A stretch of 31,842 bases of DNA from a virus. This document shows, one piece after another, positions 1-31,842 of the stretch (position 1 is the stretch's first letter; every line of letters starts with the position of its first letter). The notes beneath the pieces are model-generated. The model ran no database searches and had not been told where the DNA came from. It saw nothing but the letters and a program-made list of their open reading frames with translations. The stretch covers positions 1 to 31,842 of the IMG/VR virus record IMGVR_UViG_3300045741_000099. One strand, written 5' to 3'. A program made the translations under genes and the position numbers.

Positions 1-541
1 CATCGCGAATCGTGATCTCGCCGCTCTCGTCCACGAGGATGAAGCCGCCGTGGCTCGCGACGCGGACCATCCAGGTGCTCGCGAACTCCTCGACGTAAGC
101 GGTACGACGGCGCGTGAAGCCGAACGAGTTCGTCGTCGGGTCTTGCCCGGCCACGCTCGTCATCGGGAAGGCGTCGATGGCGTTGTTCAGCCGCCCGAAG
201 ATGACAGGCGCGGCGCGCTCGTCGCCTTGCGGGATGGCGACGATTACCTCGTCGCCGGGGATGAACGGATGGTACGAGCCTTCGCCGTTGCCCGCGATCT
301 GCGTGGCGACGCGGCAACGACACGGGAGCCCGCTCGGCTGGAGCGTCACGCTGATGAGCGGGCCATAGTCGGGGTCGAACTCGACGGGCTCCGTCGTCTC
401 GCCGGTCGTCTCGTCCGTCGTCTTCTCGTCCACGGTCGCGTAGGAGATCCACTGTCGCGTGTCCATGCCAGGACGCGCGAACGCTTCGCCCATCGTGACG
501 CCATCGAAGTCGCCGAACGTGCGCTTGAGCCCGCGTGCCAT
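1..541 (-). CDS. Baseplate spike / gpV-gp5-like OB-fold protein (3' end outside window)
   Basis: The reading frame opens with ATG at 541, overlapping the hub gene's stop in an ATGA arrangement, and stays open for 180 codons to the window edge, so the C-terminus is missing. Residues about 60-125 look like the OB-fold of contractile-tail spikes (P2 gpV, T4 gp5, VgrG): beta-rich with the stretch HPFIPGDEVIVAIPQGDE followed by APVIFGRLNN, the usual 'functioning as a flow-through ring, then report pressure on a new strand' pattern seen in gpV-type proteins. After it comes GGFILVDESGEITI, the type of short repeat that begins a spike's beta-helix. In this family the trimer sits at the tip of the tail tube and pierces the outer membrane. 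The position directly after the hub supports the call. Family assignment is good; presence of a lysozyme domain cannot be judged. Confidence 0.8.
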   Translation of the reverse strand, partial: MARGLKRTFGDFDGVTMGEAFARPGMDTRQWISYATVDEKTTDETTGETTEPVEFDPDYGPLISVTLQPSGLPCRCRVATQIAGNGEGSYHPFIPGDEVIVAIPQGDERAAPVIFGRLNNAIDAFPMTSVAGQDPTTNSFGFTRRRTAYVEEFASTWMVRVASHGGFILVDESGEITIRD

Positions 542-2298
542 CAGACGATCTCCTCGACGTTGATGATCGTCGGCTCGTCCGGTTGCTGGTTCTCGGGCTC
601 TTGCTTCTGCGTCGCTTCGAGCTTCTGGTTCGCGCGGACGACGATGTAGTTCACCGATTCCACGTCGATGTCGAGCCCGTGATCCTCGGACCAGTTCATG
701 CCGATCTTCCGCACCTTGAACGTGGTCTGGATGCCGATGTTCACGAACGCCGTCGCGTACCGCTTCGCGAAGTCATCAGGAAAGCCGAGCTGCGTGAGGA
801 AGTTCTGCGCGCGGTCCTGCATTGACATCAGATCCTCGATGCGGTTCACCGTCGCGAACTCCTCCTCCTCGCGCGTGGTGAGGATGTCGATGGAGTCGCC
901 GGGGTACATATCGAGCACGTCGGGATCGTCGTTGCCGCCGCCGAAGCTCGACAGGTTCCGCGTGGAGAACTTCGCGCCGAGTTCGTTGCGCCCGATGCTC
1001 TCGTAGTAACCCTGAGCGAGAATGTTCAGCGTGTCCTGGTCCTCGATGCCAGCGACGAGCAGCACGAGCCACTTCTCCTCGCTCGCGTTGCCGGGGTTCA
1101 CCTGCTTCTGTCGGTTCGCCTTGTCGGGGAAGCGAGAGATGAGCGGCTTCTTGCGCTTGCCGAAGTAGCAGCGGAGTTCGATGTTGATCGGCGCGTGCTT
1201 CGTGAAGTTGCGCGTGATCTGGAGGTCTTCGATGTTGCGGCCGTAGATGAACGTCCGTCGCTCGATGGGCGTGTCCCTGCCGGGCACGAGACGCGGGCGG
1301 AACGGATCGTCGGCGCGGCGTTCGAGGCGCGAGCCCGTGAACAACTGCCGGACGTGCTCGATGACGATGGTGTTCCCGAGCACGCGCACGAGGAAGCCGA
1401 CGGACGCGGTGATGTCGATGATGTAGTCCCAGACCGACATCTTCGAGCCCGTGCTCGCGCCTCCACCCTTCGATGGAGCGGGGCCGAGCGTCGGCTTGAA
1501 CGATGTCTTCTGGAGCGCGGGGCCGAGCGCGGGAGGCGTCTCACCTGCGGGAAGGAACATCACGCCGAGTCCTCTGAACTGCGGGAAGTTCGCGAGGTAA
1601 GTGGCGATGGCCTTGTCGAGCGGGATCTTCTCGTTGAGCGTAAGCTGAGCGGGCGCCGGCTGATCCATCAGGAGGCGCGTGTTGTCCGTACACTCGATCT
1701 TGATAAGCGGCTCGCCTTCGCTCCAGTGAACCTCCCACTGATCGGCGAAGCCTTGGAACCGGAGGTTGCTACGCACGACGCCGTTCTGGTCGGTGAAGGT
1801 GTCGGGCACGAGATGTAGCGGCTCGACCGTGCTCGTCGCGCCGCCATCGCCGACGGAGCGCGTCTCGCCCAAGACGCCAGCCTGGAAGTCCCTGCCGCTC
1901 ACGGTGCCGATGTAGAACTCGACGCCGCACGAGCGAATCACGCGCGGGTCCACCGGGAGGTCGCCGTACTTGAACTCCATCGACAGCGTGCTCGCCGTGC
2001 GCGGGCTGTTGCGCCCGAGCTGCGCGGTCTTCGGGATGGCGACGAACTCGAAGTCGTCCGGTCCCTTCTGCGATTGCGGGCCGGTGACGTTGCCCGGCTC
2101 GTCGTTCTCGTTGAGCAGAAGGAACACGCCGTCCTTCTGCACGATGCGCAGCGTGGTATCGACGCCCTTCCCTTTGCGAACCGGGCCGCGAATCGTCGGC
2201 GCGGCGGGAAGCGGCCCGCCGAACTCGTCGATGCGGAAGATCAGCCGCGCCTTCGCGCTCGGCCAATACGTCTGCCGTGGATACTGGTTTTCAGCCAC
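541..2298 (-). CDS. Baseplate hub protein (gp27 / gpD-like late control protein)
   Basis: This 585-residue protein lies between the LysM baseplate protein and the spike, the normal place of the hub (T4 gp27, P2 gpD). It is mostly beta with mixed alpha/beta, and carries the hub-type stretch VWDYIIDITASVGFLVRV (about residues 289-306), followed by NTIVIEH, which matches the part of gpD-like proteins where a short helix precedes strands of the tube-like barrel. A Gly/Ser/Pro-rich insert (about 262-286) precedes it. The C-terminus is Glu/Gln-rich. The start at 2298 is inside the end of the upstream gene (stop at 2291), giving translational coupling. The hub trimer would join the tube to the spike and recruit baseplate wedges. 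Assignment rests on position, size and this local pattern, not on a catalytic motif. Confidence 0.72.
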   Translation of the reverse strand: MAENQYPRQTYWPSAKARLIFRIDEFGGPLPAAPTIRGPVRKGKGVDTTLRIVQKDGVFLLLNENDEPGNVTGPQSQKGPDDFEFVAIPKTAQLGRNSPRTASTLSMEFKYGDLPVDPRVIRSCGVEFYIGTVSGRDFQAGVLGETRSVGDGGATSTVEPLHLVPDTFTDQNGVVRSNLRFQGFADQWEVHWSEGEPLIKIECTDNTRLLMDQPAPAQLTLNEKIPLDKAIATYLANFPQFRGLGVMFLPAGETPPALGPALQKTSFKPTLGPAPSKGGGASTGSKMSVWDYIIDITASVGFLVRVLGNTIVIEHVRQLFTGSRLERRADDPFRPRLVPGRDTPIERRTFIYGRNIEDLQITRNFTKHAPINIELRCYFGKRKKPLISRFPDKANRQKQVNPGNASEEKWLVLLVAGIEDQDTLNILAQGYYESIGRNELGAKFSTRNLSSFGGGNDDPDVLDMYPGDSIDILTTREEEEFATVNRIEDLMSMQDRAQNFLTQLGFPDDFAKRYATAFVNIGIQTTFKVRKIGMNWSEDHGLDIDVESVNYIVVRANQKLEATQKQEPENQQPDEPTIINVEEIV

Positions 2299-3496
2299 TC
2301 AGGTTGAACGTCTTGATCGCGTCGATGGTCGGGATGATCAAGACGGCTCCGGGGTTCGCGAAGGTGGTGTTGAGCGGGAGCTTGTTCGCGTGCGCGATGG
2401 CGGCTGAGTTGCCGATGCTTCCGCTGTAATACTTGCGCGAGATGTCGGACAGCGACTCGCGCGAGCGCACGACATGGACCGCGAGGATGGTGCTCTGCTG
2501 GCGCGCGGTGTCCACCTGCGTTCGTAGCGCGAGCCCGGAGCGTCGCAGCTTCTCGGCCGTCACATGCCCGTCGGCGTAGAACGTGATCGCGCGTGTGAGC
2601 TGGCTCACCTTCTGCTTGCGGACCATCGTTTCCGGCGGTTCGCGCCCGATAGTGTCGATGAAGTTGTTCGCGATGCTCACCGCGTTGTTCGCCTGGTCGA
2701 GCGTCTGGTTCTTCAACTGCTCGGGGATGGCGCGCGTCTTGTTCACGATCTCGCCGAGCTGCTTCGCGCGGTCGGCGATCTGCTGCGCCTTGCGCGTGAA
2801 CGACTGATAGAACGCCGCAGGAGCTTGCGTCAGGTTCTCAAGCTGCCCGAGTGAGAACGAGTTCGCGCTCAGCGGGATGTTCTTCCGCTTCGTGATCATC
2901 ACGTTGCGGTTGTGCGTAGTGACGACATCGTTCGCGGCGATCTGCATCGCGCGGTTGTTCGCCTCGGTGCTGTCGGTGCGGAACGCGACGACCTTCTGCT
3001 GGCGACGCCCACGGTTCGCCCACTCGAACGTGACGTTCCAGGTGATGTCGTCGGGCCTGTCGAACTTGAAGTCCCAGTCGGTCGCGCGGCCCTCGCGCGT
3101 GATCGTCTTCGCCTCGGGACCGGCGCCGTGGTTGACGACGGTTCCCCAGATCACGTTGAGCAGCGCGCCGCCACGGAAGATGTCCTCGATGACTTCCTTC
3201 AACGTGAAGGCGTCAACGATCTGCGTGAGGCCCACTTTCGGGTCGGCGAAGATGGCGGGCGAACGGTAGAGCAGGTTCGTGCGCCAGATGCCGTCCCAGT
3301 TCGTCTGCTTCTCGGTCGGCCCGAGAACGTGCTGCGTCGCTTCGGTGGCGTTGCCGGGATACCAAGTCGTGATGACGCGCTGAGTGCCTCCCCAGTTCGC
3401 GCCTTGCTTCGGCAGTCCGCCGCCCGTGAGCGTGATGGTGCGCTGCGCGCCCGTCAGCTCACTGATCGTGATGGTGCTCGGCGTTGCGGTGGACAT
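2291..3496 (-). CDS. LysM-domain baseplate / tail protein
   Basis: The protein has 401 residues. Its C-terminal ~55 residues form a LysM domain: HVVRSRESLSDISRKYY, then AAIAHANKLP, then a PGAVLIIP ending, which is the LysM pattern of a first strand, two helices and a final strand. The N-terminal half is beta-rich with an aromatic stretch (ITWNVTFEWANRG) and the middle (about 215-300) is helical and Gln/Lys/Ala-rich. Proteins of this kind (T4 gp53-like, and LysM proteins of contractile injection systems) sit between tape measure and hub genes and hold the baseplate centre together; the LysM there is thought to bind tube or hub parts rather than the cell wall. The start at 3496 is an ATG. It overlaps the hub start by 8 bases. 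Confidence 0.75.
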   Translation of the reverse strand: MSTATPSTITISELTGAQRTITLTGGGLPKQGANWGGTQRVITTWYPGNATEATQHVLGPTEKQTNWDGIWRTNLLYRSPAIFADPKVGLTQIVDAFTLKEVIEDIFRGGALLNVIWGTVVNHGAGPEAKTITREGRATDWDFKFDRPDDITWNVTFEWANRGRRQQKVVAFRTDSTEANNRAMQIAANDVVTTHNRNVMITKRKNIPLSANSFSLGQLENLTQAPAAFYQSFTRKAQQIADRAKQLGEIVNKTRAIPEQLKNQTLDQANNAVSIANNFIDTIGREPPETMVRKQKVSQLTRAITFYADGHVTAEKLRRSGLALRTQVDTARQQSTILAVHVVRSRESLSDISRKYYSGSIGNSAAIAHANKLPLNTTFANPGAVLIIPTIDAIKTFNLSG

Positions 3497-3505
3497 GCGC
3501 TGGCA

Positions 3506-4231
3506 TCACTCGCCGCCTTCACCGCCAGCGACGCGCTTCGCCCACGCACCCACTCCACCCGCGTCGTCGCCGTCGTCACCGCCACCCTCTGCGTCGTCCG
3601 CTTCGGGCTCGTCGTCGAGGCTCGGCATGAGCGACTTCACTTCCTCGAACGCTTCCTCCGCTTCGGCGTAGGCGCTCTGGAAGTCCTCGGCCATCTCGCG
3701 GATCTTGTCCGCCTTGTCGTCGTCCATGTCCGCGATCTTCTCGGCGAGCTTCTGCGCTTGCTCGATGGCCTTCTCGCACGCCTTCGCGGGCTTCTTCGCG
3801 TCGGGGATCGAGTCGGCGATGCGCTCTGCCTTGGCGAGCATCGACTCCAGCCCGGCAGCCTTGTCGGCCACCATCGTCTTCAGCTCCGGTCCCTGATGCA
3901 TCTCGGCGCCCGCTGCGTCCTCGGCAGCCTGCATCTCGGGTGTCTCGGCAAGCTCCTCGTCCAGTCCCTCGCCGGCTTCGTCATGGTCGGCGAGCGGCTC
4001 CTCGATGGGCTCGTCGTCGGTCGGCGGCTCGTCCTCGCTCGCGTCGTCTGCGTCGCCCGCCTCCATGTCCTCGGGTGTGACCTCGCTCGCGGCAAGCTGT
4101 TGAAGCTCGACCATCGTCTCGGGGTCGAGGTCGTCGGGCGAGATGACCGTCACCTCGTCGGCGTCCAGCCCTTCGGGGAGTGTTTCACCGGCCGAGATCA
4201 GGATGCTTTTGAGGAGGGGAACTTTCGCCAT
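3506..4231 (-). CDS. Acidic coiled-coil virion protein of unknown function
   Basis: I do not recognise this 241-residue protein. It starts best at ATG 4231, with GAGG nine bases upstream; an in-frame upstream codon at 4258 would overlap less plausibly with the tape-measure end. Residues 30-110 are extremely rich in Asp and Glu. Residues about 115-200 are a predicted helix or coiled coil rich in Lys, Glu and Ala. The C-terminus is again acidic and Gly-rich and ends with GVGAWAKRVAGG (residues 226-237), a motif that recurs in two other proteins of this window. The gene sits between tape measure and baseplate genes, where tail assembly or baseplate accessory proteins are expected. Strong charge could mean binding to a basic partner or acting as an assembly chaperone; that is inference. 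Confidence 0.7.
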   Translation of the reverse strand: MAKVPLLKSILISAGETLPEGLDADEVTVISPDDLDPETMVELQQLAASEVTPEDMEAGDADDASEDEPPTDDEPIEEPLADHDEAGEGLDEELAETPEMQAAEDAAGAEMHQGPELKTMVADKAAGLESMLAKAERIADSIPDAKKPAKACEKAIEQAQKLAEKIADMDDDKADKIREMAEDFQSAYAEAEEAFEEVKSLMPSLDDEPEADDAEGGGDDGDDAGGVGAWAKRVAGGEGGE

Positions 4232-4258
4232 GGATGGACCTCGATCAGACGCTATCAC

Positions 4259-6292
4259 CTACACGCCGAACACTCCAGCGAGCTTGCTCTGCCGCGTTGC
4301 CGTGGCAGCGCGAACCAGATCCCGCTGGAATACCAGGGCGACGCGATCCGGGTCTTGGTCGCGGAAGTCCTGGTGAATGTTGATGTGAGCACCCGGCATG
4401 TGAATCACGGCGCCCGGCGGCTTCTCGCCGGTCGCGGGCTTCTCGCCGGGCGCGGCAACGCCGAGCGATTCGCGTGCGCCCTTGAGGCGAGCGGCGAGTT
4501 CCGGGCTCATCACTTCGAGCGTCTTGATCAGCTCGTCGAAGCCCTGCGAGGTCAGCGTGGACGAGGAGAGCAGCGCGTCTTGGAGTCGCGCGCTGTGCGC
4601 GATATAGGACGCCTGTGACCGGATGGCGGCGTCACTATGAGCGGCGGCGGCTTGGTTGATGGCGTTCGCCATCGCGTCGCCGCTCGCCTCAAGCTGCGAC
4701 GTGTAAGCGTCCACGGCACCGGGCATCGCCGCACCCGTCGCATCCGGCGCGGCAGGGATCGCCTTCGCGGCCGTCTCGAACGGCTCCATGATCTTGCGGA
4801 GCCCTTCGTGTCCCTTCGTCGCAGCCTCGGCCATCTCGTTCATCTTGCCGGCGAGGCCAGCGTCGCCGAGCTTCTGCGCGAGCAGCAAACCTTCCTGCCG
4901 CGTCTTCTCCATGTCGTCGCGCATCGCCTGCGTCCACGTCCCGGTGTCCTGCGACATCGAGTGGAAGTGGTCGAGGATGGTGCGTGCGCGCTGCTTCGAG
5001 TCCTCGTCGAGATCGTCGAGCATCCCCTTGTACTGGTACGCGGCGATGCCGAGCGCGGCGACGGCGGCTGTTGCGGCCGTGACGGGGTTTACGAGACTCG
5101 CCGCGCCAGCCGCGAGCTTGCCAATCGTCCCGACAGCGCCAGCGGCTTCGCCCGCTTCACCGAGCCCGCCAGCCAGTGACATCGCTCCCGACACGACACT
5201 TCCGATGGCGCCCGCGCCTTGCACCGCCATCTTCGCACCGAAGGCGATGGCGATCTCCTCCTTGTGCGCGAGGATGAAGTCGATCACCGCCTTCGCGCCG
5301 TTGAACGCGGTCGAGATCGCGCTCTCGATCTCGTCGGCGTGCGTCTGAAGGTACTGGAAGCCTTCTTTGATCTTCTCGGCTGCGGCCTTCACCCACTCGC
5401 CGACTTTCGTGCCGATGGTGTGCGCGAACTTCTCGATCTCCTCACGGTTGTCCATGAAGTAGTGCTTGAGCTGGTTGAGCGGCGGGATGAGCGCGTCGAG
5501 CACCGGCAAGCCGAGCGTCTCAAACAAGTTCTCACGCATCGTCTTGATCGATTCGATGACGCCGCCGAACGATGCGGGCGCTGCCTTCATCTTGTCGGAC
5601 ATCCGACCGATGGCCTGCTCGCCGAGCTTCATCACCTCCTCAACCCTGCCCGCTTGCGCCATCTTCGTGAGCGCGGCGGCGACCTGCTTCGCGGTGCCGG
5701 TCATCAAGCCCGTCTGCTTGATCATCATCACGAGCGGGTTGCGCGCCCGCACCATCCCCATCTCCATCATCTCGAAGCCCGACGTGATGGCTTGTAGACC
5801 TCCGGGGACGGCCTTCCCGGCGTAGACCATCTGACTCGTGAGTTCCTTCAGCGCCTCCTCGCTCTTGCCGCTGCGTGCGGCAAGCTCTTGGAACGAGTTG
5901 ATGATCACGTCGGCGTTCTCGCCAGCGGCGACGCCCATCTCCTCAAGCTCGTCCTTCAGGGACGCGGCGCGGTCGCCGAGCTGCTCCATGCTCGCGCCCG
6001 TGGTGTCACCCATCGCGAGCACGCCGCGCAGACCCTTGCGCTGGTCCTCGACGGCACGCGCGGCGTTGAACGCCTCGTGCCCAAGCTCCTCGAACGAGGA
6101 GATCACGCCGCTCAGTTGGAAGCCCGCCGCCGTTGCGATGGCCTGCTTCGCCATCCCGATCAGCTCGTGCGAAACCTCCTTCGCTTCCTCGTTGACGTGC
6201 TCGAAGCCGTGCTTGACGCGCTCCAGTGCGTGACTCGCGTGGTCGTCGAGCGTGAGCCGCGTCTTGACTTCTACTTCATGGGCCATCGTCAC
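4259..6292 (-). CDS. Tail tape measure protein
   Basis: At about 677 residues this is the longest tail gene after the sheath and follows the tail assembly chaperone frameshift pair, the fixed position of the tape measure. The N-terminal 330 residues are helical with many heptad-like stretches and the TMP-type segment SFQELAARSGKSEEALKEL (about 130-148). Residues about 340-425 are hydrophobic and Ala/Gly-rich (IAFGAKMAVQGAGAIGSVV and ASLVNPVTAATAAVAALGIA), the usual membrane-active part. The C-terminus has a GEKPATGEKP linker and a polar end. The protein sets tail length and may help DNA cross the inner membrane. Two starts are possible: GTG 6292, or ATG 6286; neither has a strong ribosome site, and both overlap the end of the preceding gene (stop at 6276), so coupling is likely. 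Confidence 0.88.
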   Translation of the reverse strand: MTMAHEVEVKTRLTLDDHASHALERVKHGFEHVNEEAKEVSHELIGMAKQAIATAAGFQLSGVISSFEELGHEAFNAARAVEDQRKGLRGVLAMGDTTGASMEQLGDRAASLKDELEEMGVAAGENADVIINSFQELAARSGKSEEALKELTSQMVYAGKAVPGGLQAITSGFEMMEMGMVRARNPLVMMIKQTGLMTGTAKQVAAALTKMAQAGRVEEVMKLGEQAIGRMSDKMKAAPASFGGVIESIKTMRENLFETLGLPVLDALIPPLNQLKHYFMDNREEIEKFAHTIGTKVGEWVKAAAEKIKEGFQYLQTHADEIESAISTAFNGAKAVIDFILAHKEEIAIAFGAKMAVQGAGAIGSVVSGAMSLAGGLGEAGEAAGAVGTIGKLAAGAASLVNPVTAATAAVAALGIAAYQYKGMLDDLDEDSKQRARTILDHFHSMSQDTGTWTQAMRDDMEKTRQEGLLLAQKLGDAGLAGKMNEMAEAATKGHEGLRKIMEPFETAAKAIPAAPDATGAAMPGAVDAYTSQLEASGDAMANAINQAAAAHSDAAIRSQASYIAHSARLQDALLSSSTLTSQGFDELIKTLEVMSPELAARLKGARESLGVAAPGEKPATGEKPPGAVIHMPGAHINIHQDFRDQDPDRVALVFQRDLVRAATATRQSKLAGVFGV

Positions 6293-6605
6293 CCGGCTTC
6301 GCGTGCTCCTCTTTCAGAAGCTCCGCGATGGCTTCACAGTAGCGCCGAACGTCCGTTCCCTCAACGTCGTCCCACTGTGTGAGGCTCTGCTTCGCGTAAC
6401 GCGCCAGGAACGCGCGGCGTCGCCACCACTGGCGCATCATGTCCTCGGCGTCGAGCCAGAGCATGAACGGGAACGCGCAATCAAAGAGCACGTTCCCCGT
6501 GATGCGACCTAGAACCTCCAGGCGGCGCCGTCGTTCCTGCGGGCTCACGGTGAGCCCGTCTTCGTCGGTGGTCAGCCCATCGTCCGAACAGCGACGCAGT
6601 TCTCG
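6276..6605 (-). CDS. Tail assembly chaperone, -1 frameshift extension (T domain, gpGT / E' type)
   Basis: This frame continues the upstream chaperone gene after a -1 shift at T TTT TTC (6605-6611). From the shift point it is open without a stop to 6276, adding 109 residues and giving a fusion of about 251 residues. An internal GTG at 6548 could in principle start a 90-residue protein, but it lies in a perfect hairpin and has no clear ribosome site. The extension is helical and rich in Arg and Trp (MMRQWWRRRAFLARYAK), with a DAED stretch. In lambda (G/GT) and P2 (E/E') the shifted product carries the part that binds tape measure and tube. The gene directly precedes the tape measure, as expected. 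Confidence 0.8.
   Translation of the reverse strand, partial: RELRRCSDDGLTTDEDGLTVSPQERRRRLEVLGRITGNVLFDCAFPFMLWLDAEDMMRQWWRRRAFLARYAKQSLTQWDDVEGTDVRRYCEAIAELLKEEHAKPGDDGP
6541..6557 (-). repeat. Perfect hairpin downstream of the frameshift site
   Basis: GGGCTCA and TGAGCCC form a 7-bp perfect stem with a 3-base loop. It begins about 47 bases after the slippery site and covers the internal GTG at 6548. This is farther than the usual 5-9 base spacer for a frameshift stimulator, so it may instead block internal initiation or act as part of a larger fold. Confidence 0.55.
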
Positions 6606-7030
6606 AAAAAATCGTTCTGCTCAGCCTCGTTGAGCATGTGATTCTGGGAGTACCAGCGGATCACCATGTTCCGGCAGCGTGAGCCGATCTCGCTCCAGAA
6701 CTGATCGACGCTGCCCGGTCCCTTCGGTGCTCCCCAGTTCGAGCGCACGCCATCGACGGCGCGAATCGTCTGCTTCGCCAGCTCGGTTGCGACGAGCATC
6801 GCCTCAGCTCCCGACGCACGCTTGAGCGCGACGCGCTCCTCGCCGTCGGTGAGGTTCCATACGATGCAATGTCGGTCGCCCTTTCCCGGCGTGTCGGTCC
6901 ACTCTGCGCGGAAGCGCAGGAACCCGATCACGCGCCCGCTCGGGATCTTCAGATCCGGCGGGAGCACCGCCCACTCGGGCACGTCATTCGGCGCGGCGCT
7001 CGCTTCTTCGATCTCGTTCTGGTCGTTCAT
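6572..7030 (-). CDS. Tail assembly chaperone (G / E type)
   Basis: This 152-residue protein lies between tail tube and tape measure genes, the conserved place of the tail assembly chaperone. It begins at ATG 7030 with AGAGG six bases upstream. The N-terminus is acidic and Pro-rich; the middle contains a tube-neighbouring alpha/beta segment (GRVIGFLRFRAEWTD) and the C-terminal half is helical. Its last codons include GAT TTT TTC, and only ten further residues follow before the TGA at 6572-6574, so most ribosomes would end here and a minority would shift into the next frame. No enzymatic motif is present. The role is known from lambda and P2 families: coating the tape measure before tube assembly and then leaving; the protein is not part of the finished virion. 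Confidence 0.8.
   Translation of the reverse strand: MNDQNEIEEASAAPNDVPEWAVLPPDLKIPSGRVIGFLRFRAEWTDTPGKGDRHCIVWNLTDGEERVALKRASGAEAMLVATELAKQTIRAVDGVRSNWGAPKGPGSVDQFWSEIGSRCRNMVIRWYSQNHMLNEAEQNDFFENCVAVRTMG
6605..6611 (-). promoter_or_regulatory. Programmed -1 ribosomal frameshift site T TTT TTC
   Basis: On the minus strand the chaperone gene reads GAT TTT TTC GAG; the heptamer T TTT TTC fits X XXY YYZ exactly in the zero frame. After slipping one base back, the new frame (CGA GAA CTG) stays open into the second chaperone frame. Frame relation (-1), position near the gene end and gene order all agree with tail chaperone frameshifting in lambda, P2 and Mu-like phages. Confidence 0.85.
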
Positions 7031-7125
7031 GGTGTCCTCTCATTCCCGATGAAGACCGCCCTCGCCTCGGGGAGAGGAGCCACGACCCGTCAGCCATGGC
7101 ACCCGAGACGAGAGCGATCATATTG

Positions 7126-7142
7126 CCTCCGTCAAGCGGAGG
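7126..7142 (-). terminator. Hairpin directly after the tail tube gene
   Basis: CCTCCG and CGGAGG form a 6-bp stem with a 5-base loop, starting at the base after the tube stop codon. No U-tract follows, so it is at best a weak or factor-dependent terminator; it could also protect the 3' end of the sheath-tube message. The remaining part of the 112-base gap (7031-7125) holds only the chaperone's ribosome site. Confidence 0.4.
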
Positions 7143-7589
7143 TCAGCTCTGCTGGTCCTCGATGTCGCTGCACGAGAAGTCCACCGTGACCTTCACGAAG
7201 TCAGCGCGAGTGGCGATGGCCGTCGGCTCTGCGCCGAACGAGCAATCGACGTATGTGCGGCTCGGCGTGTCACCGTTCGCGTAGAAGTCCACGCGCACGA
7301 TGTTGATCTGGAGGTTCGGATTCTCGCGGCGGGCCTTCGCCTTGAGCACCGACTGGAAGCTCATCCACTTCTGGTTCGAGAGCTGCATCTCGAAGCTGCC
7401 GTCGTAGCCGTTGAAAATCTGGTCGTAGCGATTGCTCGTCTCGCCGAGGAAGCCGTCTTCCTTCTTCTCCAGCTTCATCGTGTCGTTGAACGTCGCGATG
7501 GCGGTGAACGCATCGCTGAGCGTCCCGTCCTCGACGATGCTGATCTGGACTTCTTGGCCGCGAAGGCGTTTCTCGGTTCCGTATGCCAC
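7143..7589 (-). CDS. Tail tube protein
   Basis: The 148-residue size, the position right after the sheath gene and right before the chaperone pair, and the mainly beta composition identify the tail tube (gp19 or P2 FII type). The stretch YDGSFEMQLSNQKWMSF (about residues 62-78) and the C-terminal VKVTVDFSCSDIE fit the beta-sandwich of tube proteins, where the last strands pack against the next ring. Hexameric rings of this protein would stack around the tape measure to form the DNA channel. The start codon is GTG at 7589 with AAGGAG upstream at good spacing; the gap to the sheath stop is 13 bases, so both genes are surely on one message. An alternative name such as 'structural protein' would not change the role. 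Confidence 0.85.
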   Translation of the reverse strand: MAYGTEKRLRGQEVQISIVEDGTLSDAFTAIATFNDTMKLEKKEDGFLGETSNRYDQIFNGYDGSFEMQLSNQKWMSFQSVLKAKARRENPNLQINIVRVDFYANGDTPSRTYVDCSFGAEPTAIATRADFVKVTVDFSCSDIEDQQS

Positions 7590-7602
7590 GGGTGTTTCTC
7601 CT

Positions 7603-10209
7603 TCACGCCGCTTCGGCGACGTTCACGCTCTCGCCGACGGTGGTTTCGAGCACGATGCTGTCCAGCGACGACAGCGACCGCACCTTGAGGATGAGCCGGA
7701 AGATGCCGAGCGCCAGCGTCTCGGCGGTGTTCCCGCTCTTGGAGTCGAGCAGGTAGCCGTCGATCCGGTTCCCGTTCACGAGCCCGGACATGAACGAGTT
7801 GACCTCGCTCGTGATGACGATGCGACGCAGCCGGGAGTTCAGCTTCTTGCCGAAGGACTTGAGCCGGTTCGCGAGCGTGTCCTCGATGAAGTCGGCCATG
7901 CGCCGCCGCGCGATGTTGCGGAGGTTCGGGAACACGCTCGGGTCCACGCTCGTCACGCCGCTCTGGATCGTCATCACGCCGTCGTCGATGCGAGGCGCTG
8001 CGATGCCGTTCGCGCGGAACGAGATGTAGTCCTCGATGGTGAGGTTCTGCACGTCGGGGTTGTTCGCCTCGATGCCGATGGCGCCCGCCATGTACGGCGT
8101 GTCCTGACCGGGGTTCTCCTCGGGCGGGAGCTGGCTCATACAGCTCACCTCGAAGCCGTCGAAGGGAACGTCCAGCACGCCGTCGGCGGTGAAGCCCGCG
8201 CCGCCCGCGAGGCCGAGCCGCGCGATCTGCGAGATGAACGTCTGCACGCCGGGGAAGGCGTAGACGACGCGCTGATCGCGGTAGGCGTTCACGCCCGGAG
8301 CTACCGGCCCCTCCGCGATGGCGCGCGTGGTCGTGCCGAGCGGCGGGCGAATCACGGTCATGCGACCGAAACACCCGTTCGCTGATGCGTCGATCACGTT
8401 CTGACGGAGCGCGTTCCGCACCGCGTTCGATGCGCGAGCGGACCAGATGAAGTTCGCCAGCTTCGCGACGCTGTTCAGGTTCGTCGTGGTGTTGATCGCA
8501 TCGATGTAGGCGGCATCGATGGCGGCGTCCGTGAGCGCAGCGTTGATGCCGACCGGGTTCGTCACGGTGAAGTCCGCGTTCGGGATCGGGAACGGGATCA
8601 CCGTCAGCGTGGAGACGGCAGCCGAGCCGGCCGTTCCGTCATCCGTCGAGGGACGGACGCGCACGCTGTACGGGCCAGCGTTGCCGGCCGCGACGCTGAT
8701 CGTCTGCATCGTGACCCACTCTTGAGCGGTCGCGTTGCGGACGCGCGTGCCGGCGGGGATCGACATGGCGACGTTCGCGTTCGCCGTGTACTGGAGCGGC
8801 ACGTCACCGGGAAGGAAGCCGAAGACCGCGAGCAGCGCGCTCGCCACGCCGCCGACGACGCGGAAGTTCCCGCCGTTCACGCGGCCCGAGAAGGTGTTGT
8901 ACGCGCCGTGGTTCGTCATGCAGGCGAAGCCCATCGCCGCGTTGATGCGTGCCGCGACCTGAGCCGCCGTCTGGTCGAGCGCGGTGAACAGCACGGTCAC
9001 GTTCGGGCCGCTGTCCACGCCGAGCGTCAGCGTCTCGCCGCCCGCGAACAGAGTGGGATAGGTGCCCGTGTTCGTGACGAGCTTGCCGAAGCCGTTCGGC
9101 TGGTCGGACATCGCGCCCATGCTGATCTGAGTTGCGCTGATCTGCGGCGCTCCGAGATCGAACCCGAGCCCCGTCGCCTGCGCGAACGAGAACGTCGTGT
9201 TGATACAGCCGAGCAGCGTGATGCCGCTGCCGGCGACGGCGTGCATGCGCAGGTTCCCGCCCGCGTCGCGGTCGAACGCCACGTTGCCGATGGAGCCCGC
9301 AACGATGTTCACCTCGGACATCGTGACCGCCGTGATGTCTGCGACGGAGCCGGTGCCCGACGTGACGCCGACGACGGCGTTGAGCGCGGTGAGCACGAGC
9401 GCATCGGCCGAGACGATGTTCACGTTCGCGCTCGTTCCCACGACGCGGCTGGTGAACGTCGTGGTGAGCAGGGCGACAGCGGCGCAGGTGAAGCCGAGCG
9501 CGGCGTTGATGCGCGCCACGACCTGAGCGTGCGTCTGATCCGCAGCCGTGAACGTCACCGTCACGGGGCCGACCTGTCGAGGCGTGCCCTGATCGATGGT
9601 GATCACCATCTTCTCGCCGCCGACGAACGTGGTCGGGTAGACGCCGTTGCCCGTCGTGTAGACGGCAGCCGCCGCGTTGAACGTCCCACCGAACGTCGTG
9701 ATCGCCGTGTCGTCGCCGTAGAAGTAGGAGAGCACGTCGCCGGGGTTGAGCGCGAACGTCGGCAGGTTCGAGCCGAGCACCGCAGCCTGTCGCGTGAACT
9801 CGACCGAGCCGACGCTCGTGTCCGCGCGAGCGACGATCAGGTTCTTGAACCGCTTGTTGGCGAGCGCGATGAACCCGTTCCCGTTCCAGTGCTCGGGCGT
9901 CAGCGCACCGTCGGCGAAGCGCGTGCGAGCGCAGGGATTGTTTCCCTGGACGCCGCCGTAGGTGTAGCCGAAGCCGCCGAAGCGCGTGAGCAGGTCGCCC
10001 GCGCCGCTCACCTCGCTCGGCCCGCCTCCAGCGATCACCGAGTCGGCTGCGAAGGGACCGTCCTCGAACTCTGCGACGAGGAGCGCGGTGCCAGTGCCGA
10101 CACCTGCGATTGAAGCCGGCGGCTCCAGATCGAGGATGTTCACGCTCTCGATGTCGAGGAGAGTTTCGTTGCCGGGGTCTGCGAGGAAACGACGGATGAA
10201 GTTCGCCAA
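7603..10209 (-). CDS. Contractile tail sheath protein
   Basis: This 868-residue protein has the sheath layout. The N-terminus has the segment PASIAGVGTGTALLVAEFEDGPF (split here: PASIAGVGTG at about 31-40, then a strand and DGPF), typical of the inner sheath domain. The C-terminal third carries the conserved sheath core: a linker NPDVQNLTIEDYISFRANGI, then DGVMTIQSGVTS (about 743-754), then PNLRNIARRRMADFIEDTL, a pattern of a strand, the arm, and the last helix common to P2 FI and T4 gp18. Residues about 180-540 are a large beta-rich insert holding two related modules. The start is TTG 10209, with GGGAG eight bases upstream and no in-frame ATG nearby. At 868 residues it is much longer than P2-type sheaths (about 390), owing to the insert, which would lie on the outer tail surface. 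Confidence 0.9.
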   Translation of the reverse strand: MANFIRRFLADPGNETLLDIESVNILDLEPPASIAGVGTGTALLVAEFEDGPFAADSVIAGGGPSEVSGAGDLLTRFGGFGYTYGGVQGNNPCARTRFADGALTPEHWNGNGFIALANKRFKNLIVARADTSVGSVEFTRQAAVLGSNLPTFALNPGDVLSYFYGDDTAITTFGGTFNAAAAVYTTGNGVYPTTFVGGEKMVITIDQGTPRQVGPVTVTFTAADQTHAQVVARINAALGFTCAAVALLTTTFTSRVVGTSANVNIVSADALVLTALNAVVGVTSGTGSVADITAVTMSEVNIVAGSIGNVAFDRDAGGNLRMHAVAGSGITLLGCINTTFSFAQATGLGFDLGAPQISATQISMGAMSDQPNGFGKLVTNTGTYPTLFAGGETLTLGVDSGPNVTVLFTALDQTAAQVAARINAAMGFACMTNHGAYNTFSGRVNGGNFRVVGGVASALLAVFGFLPGDVPLQYTANANVAMSIPAGTRVRNATAQEWVTMQTISVAAGNAGPYSVRVRPSTDDGTAGSAAVSTLTVIPFPIPNADFTVTNPVGINAALTDAAIDAAYIDAINTTTNLNSVAKLANFIWSARASNAVRNALRQNVIDASANGCFGRMTVIRPPLGTTTRAIAEGPVAPGVNAYRDQRVVYAFPGVQTFISQIARLGLAGGAGFTADGVLDVPFDGFEVSCMSQLPPEENPGQDTPYMAGAIGIEANNPDVQNLTIEDYISFRANGIAAPRIDDGVMTIQSGVTSVDPSVFPNLRNIARRRMADFIEDTLANRLKSFGKKLNSRLRRIVITSEVNSFMSGLVNGNRIDGYLLDSKSGNTAETLALGIFRLILKVRSLSSLDSIVLETTVGESVNVAEAA
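8845..9072 (-). repeat. Sheath insert module 2
   Basis: Residues about 380-455 read NTGTYPTLFAGGETLTLGVD, then VLFTALDQTAAQVAARINAA, MGF and a strand pair ending in GRVNGGNFRVVGG. It matches module 1 in order and spacing: Y-P-T-x-F-x-G-G-E, a strand, D-Q-T-x-A-Q-V, A-R-I-N-A-A and a closing strand with R-V. Confidence 0.7.
9394..9654 (-). repeat. Sheath insert module 1
   Basis: Residues about 186-272 of the sheath read TGNGVYPTTFVGGEKMVITI, then VTFTAADQTHAQVVARINAA, GF and a short strand pair ending in RVVGTSANVNIV. The same plan recurs in module 2, so this is an internal duplication at protein level. Confidence 0.7.
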
Positions 10210-10253
10210 CGGTTCTTCTCCCTAGAGTGACGGTTCGGGCAACGAGGATGCTG

Positions 10254-10913
10254 TCATAGTGAGGCGGTGATGTCCACCGCGACCAAGGGCTGAAGGGTCC
10301 GAGCGTTGACCTGGAGAATCCAGGGCACCGACAGCATCACGAAGATGTGCCCGCGACGGCGATTCCTGGCCGTTTCGGGGTCGTCCACCAGCTCGCGCTG
10401 GACGGGGTAGAAGGTCGCCACGTTGTCGAAGTAGTCGGGGAGCTTGATGCGAAGCGCCCAGACGGACGGGTTCGCGAGCATGGCCGTCTCGATGGCAGCC
10501 ATCATCGCGCGGCGCTCGCCCTGCTTCGAGCCCCAGACTTCGAGCGTGAACGTCTCCGTGTACTCGCCCAGGTAGACGAGCGCGGTCCCCTTGCCGAACT
10601 TGTCCAGCGAGTCGTCGAGCATGATGCCGGGGCCGAGCCCGTATCCGTCGTAGGTTCCGCGCGACGGGATGAACACGATGCTCGGAAACACTAGGTCGCT
10701 CACGTTGTCCGGCTGCTCGATGTAGATGTTCTCCTCGGGGATCTGGAACGGGATGGGCTCGCCGCCGATGGCGCCCTCGCGCCTGAACACGAGCAGGCTC
10801 AGGAACTTGCGGAAGCGCCTGAGCGCGTGCGTGCGCGCGTCGATGTCGGGGAGCGGCAGCGGAGGCTTGAACTGCTCATCGACGAACTGGAGGCAATCGT
10901 TCGGCGTGGTCAC
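10254..10913 (-). CDS. Tail terminator / neck protein
   Basis: The 219-residue protein is the last gene before the sheath, where the tail terminator (gpU / gp15 type) is expected. It has an alpha/beta composition with FVDEQFKPPLPLPDIDARTH at the N-terminus, a long beta stretch GTALVYLGEYTETFTLEVWG (about residues 108-127), then a helix GERRAMMAAIETAM, and a final strand RGHIFVMLSVPWILQV. That order of strand, helix and strand fits tail terminator folds that cap the tube and join it to the head. The start is GTG 10913, overlapping the previous stop as GTGA. There is no diagnostic residue, so the precise role (terminator or sheath-terminator) is inferred from order and fold type. Confidence 0.65.
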   Translation of the reverse strand: MTTPNDCLQFVDEQFKPPLPLPDIDARTHALRRFRKFLSLLVFRREGAIGGEPIPFQIPEENIYIEQPDNVSDLVFPSIVFIPSRGTYDGYGLGPGIMLDDSLDKFGKGTALVYLGEYTETFTLEVWGSKQGERRAMMAAIETAMLANPSVWALRIKLPDYFDNVATFYPVQRELVDDPETARNRRRGHIFVMLSVPWILQVNARTLQPLVAVDITASL

Positions 10914-11458
10914 TTGCTCAACGCTCGCTCGACTTCACGAGCGACCTCCTCTGTGACGAACTGCGCGAGGTTCTTGTTCGCCTTCTCCATGATGCGAAGG
11001 CCGGTGCCCTTGAAGATGCCCTTGCCGCCGCCAGCCTGCACGCCACGACTCGTCTTCACGCTCGACGCCATCGCGGTCGCGACGGCCCATGCCATGCGTG
11101 TCGCGTCGCCTCCCTTGGCGAAGCCCTTGATCTTCACCCACTCGGTCAGCGCGAGCAGCATCTTGCGGCTCACCTTGACGTTCTGCGGGCGCACGCCGAA
11201 CTCGATGATCGCGGCGTAAGGGAGCGGGTTGTCGTAGCTCGCGCCGTCGTGCTCTTGCTGAGCCTTCCATCCGGCCTTGTAGAGCCCGCGCTGCGACGGC
11301 TCGGGAACCGTCTGCGGGATCGTGACCGTCTGGATCTCCTGCACCATGCGGATCGCCGCCGAGTAGAGGCCGTTCATCGCGCCCTCTTTGATCGCCTCGG
11401 TCAACACGCCGCCGATGTGAGCACCCGCGTCATTGAGGGAGATGAGCGTCGCGGCCAT
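10910..11458 (-). CDS. HK97 gp10-like / neck tail-completion protein
   Basis: This 182-residue protein starts at ATG 11458 (ATGA overlap with the upstream gene). Its layout is that of gp10-like and P2 gpS-like completion proteins: a long N-terminal helix (LTEAIKEGAMNGLYSAAIRM, about 19-38), a cluster around NPLPYAAIIEFGVRPQNVKV (about 76-95) where the family has a 'Y-A-x-x-x-E-F-G' pattern, and a C-terminal helix ending VTEEVAREVERAL. The Y-A-x-x-I-E-F-G core is the main evidence. The middle is rich in Gly, Lys and Ala (GKGIFKGTGLRIMEKA). It would help join tail to head before the tail terminator acts. Confidence 0.65.
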   Translation of the reverse strand: MAATLISLNDAGAHIGGVLTEAIKEGAMNGLYSAAIRMVQEIQTVTIPQTVPEPSQRGLYKAGWKAQQEHDGASYDNPLPYAAIIEFGVRPQNVKVSRKMLLALTEWVKIKGFAKGGDATRMAWAVATAMASSVKTSRGVQAGGGKGIFKGTGLRIMEKANKNLAQFVTEEVAREVERALSK

Positions 11459-12048
11459 CAGCGCCTCCCTGGTAGCAGCCGTCCCCGGTTCACCACGTCG
11501 TCGGCGCCGTACATCGAACGCCCGTCTGGGCTGCGGTCCTCGTCCACGCGGTCGAGGATCAGGCTCCACGACACGGAGCCCTCGTCGCGCGACGGCGTGC
11601 CGAGCACGCGGAACTTCTGGCGCGCGGGATGATCGCTCACGCGATGGTCCTCCACGATCTCGTAGAAGAAGTCCCACGGCTGCTCGATGGGTTCGCCCGT
11701 CGGCGTGGCGGGTGGAACCTGCCCGAGCAACTCCTCGGAGGAGAACGTCGCGCTGATCAGCTCGACGCGCACCGAGCCGACGGGAAGGATGCCGGCCGCG
11801 TAGGGCGTGAGCGTGAGGTTCGTGAGCGCGCTGACCTTCGGCGTTGGCAGAAGCTCAACGCGAGCGACCTCGTACTCGTTGCCCTCACCGCGCTCGTATC
11901 CGCTGTACTTCGTCCACACGAGGAACACGCGGCGCGAGCGCAGGCCGAAGCGCGTGCTGAACTGCCGAAGCGAGTCCACGCGCGGAGCGAGGCGCTGCGT
12001 GAGCGTGCGCTTGGCTTCTGCGGGTGTGAGTGGACGCGGCTTCGGCAT
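11458..12048 (-). CDS. Probable head-tail connector or neck protein
   Basis: I do not recognise a family with certainty. The 196-residue protein starts at ATG 12048, four bases after the stop of the gene before it, and overlaps the next gene by ATGA. It is basic at the N-terminus (PKPRPLTPAEAKRTLTQRL), then beta-rich with a YSGYERGEGNEYEVARVELL stretch, a Pro-rich turn (GQVPPATPTGEPIEQPWDFFYEI) and a charged C-terminal half ending in GRLLPGRR. Its place between helical internal proteins and the gp10-like protein suggests a head-completion or neck role, as does its beta-rich nature. Confidence 0.5.
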   Translation of the reverse strand: MPKPRPLTPAEAKRTLTQRLAPRVDSLRQFSTRFGLRSRRVFLVWTKYSGYERGEGNEYEVARVELLPTPKVSALTNLTLTPYAAGILPVGSVRVELISATFSSEELLGQVPPATPTGEPIEQPWDFFYEIVEDHRVSDHPARQKFRVLGTPSRDEGSVSWSLILDRVDEDRSPDGRSMYGADDVVNRGRLLPGRR

Positions 12049-12051
12049 CGA

Positions 12052-12723
12052 TCATCCACCGGCTTTCTTCGCCGCCCACGATCCGAGCACACCACCGCTC
12101 GCCTTCTCAATCGCCTCGCTCACCTTCGCAACACCGGCCGCCGTGTTCTTCGGGTACGGGTGCGCCCTGCGTCCCTGTCCAGCCGCCGCTTCTTTGTGAC
12201 GAGCTTGTTCGCTGCGATGCATCCGTATTGCCGAACTCGACCCCGCGTGCCTGGCTGCTACGTCATGCGCTGCCGCCGCCGCCGTATGCGCCTCCGGTGT
12301 ATTCACCTTGTCCGCCACCTTGCTCGCGTTGCGAGCCGTCTCGGCATGTACGCGAGCCTGTTGATTCACTTCGCGCTCCGTCTGCGGGCGAGACGGTGGA
12401 GCGCCGATCCGTTCCGATGCTTTCTGCCCGGGGGCCTTCAGCGCCATCGCCTGACGCATGTGTTCCTCGCCCTTGGCGTGATGTACTTCGCGTAGGTGGT
12501 ACTCGTTCGCGTTTCCCATCTCGTTTCCGGCGTGACGATGCGCCACCGCCGCATCCCGATGTGACTCGTATGATGGAGCCCGTGTAGCCGCAGCAGTCGC
12601 GGCAGCCGCAGCCCGAGCCGCTTCGAGATGGATCGGCTCGGGTTGGCCGCCAGGACCCTTCTCGCTCGTGTGACCCTCATGCCAACGAGCCCATCGTTCC
12701 GCTGCGGTTTCTTCACTCGCCAT
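12052..12723 (-). CDS. Ala/His-rich helical protein, paralog 2 (virion-associated, unknown)
   Basis: The 223-residue protein begins with ASEETAAERWARWHEGH right after its Met, the same tag as the neighbouring 302-residue protein; the two are tandem paralogs. The body is a long Ala- and His-rich helical region with many short repeats of the type H-x2-A-x3-H (for example SHRDAAVAHRHAG at about 54-66, AAAHDVAARHAG at 150-161). It ends with GVLGSWAAKKAGG (residues 211-223), a motif also found in the 302- and 241-residue proteins. No enzyme motif is visible. His/Ala helices of this type could form coiled bundles; packaging inside the head or DNA binding is a guess. The start is ATG 12723, eight bases after the previous stop. 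Confidence 0.65.
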   Translation of the reverse strand: MASEETAAERWARWHEGHTSEKGPGGQPEPIHLEAARAAAAATAAATRAPSYESHRDAAVAHRHAGNEMGNANEYHLREVHHAKGEEHMRQAMALKAPGQKASERIGAPPSRPQTEREVNQQARVHAETARNASKVADKVNTPEAHTAAAAAHDVAARHAGSSSAIRMHRSEQARHKEAAAGQGRRAHPYPKNTAAGVAKVSEAIEKASGGVLGSWAAKKAGG

Positions 12724-12730
12724 GACTTAC

Positions 12731-13639
12731 CTACTTGAACTTGTCAGCGTGCTCTGCGGTCGGGACGAATCCACCAGACGGATGCTTTTCGATGTAGCCC
12801 GCTTTGAGCAAGCGGGTGATGTGCGGGTGATCGACTGAAGGAACACGCGACGGAATCACGCCGCCGTGTTTCTTCATCAGATCCTTTCCGGCGAAGATGT
12901 TCGTGCTGGTCGGCGTTCCCTTCGGAGCTTTCTCTTTCACGCCGATCTTCGCAGGCTTGCCGCCCGCTTTCTTCGCGGCCCACGCGCCGACTCCAGGTTT
13001 CGGCGTGAACAGCGCACGCGCTTGCGAAGCGTGCATGAAGGCTTTCCCCTCATGGAACTTCGCGCGCTCCTCGTGATACGCGGCGCGTGACGCGGCGCCC
13101 GTCATCCCGAGTCCCGTGTTCATGCGCTCTTTCGCAGCGGCGTCCTTGTGAACCATGGCAGCGCCGCCATGAATCTCAGAGGCTTTCTGATGCGTTTCCG
13201 AGGTGTCGTGTTTGAAGGCGTCTTCTGTCGCGCGACCCGCTGCTTCACTCGCTCGTTCGGTCGCTGTTCCAGCGTGCGTCCGCGCTTCGGTCGGAGTCGC
13301 CTTCGGGCTCCACCGTTGCTGCGCGGCTTCGAGATGACCTTTCGCAGCGGCCTCATGCCGATCAGCGTGATCACGATGATCTTGCGCGATGCGGAGTGAT
13401 TCCGGTGCGCCTTGCTTCTCAGCGGAAGACGCGGCGGCTCGGTGCATGTCGGCTGCGATCTCGTGAGCACGCGCGGCGCCCATGTGATCTTCTGCGTCCG
13501 CACCTTTCTTCTGCGTTTCCTTGCTGAGATTCCCCGCCGTCGTAGACGCCTTCCGAGCTTCGCTTCCACGACCGCCCGGCGCCTCGTGGCCTTCATGCCA
13601 GCGCGCCCATCGTTCCGCGGCCGTCTCCTCACTTGCCAC
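12731..13639 (-). CDS. Ala/His-rich helical protein with C-terminal winged-helix-like end, paralog 1
   Basis: The 302-residue reading begins at GTG 13639, just inside the end of the lipoprotein gene, and gives ASEETAAERWARWHEGH, identical to the tag of its paralog; this identity fixes the start. Residues 20-210 are Ala/His/Glu/Lys-rich helices with repeats such as HRDHADRHEAAAKGHLEAA (about 88-106). GVGAWAAKKAGG follows at 216-227. The last ~60 residues differ in character: TNIFAGKDLMKKHGGVIPSR, then HPHITRLLKAGYIEKHPSGG and FVPTAEHADKF, which resembles a winged helix (helix, 'I-x-R-L-L-K-A-G-Y-I', beta wing). DNA binding is therefore possible. No known family named. Confidence 0.65.
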   Translation of the reverse strand: MASEETAAERWARWHEGHEAPGGRGSEARKASTTAGNLSKETQKKGADAEDHMGAARAHEIAADMHRAAASSAEKQGAPESLRIAQDHRDHADRHEAAAKGHLEAAQQRWSPKATPTEARTHAGTATERASEAAGRATEDAFKHDTSETHQKASEIHGGAAMVHKDAAAKERMNTGLGMTGAASRAAYHEERAKFHEGKAFMHASQARALFTPKPGVGAWAAKKAGGKPAKIGVKEKAPKGTPTSTNIFAGKDLMKKHGGVIPSRVPSVDHPHITRLLKAGYIEKHPSGGFVPTAEHADKFK

Positions 13640-13955
13640 TGGAGGCCCCTGCGGCGCCCGCTGGCGCGCTTTCGGCTGAAGGGGCGAGCGCAGGCACCTC
13701 GGCCGAAGCGGAGGGCGCCACGGGGCAGGCAGGACGCAGCACGGCGCGACGTGCGGAGAGCAGGTGCTCCAGCCACGGCGCGAGGTCGGCTTCCGTCTCG
13801 CACGCGACCTTGACGGCTCCCTGCTCTGCCGAGAACAGCATGCAAGCCTCGCGCGCCACGTCGAGCGCGGTGCGAGTCGCGGCCTTCTCGGCAGCGGTGC
13901 AAGCCGCGACGATGAGCGCGGCAACGACGATGAGAATGGTGAGCGGGTGTTTCAT
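13629..13955 (-). CDS. Small phage lipoprotein
   Basis: The 108-residue protein has a signal peptide with a short basic start (MKH), a hydrophobic run (LTILIVVAALIVAA) and a lipobox VAAC with Cys19 as the lipidated residue. The mature part holds a short helical domain with two further Cys (residues 38 and 52 region) and a C-terminal tail rich in Ala, Ser and Pro. Such Ser/Ala/Pro tails are common in lipoproteins of high-GC Gram-negatives. In phages, small lipoproteins act as superinfection blockers (T5 Llp, phi80 Cor) or as the outer-membrane half of a spanin (Rz1, also Pro-rich). No inner-membrane spanin partner is seen nearby. It is an odd gene to find among neck genes, and the function cannot be fixed. 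Confidence 0.7.
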   Translation of the reverse strand: MKHPLTILIVVAALIVAACTAAEKAATRTALDVAREACMLFSAEQGAVKVACETEADLAPWLEHLLSARRAVLRPACPVAPSASAEVPALAPSAESAPAGAAGASSGK

Positions 13956-13961
13956 GGTGCC

Positions 13962-14360
13962 TCAATGGTGGACAGGGATGTTCACGCCGCCACTCTCGAA
14001 ACGCTTGTCGAACGGGTTCGGGTACACGCCGAGCAGGTTCGCGAGGCTCTTGCGCCAGTATTGATACTCGACGCGAAGCTCCTTCATCTCGGTTCCGCGA
14101 ACCTTGATCTCGCCGACCTCGTTCACGGCGAGCAGCTCGCGGTCGGCGTTCATCTGGTCCTCGATGCAGTCGAGGATGCCGAGGTGACGACGCACTTCGG
14201 GCTCGGCTGGTACGAGCACGAGATCCATCGCGCGCTCGATGATGAACTGCGTCTCGACGGCTTGCGGCACGCCGAGCACGAAGGTCGCGGACGCGGCGAC
14301 GTTCAGGAACCCGAGGTGGTGCCTGATCTTCACCTTCTCCTCTGCCGTGAAGCCTCGCAT
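13962..14360 (-). CDS. Conserved-looking head-tail region protein, unknown
   Basis: This 132-residue helical protein starts at ATG 14360 with an ATGA overlap to the gene before it. It contains KVKIRHHLGFLNVAASATFV near the N-terminus, an acidic middle with a single Cys, and a C-terminal segment EYQYWRKSLANLLGVYPNPF then DKRF. The end 'R-x-x-L-A-N-L-L-G-V-x-P-N-P-F-D' looks like a conserved feature of a phage neck family, but I cannot name it. Its place after the capsid module and before the neck genes fits head completion or an adaptor. Confidence 0.55.
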   Translation of the reverse strand: MRGFTAEEKVKIRHHLGFLNVAASATFVLGVPQAVETQFIIERAMDLVLVPAEPEVRRHLGILDCIEDQMNADRELLAVNEVGEIKVRGTEMKELRVEYQYWRKSLANLLGVYPNPFDKRFESGGVNIPVHH

Positions 14361-14560
14361 CAGATGATCTCCGTTCCGCAGGTGAGCTTGACCTCGCCGG
14401 TTCGGATCGAGAGATCGAACTCGGCGAGGAACAGAATAAGCGCGAGCCCCGCGACGGGCGACCGACCACGACGGTCGGCCGCATCGTGCGCGCTCACGAT
14501 GAGGTCGTCGCCCACCACGAACAGGTGGACGCTCGCCACGTCATCGTGAGGGTAGGCCAT
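14360..14560 (-). CDS. Small hypothetical protein
   Basis: A 66-residue frame starts at ATG 14560 five bases after the preceding stop and ends in an ATGA overlap with the next gene; this tight fit is the main support. It contains strands (VHLFVVGDDLIVSAHD) and a hydrophobic stretch LALILFLAEFDLSI, too short and too acidic at its end to be a certain membrane segment. One Cys lies near the C-terminus. No family is recognised; a small adaptor of the head-tail joint is possible. Confidence 0.5.
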   Translation of the reverse strand: MAYPHDDVASVHLFVVGDDLIVSAHDAADRRGRSPVAGLALILFLAEFDLSIRTGEVKLTCGTEII

Positions 14561-14565
14561 CGTGG

Positions 14566-14901
14566 TTACACCGGGTCGAGGATGATCCCCTGCGTCCTGA
14601 GCATCGGCACGTCGTACATGCGTTCGTCGATGATCTTGCCGGGCTTCAGGATGGTGCGGACGCCGCGATGCAGGATCGGGCCTCCCTGACCGCCGACGCG
14701 GTACGTCGCGACGGGCTTGCCGGTCGGCTGCACGGTGGACACCGGCTGCGTCGGCGTGACGGCGGCAACGGCGCTCCCGTGGTGAATGAGTTCGGGAACG
14801 AGCGGCACTTCCGGCGCGGTCTTGTCCGGGTCGGTCTGCGGCGGTGGACCGCTGTACTGCTCGATCACGTTCGGGTCGGTTTCTTTGAGCTTTCGGGCCA
14901 T
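14566..14901 (-). CDS. Hypothetical virion-region protein
   Basis: This 111-residue frame begins at ATG 14901, with GAGGAG seven bases upstream, which fixes the start. The first 60 residues are Pro/Thr/Gln-rich and likely disordered (YSGPPPQTDPDKTAPEVPL); the second half is beta-like and basic (ILHRGVRTILKPGKIIDERM). There is no known motif. It sits between the Cys-rich protein and small connector genes and is likely co-translated with them. Confidence 0.6.
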   Translation of the reverse strand: MARKLKETDPNVIEQYSGPPPQTDPDKTAPEVPLVPELIHHGSAVAAVTPTQPVSTVQPTGKPVATYRVGGQGGPILHRGVRTILKPGKIIDERMYDVPMLRTQGIILDPV

Positions 14902-14930
14902 GTCAGTCTCCTCTTGCGACGAGCGTACCA

Positions 14931-15494
14931 TCAACGCACGCCGAAGTCCGCTGTCGCTACGGCGCCGAGCATCGTGTCGAGTTCGTTCGCGTTGCAGCAC
15001 GCATCCGGGTGGATCATGCCGGGGTCGTCGCCATCCGTGCGGAAGTCCACGAGGTCGCAGCCGCCTTGCTCGCTGAGCCTGCCCTGCTCGTCGCACTTCG
15101 CGACGAAGTGCCGACACCGCTTGCACGACCAGCCGGCGCCCGCCGGGTTGTTCTGGTAGCCGCTCTGGATAGGCGTGATGAAGTCGAGCGGCTTGGCTTG
15201 CGCGCTGAGCTTCGGCTGGCCGTAGAGCCAGAACGAGCACGAGCCCGTCGCCAGGATCTCCACGTCGGGTCCGTGCGCGATGCAGCGGCGCGTGTCGCTG
15301 ATCCAGCTCGGACAATCGCGGCACTCGTACTGCGTCTGGTAGCCGGTGCTGAGCGGCTGACGTGAACCCTGGTGATCAGGGTAGACGTGCAAGTAGACGA
15401 CGCCCTGCTTCGACACCCGCCCGGAGGCGGCTTCGACTTGCAGAGCGTCGTCTTCTTCACCGACGACGCGCGCCGCCCATAGCGCGAGTCCCAT
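14931..15494 (-). CDS. Cysteine-rich putative metal- or Fe-S-binding phage protein
   Basis: The 187-residue protein has ten Cys in its last two thirds, in two clusters: Cys58, 61, 71, 86 and Cys124, 127, 134, 146, followed by the pair 166-167. Both begin with C-x2-C (CRDCPSW and CKRCRHF), then a third Cys after 6-9 residues and a fourth after 11-14, so the module appears doubled. This is a metal-site pattern: zinc ribbon or high-potential iron-sulfur-like. A phage tail tip iron-sulfur protein is known in lambda (gpL), but this gene lies next to the capsid genes. The start is ATG 15494 with a GAGAG ribosome site. Structural or redox role unknown; family not named. Confidence 0.65.
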   Translation of the reverse strand: MGLALWAARVVGEEDDALQVEAASGRVSKQGVVYLHVYPDHQGSRQPLSTGYQTQYECRDCPSWISDTRRCIAHGPDVEILATGSCSFWLYGQPKLSAQAKPLDFITPIQSGYQNNPAGAGWSCKRCRHFVAKCDEQGRLSEQGGCDLVDFRTDGDDPGMIHPDACCNANELDTMLGAVATADFGVR

Positions 15495-15506
15495 CGGCTC
15501 TCGCGA

Positions 15507-16046
15507 TCAGCCGATGACGAGCCAGATGACGGTGCTCGTGTCGAGGGCGTTCGAGCTGTTGATGGCGAAGCTACCGGGGGCGCCGACCACCTTCGAGCCG
15601 GTGGACAGCGAGCCAGGAGTCCCGCCAGCGAGCCCGCTCGGGAACGCCATCACGACGCTCGCCGCCGTGATGTTCGCCGCGACGCTGACGGTGCCAGCGA
15701 CGAGGACCGCCGTGCCCGTCTGCACGCTCGCCTTCGGCACGGCAGCGTTCGCGGTGGCCTGAGCTGCGGCGGCTGCCGCCGTCGCGCTCGCGCCGGTCGT
15801 CTGCTGGTTCTGGTCGAGCGCGCCGTCCATGATCTCGGCCATCGTGGTCGGCTCGCCGCCACGCAGCCGAATGGACTGCGCTTGAGCTGCCGCCGCGACG
15901 AGCGCGGGAGTGGACGCGAACAACTGACCGCCGACGCTCTGGAGCGCGGCGATGGTCGTCGCATCCGTCACGGAGTCGAACGCCTCGCCCGCGTAGTGGG
16001 ACTGAGTGCCGAGCTGGACGTTGTTGATGAGGTACTGCGTTGACAT
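15507..16046 (-). CDS. Ala/Thr-rich structural-type protein after the major capsid gene
   Basis: The 179-residue protein starts at ATG 16046, with AAGGAG about eight bases upstream; a longer in-frame start at 16094 would overlap the hairpin. After an N-terminal region (STQYLINNVQLGTQSHYAG) comes an Ala/Thr-rich helix (residues about 100-117), then beta strands with Val/Ala/Gly (VQTGTAVLVAGTVSVAANIT) and an ending TSTVIWLVIG. The VLVAG-type C-terminal half looks like domains common in tail fibres or head decoration proteins. Position directly after the capsid gene suggests head decoration or a head fibre. Confidence 0.6.
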   Translation of the reverse strand: MSTQYLINNVQLGTQSHYAGEAFDSVTDATTIAALQSVGGQLFASTPALVAAAAQAQSIRLRGGEPTTMAEIMDGALDQNQQTTGASATAAAAAAQATANAAVPKASVQTGTAVLVAGTVSVAANITAASVVMAFPSGLAGGTPGSLSTGSKVVGAPGSFAINSSNALDTSTVIWLVIG

Positions 16047-16069
16047 CGTGGTGCTCCTTCTGCGCGAAA

Positions 16070-16099
16070 GGCGGGCGACGCCGTGAAGCGCCACCCGCC
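16070..16099 (-). terminator. GC-rich hairpin after the major capsid gene
   Basis: GGCGGG and CCCGCC form a 6-bp outer stem with a partly paired inside (GCGC/GCGT with wobble). On the minus strand it is followed by TTTCG only, so it may slow transcription or protect the capsid message rather than stop it. Confidence 0.4.
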
Positions 16100-16113
16100 C
16101 ATCACGCTACGGA

Positions 16114-17511
16114 TCAGCCGAGCGCGTGCTCGATGATGATCGCGCGCTTGTACCGCTGCGGGCCGGTCGTCGCGGTCACGTCGCTCGGGATCGGGAAGCC
16201 CGTGGTGATGCTCCAGGTGCTCGCCACGATGTCCTGCAAGCGGTCGATGGGCGCACGCAGCGTGAGCCGGATGCGCTCGGTGAGCACGGACAGACCCGCG
16301 TTCACCACGTCGAACTCGCCGAGCTTGCCGGTGATGCCGGCTTCGCTGACGTAGTTCGACTCGTTGAGGAACTTCTCGTAGAGCGCGCCGCGCCCGGTGA
16401 CGAGGATGCGGCCGATTCGGATGCCGGCGTTGTTCACCGTCTCCGCGCCGATGTCCTCGGAGTAGAGCGCGTTCGCGCCCGTGCTCGTGGTGTCGCCCGA
16501 GTTCAGGCTGTCCGGCGACTCCGTGTTCATGAAGAACATGATGCCGCTGATCGTCCCGATGAAGCCCTCGTGGTAGATCGTGTGCTCGGGCAGCGCGGTG
16601 TTGAGGCGCTGGAACGCGGGGTCCGTGAAGACCTGCGCGTTGCTGTCCGGGCTGATGTGCGCGTGGAAGTATCCGTCCTCGTGCGGCTGCACGTTCTGCC
16701 GACGCAGCTTGTTCACCGCGTTGATGGCGTCCTGAAGGACGAACGTGTCGGCCGCGCCGATGGCGTCCACCGAGTCGCCGCCACCCGAGCGGATCACGTC
16801 GGGCTTCGCGTTCGAGAGGATCGGCGTGCGCGCCGGGATGGGGTTCACTACGGGAGCGCCGAGCAGCACGACGCCGGGGCCGTAGGAGTCGTTCGCGTTG
16901 TCGGGCGTGAACCCGATGACGGTGTTCGCGGGCTCACCCACGACGCCGATGGTGATCGGCAGCGGGGTTCCGGGGCTGACGTTCGCGGGGCGAACGGTGC
17001 TGCCGGGGATCACCACGTCGGTGAAGCCGTTGAGCGCCGCGATGTGCAGCGTGGTCGCGCCCGCGAGAGCGGGATCGATGCTCGCCGTCTGGCCCGAGAG
17101 GTACGCCTTGAACAGCGCGTTTCGCGGGATGCGGTTGAGCGACTGACCCGCCTGGAGGCCGAGCTGGTGGATGTTGCGGAGGAACTGGTTCGCGTTCGCG
17201 ACCGCGCTCGTCGGCATGTGAGTGTCGATGGTTCCCGCGTAGCGGTCGAGCCGTGCTTCCCACTGTTCGTAGGAGATCGTCTGCGGCGTCGGGTCCGTGC
17301 CAGCCGCGAGCGGCTTCACGATGGGCCGCAGGAGGCCCGGACGCGACATGAACAGGTTCGTGCCGGTGTTCGCCGGCCACTCCTCGACCATCGCCTCGGC
17401 GCGGTACTGGAGCGCCGGATAGAGGCCGTCGTGGAACGCGCGTTCGAGAAGACCTTCCTGAACGAGCTGGAGGATTGCTGGCGGGATGCCGAGCACGAGA
17501 TTGGTAGGCAT
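16114..17511 (-). CDS. Major capsid protein (N4-gp56-like, HK97 fold)
   Basis: The 465-residue protein follows the scaffold and is preceded by the ribosome site AAGGAG. It has features of the N4-gp56 major capsid family: an N-terminal helix and E-loop-like part (LERAFHDGLYPALQYRAEAM, SYEQWEARLDRYAGTI), a long spine-helix region NANQFLRNIHQLGLQAGQSL, and the P-domain stretch GYFHAHISPDSNAQVFTDPA followed by GFIGTISGIMFFMNTESP, which carries the characteristic 'H-P-x-x-x-x-D-L'-like middle and the 'G-x-I-x-G-x-x-F-x' strand of this family. It forms the capsid shell. No sign of N-terminal cleavage or of a linked protease is visible. The start at 17511 is ATG. Confidence 0.87.
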   Translation of the reverse strand: MPTNLVLGIPPAILQLVQEGLLERAFHDGLYPALQYRAEAMVEEWPANTGTNLFMSRPGLLRPIVKPLAAGTDPTPQTISYEQWEARLDRYAGTIDTHMPTSAVANANQFLRNIHQLGLQAGQSLNRIPRNALFKAYLSGQTASIDPALAGATTLHIAALNGFTDVVIPGSTVRPANVSPGTPLPITIGVVGEPANTVIGFTPDNANDSYGPGVVLLGAPVVNPIPARTPILSNAKPDVIRSGGGDSVDAIGAADTFVLQDAINAVNKLRRQNVQPHEDGYFHAHISPDSNAQVFTDPAFQRLNTALPEHTIYHEGFIGTISGIMFFMNTESPDSLNSGDTTSTGANALYSEDIGAETVNNAGIRIGRILVTGRGALYEKFLNESNYVSEAGITGKLGEFDVVNAGLSVLTERIRLTLRAPIDRLQDIVASTWSITTGFPIPSDVTATTGPQRYKRAIIIEHALG

Positions 17512-17663
17512 GAGAACAGAACTCCTTGGGGTTGAAACATCGCCTGGTAGGTGACGAAGGTTGCCGCACGAAGTTCACGTCGATTGCGCGCCGACGGTGG
17601 CGGGAGGCGGCTGCCTCGTTCTCTACAGAATCGTGATCAGGGTGAACCGATGCGGTGCCTCCG
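17512..17663 (-). promoter_or_regulatory. 152-base leader of the major capsid gene
   Basis: This is the longest clean gap in the minus operon. It contains no reading frame with a ribosome site and lies between scaffold stop and capsid start. The only clear element is AAGGAG near the capsid ATG. I see no convincing -35/-10 pair, but a promoter or mRNA element increasing capsid output is plausible. Confidence 0.35.
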
Positions 17664-18509
17664 TCAATACGAGATGCCGCGCTTGCGCTTCTCGGCTTCC
17701 CACTCGGCCTTGCTCATCGTGTTCGGCATGCCGGGTTTCGCCGTCTTGGCGGCTGCTGCGTTCGTCGTGTTCGGCATCGGGCGCTGAACGGGGCGAGCGC
17801 CAGTCGTGAGCGGTCGGCGCTCGGGCTCGGGCTTCGGCGCGGGAGCGGGAGCGGGCGCCGCTGACGGCTGCACGCGAGCGAAGGCGGGCTTGCTCTTGGC
17901 GTAGGACGCGAACCACTTCTCCACGTCCTTGTCGGTCATCTTCGCCGCGTCGCGAGGGCTGACCTTCGTGAGCACCTGCCGCGCGTACAGGAACGCCACG
18001 TCGTCCACATAGTCGTCGCCGACGTAGCGAGAGGCGATCTTCCTGATGATCGAGTCCTGCTTCTCGAAGGCGCGCTGCTCGTCGGCGGCGCGGGCCTTCG
18101 TCCTCCAGGCATCGGCTTCCTTGCGAGCCTTCTCCAGATCGGCGTTCAGGCGCTCGACCTCGGACATCTTCGCGCGCTCGCGCTCCTCGCGCTCCTTCCG
18201 CATCTCCTCCAACTCGGACTTGATCTTGCGGATCTCGTTCGGGTCGTCGGTGCCGAACGCCTCGATGAGCTTCTTCCGCTCTGCGCGCTTCGCCTGCTCG
18301 ATGCGCTCGTTGAACTTCTCTTTCGAGAGAACCATCTCGTCGGTGCGCTTCGGCGGCGTCGCCTCGGGCGGCGTCTCGGCCGTCGTCGCTGGCGGCGTCG
18401 CACTCGACGAGGTGAACGTCGTCGGCGACGGCGTTGCCGCGCTCGGCACGGGCTCGGCCGGCGGCGCGATCTCGGGAAGGTCGGTGGTCAGGTCGGTCGT
18501 GGGGTCCAT
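17664..18509 (-). CDS. Capsid scaffold protein
   Basis: The 281-residue protein lies immediately before the major capsid gene and has the usual scaffold make-up: a disordered Pro/Thr/Ala-rich N-terminus (about residues 1-55), a long charged coiled coil (about 60-165; for example KSELEEMRKEREERERAKMS), a helical part with VGDDYVDDVAFLYARQVL, a second Pro/Ala-rich linker and a short basic C-terminal helix (KAEWEAEKRKRGISY). The basic C-terminal helix is the part that binds capsid protein in known scaffolds. It would be released or degraded on maturation. Start is ATG 18509 with GAGAGG about 14 bases upstream, or AGAAG nearer. Confidence 0.85.
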   Translation of the reverse strand: MDPTTDLTTDLPEIAPPAEPVPSAATPSPTTFTSSSATPPATTAETPPEATPPKRTDEMVLSKEKFNERIEQAKRAERKKLIEAFGTDDPNEIRKIKSELEEMRKEREERERAKMSEVERLNADLEKARKEADAWRTKARAADEQRAFEKQDSIIRKIASRYVGDDYVDDVAFLYARQVLTKVSPRDAAKMTDKDVEKWFASYAKSKPAFARVQPSAAPAPAPAPKPEPERRPLTTGARPVQRPMPNTTNAAAAKTAKPGMPNTMSKAEWEAEKRKRGISY

Positions 18510-18528
18510 GCGTGCTTCTCATCCTCTC

Positions 18529-18538
18529 ATTCGCGAAT
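18529..18538 (-). repeat. Palindrome ATTCGCGAAT upstream of scaffold gene
   Basis: This perfect 10-base palindrome lies in the 87-base gap between the scaffold gene and the gene before it, close to the scaffold ribosome site. It could be a protein-binding site; by itself it is short and may be chance. Confidence 0.3.
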
Positions 18539-18539
18539 C

Positions 18540-18560
18540 GGGACGGCCTCTCACCGTCCC
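18540..18560 (-). terminator. Hairpin A upstream of scaffold gene
   Basis: GGGACGG and CCGTCCC form a perfect 7-bp stem with a 7-base loop. It stands next to hairpin B in the same gap; no U-tract follows on the minus strand. Confidence 0.45.
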
Positions 18561-18570
18561 ATCACTTCAC

Positions 18571-18591
18571 CGTGCGCGAGCATCGCGCACG
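18571..18591 (-). terminator. Hairpin B, 9-bp perfect stem after the 231-residue gene
   Basis: CGTGCGCGA and TCGCGCACG form a 9-bp perfect stem with the loop GCA. It begins six bases after the stop codon of the upstream gene. The stable GC stem, without a U-tract, suggests transcript end protection, an attenuator or a processing site between decoration-type gene and scaffold. Confidence 0.5.
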
Positions 18592-18596
18592 CGGCA

Positions 18597-19292
18597 TCAC
18601 ATGATCGGGCTGGTCGCTTCGAGGAGCGCGTTCACGTCGGCGGCGCTCGTCACGAGCAGCGTCACCGTCGCGTTCGTCGGCGCGTCGGTCGCGTTGTTGA
18701 ACGAGACGTTGGCCTTCGCCACGTCGAGCCGCGCCTGCGTGGTCGCCGGGAGGCCAGCCGCCGGGACGAGCACGATCTTCCCACCGGGCACCGCGCCCGC
18801 GTTCACGACCGCGCTGAGCAGCGTGATCACGCCGCGAGCGACGAGCGCAGCCGGGAGGGCGAGCACGCCGACCGCGACGCTGCCGGTGTACTGGATCACG
18901 TCGCCCTTCATGGGGAGGTAGTCCACGTCGATGTTCGTGTACGCGCTCGCGGCGAGGACGACGATGTTGCCGTTCGGCGCGACCGCGATCTGACCGTCGG
19001 CCGGCGTTGCGCCGAACGCCTGCGGAGCCAGCTCGCCGAGCGTGCCCGCTGCGGTCGTCTTGCGCGCGTAGGCGCGGAGGATGGTCGCGCCGGTCGCGTC
19101 ACCCGGAAGGACGAACACCTGCTCCGTCGCGAGGTTGCCGTTGCTCACACCGCCAGCAACCGGAGTCGCCTGACGAAGCTGCGTGGTGATGCTGCTGCGG
19201 AGGATGCCGCCGAAGTGCAGGACGCGCAGGCCATCGGCGAGCGTGTTCGGGTTGGCGCTGTCGAGGACGGTCTTGAGTGCGGGTGCCGACAT
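18597..19292 (-). CDS. Probable capsid decoration / head protein
   Basis: The 231-residue protein sits one gene before the scaffold, a common place for decoration proteins. It is beta-rich and low in charge with many Ala, Val, Thr and Gly; strands such as GQIAVAPNGNIVVLAASAY and DVIQYTGSVAVGVLALPAAL repeat along it, and the C-terminal end (ATVTLLVTSAADVNALLEAT) ends in a helix. A middle strand pair ending in PMKGDVIQYTG fits a beta-tulip or barrel-like decoration fold. Start ATG 19292 has AGGAG 12 bases upstream. Assignment is by place and composition only. Confidence 0.55.
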   Translation of the reverse strand: MSAPALKTVLDSANPNTLADGLRVLHFGGILRSSITTQLRQATPVAGGVSNGNLATEQVFVLPGDATGATILRAYARKTTAAGTLGELAPQAFGATPADGQIAVAPNGNIVVLAASAYTNIDVDYLPMKGDVIQYTGSVAVGVLALPAALVARGVITLLSAVVNAGAVPGGKIVLVPAAGLPATTQARLDVAKANVSFNNATDAPTNATVTLLVTSAADVNALLEATSPIM

Positions 19293-19320
19293 GGTTTCTG
19301 CGTGCTCCTTGGATGCGGCG

Positions 19321-19749
19321 TTACTGGTTGCCGCAGACGAAGTATTCGATGCGTGACGTGCCCTTGAGTTCCAGCTTCTTCAGGAAGTTGATGTCGCTGA
19401 ACTCGATCATCACGATCCCCTGGATGCCAGGGTCCGTGACGATGATGTTCCCACCTGAGCCGTCGTCTTGCGTCCGTCGCATCGAGATCGGCGCGTCCGA
19501 CTTCAGGTAGAGGAAGTTCGCCTTCATCACGGCGGCGCCCGCCGTGCCCGCTGGCTCGGAGAGCTGGACGAACGCGAGCGAGCTGTTGAGCAGCATCGTC
19601 AAGATGCCGGACGCGACCTGGAAGCCCTTGCCTCCGCAGCCGCCACCTCCGGTCGAGAGCGGTGTGCTCATCGACATGGCGGGGAACCCGCCATCGCTCA
19701 CACAGCCAGAGCCGGCCGTGAGCGTTCCGTCGATCTTGAGGACGCTCAT
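19321..19749 (-). CDS. Structural-type hypothetical protein
   Basis: This 142-residue protein begins at ATG 19749 seven bases after the previous stop. Its N-terminus is Gly/Ser/Cys-rich (STPLSTGGGGCGGKGFQVAS), and the rest is beta-rich with alternating hydrophobics (LLNSSLAFVQLSE; FLYLKSDAPISMRRTQDDGS; GIVMIEFSDINFLKKLELKG). Three Cys are present. The long beta run and the position suggest a head fibre or small decoration protein, but no family is recognised. Confidence 0.55.
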   Translation of the reverse strand: MSVLKIDGTLTAGSGCVSDGGFPAMSMSTPLSTGGGGCGGKGFQVASGILTMLLNSSLAFVQLSEPAGTAGAAVMKANFLYLKSDAPISMRRTQDDGSGGNIIVTDPGIQGIVMIEFSDINFLKKLELKGTSRIEYFVCGNQ

Positions 19750-19756
19750 CAGTCGC

Positions 19757-20086
19757 TCACGCGCCGAGCTTGAACGGCTTGTGAGCCGCGTTGCCGACGA
19801 CGGTGCCGATGGGGTTCCCTGCGTCCTGCGCGGGAGTCCCGCCGCCCGTGACCTCGGCAGCGGTGCGTCCGCCAGCCGGCGCGTCCTGCGGGTTCGTCGG
19901 CGCGGCGCCGTACTGCTGAGGACGGCTCACGCCGTAGCTCGGCGGCTGACCTCCACCCTTCGAGCTGCCGATGCCGGTCCCCTTCGGGTTCGTCACGAAG
20001 TCGTTGCCGCTTCCAGTCGCCATTCCGATGTCTCCTTTGCCGTCGCCGAACGGCGACGTGCGTGCATCTCCAGGTGTGTTCGGCAT
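19757..20086 (-). CDS. Low-complexity Gly/Pro/Asn-rich small protein with two good start sites
   Basis: The 109-residue frame is disordered-like (Gly, Pro, Asn, Ser, Gln) and ends in AHKPFKLGA. It begins at ATG 20086 with AAGGAG seven bases upstream. A second in-frame ATG at 20023 (residue 22) has its own AAAGGAG eight bases upstream, so two forms of 109 and 88 residues could be made. I find no family. Its place next to the small 82-residue protein, which also ends the group before the divergent cassette, suggests a small virion or assembly protein. Confidence 0.5.
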   Translation of the reverse strand: MPNTPGDARTSPFGDGKGDIGMATGSGNDFVTNPKGTGIGSSKGGGQPPSYGVSRPQQYGAAPTNPQDAPAGGRTAAEVTGGGTPAQDAGNPIGTVVGNAAHKPFKLGA

Positions 20087-20111
20087 GATCGATCTCCTTC
20101 TACCGTGGTGA

Positions 20112-20360
20112 TCACCGCTGCGTCAAACGCATCGGATGAACACTCGGGTCAGTGGCAGCGGGCCACGGGATCTCGTTCTCGCCGTCCTGCACGCGGCGCT
20201 CGGTGATCACGCGCTGCACGGTCATGCCGCGCGAGCGTGCTTCCTCGACGAGCTGCAACGGCGTCGGAGCGGCCGTGATGTTCTGGTTCGGTCCCTCGGG
20301 CATCTTGCCGACGTTCTGCGGTGAGGCGCCCTGATCGGTGAGCTTGAACGGACCCGCCAT
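20112..20360 (-). CDS. Small hypothetical protein, first gene after the divergent cassette
   Basis: The reading begins best at ATG 20360 and gives 82 residues (MAGPFKLTDQGASPQNVG onward). The N-terminus is Gly/Pro/Asn-rich, followed by a helix LQLVEEARSRGMTVQRVITE and a polar end. No strong ribosome site is seen. It shares the element PFKL with the end of the 109-residue neighbour. A longer frame upstream would run into the plus-strand gene's start and is not favoured. Promoter for this side is not identified; it may depend on read-through or a promoter in the 60-base divergent region. Confidence 0.5.
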   Translation of the reverse strand: MAGPFKLTDQGASPQNVGKMPEGPNQNITAAPTPLQLVEEARSRGMTVQRVITERRVQDGENEIPWPAATDPSVHPMRLTQR

Positions 20361-20424
20361 GCCCCGGAGTTTCGCAGGTCGCCGGGGCCGTGTCCAGCCC
20401 GAGCCGGGCGCCCTATTGATGGGC
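20361..20424. promoter_or_regulatory. Short divergent intergenic region
   Basis: About 60 bases lie between the minus-strand gene (start 20360) and the plus-strand gene (start 20425 or 20419). The region holds GCCCG-AGC-CGGGC, a 5-bp stem with 3-base loop, and TATTGAT at 20414-20420, four bases before ATG 20425. The latter may be a -10-like element of a leaderless transcript, but it matches the consensus weakly and no convincing -35 is present. Confidence 0.3.
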
Positions 20425-20766
20425 ATGTGGCTCCTGTTCGATGGCGGGTTCGTGAGCGTGGTTCAACACCGGGAAAACCAGGCGCTTCTGTGCGTTCGAG
20501 GCCGCGTCCGTGAGGACGTGGCGGCGTTCGTGAGGCTGGCCGAAAGCGACGCGGCCGTGAGCGAGACGCCCGACGCGGACTACCGCTTCAGGGCGGTGGT
20601 TCATCGCGGGAGCGTGCGGACGGCGGTGGCGAAGATCGTGACGGCGCTCGACTACGACAACTTCAAGACGCGCGTGGCGAAGTCTCAAGGGCTCAAGCGA
20701 GCGCGCTTGTATCACGAGGTCTGGGACTCGCTCGTGTCGCTGGACGACCGTTTCGGAAAGCGATGA
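20425..20766 (+). CDS. Conserved hypothetical protein, plus-strand cassette gene 1
   Basis: This gene runs against all its neighbours. The likely start is ATG 20425 (a second ATG lies at 20419), giving a 113-residue protein that begins MWLLFDGGFVSVVQHRENQ. The pattern M-W-[LI]-F-x-x-G-F-x-S-x-V-x-H-R at the start, VRGRVREDV in the middle, ETPDADYRFRAVV and DYDNFKTRVAK with LYHEVWDSL near the end resembles a family I recall from high-GC bacterial and phage genomes, with no known function. It has an alpha/beta composition. No ribosome site precedes the ATG, consistent with leaderless translation. The next gene starts eight bases after its stop, so the two form an operon. Confidence 0.7.
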   Translation: MWLLFDGGFVSVVQHRENQALLCVRGRVREDVAAFVRLAESDAAVSETPDADYRFRAVVHRGSVRTAVAKIVTALDYDNFKTRVAKSQGLKRARLYHEVWDSLVSLDDRFGKR

Positions 20767-20774
20767 GATGAGTC

Positions 20775-21002
20775 ATGGCCGAACGCATCACGACCTACGA
20801 CATCGACGAGGAGAACCCGACCGTCGCCTTCGAGTACAAGGGCAAGCGATACGGGCTCGACAAGTACGACGCGCTCTTTGAGAAGGGCGCGACGCTGGAC
20901 ACGATCTTCTACGTTCTGAAGAACGGCTCGAAGGTGTGCCCCGGAAAGTTCACGAGCAGCACGGACGACATCAAGATCGTGGACGACATCGGCTACATCT
21001 GA
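20775..21002 (+). CDS. Small acidic hypothetical protein, plus-strand cassette gene 2
   Basis: The 75-residue protein starts with ATG 20775, eight bases after the first cassette gene. It has alternating short strands and acidic patches (TTYDIDEENPTVAFEYKGKR; TSSTDDIKIVDDIGYI), and one Cys. No family is recognised. The last 10 bases overlap the convergent end of the large minor head gene (stop at 20993-20995), so the 3' ends of opposite transcripts would be complementary there. It could be a small partner of the first gene. Confidence 0.65.
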   Translation: MAERITTYDIDEENPTVAFEYKGKRYGLDKYDALFEKGATLDTIFYVLKNGSKVCPGKFTSSTDDIKIVDDIGYI

Positions 21003-23884
21003 TCCGGCGGAACTTCTTCGAGAGTCATGTACGCCGTGCGCTGGCGATTGTCTGGCGTCGTCAGCTTCTCAACCTTCAGAACGCGATACCGGATGCCGGG
21101 ACGTAGAACGATCTCGCGCTCGGCTTGATCGGTGCCTGAGTGCGTCTCGATGGCGATTCGGTTGCTCGCCGTCTTCGGGTTCAACTTGAACCGAAAGATG
21201 ACGGCATACCCGTCTTGCGAATTGCCGTACTTGTCCGTGATCGTCTGACCAAACTTGTCGTTCGCTTTCCCTTCCACTCCGAAGCCTTTCGCGACGGACG
21301 GGTTCCAACTCGTCGATGTCACGGCTTCAGTCTGGAACTCGGGCAAGTTGATGATGCCGTCGAACGCTTCGCGCGGGAGATGTCCGATCCCTCGGAAGAT
21401 GTCCGTGACCTTCGCCTCATGCTGAGAAGCGAGCGGCGTGTTCTTACCGCTCGCCACTTCCGCGTCGATTCGCTCGAAGGCTTTGATGATCGTCTCATGC
21501 GCTTTCTTCGCGGACTCGAAGGTGTACGACCCCGATCCATATCGCTCGTGCTTCTTCTTCCACTCGTCTTTGGAGAGCCGAACGGAATCGCGGATCGGGC
21601 CGTAGCTTGAGCCCGAGTAGGAGACGATCTTGCGGAACGCATCAAGCTCGTTGTGCTTGAGAGATTCCATCTTCGCGTGCGTCGCCTGCTCGTACCACGC
21701 GCGATCTTGATCCAACCCCATCGGCTTCAAGATTGAGCCGTGTGCGTTCCCCGGAAGTTGCGCGGTCGGCAATGACTCGAAGATGACCTTCGGGCGTTCC
21801 GGTTGAACGACTCCACCGGCTTTCTTTCGCGCTCGGTATTCGCGCGACGCTTTCGCCTTCGCAGCTTTCAACGCCGCAGCCTTCTCGTCGCTCGTCGCGG
21901 ACGTAGGAAGCGGAGGCGGCGGCGCAGCGGCGACCGCCTTCTCAACGGCAGCGACTTCGAGCTTCGCCTCTTGCATCGCGAGATGCTTCTCAAACAGGAA
22001 CTTCGTGCGCTTCTCCAGCATCGAAGCGACCTTCGCGCTCGACTCGGCGTTCAGCTCCGGTGCGTTCTCGCTGATGTACTCCTTCCACGTTCCGTACTTC
22101 TTCTTCAGCTTCACGATGTCGCGAATCTGGTTGTCGAGTCCCGTGATCTGCTCGGCGCTCGTGTACCCGGCCAGCTTCGCGACGCCAGCGTAGTCCTTGT
22201 TGCCGGGGCTGAAGAAGTGCTCCCATTCGGTCGGGTTCTCCAGCAGGTGTGTCGGCTTCGGCGTGCCTTGCGCGCGGTAGAGAAGCGAGCCGCCCGTGTC
22301 GATGCGAACCGGCTTCCCGCCCGGCGTCACGACTACGTTGTCGAGCCCCATGCCGACGGCATCCCAGTTCATCACGAGCACGTCGGCGGCGAAGCCGTCC
22401 ATGAGCTTCTTCGCGACCTCCGGGCTGTTCGCGCTGCTCAACTTCTTGCCTTCGACGATCTCACTCGCGTAGGCGAGCTTTCCAGTCGGGAGCTTGAACA
22501 GTTCACTACTCGACGCGCCGACGTTCAGATCGTTGTAGATCCGGTTCGTCAGGTCTTCGAGCATCGCCTGTTCTGGGTTCGCGTAGAACTTGACGTACCG
22601 CTTCACACCATCGGTGCCGAGGTACATCCCGCCCTGATTGCTCCCGGCCTGTTCGCCGATGAGCTTGCCGAGGATGACCTCGTGCCGCTCCATCTCGGGT
22701 ACGGGCTCGGGCTCGATGGCGGGCTCAGCGACGGGCTCAGGAGCGGCGTAGACGGGCTCGGCGGCGGGAACGGGCTCGGGTTCGGGGATGACCGTCGGAG
22801 GCTCCACGTCGCTCAATAGAGGCGCTTGCGGCTGCTCGGGTGAAGCCGTCGTCGCCGTGATGGACGGAGCCTTGCCGAACTGGTCGAGCGGCACCGTCGT
22901 CATCTTCGGACGCGGTGGCGGCGAACCCTTGTTCCCGTCGGCGGTCCAGCGCGCGTGAACTTCCGAGTCATCGCGCCACTTCAGCGACGGAGGGATCGCC
23001 CACGAGATGCGATGCGGCACCACGATCTCGCGGTCGTTCGGTCGGTTCGGCGGGTGCTGGTACAAGCCACCCGCCCACTGGAAGGCTTCATTCGGACGAC
23101 GGATCTGCCCGTGGACTTGGTACGAGTCCCATCCCGTGCGGTCATCGAACGTCGCGCAGAGGATCTTCACCATGTCGTCGAGCACGTCATTGGCGGCGCG
23201 AATCGACTCCCACCCGGCGCGGTTGTACGCGCCCATGGATTCGGTGCGAACGATTCGCTCGGCCCAATGCGCGGGCGCTCCTTGCAGGAACGGCGACTTC
23301 GCGATGAGGTCACTCCGCACGTCGGACCACGGCTGACCCTGAATCATCCCGAGCTTGAGGCGGTCCTCGAAGTCTTCGACGACGTTCAAGCCGTAGCGTT
23401 GAAGGATTCCCTTCTTCGCGTGTAGCGCAGCGATGCCGGGCTCGGGTGTCGCGACCATTCGACGAAGGATGCTCGCTTGCGCGCCCGAGTGCGCCCTGTC
23501 GAACATCATCGCCTCTTTCAACGGAAGCCGCGCACCGATGCCGTGGAACTTCTCCTCGGACGCTTGCAAGAAAGCGTGCGTCCCGCTCGCCGCCGCGTCG
23601 GCCGCGATGTGCGCTTGATTCGTGAGCGTGTCACCGATCCCGCTCGTGAGTCCCTTCAGCGTGTGCTCGATCTGCTGCATCGTCAGCTTGAGCTGCGTCG
23701 CGGTGAAGCTGTCCTTGCCGGGACCGGACAAGCCTTGAGCTTGGATGAGTCGCTGGTTGAGTTCCTGTTGCGCTCGTTGAAGCGTCTTCTTCAGGTGACT
23801 CGGCCCGACCACGTTGGCGATGCGTGCCGCCTCCTCTCGATTGCGTCGGAGGATCGTAAGCGGATCTGGCGCCGTCGCGGCCAC
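20993..23884 (-). CDS. MuF-type minor head protein fused to kinase-like and ADP-ribosyltransferase domains
   Basis: The 963-residue protein follows the portal, starting at GTG 23884 three bases after its stop. Residues about 100-300 are an SPP1 gp7 / Mu F head morphogenesis domain, with WAERIVRTESMGAYNRAGWE and FDDRTGWDSYQVHGQ, then HPPNRPNDREIVVPHRISW. A Pro/Glu/Ala-rich linker follows (about 350-397). Residues 400-545 look like a kinase-like (HipA/PI-kinase-type) domain: Gly-rich start, KFY lysine (K432), NWDAVGMGLDNVVV (D508, N516) and RIDTGG (D529). After a helical, Lys-rich region, residues about 735-960 form an ADP-ribosyltransferase exoenzyme domain of the R-S-E class: R831 in TDIFRGI, S857-T858-S859 in VTSTSW, and E922-R923-E924. 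The ExE form is usual for arginine modifiers. The protein should sit in the capsid near the portal, so its effector parts could be injected with DNA. Confidence 0.88.
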   Translation of the reverse strand: MAATAPDPLTILRRNREEAARIANVVGPSHLKKTLQRAQQELNQRLIQAQGLSGPGKDSFTATQLKLTMQQIEHTLKGLTSGIGDTLTNQAHIAADAAASGTHAFLQASEEKFHGIGARLPLKEAMMFDRAHSGAQASILRRMVATPEPGIAALHAKKGILQRYGLNVVEDFEDRLKLGMIQGQPWSDVRSDLIAKSPFLQGAPAHWAERIVRTESMGAYNRAGWESIRAANDVLDDMVKILCATFDDRTGWDSYQVHGQIRRPNEAFQWAGGLYQHPPNRPNDREIVVPHRISWAIPPSLKWRDDSEVHARWTADGNKGSPPPRPKMTTVPLDQFGKAPSITATTASPEQPQAPLLSDVEPPTVIPEPEPVPAAEPVYAAPEPVAEPAIEPEPVPEMERHEVILGKLIGEQAGSNQGGMYLGTDGVKRYVKFYANPEQAMLEDLTNRIYNDLNVGASSSELFKLPTGKLAYASEIVEGKKLSSANSPEVAKKLMDGFAADVLVMNWDAVGMGLDNVVVTPGGKPVRIDTGGSLLYRAQGTPKPTHLLENPTEWEHFFSPGNKDYAGVAKLAGYTSAEQITGLDNQIRDIVKLKKKYGTWKEYISENAPELNAESSAKVASMLEKRTKFLFEKHLAMQEAKLEVAAVEKAVAAAPPPPLPTSATSDEKAAALKAAKAKASREYRARKKAGGVVQPERPKVIFESLPTAQLPGNAHGSILKPMGLDQDRAWYEQATHAKMESLKHNELDAFRKIVSYSGSSYGPIRDSVRLSKDEWKKKHERYGSGSYTFESAKKAHETIIKAFERIDAEVASGKNTPLASQHEAKVTDIFRGIGHLPREAFDGIINLPEFQTEAVTSTSWNPSVAKGFGVEGKANDKFGQTITDKYGNSQDGYAVIFRFKLNPKTASNRIAIETHSGTDQAEREIVLRPGIRYRVLKVEKLTTPDNRQRTAYMTLEEVPPDQM

Positions 23885-23887
23885 GCG

Positions 23888-26044
23888 CTAACCGCCGAAC
23901 GGTGAGGGCTTCGGCGGTGCGGGCGGCTTCGGCGGCTCGGGCTTCTCACCCGTCGCCTTCTCGCCCGCCACCTTCCCGGTGATCTCGCCCTTCGCTTCGC
24001 CCTTCGCCGCACGCTGCGCGGCGAACTCGGCAACGGTGAGTTCACCATCGGGATCGGGCTGCCCGCGAGTCGTGAGCAGCACGCTGAGTCCGACGCTCGC
24101 GCGTGCTTCGTTGACCGTGGTGATCGAAGCGAGGTCGCTCGCCGTGAGCTGGAGCTTGCCTTGCTGCTCGACCTGTTCGCCGAGTCCGGCAGGCTTCGCA
24201 TCGGCGTCGTCGCTCGGCGCGGCGTCTGCGTCGGTGGGCTCGGGTGCCGGTGGCGGTGCGCCTTCGGCACCTGCGGGAAGCTCCGTCTCGGAATCCACCT
24301 TGCCGCCCATGTCGCCAGCGAACATCGCCGCCTGATTCACGCTGCGCTCCTGCATCTCTTGGCCGATGCGGTACTGCTCCTTGTTCGGGTCGAGGTTGAA
24401 GATCGATGCGAGTTCTTCGATGCCCGTCTTCCGAGAAAGGATCTGCTGCGTGACAGCCGTGCCGATGGTCGTCGCCGCCGCTTGCTGATCGGTCGGCGTC
24501 GGGTTGAAGAACGCGGGCCAGTCGAGATCGATGTCCGTGCTCTCGCCCGGCTCGCGCTCGATGCTTTCGTGCGTCGTCTCGCCCTTCGAGTCCGTGTCCG
24601 TCTTCACGCGCGGCGGGAGCTTGATGTCGAGCTTGATCTCCTTCTCCTCGCCCGTCTCCTCATCGACCTCGGTGTGCGTCGTGGTCGTGCGCGCCTGCGC
24701 GACGCGAAGCATCTGCGAGAGCAGGCGCTCGATGCCGTCGCCGTACTGCTCGCGCAGGATCTCGCACTTCGCGAGCATCGGCTCGTACCGGACCTTCAGC
24801 GCGAGGCTCGACGTGCCGCTGCCGGCGATCATGTCGGGGTCGGGAATCACGCACTGAGTCGCCTCCAGCACCGCGTCGCGCATCTTGTCGATGAGCGAGA
24901 TGCCGACGTTGATGCTCGTGCCTTGGAGTTCCATGTAGCTCGCGCCGCCGTCCGTGCCGACCATGAGCGAGTTGTCAGATCCCTTCTTCAACCCCGTGCG
25001 GCTCACGAGGTCGGGGTCCATCTTCAACACGAGCGTCGGGTCAAGGTTGAGCGTCGCGCCACGCACGACGACGCTCTTGAGCAGGTCGAGCGAGTCGAAT
25101 GACTCGTAGCTCTCGGCGTAGTCGGATTGCCCGTCGATGGCGGTGCCGTCGTCTTCGGGAAGGTTCTGAATCCAGATCAGGTGGCACTCGCCGTCGCCGT
25201 GCTCGACGCTCGACTTCACGCTCCAGCGCGGGTCTTCGTCGGCCTTGAACTCGACCGGATCGAACTCGATATCGGCGTCTTCGGTCCAGTCGCGGCGATA
25301 CCAGTACCACTTCTGGATGAACGCGCGCTTGCCCGCGTCGTACTCGTCCACCGGGTAGGTGTAGACCTCGCTGACGTGCTTCGGGATCAGCATCGCGCGG
25401 TCGGCCCACTCGTGGACGTACAGGTGCTTCCCGTTGTGGACGCCGACCTTCGGGAGCCCTTCGTAGTAGCACCACGACAGCCCGACCGTGCCGACGCTGC
25501 CGCCGATGTTGCGTGCGCGGATCATCAGCGTGCGGAGCTTCGACTGCTTCGCAAGCTCACGCGCGAAGTCCTCGCTCCGGTGATCACCGTGGACGCGAAT
25601 CTTCGGCCATCGCCCGTGCCCGAACAGGAGCGCCGTGAATGAGTTCACGATCACGCGCGCCAGCCTGTACGGCGCGCTCGGGCGACGGAGCTTCAACGGA
25701 ACGTAGTAGCTCGCGCTCTCGGCGCTGAGCATCGGCTGGCTCGTCGGCGGTCCAGGTGCAATCACCCGACCGTCGAAGTCGTACATCTTGAAGTCGTGGT
25801 GCGTGCAGCGGAAGTAAGACTCGCGGCGCGCGAGCTGACGCACGCGCTCGCTGTTGATGAAGCTCCGTGCCTTGAAGTCATCGAACGTCGTGGTGTTCGC
25901 GACGCCGAAGCTGGAGGCGACGCGCATCCCGCCGTCCTTCGTCGGCTGCTGACGCGGGCCGGTCCCGCCCATCGCGAACCGCGTCGAGTTCGCGCCGACA
26001 CCCGGCGATCCGCCGCCTTCTGCACCGCCAGTCGAGATCGCCAT
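23888..26044 (-). CDS. Portal protein
   Basis: The 718-residue protein is followed by the MuF gene and has portal features. The N-terminal half is alpha/beta with RLARVIVNSFTALLFGHGRW (about 125-144) and AGKRAFIQKWYWYRRDW; the middle has a stem-helix region (SLIDKMRDAVLEATQCVI), then LRVAQARTTTTHTEV and a wing of charged residues. The crown region has the portal-type TVNEARASVGLSVL then DGELTVAEF, as in DUF935/DUF1073-like portals, where 'T-V-N-E-x-R-x-x-x-G-L' is common. The C-terminus is a low-complexity GEK/Pro tail. Twelve copies would form the DNA entry ring and bind terminase. The start at 26044 overlaps the previous stop (ATGA). Confidence 0.87.
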   Translation of the reverse strand: MAISTGGAEGGGSPGVGANSTRFAMGGTGPRQQPTKDGGMRVASSFGVANTTTFDDFKARSFINSERVRQLARRESYFRCTHHDFKMYDFDGRVIAPGPPTSQPMLSAESASYYVPLKLRRPSAPYRLARVIVNSFTALLFGHGRWPKIRVHGDHRSEDFARELAKQSKLRTLMIRARNIGGSVGTVGLSWCYYEGLPKVGVHNGKHLYVHEWADRAMLIPKHVSEVYTYPVDEYDAGKRAFIQKWYWYRRDWTEDADIEFDPVEFKADEDPRWSVKSSVEHGDGECHLIWIQNLPEDDGTAIDGQSDYAESYESFDSLDLLKSVVVRGATLNLDPTLVLKMDPDLVSRTGLKKGSDNSLMVGTDGGASYMELQGTSINVGISLIDKMRDAVLEATQCVIPDPDMIAGSGTSSLALKVRYEPMLAKCEILREQYGDGIERLLSQMLRVAQARTTTTHTEVDEETGEEKEIKLDIKLPPRVKTDTDSKGETTHESIEREPGESTDIDLDWPAFFNPTPTDQQAAATTIGTAVTQQILSRKTGIEELASIFNLDPNKEQYRIGQEMQERSVNQAAMFAGDMGGKVDSETELPAGAEGAPPPAPEPTDADAAPSDDADAKPAGLGEQVEQQGKLQLTASDLASITTVNEARASVGLSVLLTTRGQPDPDGELTVAEFAAQRAAKGEAKGEITGKVAGEKATGEKPEPPKPPAPPKPSPFGG

Positions 26045-26346
26045 CAGAAGCTCCTACGGGAACGAGCGTACCGCTGCGCGACGCTGCCGTGAAGCGGCTC
26101 GGGCTTCACGGCGGGTTCCGTGCTGCTCTCGTCCTCGGCGAGCATCGCGAGCGCCTCCTCGGTGAACGGGTACTGAGCCGGCACGGCGCCGTCATCGGGA
26201 GGTGGCGGGCGAATCGGCTCGCGCTCCTCGCGCGGCGGCTCGACCAGCTTCGACAGCGACATGAGCGCGTGAGCGCCCTCGAACAGCACCTCCGCGACGA
26301 GCGCACGAACGGCGCGCACGTCGAGCTGAACGAGGCGCTCCAGCAT
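26044..26346 (-). CDS. Small hypothetical protein before the portal
   Basis: The 100-residue frame starts at ATG 26346 and ends at 26044, with ATGA overlaps at both ends, which is strong support that it is translated with its neighbours. The N-terminal half is one helix (MLERLVQLDVRAVRALVAEV, then LFEGAHALMSLSKL); the rest is Pro/Glu-rich (PPPPDDGAVPAQYPFTEEAL) with a basic end. No family is recognised. A small scaffold- or portal-associated role is possible. Confidence 0.6.
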   Translation of the reverse strand: MLERLVQLDVRAVRALVAEVLFEGAHALMSLSKLVEPPREEREPIRPPPPDDGAVPAQYPFTEEALAMLAEDESSTEPAVKPEPLHGSVAQRYARSRRSF

Positions 26347-26792
26347 CACACGCCGATTCTGTTGAGGACCGGCGCGAGGGCGAAGGTGTAGACGCCGTTC
26401 GGGTCGCCGCCGGCTGCGTTCACCTTGACGAATGCCTCCAGCGATCCGCGTGGCTCGCTGCTCGGCGCGCTCTGCGGGAGGCCGATGCAGTCGAAGAACT
26501 GGATCGTGCCCGGCTTGAGCGTGAGCGGTGCGGCGTTGAGCAAGTACCAGTTCTGCGTGAGGTCGTCCCAGATGTAGACGTTCGCCGGGAGATTCCCCGG
26601 CGCACCCGCGCCGACGTAGGAGTACGCGACGGCGATGCGCTGCGAGGCGACGCCGTTCGTGTTGCTGAACGACGCGGTGAGCACCGTGTCCTTCGCCTGG
26701 TCTGCGAGTGCGGTCGGCACCGCGTCGGAACCGAGCACGGGATCGGGCGACACGCCGCCGACCTGCCTGCTGAACTTGTGATGGAAGCGCAT
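26346..26792 (-). CDS. Hypothetical beta-rich protein
   Basis: The 148-residue protein starts at ATG 26792, with GAAGGAG about eight bases upstream. It is beta-rich: VLTASFSNTNGVASQRIAVA, NVYIWDDLTQNWYLLNAAPL, GTIQFFDCIGLPQSA, then a final strand GVYTFALAPVLNRIGV. The alternating pattern suggests a jelly-roll or beta-sandwich, the kind used in head decoration or fibre proteins. It is in the gene group between terminase and portal. No function can be assigned with confidence. Confidence 0.6.
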   Translation of the reverse strand: MRFHHKFSRQVGGVSPDPVLGSDAVPTALADQAKDTVLTASFSNTNGVASQRIAVAYSYVGAGAPGNLPANVYIWDDLTQNWYLLNAAPLTLKPGTIQFFDCIGLPQSAPSSEPRGSLEAFVKVNAAGGDPNGVYTFALAPVLNRIGV

Positions 26793-26804
26793 GCCCGTTC
26801 TCCT

Positions 26805-27353
26805 TCAGTGCGATTGCGAAACTGCGAGCCACGCGACGCGACAGTGCTGCGCGGTCCCGTAGAGGCTGAGCCCGAGGAATCCCTCGATGCTCGATGCGAA
26901 GCGGTTCGTGCCGCCGATGAGCCAGCCGCCCGTCTCGAACTGCGGCGACAGCGCGCTCAGCTCCACGGGCGGCGTCTCGCTCGTTACGCGCGCCGACACG
27001 ATGCCACGCTGGCTCGTGTCCACGTTGAGCCGCAGGTTCCCACGCGGCTGCACGGCGGGAGCGTCGAACGCGGCGGGCGACGGCACGAGCTTCGCGAGCC
27101 AGTGGATGAGCGGGCGGTCGGGCACGACGTAGAGCGCCACGGGTGCGCCGTGCTTCGGCATGTGAGGGTCGAATGACCATCCCTTGCCGAACTTCCTCAC
27201 CGCGTAGCCGGCGCTGCCGTTGAGCGTGAGCAGGTCAGCATCGAGCGAGAGCACGCCTGCGCGTCGCGCCGCGAGCGCCTCGCTCTTGTTCCCGTCCACG
27301 ACCTCGCCTTCGAGGTACTCGCACTTCTCGTCCCAGATTACGACTCGTTGCAT
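26805..27353 (-). CDS. Hypothetical protein between terminase and portal
   Basis: The protein has about 182 residues if read from ATG 27353, which has GAGAGG nine bases upstream; ATG 27362 is an alternative adding three residues but touches the ribosome site. The first half is alpha/beta (VVIWDEKCEYLEGEVVDGNK; GSAGYAVRKFGKGWSFDPHM) and the second half is beta-rich (RGNLRLNVDTSQRGIVSARV; GFLGLSLYGTAQHCRVAWLA). No family is recognised. Like the next gene it may be a virion surface protein. Confidence 0.6.
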   Translation of the reverse strand: MQRVVIWDEKCEYLEGEVVDGNKSEALAARRAGVLSLDADLLTLNGSAGYAVRKFGKGWSFDPHMPKHGAPVALYVVPDRPLIHWLAKLVPSPAAFDAPAVQPRGNLRLNVDTSQRGIVSARVTSETPPVELSALSPQFETGGWLIGGTNRFASSIEGFLGLSLYGTAQHCRVAWLAVSQSH

Positions 27354-27403
27354 GTTCGGCATCCTCTCAGTGCTGAAGTGAGCAAGTGTCCTACCACGCG
27401 CCT

Positions 27404-29014
27404 TCAACGGCTCATAATGCTCAGGCCGAGCCCGCGCGTCGTACCGTACCCGCCGCCGCTTCCGCCGACATTCCCGTACCCGAGCGCGCGAGCCTGTTCG
27501 CGGGCGAGCCACGCGGCGATGAGCACGTCGTCAACGTGCTTGCCGGGTTCGTAGTCGAGGCACGACTTCACCCACTCCTGCACGGGCTTCGAGCACTTGC
27601 CGGTCGCGTCGCACGGGATGATCCAGTTCCCGTTCTGAAGCTCGACGAACAGACCCTCGATGCCGAAGTCGAGGTGGCTCTTGTTCTGCGCCGTCGTCGT
27701 GTGCGCCTTCACCGGCACGTTCGCGTTCGCTGCGCGAACGAACTGGAGGATGTACGCCTGCGCGGCGTTCGACTCGACACGGACGATGCTGTTGAACGTG
27801 CGGTGCTTCGCGATCACCTTCGCCACGATGGTCGGCGCGTCCCACTGTCCCACGTCGATGTCGAGGATGCGTCGCTTGCCGTTCGGCAGAATCTCGAACG
27901 TGAAGAACGCCGTGCTGTCGTGTGAAGCAGTCTTGCCGACCGCGAGGTCCACTCCCGTCACCGTCGGGTTCCCGCCTCTGTACTCGGAGACGAGCGTGGT
28001 GCCTCGACCAGCAGCTTTGCAATGATCGATCCAGTCTTGCTTGCACCGCGCGCTCATCTCATCGCGGCACTGGGACATGAACAACTGCTGGAAGCGGTGC
28101 GGAAGGTGCGAGGTACGAAGCGCGTCGATCTCGCTCTGCGGGAATCGCTCGGGCCAGAGCGGCGTCTCGCGCTTCGGGTCGGGCTCGTGCGCGGCGAGGC
28201 GATACCACTCTCCCGCCTTCTCGGGCCACGGCACGATCTCGTCGCTGTCCCACCCGTCGCAGTTCGCCAGGTAGATGCCGCCTTCTAGGTCCATCGTGAG
28301 CGTCGGCCAGCCGCCCGCTTCGAGGCGGTAGGTGATGTCGTCCTTGTCCCACGGCGTGTTCGTGACGACGAGGCGCGAGTCCGCGCCACGGACACGGGAG
28401 AGCACGGTCGAGTCGAAGAACTCGGCCACCTTGTCGCGTGCTGCGCGCGTGCTCGTGTTCTCTTGGTTGAGCACGTCGTCCACGATGATCCAGTCGAGAC
28501 GCGAGCCGGGGATCACGGCCGAGTCGAGGCCGACCGCCATCAGTGAAGCGTCGCGGATACCCGCCGGGCGATTCACCGTGAGGCTGATCTGCGTCCATGA
28601 GTCGCCGACGCGATGCGAGCGACTGAGCGCCGGGAACACGAGTTTCAACTCGGGTCGCTGCTCGATGTAGTCACGCACCATGCCGAGCGGCTTCGACGCC
28701 TGCGCTTGCGTCGCGCTCAGGATGGCGCCGCGCACCGTGCGGTCGCGCCCGAGCAGAAACATCGTGAGCGCCGCCATGCAGTACGTCTTCGACGAACCTG
28801 CGGGCATGCGGACGACGCAGCGCGGGTGAGCCCACACGAACTCCAGAAAGAGTCGCTGATGCGGCGCGACTTTGATTGGCGCCTGCGTGCGCTCCTCACG
28901 CATCACGAAGCTGAAGAACTCCGACGGGCTCGTTCGCGCCTTCGCGCCACGCGCGAGCAATCGCTGGACGGCGAGTTGCTGCTTGTCAGGCGGGAGAGAC
29001 GCGAACGATTCCAT
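27404..29014 (-). CDS. Terminase large subunit (ATPase and nuclease)
   Basis: The 536-residue start is ATG 29014, overlapping the stop of the peptidase gene as ATGA. The ATPase domain has RCVVRMPAGSSKTYCM (Walker A-like PAGSSKT, residues 71-77), Walker B LDWIIVDD (173-180), and the coupling motif VVTNTPWDKDD (about 216-226). The nuclease part has an RNase H-like site: D356 in TGVDLAVG, E414 in VRVESNAA and D495/D496 in KHVDDVLIA. It packages DNA into the head through the portal. The Walker A lacks the Arg usually found before the Gly (as in PRGHGKT-type families) and has Ser in place of Gly before the Lys. The Gly-rich C-terminus (GGSGGGYG) is a flexible tail. No small subunit was recognised nearby. 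Confidence 0.9.
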   Translation of the reverse strand: MESFASLPPDKQQLAVQRLLARGAKARTSPSEFFSFVMREERTQAPIKVAPHQRLFLEFVWAHPRCVVRMPAGSSKTYCMAALTMFLLGRDRTVRGAILSATQAQASKPLGMVRDYIEQRPELKLVFPALSRSHRVGDSWTQISLTVNRPAGIRDASLMAVGLDSAVIPGSRLDWIIVDDVLNQENTSTRAARDKVAEFFDSTVLSRVRGADSRLVVTNTPWDKDDITYRLEAGGWPTLTMDLEGGIYLANCDGWDSDEIVPWPEKAGEWYRLAAHEPDPKRETPLWPERFPQSEIDALRTSHLPHRFQQLFMSQCRDEMSARCKQDWIDHCKAAGRGTTLVSEYRGGNPTVTGVDLAVGKTASHDSTAFFTFEILPNGKRRILDIDVGQWDAPTIVAKVIAKHRTFNSIVRVESNAAQAYILQFVRAANANVPVKAHTTTAQNKSHLDFGIEGLFVELQNGNWIIPCDATGKCSKPVQEWVKSCLDYEPGKHVDDVLIAAWLAREQARALGYGNVGGSGGGYGTTRGLGLSIMSR

Positions 29015-30018
29015 CACTTCGCCCAGTGCATCGCGAGCGAATCGGCGACGAGCTGCTGAGCGGTGCCCTTCGTGAACAGGAACGCCGAGCTGTTGTGGAG
29101 CTTGTCGAGCGCGTAGAGCTGCGCCTGCAAGAGCGAGAGCGTCATCGTCGGCGGTGCCGGTGGAGGCGTCGGCGCGGGAGTCGGCGCTGGCGCGGGGATG
29201 GGAACGTGCCCGCCCATCGCGTCGAACGCTGCCACGAGGTCCGACCACGCGACGCCGTTCGGCGCCTTCGCCGAACCCTTCGCGACCTGATCGGCGGTGA
29301 GGAGCGCGTACATCTCGCCGCCCGCCCACGTCCCGCAGTAGGCCGACATCGCGTTCCAGGTGAGCGTGCCTTTGAGCCCCCACGAGTCGATGAGCACGCC
29401 GCGAGAGTCGTAGCCGAAGCCGATCACGTCGTGGCCGTTGTTCGGGTCGGGTGCGCCAGCCGCATCCCAGACGAAGCCCGAGCCGGGCGGGAACGGGTTC
29501 ACCCATGCATCGGGAAGCGCGATGCCGAACTTCAGGTTCTCGAACAGGTAGCACGCTGCCTGGATGTCGTGGACGCTGCGCGCGTTGATCGAGATCGCGC
29601 CGAGCAGCTTCGTCCCGTTCGCGAAGCCGCGCTGCGTCCAGTAATTGATGGCGTCCTGAAGGTTGCACCCGTTGTCGGTGCTCTCGTCGCCGGGGACGTA
29701 GCCACCGATTGCCGAGTAGTCCTTCACGATCTGATCGCGCGTCGCGTGGAACGGCGTGCCCGTGGCGTTGCCCGTCTCGACGCCGAGGATGTGATAGCCG
29801 CCCGCGATCACGCAGTCGCCCATCGCGTCGTTCCCGTACACGTCGGAGAGCACGCTCGCGGCCTTCGGCGAGTAGTCGCACGCGGGCGGGATGGCAGGCA
29901 TCGCCGCGTGGTTCACGAAGTCGCTGAAGTGCAGACGAGCCGCGCCGGGTGCGCGCGGCTTGCGCCCGAACTTGATGTTGCGGTTGAGGTGCGGTGCGAA
30001 GACTGACTTGAGGGCCAT
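29014..30018 (-). CDS. Papain-like (C1/C39-type) cysteine peptidase, possible endolysin or internal virion enzyme
   Basis: The 334-residue protein has the residues of a papain-fold peptidase: C69 in NDAMGDCVIAG, H196 in NNGHDVIGFGYD and D211 (with Trp213) in LIDSWG, in the right order and spacing. The early pattern N-D-x-x-G-D-C is shared with a group of unassigned bacterial and phage proteins. The catalytic domain ends near residue 245. A Pro/Ala/Thr linker (PIPAPAPTPAPTPPPAPP, about 274-291) leads to a helical C-terminus (LLQAQLYALDKLHNSSAFLF). A two-part design with a linker fits a peptidoglycan-cutting endolysin or a prohead processing enzyme, but there is no signal peptide and no wall-binding domain that I recognise. 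It overlaps TerL, unlike most lysis genes. Confidence 0.75.
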   Translation of the reverse strand: MALKSVFAPHLNRNIKFGRKPRAPGAARLHFSDFVNHAAMPAIPPACDYSPKAASVLSDVYGNDAMGDCVIAGGYHILGVETGNATGTPFHATRDQIVKDYSAIGGYVPGDESTDNGCNLQDAINYWTQRGFANGTKLLGAISINARSVHDIQAACYLFENLKFGIALPDAWVNPFPPGSGFVWDAAGAPDPNNGHDVIGFGYDSRGVLIDSWGLKGTLTWNAMSAYCGTWAGGEMYALLTADQVAKGSAKAPNGVAWSDLVAAFDAMGGHVPIPAPAPTPAPTPPPAPPTMTLSLLQAQLYALDKLHNSSAFLFTKGTAQQLVADSLAMHWAK

Positions 30019-30027
30019 GGTGAAAGC

Positions 30028-30240
30028 CTATCGCTTCTTCTCGGTTCGTTCCACCGCCGAGAGGTCCGTGACTGATGGCGGGCGCACGGGTGTCTTGTCT
30101 ACGTCGCGGGTTTGCAAGAGCAGCGCGAGCCGTCGCTGGGCCATCGCCACTTCGGCGCGCAGCCTTCCCACCTCGTCGAGCGCGTTGAGCGCAAGCGTCA
30201 GCGCGGCGTGCCCTTCCTCGATGATGTCGTACCTCGACAA
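30028..30240 (-). CDS. Small helical hypothetical protein
   Basis: Read from TTG 30240, the frame gives 70 residues: YDIIEEGHAALTLALNALDE, then VGRLRAEVAMAQRRLALLLQ and a basic end (VERTEKKR). It is a likely coiled coil. The start lies ten bases after the preceding gene's stop and no strong ribosome site is seen, so translation may depend on coupling; the open frame continues upstream within the previous gene but out of its frame. Possible role as a small terminase partner or spanin-like protein cannot be shown. Confidence 0.4.
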   Translation of the reverse strand: MSRYDIIEEGHAALTLALNALDEVGRLRAEVAMAQRRLALLLQTRDVDKTPVRPPSVTDLSAVERTEKKR

Positions 30241-30250
30241 CCCACTTCGC

Positions 30251-31294
30251 CTACTTCCCAACCCATCCGGTGTTCGTCGCGACGCCGCTCTCCTTGACGT
30301 AGAGCGTGGTCCCCGCACCGCCGTCGGTGCGCGTGAACATATCGCCAGGGCTGCCCGTGACGACGCCGTTCGGGTCGCCGAGCCCGCTCGACCAGAGCGC
30401 GCCGCTCGCGATGGTCGCTGGCGTCGTGTCCTTGCCGCCCGCGCGCACGCCGCGAAGCGTCTGCGTGTCACCTTCGGAGCCGACCTTGAAGACGACTCGA
30501 CGGCTGTTGATGGGGCCAGCGAGCGGGACGAGCTGAAGCTCGTACTCGGACGGCGCCCATGCTTGACCAGCCGGGACGAACCCGCTTGGAACCTGGATCG
30601 TGATGAACGCCGCAAGCGGGATGCTCGCGTTGTCGGGCGCGACGCCGACGCACGTTGCGCGGAACAGAACATCACCCGCGATGATGCCCGCGAGCGAGCC
30701 GACCGTTGCGCCTCGGCTCTTGAACGTACTGATGCCGGGAGCACCCGTGTTCGCTCCGTACTGGTTCGCGCGATACTGCGATCCGTTCGAGATGATCGAC
30801 GAGAGCTGCATGCGCGAGTTGGAACCGTGGAGCTGGACCGTCGCGCCGATGAATACGAACCCGGTCGTGTCCTCCTGAACGACGGCGGTGCCGCTGATGT
30901 CGGGCAGGCGGAACGGGCGCGAGATGCCCGCAGACGGGAAGATGGTGACGCCCGAGGTCGTGGCCTGGTTCGAGAGATCGACGGTCAGGAACTTCGTCGG
31001 GTCGGCTGTGCCCGTGACCTTGAACACGCTGTCGAGCACGGGGAACGGCGAGCCGCCTCCACCGCCACCTCCCGCAGCCGCGAGCATGATGCCGTTCGCG
31101 ATCTCGTCGCCGCCTCCGCGTGCGTATGCCGTCGCGGCGTTCGCGCACGCCTGCTCGACCGACGTGTTCGGCAGCGCGACGAGGAGCCCTCCGATCTGAA
31201 GAAGGCCGGCGATGATGTGAGCGTCGCCTTGCGCGTCGTTGAGGATGTCTCCCGCGCGCCGGCCGCCGCATGCGTTGACGAGTGCGAACTTCAT
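30251..31294 (-). CDS. Fibre- or tail-associated structural protein
   Basis: The 347-residue protein starts at ATG 31294 with AAGGA upstream. After an N-terminal helical part (ACANAATAYARGGGDEIANG) comes a Gly run and then SVFKVTGTADPTKFLTVDLS, followed by the strand set GISRPFRLPDISGTAVVQED. The unit 'F-x-[IV]-x-x-x-x-D-P-T-K-x-L-x-[FV]-D-[LV]-S' followed by 'R-x-[FL]-x-L-P-D-x-S-G-T' is a common module of tail fibre and head fibre proteins. The rest is beta-rich and Gly/Asn/Ser-rich (VQLHGSNSRMQLSSIISNGS). It likely reaches the outside of the particle and may be part of a tail fibre. The next gene is the BppU-like protein, on the same strand. Confidence 0.6.
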   Translation of the reverse strand: MKFALVNACGGRRAGDILNDAQGDAHIIAGLLQIGGLLVALPNTSVEQACANAATAYARGGGDEIANGIMLAAAGGGGGGGSPFPVLDSVFKVTGTADPTKFLTVDLSNQATTSGVTIFPSAGISRPFRLPDISGTAVVQEDTTGFVFIGATVQLHGSNSRMQLSSIISNGSQYRANQYGANTGAPGISTFKSRGATVGSLAGIIAGDVLFRATCVGVAPDNASIPLAAFITIQVPSGFVPAGQAWAPSEYELQLVPLAGPINSRRVVFKVGSEGDTQTLRGVRAGGKDTTPATIASGALWSSGLGDPNGVVTGSPGDMFTRTDGGAGTTLYVKESGVATNTGWVGK

Positions 31295-31307
31295 GGTGAC
31301 TGGTTCC

Positions 31308-31637
31308 TTAGATCGAAGGGACGACTTGAACGGTGAGATAGCCGACGGTCGGGAAGCTGAGCAGCTTGCCGCTCAGGAACGTGACCTCGAACTCAGCGAG
31401 GTAACTGCCAACGGTGTCCGTGTCAGCGGGTATCCACTGGTACTCCACGTTCCCGGTAAGCGCGTCGAGGATGACGGCAGGCGCGTTCACCTTGAGCGGG
31501 CCTCCGTCGCTCGGCTGCATCTTGAACACGACGCTCGCGCCCGTGAGATCGACGGGGACCGGATCTTGGTCCTCCACCTGCGTCTTCAGCAACGCCTCGA
31601 AGACGGGGAGCGTGTCGTTCTGCTTGATGAGGAACAT
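31308..31637 (-). CDS. BppU-like N-terminal baseplate/fibre domain protein
   Basis: The best start is ATG 31637 with GGAG six bases upstream, giving 109 residues; a GTG at 31655 would overlap the previous gene. The protein resembles the N-terminal immunoglobulin-like domain of BppU-family baseplate proteins: FLIKQNDTLPVFEALLKTQV, then PVDLTGASVVFKMQ (the family has 'P-V-D-L-T-G-x-x-V-x-F'), NVEYQWIPADTDTVGSYLAE and FEVTFLSGKLLSFPTVGYLT. In lactococcal phages this domain attaches receptor-binding parts to the baseplate. Here the protein stands alone and short, so it may be an adaptor or a fibre base. Confidence 0.7.
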   Translation of the reverse strand: MFLIKQNDTLPVFEALLKTQVEDQDPVPVDLTGASVVFKMQPSDGGPLKVNAPAVILDALTGNVEYQWIPADTDTVGSYLAEFEVTFLSGKLLSFPTVGYLTVQVVPSI

Positions 31638-31648
31638 CCGATTCTCCA

Positions 31649-31842
31649 CTAGCACGAGATGACGATTGCACGGAACCCGAGCACGTCGGCTTCGGCGACT
31701 TGCTCGATGACGACCGCCAAAGCGGCGGATTCACGAGGCTCAACGAGTGCGACCTGCACAAGCGGCATCGCCGTGGCCTTGACATCGAAGGCGCTCGCGA
31801 GTGCGACCTGCACGATGCTGTCTGCGCGTGCAGCCGTGACCA
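31649..31842 (-). CDS. Partial protein of unknown function (5' end outside window)
   Basis: An open frame runs from the window edge to the stop at 31649-31651 and gives the last 63 residues of a protein. It contains two similar strands, SIVQVALASAFDVKATAMPL and VQVALVEPRESAALAVVIEQ, and ends in a VLGFRAIVIS strand. The repeated 'V-Q-V-A-L' suggests beta-rich repeat units, as in a fibre or structural protein. The following gene starts at 31637 after it, in the same direction. No family can be named from this fragment. Confidence 0.55.
   Translation of the reverse strand, partial: VTAARADSIVQVALASAFDVKATAMPLVQVALVEPRESAALAVVIEQVAEADVLGFRAIVISC

Follow-up and report, generated by a model that had tools for sequence, protein, structure and literature searches.

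Two Short Tags Shared by Diverse Proteins at a Hypervariable Phage Locus Suggest Accessory Virion Cargo

Introduction

Why should two adjacent phage genes encode proteins that begin with the same peptide and then differ over almost their entire length? We encountered this arrangement in a virus record (IMGVR_UViG_3300045741_000099), which we analyzed as a whole; "the window" denotes its full length of 31,842 nucleotides (31.8 kb). This sequence covers part of the genome of a soil-type phage with a contractile tail (myophage) and encodes a terminase, a portal, a MuF-domain protein, a major capsid protein (MCP), a sheath, and a tape measure protein (TMP). The two genes, A and B, lie in the head–tail connector region. 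They are bordered upstream by a 132-amino acid gene (neck132, 13962–14360, minus strand) with a weak PHROG match to virion structural proteins, and downstream by a conserved, uncharacterized 196-amino acid gene (g196, 11458–12048, minus strand). The genes further downstream are uncharacterized and tail-completion-like.

A precedent exists in phage T4, where the internal proteins IPI, IPII, IPIII, and Alt are diverse and have only a targeting sequence in common (PMC3012670). For A and B, the initial annotation had proposed that the identical N-terminal peptide is functional, for example as a capsid-targeting signal.

Architecture of A and B

The two open reading frames that had been reported to carry an identical N-terminal tag are indeed present, both on the minus strand and at the positions given here. 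Gene A (12052–12723) starts with ATG and encodes 223 amino acids, organized into the N-terminal peptide (tag I), a flexible Ala-rich region, a three-helix Ala/His domain, and a tryptophan-containing motif (the WA motif) at the C terminus. Gene B (12731–13639) starts with GTG and encodes 302 amino acids, comprising tag I, Ala/His-rich helices, the WA motif, and a C-terminal extension (residues 228–302; 12734–12958, minus strand). Its reading frame overlaps by 11 bases with that of a small lipoprotein-like gene immediately upstream (13629–13955, minus strand), the product of which features a signal peptide and a Cys.

Both proteins are basic (pI 9.6–9.7), and their bodies contain 20–24% Ala and 7–8% His. 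The earlier designation of A and B as paralogs holds for the tags but not demonstrably for the bodies, whose alignment is no better than that of shuffled sequences (z = 2.0, the best shuffle scoring above the real pair). Neither protein matched a family above cut-off in PHROGs, Pfam, NCBIfam, or PADLOC, in agreement with the earlier statement that they belong to no recognized family, and no MuF, portal, or known effector domain was found in either chain with PHROGs, Pfam, or NCBIfam. A tblastn search of B against the phage record collection gave no match. An assignment of A to HEPN_AbiU2 was discarded, the Pfam match (16.8 bits) being below the cut-off of 26.8.

AlphaFold models of A and B, which rest on shallow alignments, have mean pLDDT values of 67.2 and 65.5, respectively, with low confidence outside a single region of A. 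This region (residues 116–182; 12178–12378, minus strand) is confidently predicted as a three-helix bundle (pLDDT about 95). A Foldseek search with the A model against viral and PDB libraries returned nothing significant, only generic helical bundles. The models place a short helix in tag I (residues 7–18 in A and 7–16 in B) and another at the WA motif. The C terminus of B had been described as winged helix-like; it shows no Pfam or PDB sequence match, its pLDDT is mostly 38–68, and the description is not upheld.

Selection on the N-terminal Tag

Tag I comprises residues 2–18 of A (12670–12720, minus strand) and of B (13586–13636, minus strand) and reads ASEETAAERWARWHEGH in both, with 17 of 17 residues identical. 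At the DNA level, A and B use different codons at 9 of these 17 positions, always synonymously and never nonsynonymously (a scripted count, which took codons 2–16 only, gave 8 synonymous and 0 nonsynonymous differences). Because all codon differences are synonymous, selection acts on the peptide and not on the DNA. The view that the tag is functional, previously drawn from its identity, is thus strengthened by a signature of purifying selection.

This pattern also bears on the possibility that the shared ends merely serve as arms for recombination, or are left over from recent copying, and enable bodies to be swapped while the peptide itself has no function. Repeated ends would favor exchange, and the genes of a related contig described below resemble shuffled, internally deleted versions of A. 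However, the tag peptide of A and B is unchanged despite synonymous changes in more than half of its codons, and the WA motif is also kept at the end of a protein encoded outside the array, next to the tape measure gene. This explanation is already disfavored, and we consider it the least probable of those discussed here.

The exact tag I occurs nowhere else in the window. Strict and relaxed DNA scans detected tag I in its proper context on only one other contig; nine further matches from the relaxed scan lacked a start-proximal context and were taken as chance. Conservation in related phages, an expectation tied to the functional reading of the tag, therefore applies in part: the exact tag I is narrowly distributed, whereas the tagging strategy and the core of the WA motif are broadly distributed.

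A Second Shared Motif

The second segment common to A and B, which was missed in the initial annotation, has the sequence [LV]G[SA]WAAKKAGG. In A it forms the C terminus (LGSWAAKKAGG, residues 213–223; 12055–12087, minus strand), and in B it precedes the C-terminal extension (VGAWAAKKAGG, residues 217–227; 12959–12991, minus strand). The general pattern is hydrophobic-x-x-W-A-x(4)-G, with hydrophobic-x-x-W-A as the common core. The W-A-x(4)-G part is present in tag I, in this second segment, in a further N-terminal tag of related phages (tag II, see below), and, in L022 and L023, ahead of a C39-type peptidase; in most of these copies, a hydrophobic residue precedes it at position −3.

The motif was counted 17 times in 336 called proteins, compared with a mean of 3.1 and a maximum of 9 in shuffled sequences; this excess is descriptive, as the copies are partly homologous. 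A second, whole-genome count gave 14, while shuffled sequences averaged 4.4 and reached at most 12; some copies were counted twice where sequence pieces overlap. The loose form of the motif gives chance matches, as in L023 (14563–15081) and L028. We also considered that the WAAKKAGG codons might serve as an embedded ribosome-binding site and rejected this idea, since in B the motif lies within the gene and in the TMP-adjacent gene, which is unlinked, it lies at the end.

A Cys-rich accessory gene of the window (14931–15494, minus strand) carries a WA motif at its N terminus (LALWAARVVG, 15459–15488). The close relative L014 has no room for a counterpart at the corresponding place.

A Hypervariable Slot between Structural Genes

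We compared the interval between neck132 and g196 among relatives found via their capsid and neck proteins. L039 has no gene in the slot; L005, L010, L012, L024, L025, and L040, among others, have a small lipoprotein there, which in several relatives is the sole occupant; and the more distant relatives L006, L008, and L009 have tag II proteins. The earlier description of A and B as accessory genes between neck genes is borne out by this comparison, which identifies the slot as a hypervariable accessory locus within the structural region. The recurrent lipoprotein is of the type encoded upstream of B (13629–13955) and has perhaps an envelope- or lysis-related role.

On the L003/L014 contig, the MCP of which is 94% identical, the slot contains three tandem genes of 197, 121, and 117 amino acids. 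Their products start with variants of tag I (EETAAERWAAWH, EETAAERWTAWH, and EETATERWARWH), and each has a WA[AE]KKAG segment. The last gene looks like an internally deleted A, the first matches A over the latter's second half, and the second differs, so that by sequence comparison the three genes form a mosaic. Homologues of the Ala/His domain of A are encoded by these genes and by L022.

A second N-terminal Tag and Its Association with Enzymatic Domains

In several more distant relatives, unrelated bodies follow a different N-terminal tag. Tag II follows the pattern W-A … G-x-G … F-x-S-x-x-A … HPKADxSKHSV and is found on proteins encoded just after the capsid gene in L022, L023, and L029. 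It precedes a topoisomerase IB domain in L006 and L029 (9e-37 and 4.5e-28, respectively), a RelA/SpoT domain in L023 (2e-16), a body of unknown type, also in L023, and Ala/His-rich bodies in L008, L009, and L022. The tag II protein of L022 aligns with the Ala/His domain of A with z = 8.2 and with that of the L003 relative of A with z = 10.3. The domain of A is thus homologous to a tag II body, and the tag I and tag II systems serve like bodies. Tag II gave no tblastn match in the phage record collection and was absent from the genome collection.

The accessory nature of the slot would also suit proteins that are never packaged. According to this explanation, the tagged proteins act inside the cell as late-operon accessories in host takeover, superinfection control, or lysis control, and the tags mediate mutual assembly or binding to phage or host proteins. 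The slot does behave as a site for accessory genes, its small lipoprotein points to envelope or lysis functions, and the bodies of A and B are Ala/His helical bundles without recognizable enzymes. On the other hand, a similar tag precedes RelA/SpoT and stands beside C39 peptidase domains in a structural operon, virion-linked MuF and polyvalent proteins are known to carry RelA/SpoT as an effector domain (PMC5512222, PMC5576092), and a protein of the tail module also has the WA motif. We regard a purely intracellular role as unlikely, though as an alternative to be taken seriously.

The tag II genomes G001, G002, G005, and G017 encode a Peptidase_C39 protein, in which the WA motif always lies just before the catalytic domain. 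No Peptidase_C39 was found in ten other searched records that lack tag II or in the tag II fragment G016. This association raises the possibility that the WA motif, with its GG or GxG end, is a processing site akin to a double-glycine leader and is cut by the C39-type peptidase of the same cassette in related phages. However, the window record has the motif but no C39 gene (the record is a fragment, as are several others), and GG is missing from several copies of the motif (G004, G006, G007, G011, and G014). Moreover, the motif is often located at the extreme C terminus, where cleavage would remove almost nothing, and canonical leader residues are not apparent. Known double-glycine leaders of C39 peptidases are N-terminal and end in GG, whereas the WA motif of A and B is C-terminal or internal. 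Processing at the GG end is possible for tag II proteins; as a general explanation of the motif, we judge it improbable.

Unrelated phages (L035, L036, L037, and L038), one of them on a 512-kb contig, also have the HPKAD-type half of tag II, often preceded by a repeated LRSxxIxLAHxxPExRxxLLPLL segment; this half is thus a further end module that recurs. A third recurrent N-terminal module, MPLKxGSSxETIxxNI…GxPQxQAVAxAxxxA, is found before C39 and tag II proteins (L023, 10734–11576; the C39 gene of L027; and L022).

The Motif in the Tape Measure-adjacent Protein

The most constant carrier of the WA motif is encoded directly downstream of the tape measure gene (3506–4231, minus strand). The protein is acidic and variable and ends in VGAWAKRVAGG (3521–3553). 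A C-terminal hydrophobic-x-x-W-[AM] is present in the TMP-adjacent protein of all 11 genomes, which comprise whole and partial contigs of relatives, compared with a base rate of 2.5% for such an ending among 367 called proteins outside TMP-adjacent genes. The remainder of the protein evolves so fast that homology search recovered only 1 of the 11 records. In the distant named phages phiKX1 and Kromp, the gene adjoining the tape measure gene lacks a terminal WA motif.

When cargo copies of the motif were compared with the TMP-adjacent C termini, 7 of 9 placed that of their own genome at the top (p = 0.00025 by permutation of labels), in a test for which the motif was chosen post hoc, after inspection, and from which tag I was excluded. 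Within-genome duplication or copying could contribute to this similarity. Tag I itself matches the WA copy of its own genome poorly (rank 7) and may therefore be a separate signal. The correspondence between the tags and a tail-module protein of the same genome provides a directly testable partner.

The TMP-adjacent proteins of G001 (9355–9903, minus strand), G002 (38776–39297, plus strand), and G005 (65065–65643, plus strand) contain, besides the C-terminal WA motif, an additional internal acidic copy, EGALxDWAxEEE.

A Model for Tag-mediated Loading

The tags, the selection on tag I, the variable slot, the sharing of the motif, and its within-genome matching are read directly from the sequences; location in the virion, docking, and delivery of A and B are what we infer from them. 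We give an even chance to the reading that A and B, encoded in a hypervariable array, are accessory cargo of the virion and that their docking tags are portable. During particle assembly, tag I at the N terminus and the WA motif at or near the C terminus would provide docking signals through which bodies with nothing else in common are taken up, by analogy with the T4 internal proteins. The putative receptor would be a structural protein shared with the TMP-adjacent protein, whose C terminus carries the WA motif. The cargo would be held in the capsid or in the tail lumen, and the Ala/His bodies might have their role within the head or, just after infection, in the host cell.

The presence of the WA core in the TMP-adjacent proteins of the 11 genomes counts in favor of docking, and the place of that gene in the tail module counts against the head. 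Because the most constant carrier is a tail-module gene, the capsid-specific targeting originally suggested for the tag is not supported and stays unproven. The finding is nevertheless more interesting than first described, since the tags belong to a wider pattern. More tentatively, a short, portable docking code (hydrophobic-x-x-W-A), recognized in each phage by one virion protein with which it drifts, may load many unrelated proteins, among them TopIB, alarmone synthetase-like, C39-type peptidase, and Ala/His proteins, across a whole group of myophages, with the TMP-adjacent protein as constant client or adaptor; we hold this extension to be somewhat less probable than cargo status for A and B.

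Comparison to Known Systems

Like the T4 internal proteins, A and B and the three L003/L014 genes represent a highly diverse accessory set with a conserved short N-terminal sequence, for which loading into the particle is proposed. A strict T4-type mechanism, in which the N-terminal tag attaches to the scaffold core and a prohead protease removes it, would account for the N-terminal position of tag I, the variable bodies, the hypervariable locus, and the basic character of the proteins. It accords poorly with other features. The tag sequence appears unrelated to that of T4, and tag I is longer and tryptophan-rich. Each protein has two tags, the second being C-terminal in A and internal in B, and a tail-module protein bears the same motif. 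Pfam recognized no prohead protease in the window, including the genes between portal and MCP, although the window is a fragment and a protease could be too divergent for recognition. A and B have no PHROG, Pfam, or NCBIfam match that would suggest homology to the T4 system in this profile-based comparison. We therefore consider the strict mechanism very doubtful and prefer the broader reading of A and B as tagged cargo.

MuF and polyvalent proteins of phages are an established setting for RelA/SpoT domains, and both kinds of protein have been proposed to enter the particle and be injected (PMC5512222, PMC5576092). The phages described here likewise have RelA/SpoT-type effector domains among virion genes, and the window encodes a MuF protein. 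In contrast to polyvalent and MuF polymorphic toxins, A and B possess no MuF or known effector domain, and their delivery is proposed to depend on short tags rather than on a large virion domain. In crAss-like phages, capsid and tail alike serve as stores for phage-encoded cargo (PMC10172136), which makes a tail-linked docking motif physically plausible. Their cargo proteins are large and conserved, the passages considered describe no shared short tag, and the phages belong to an unrelated group.

Should the tags prove to be loading signals, they would allow searches for phage cargo that do not depend on known domains. Such searches would reveal delivered proteins with unknown folds in phages from metagenomes, and the tags would offer a short handle on how cargo enters the phage particle.

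Two other genes of the window deserve mention. The MuF-domain protein (20993–23884, minus strand; 963 amino acids) has a weak Phage_Mu_F match and long C-terminal regions without a family match; an ADP-ribosyltransferase-like C terminus, suspected by eye, gained no support from Pfam and PDB sequence searches and was dropped. A small gene after the capsid gene (15507–16046, minus strand) matches the Pfam family K1-lyase_C (9.6e-12), and its homologue in L017 sits in the slot occupied by A and B in the window.
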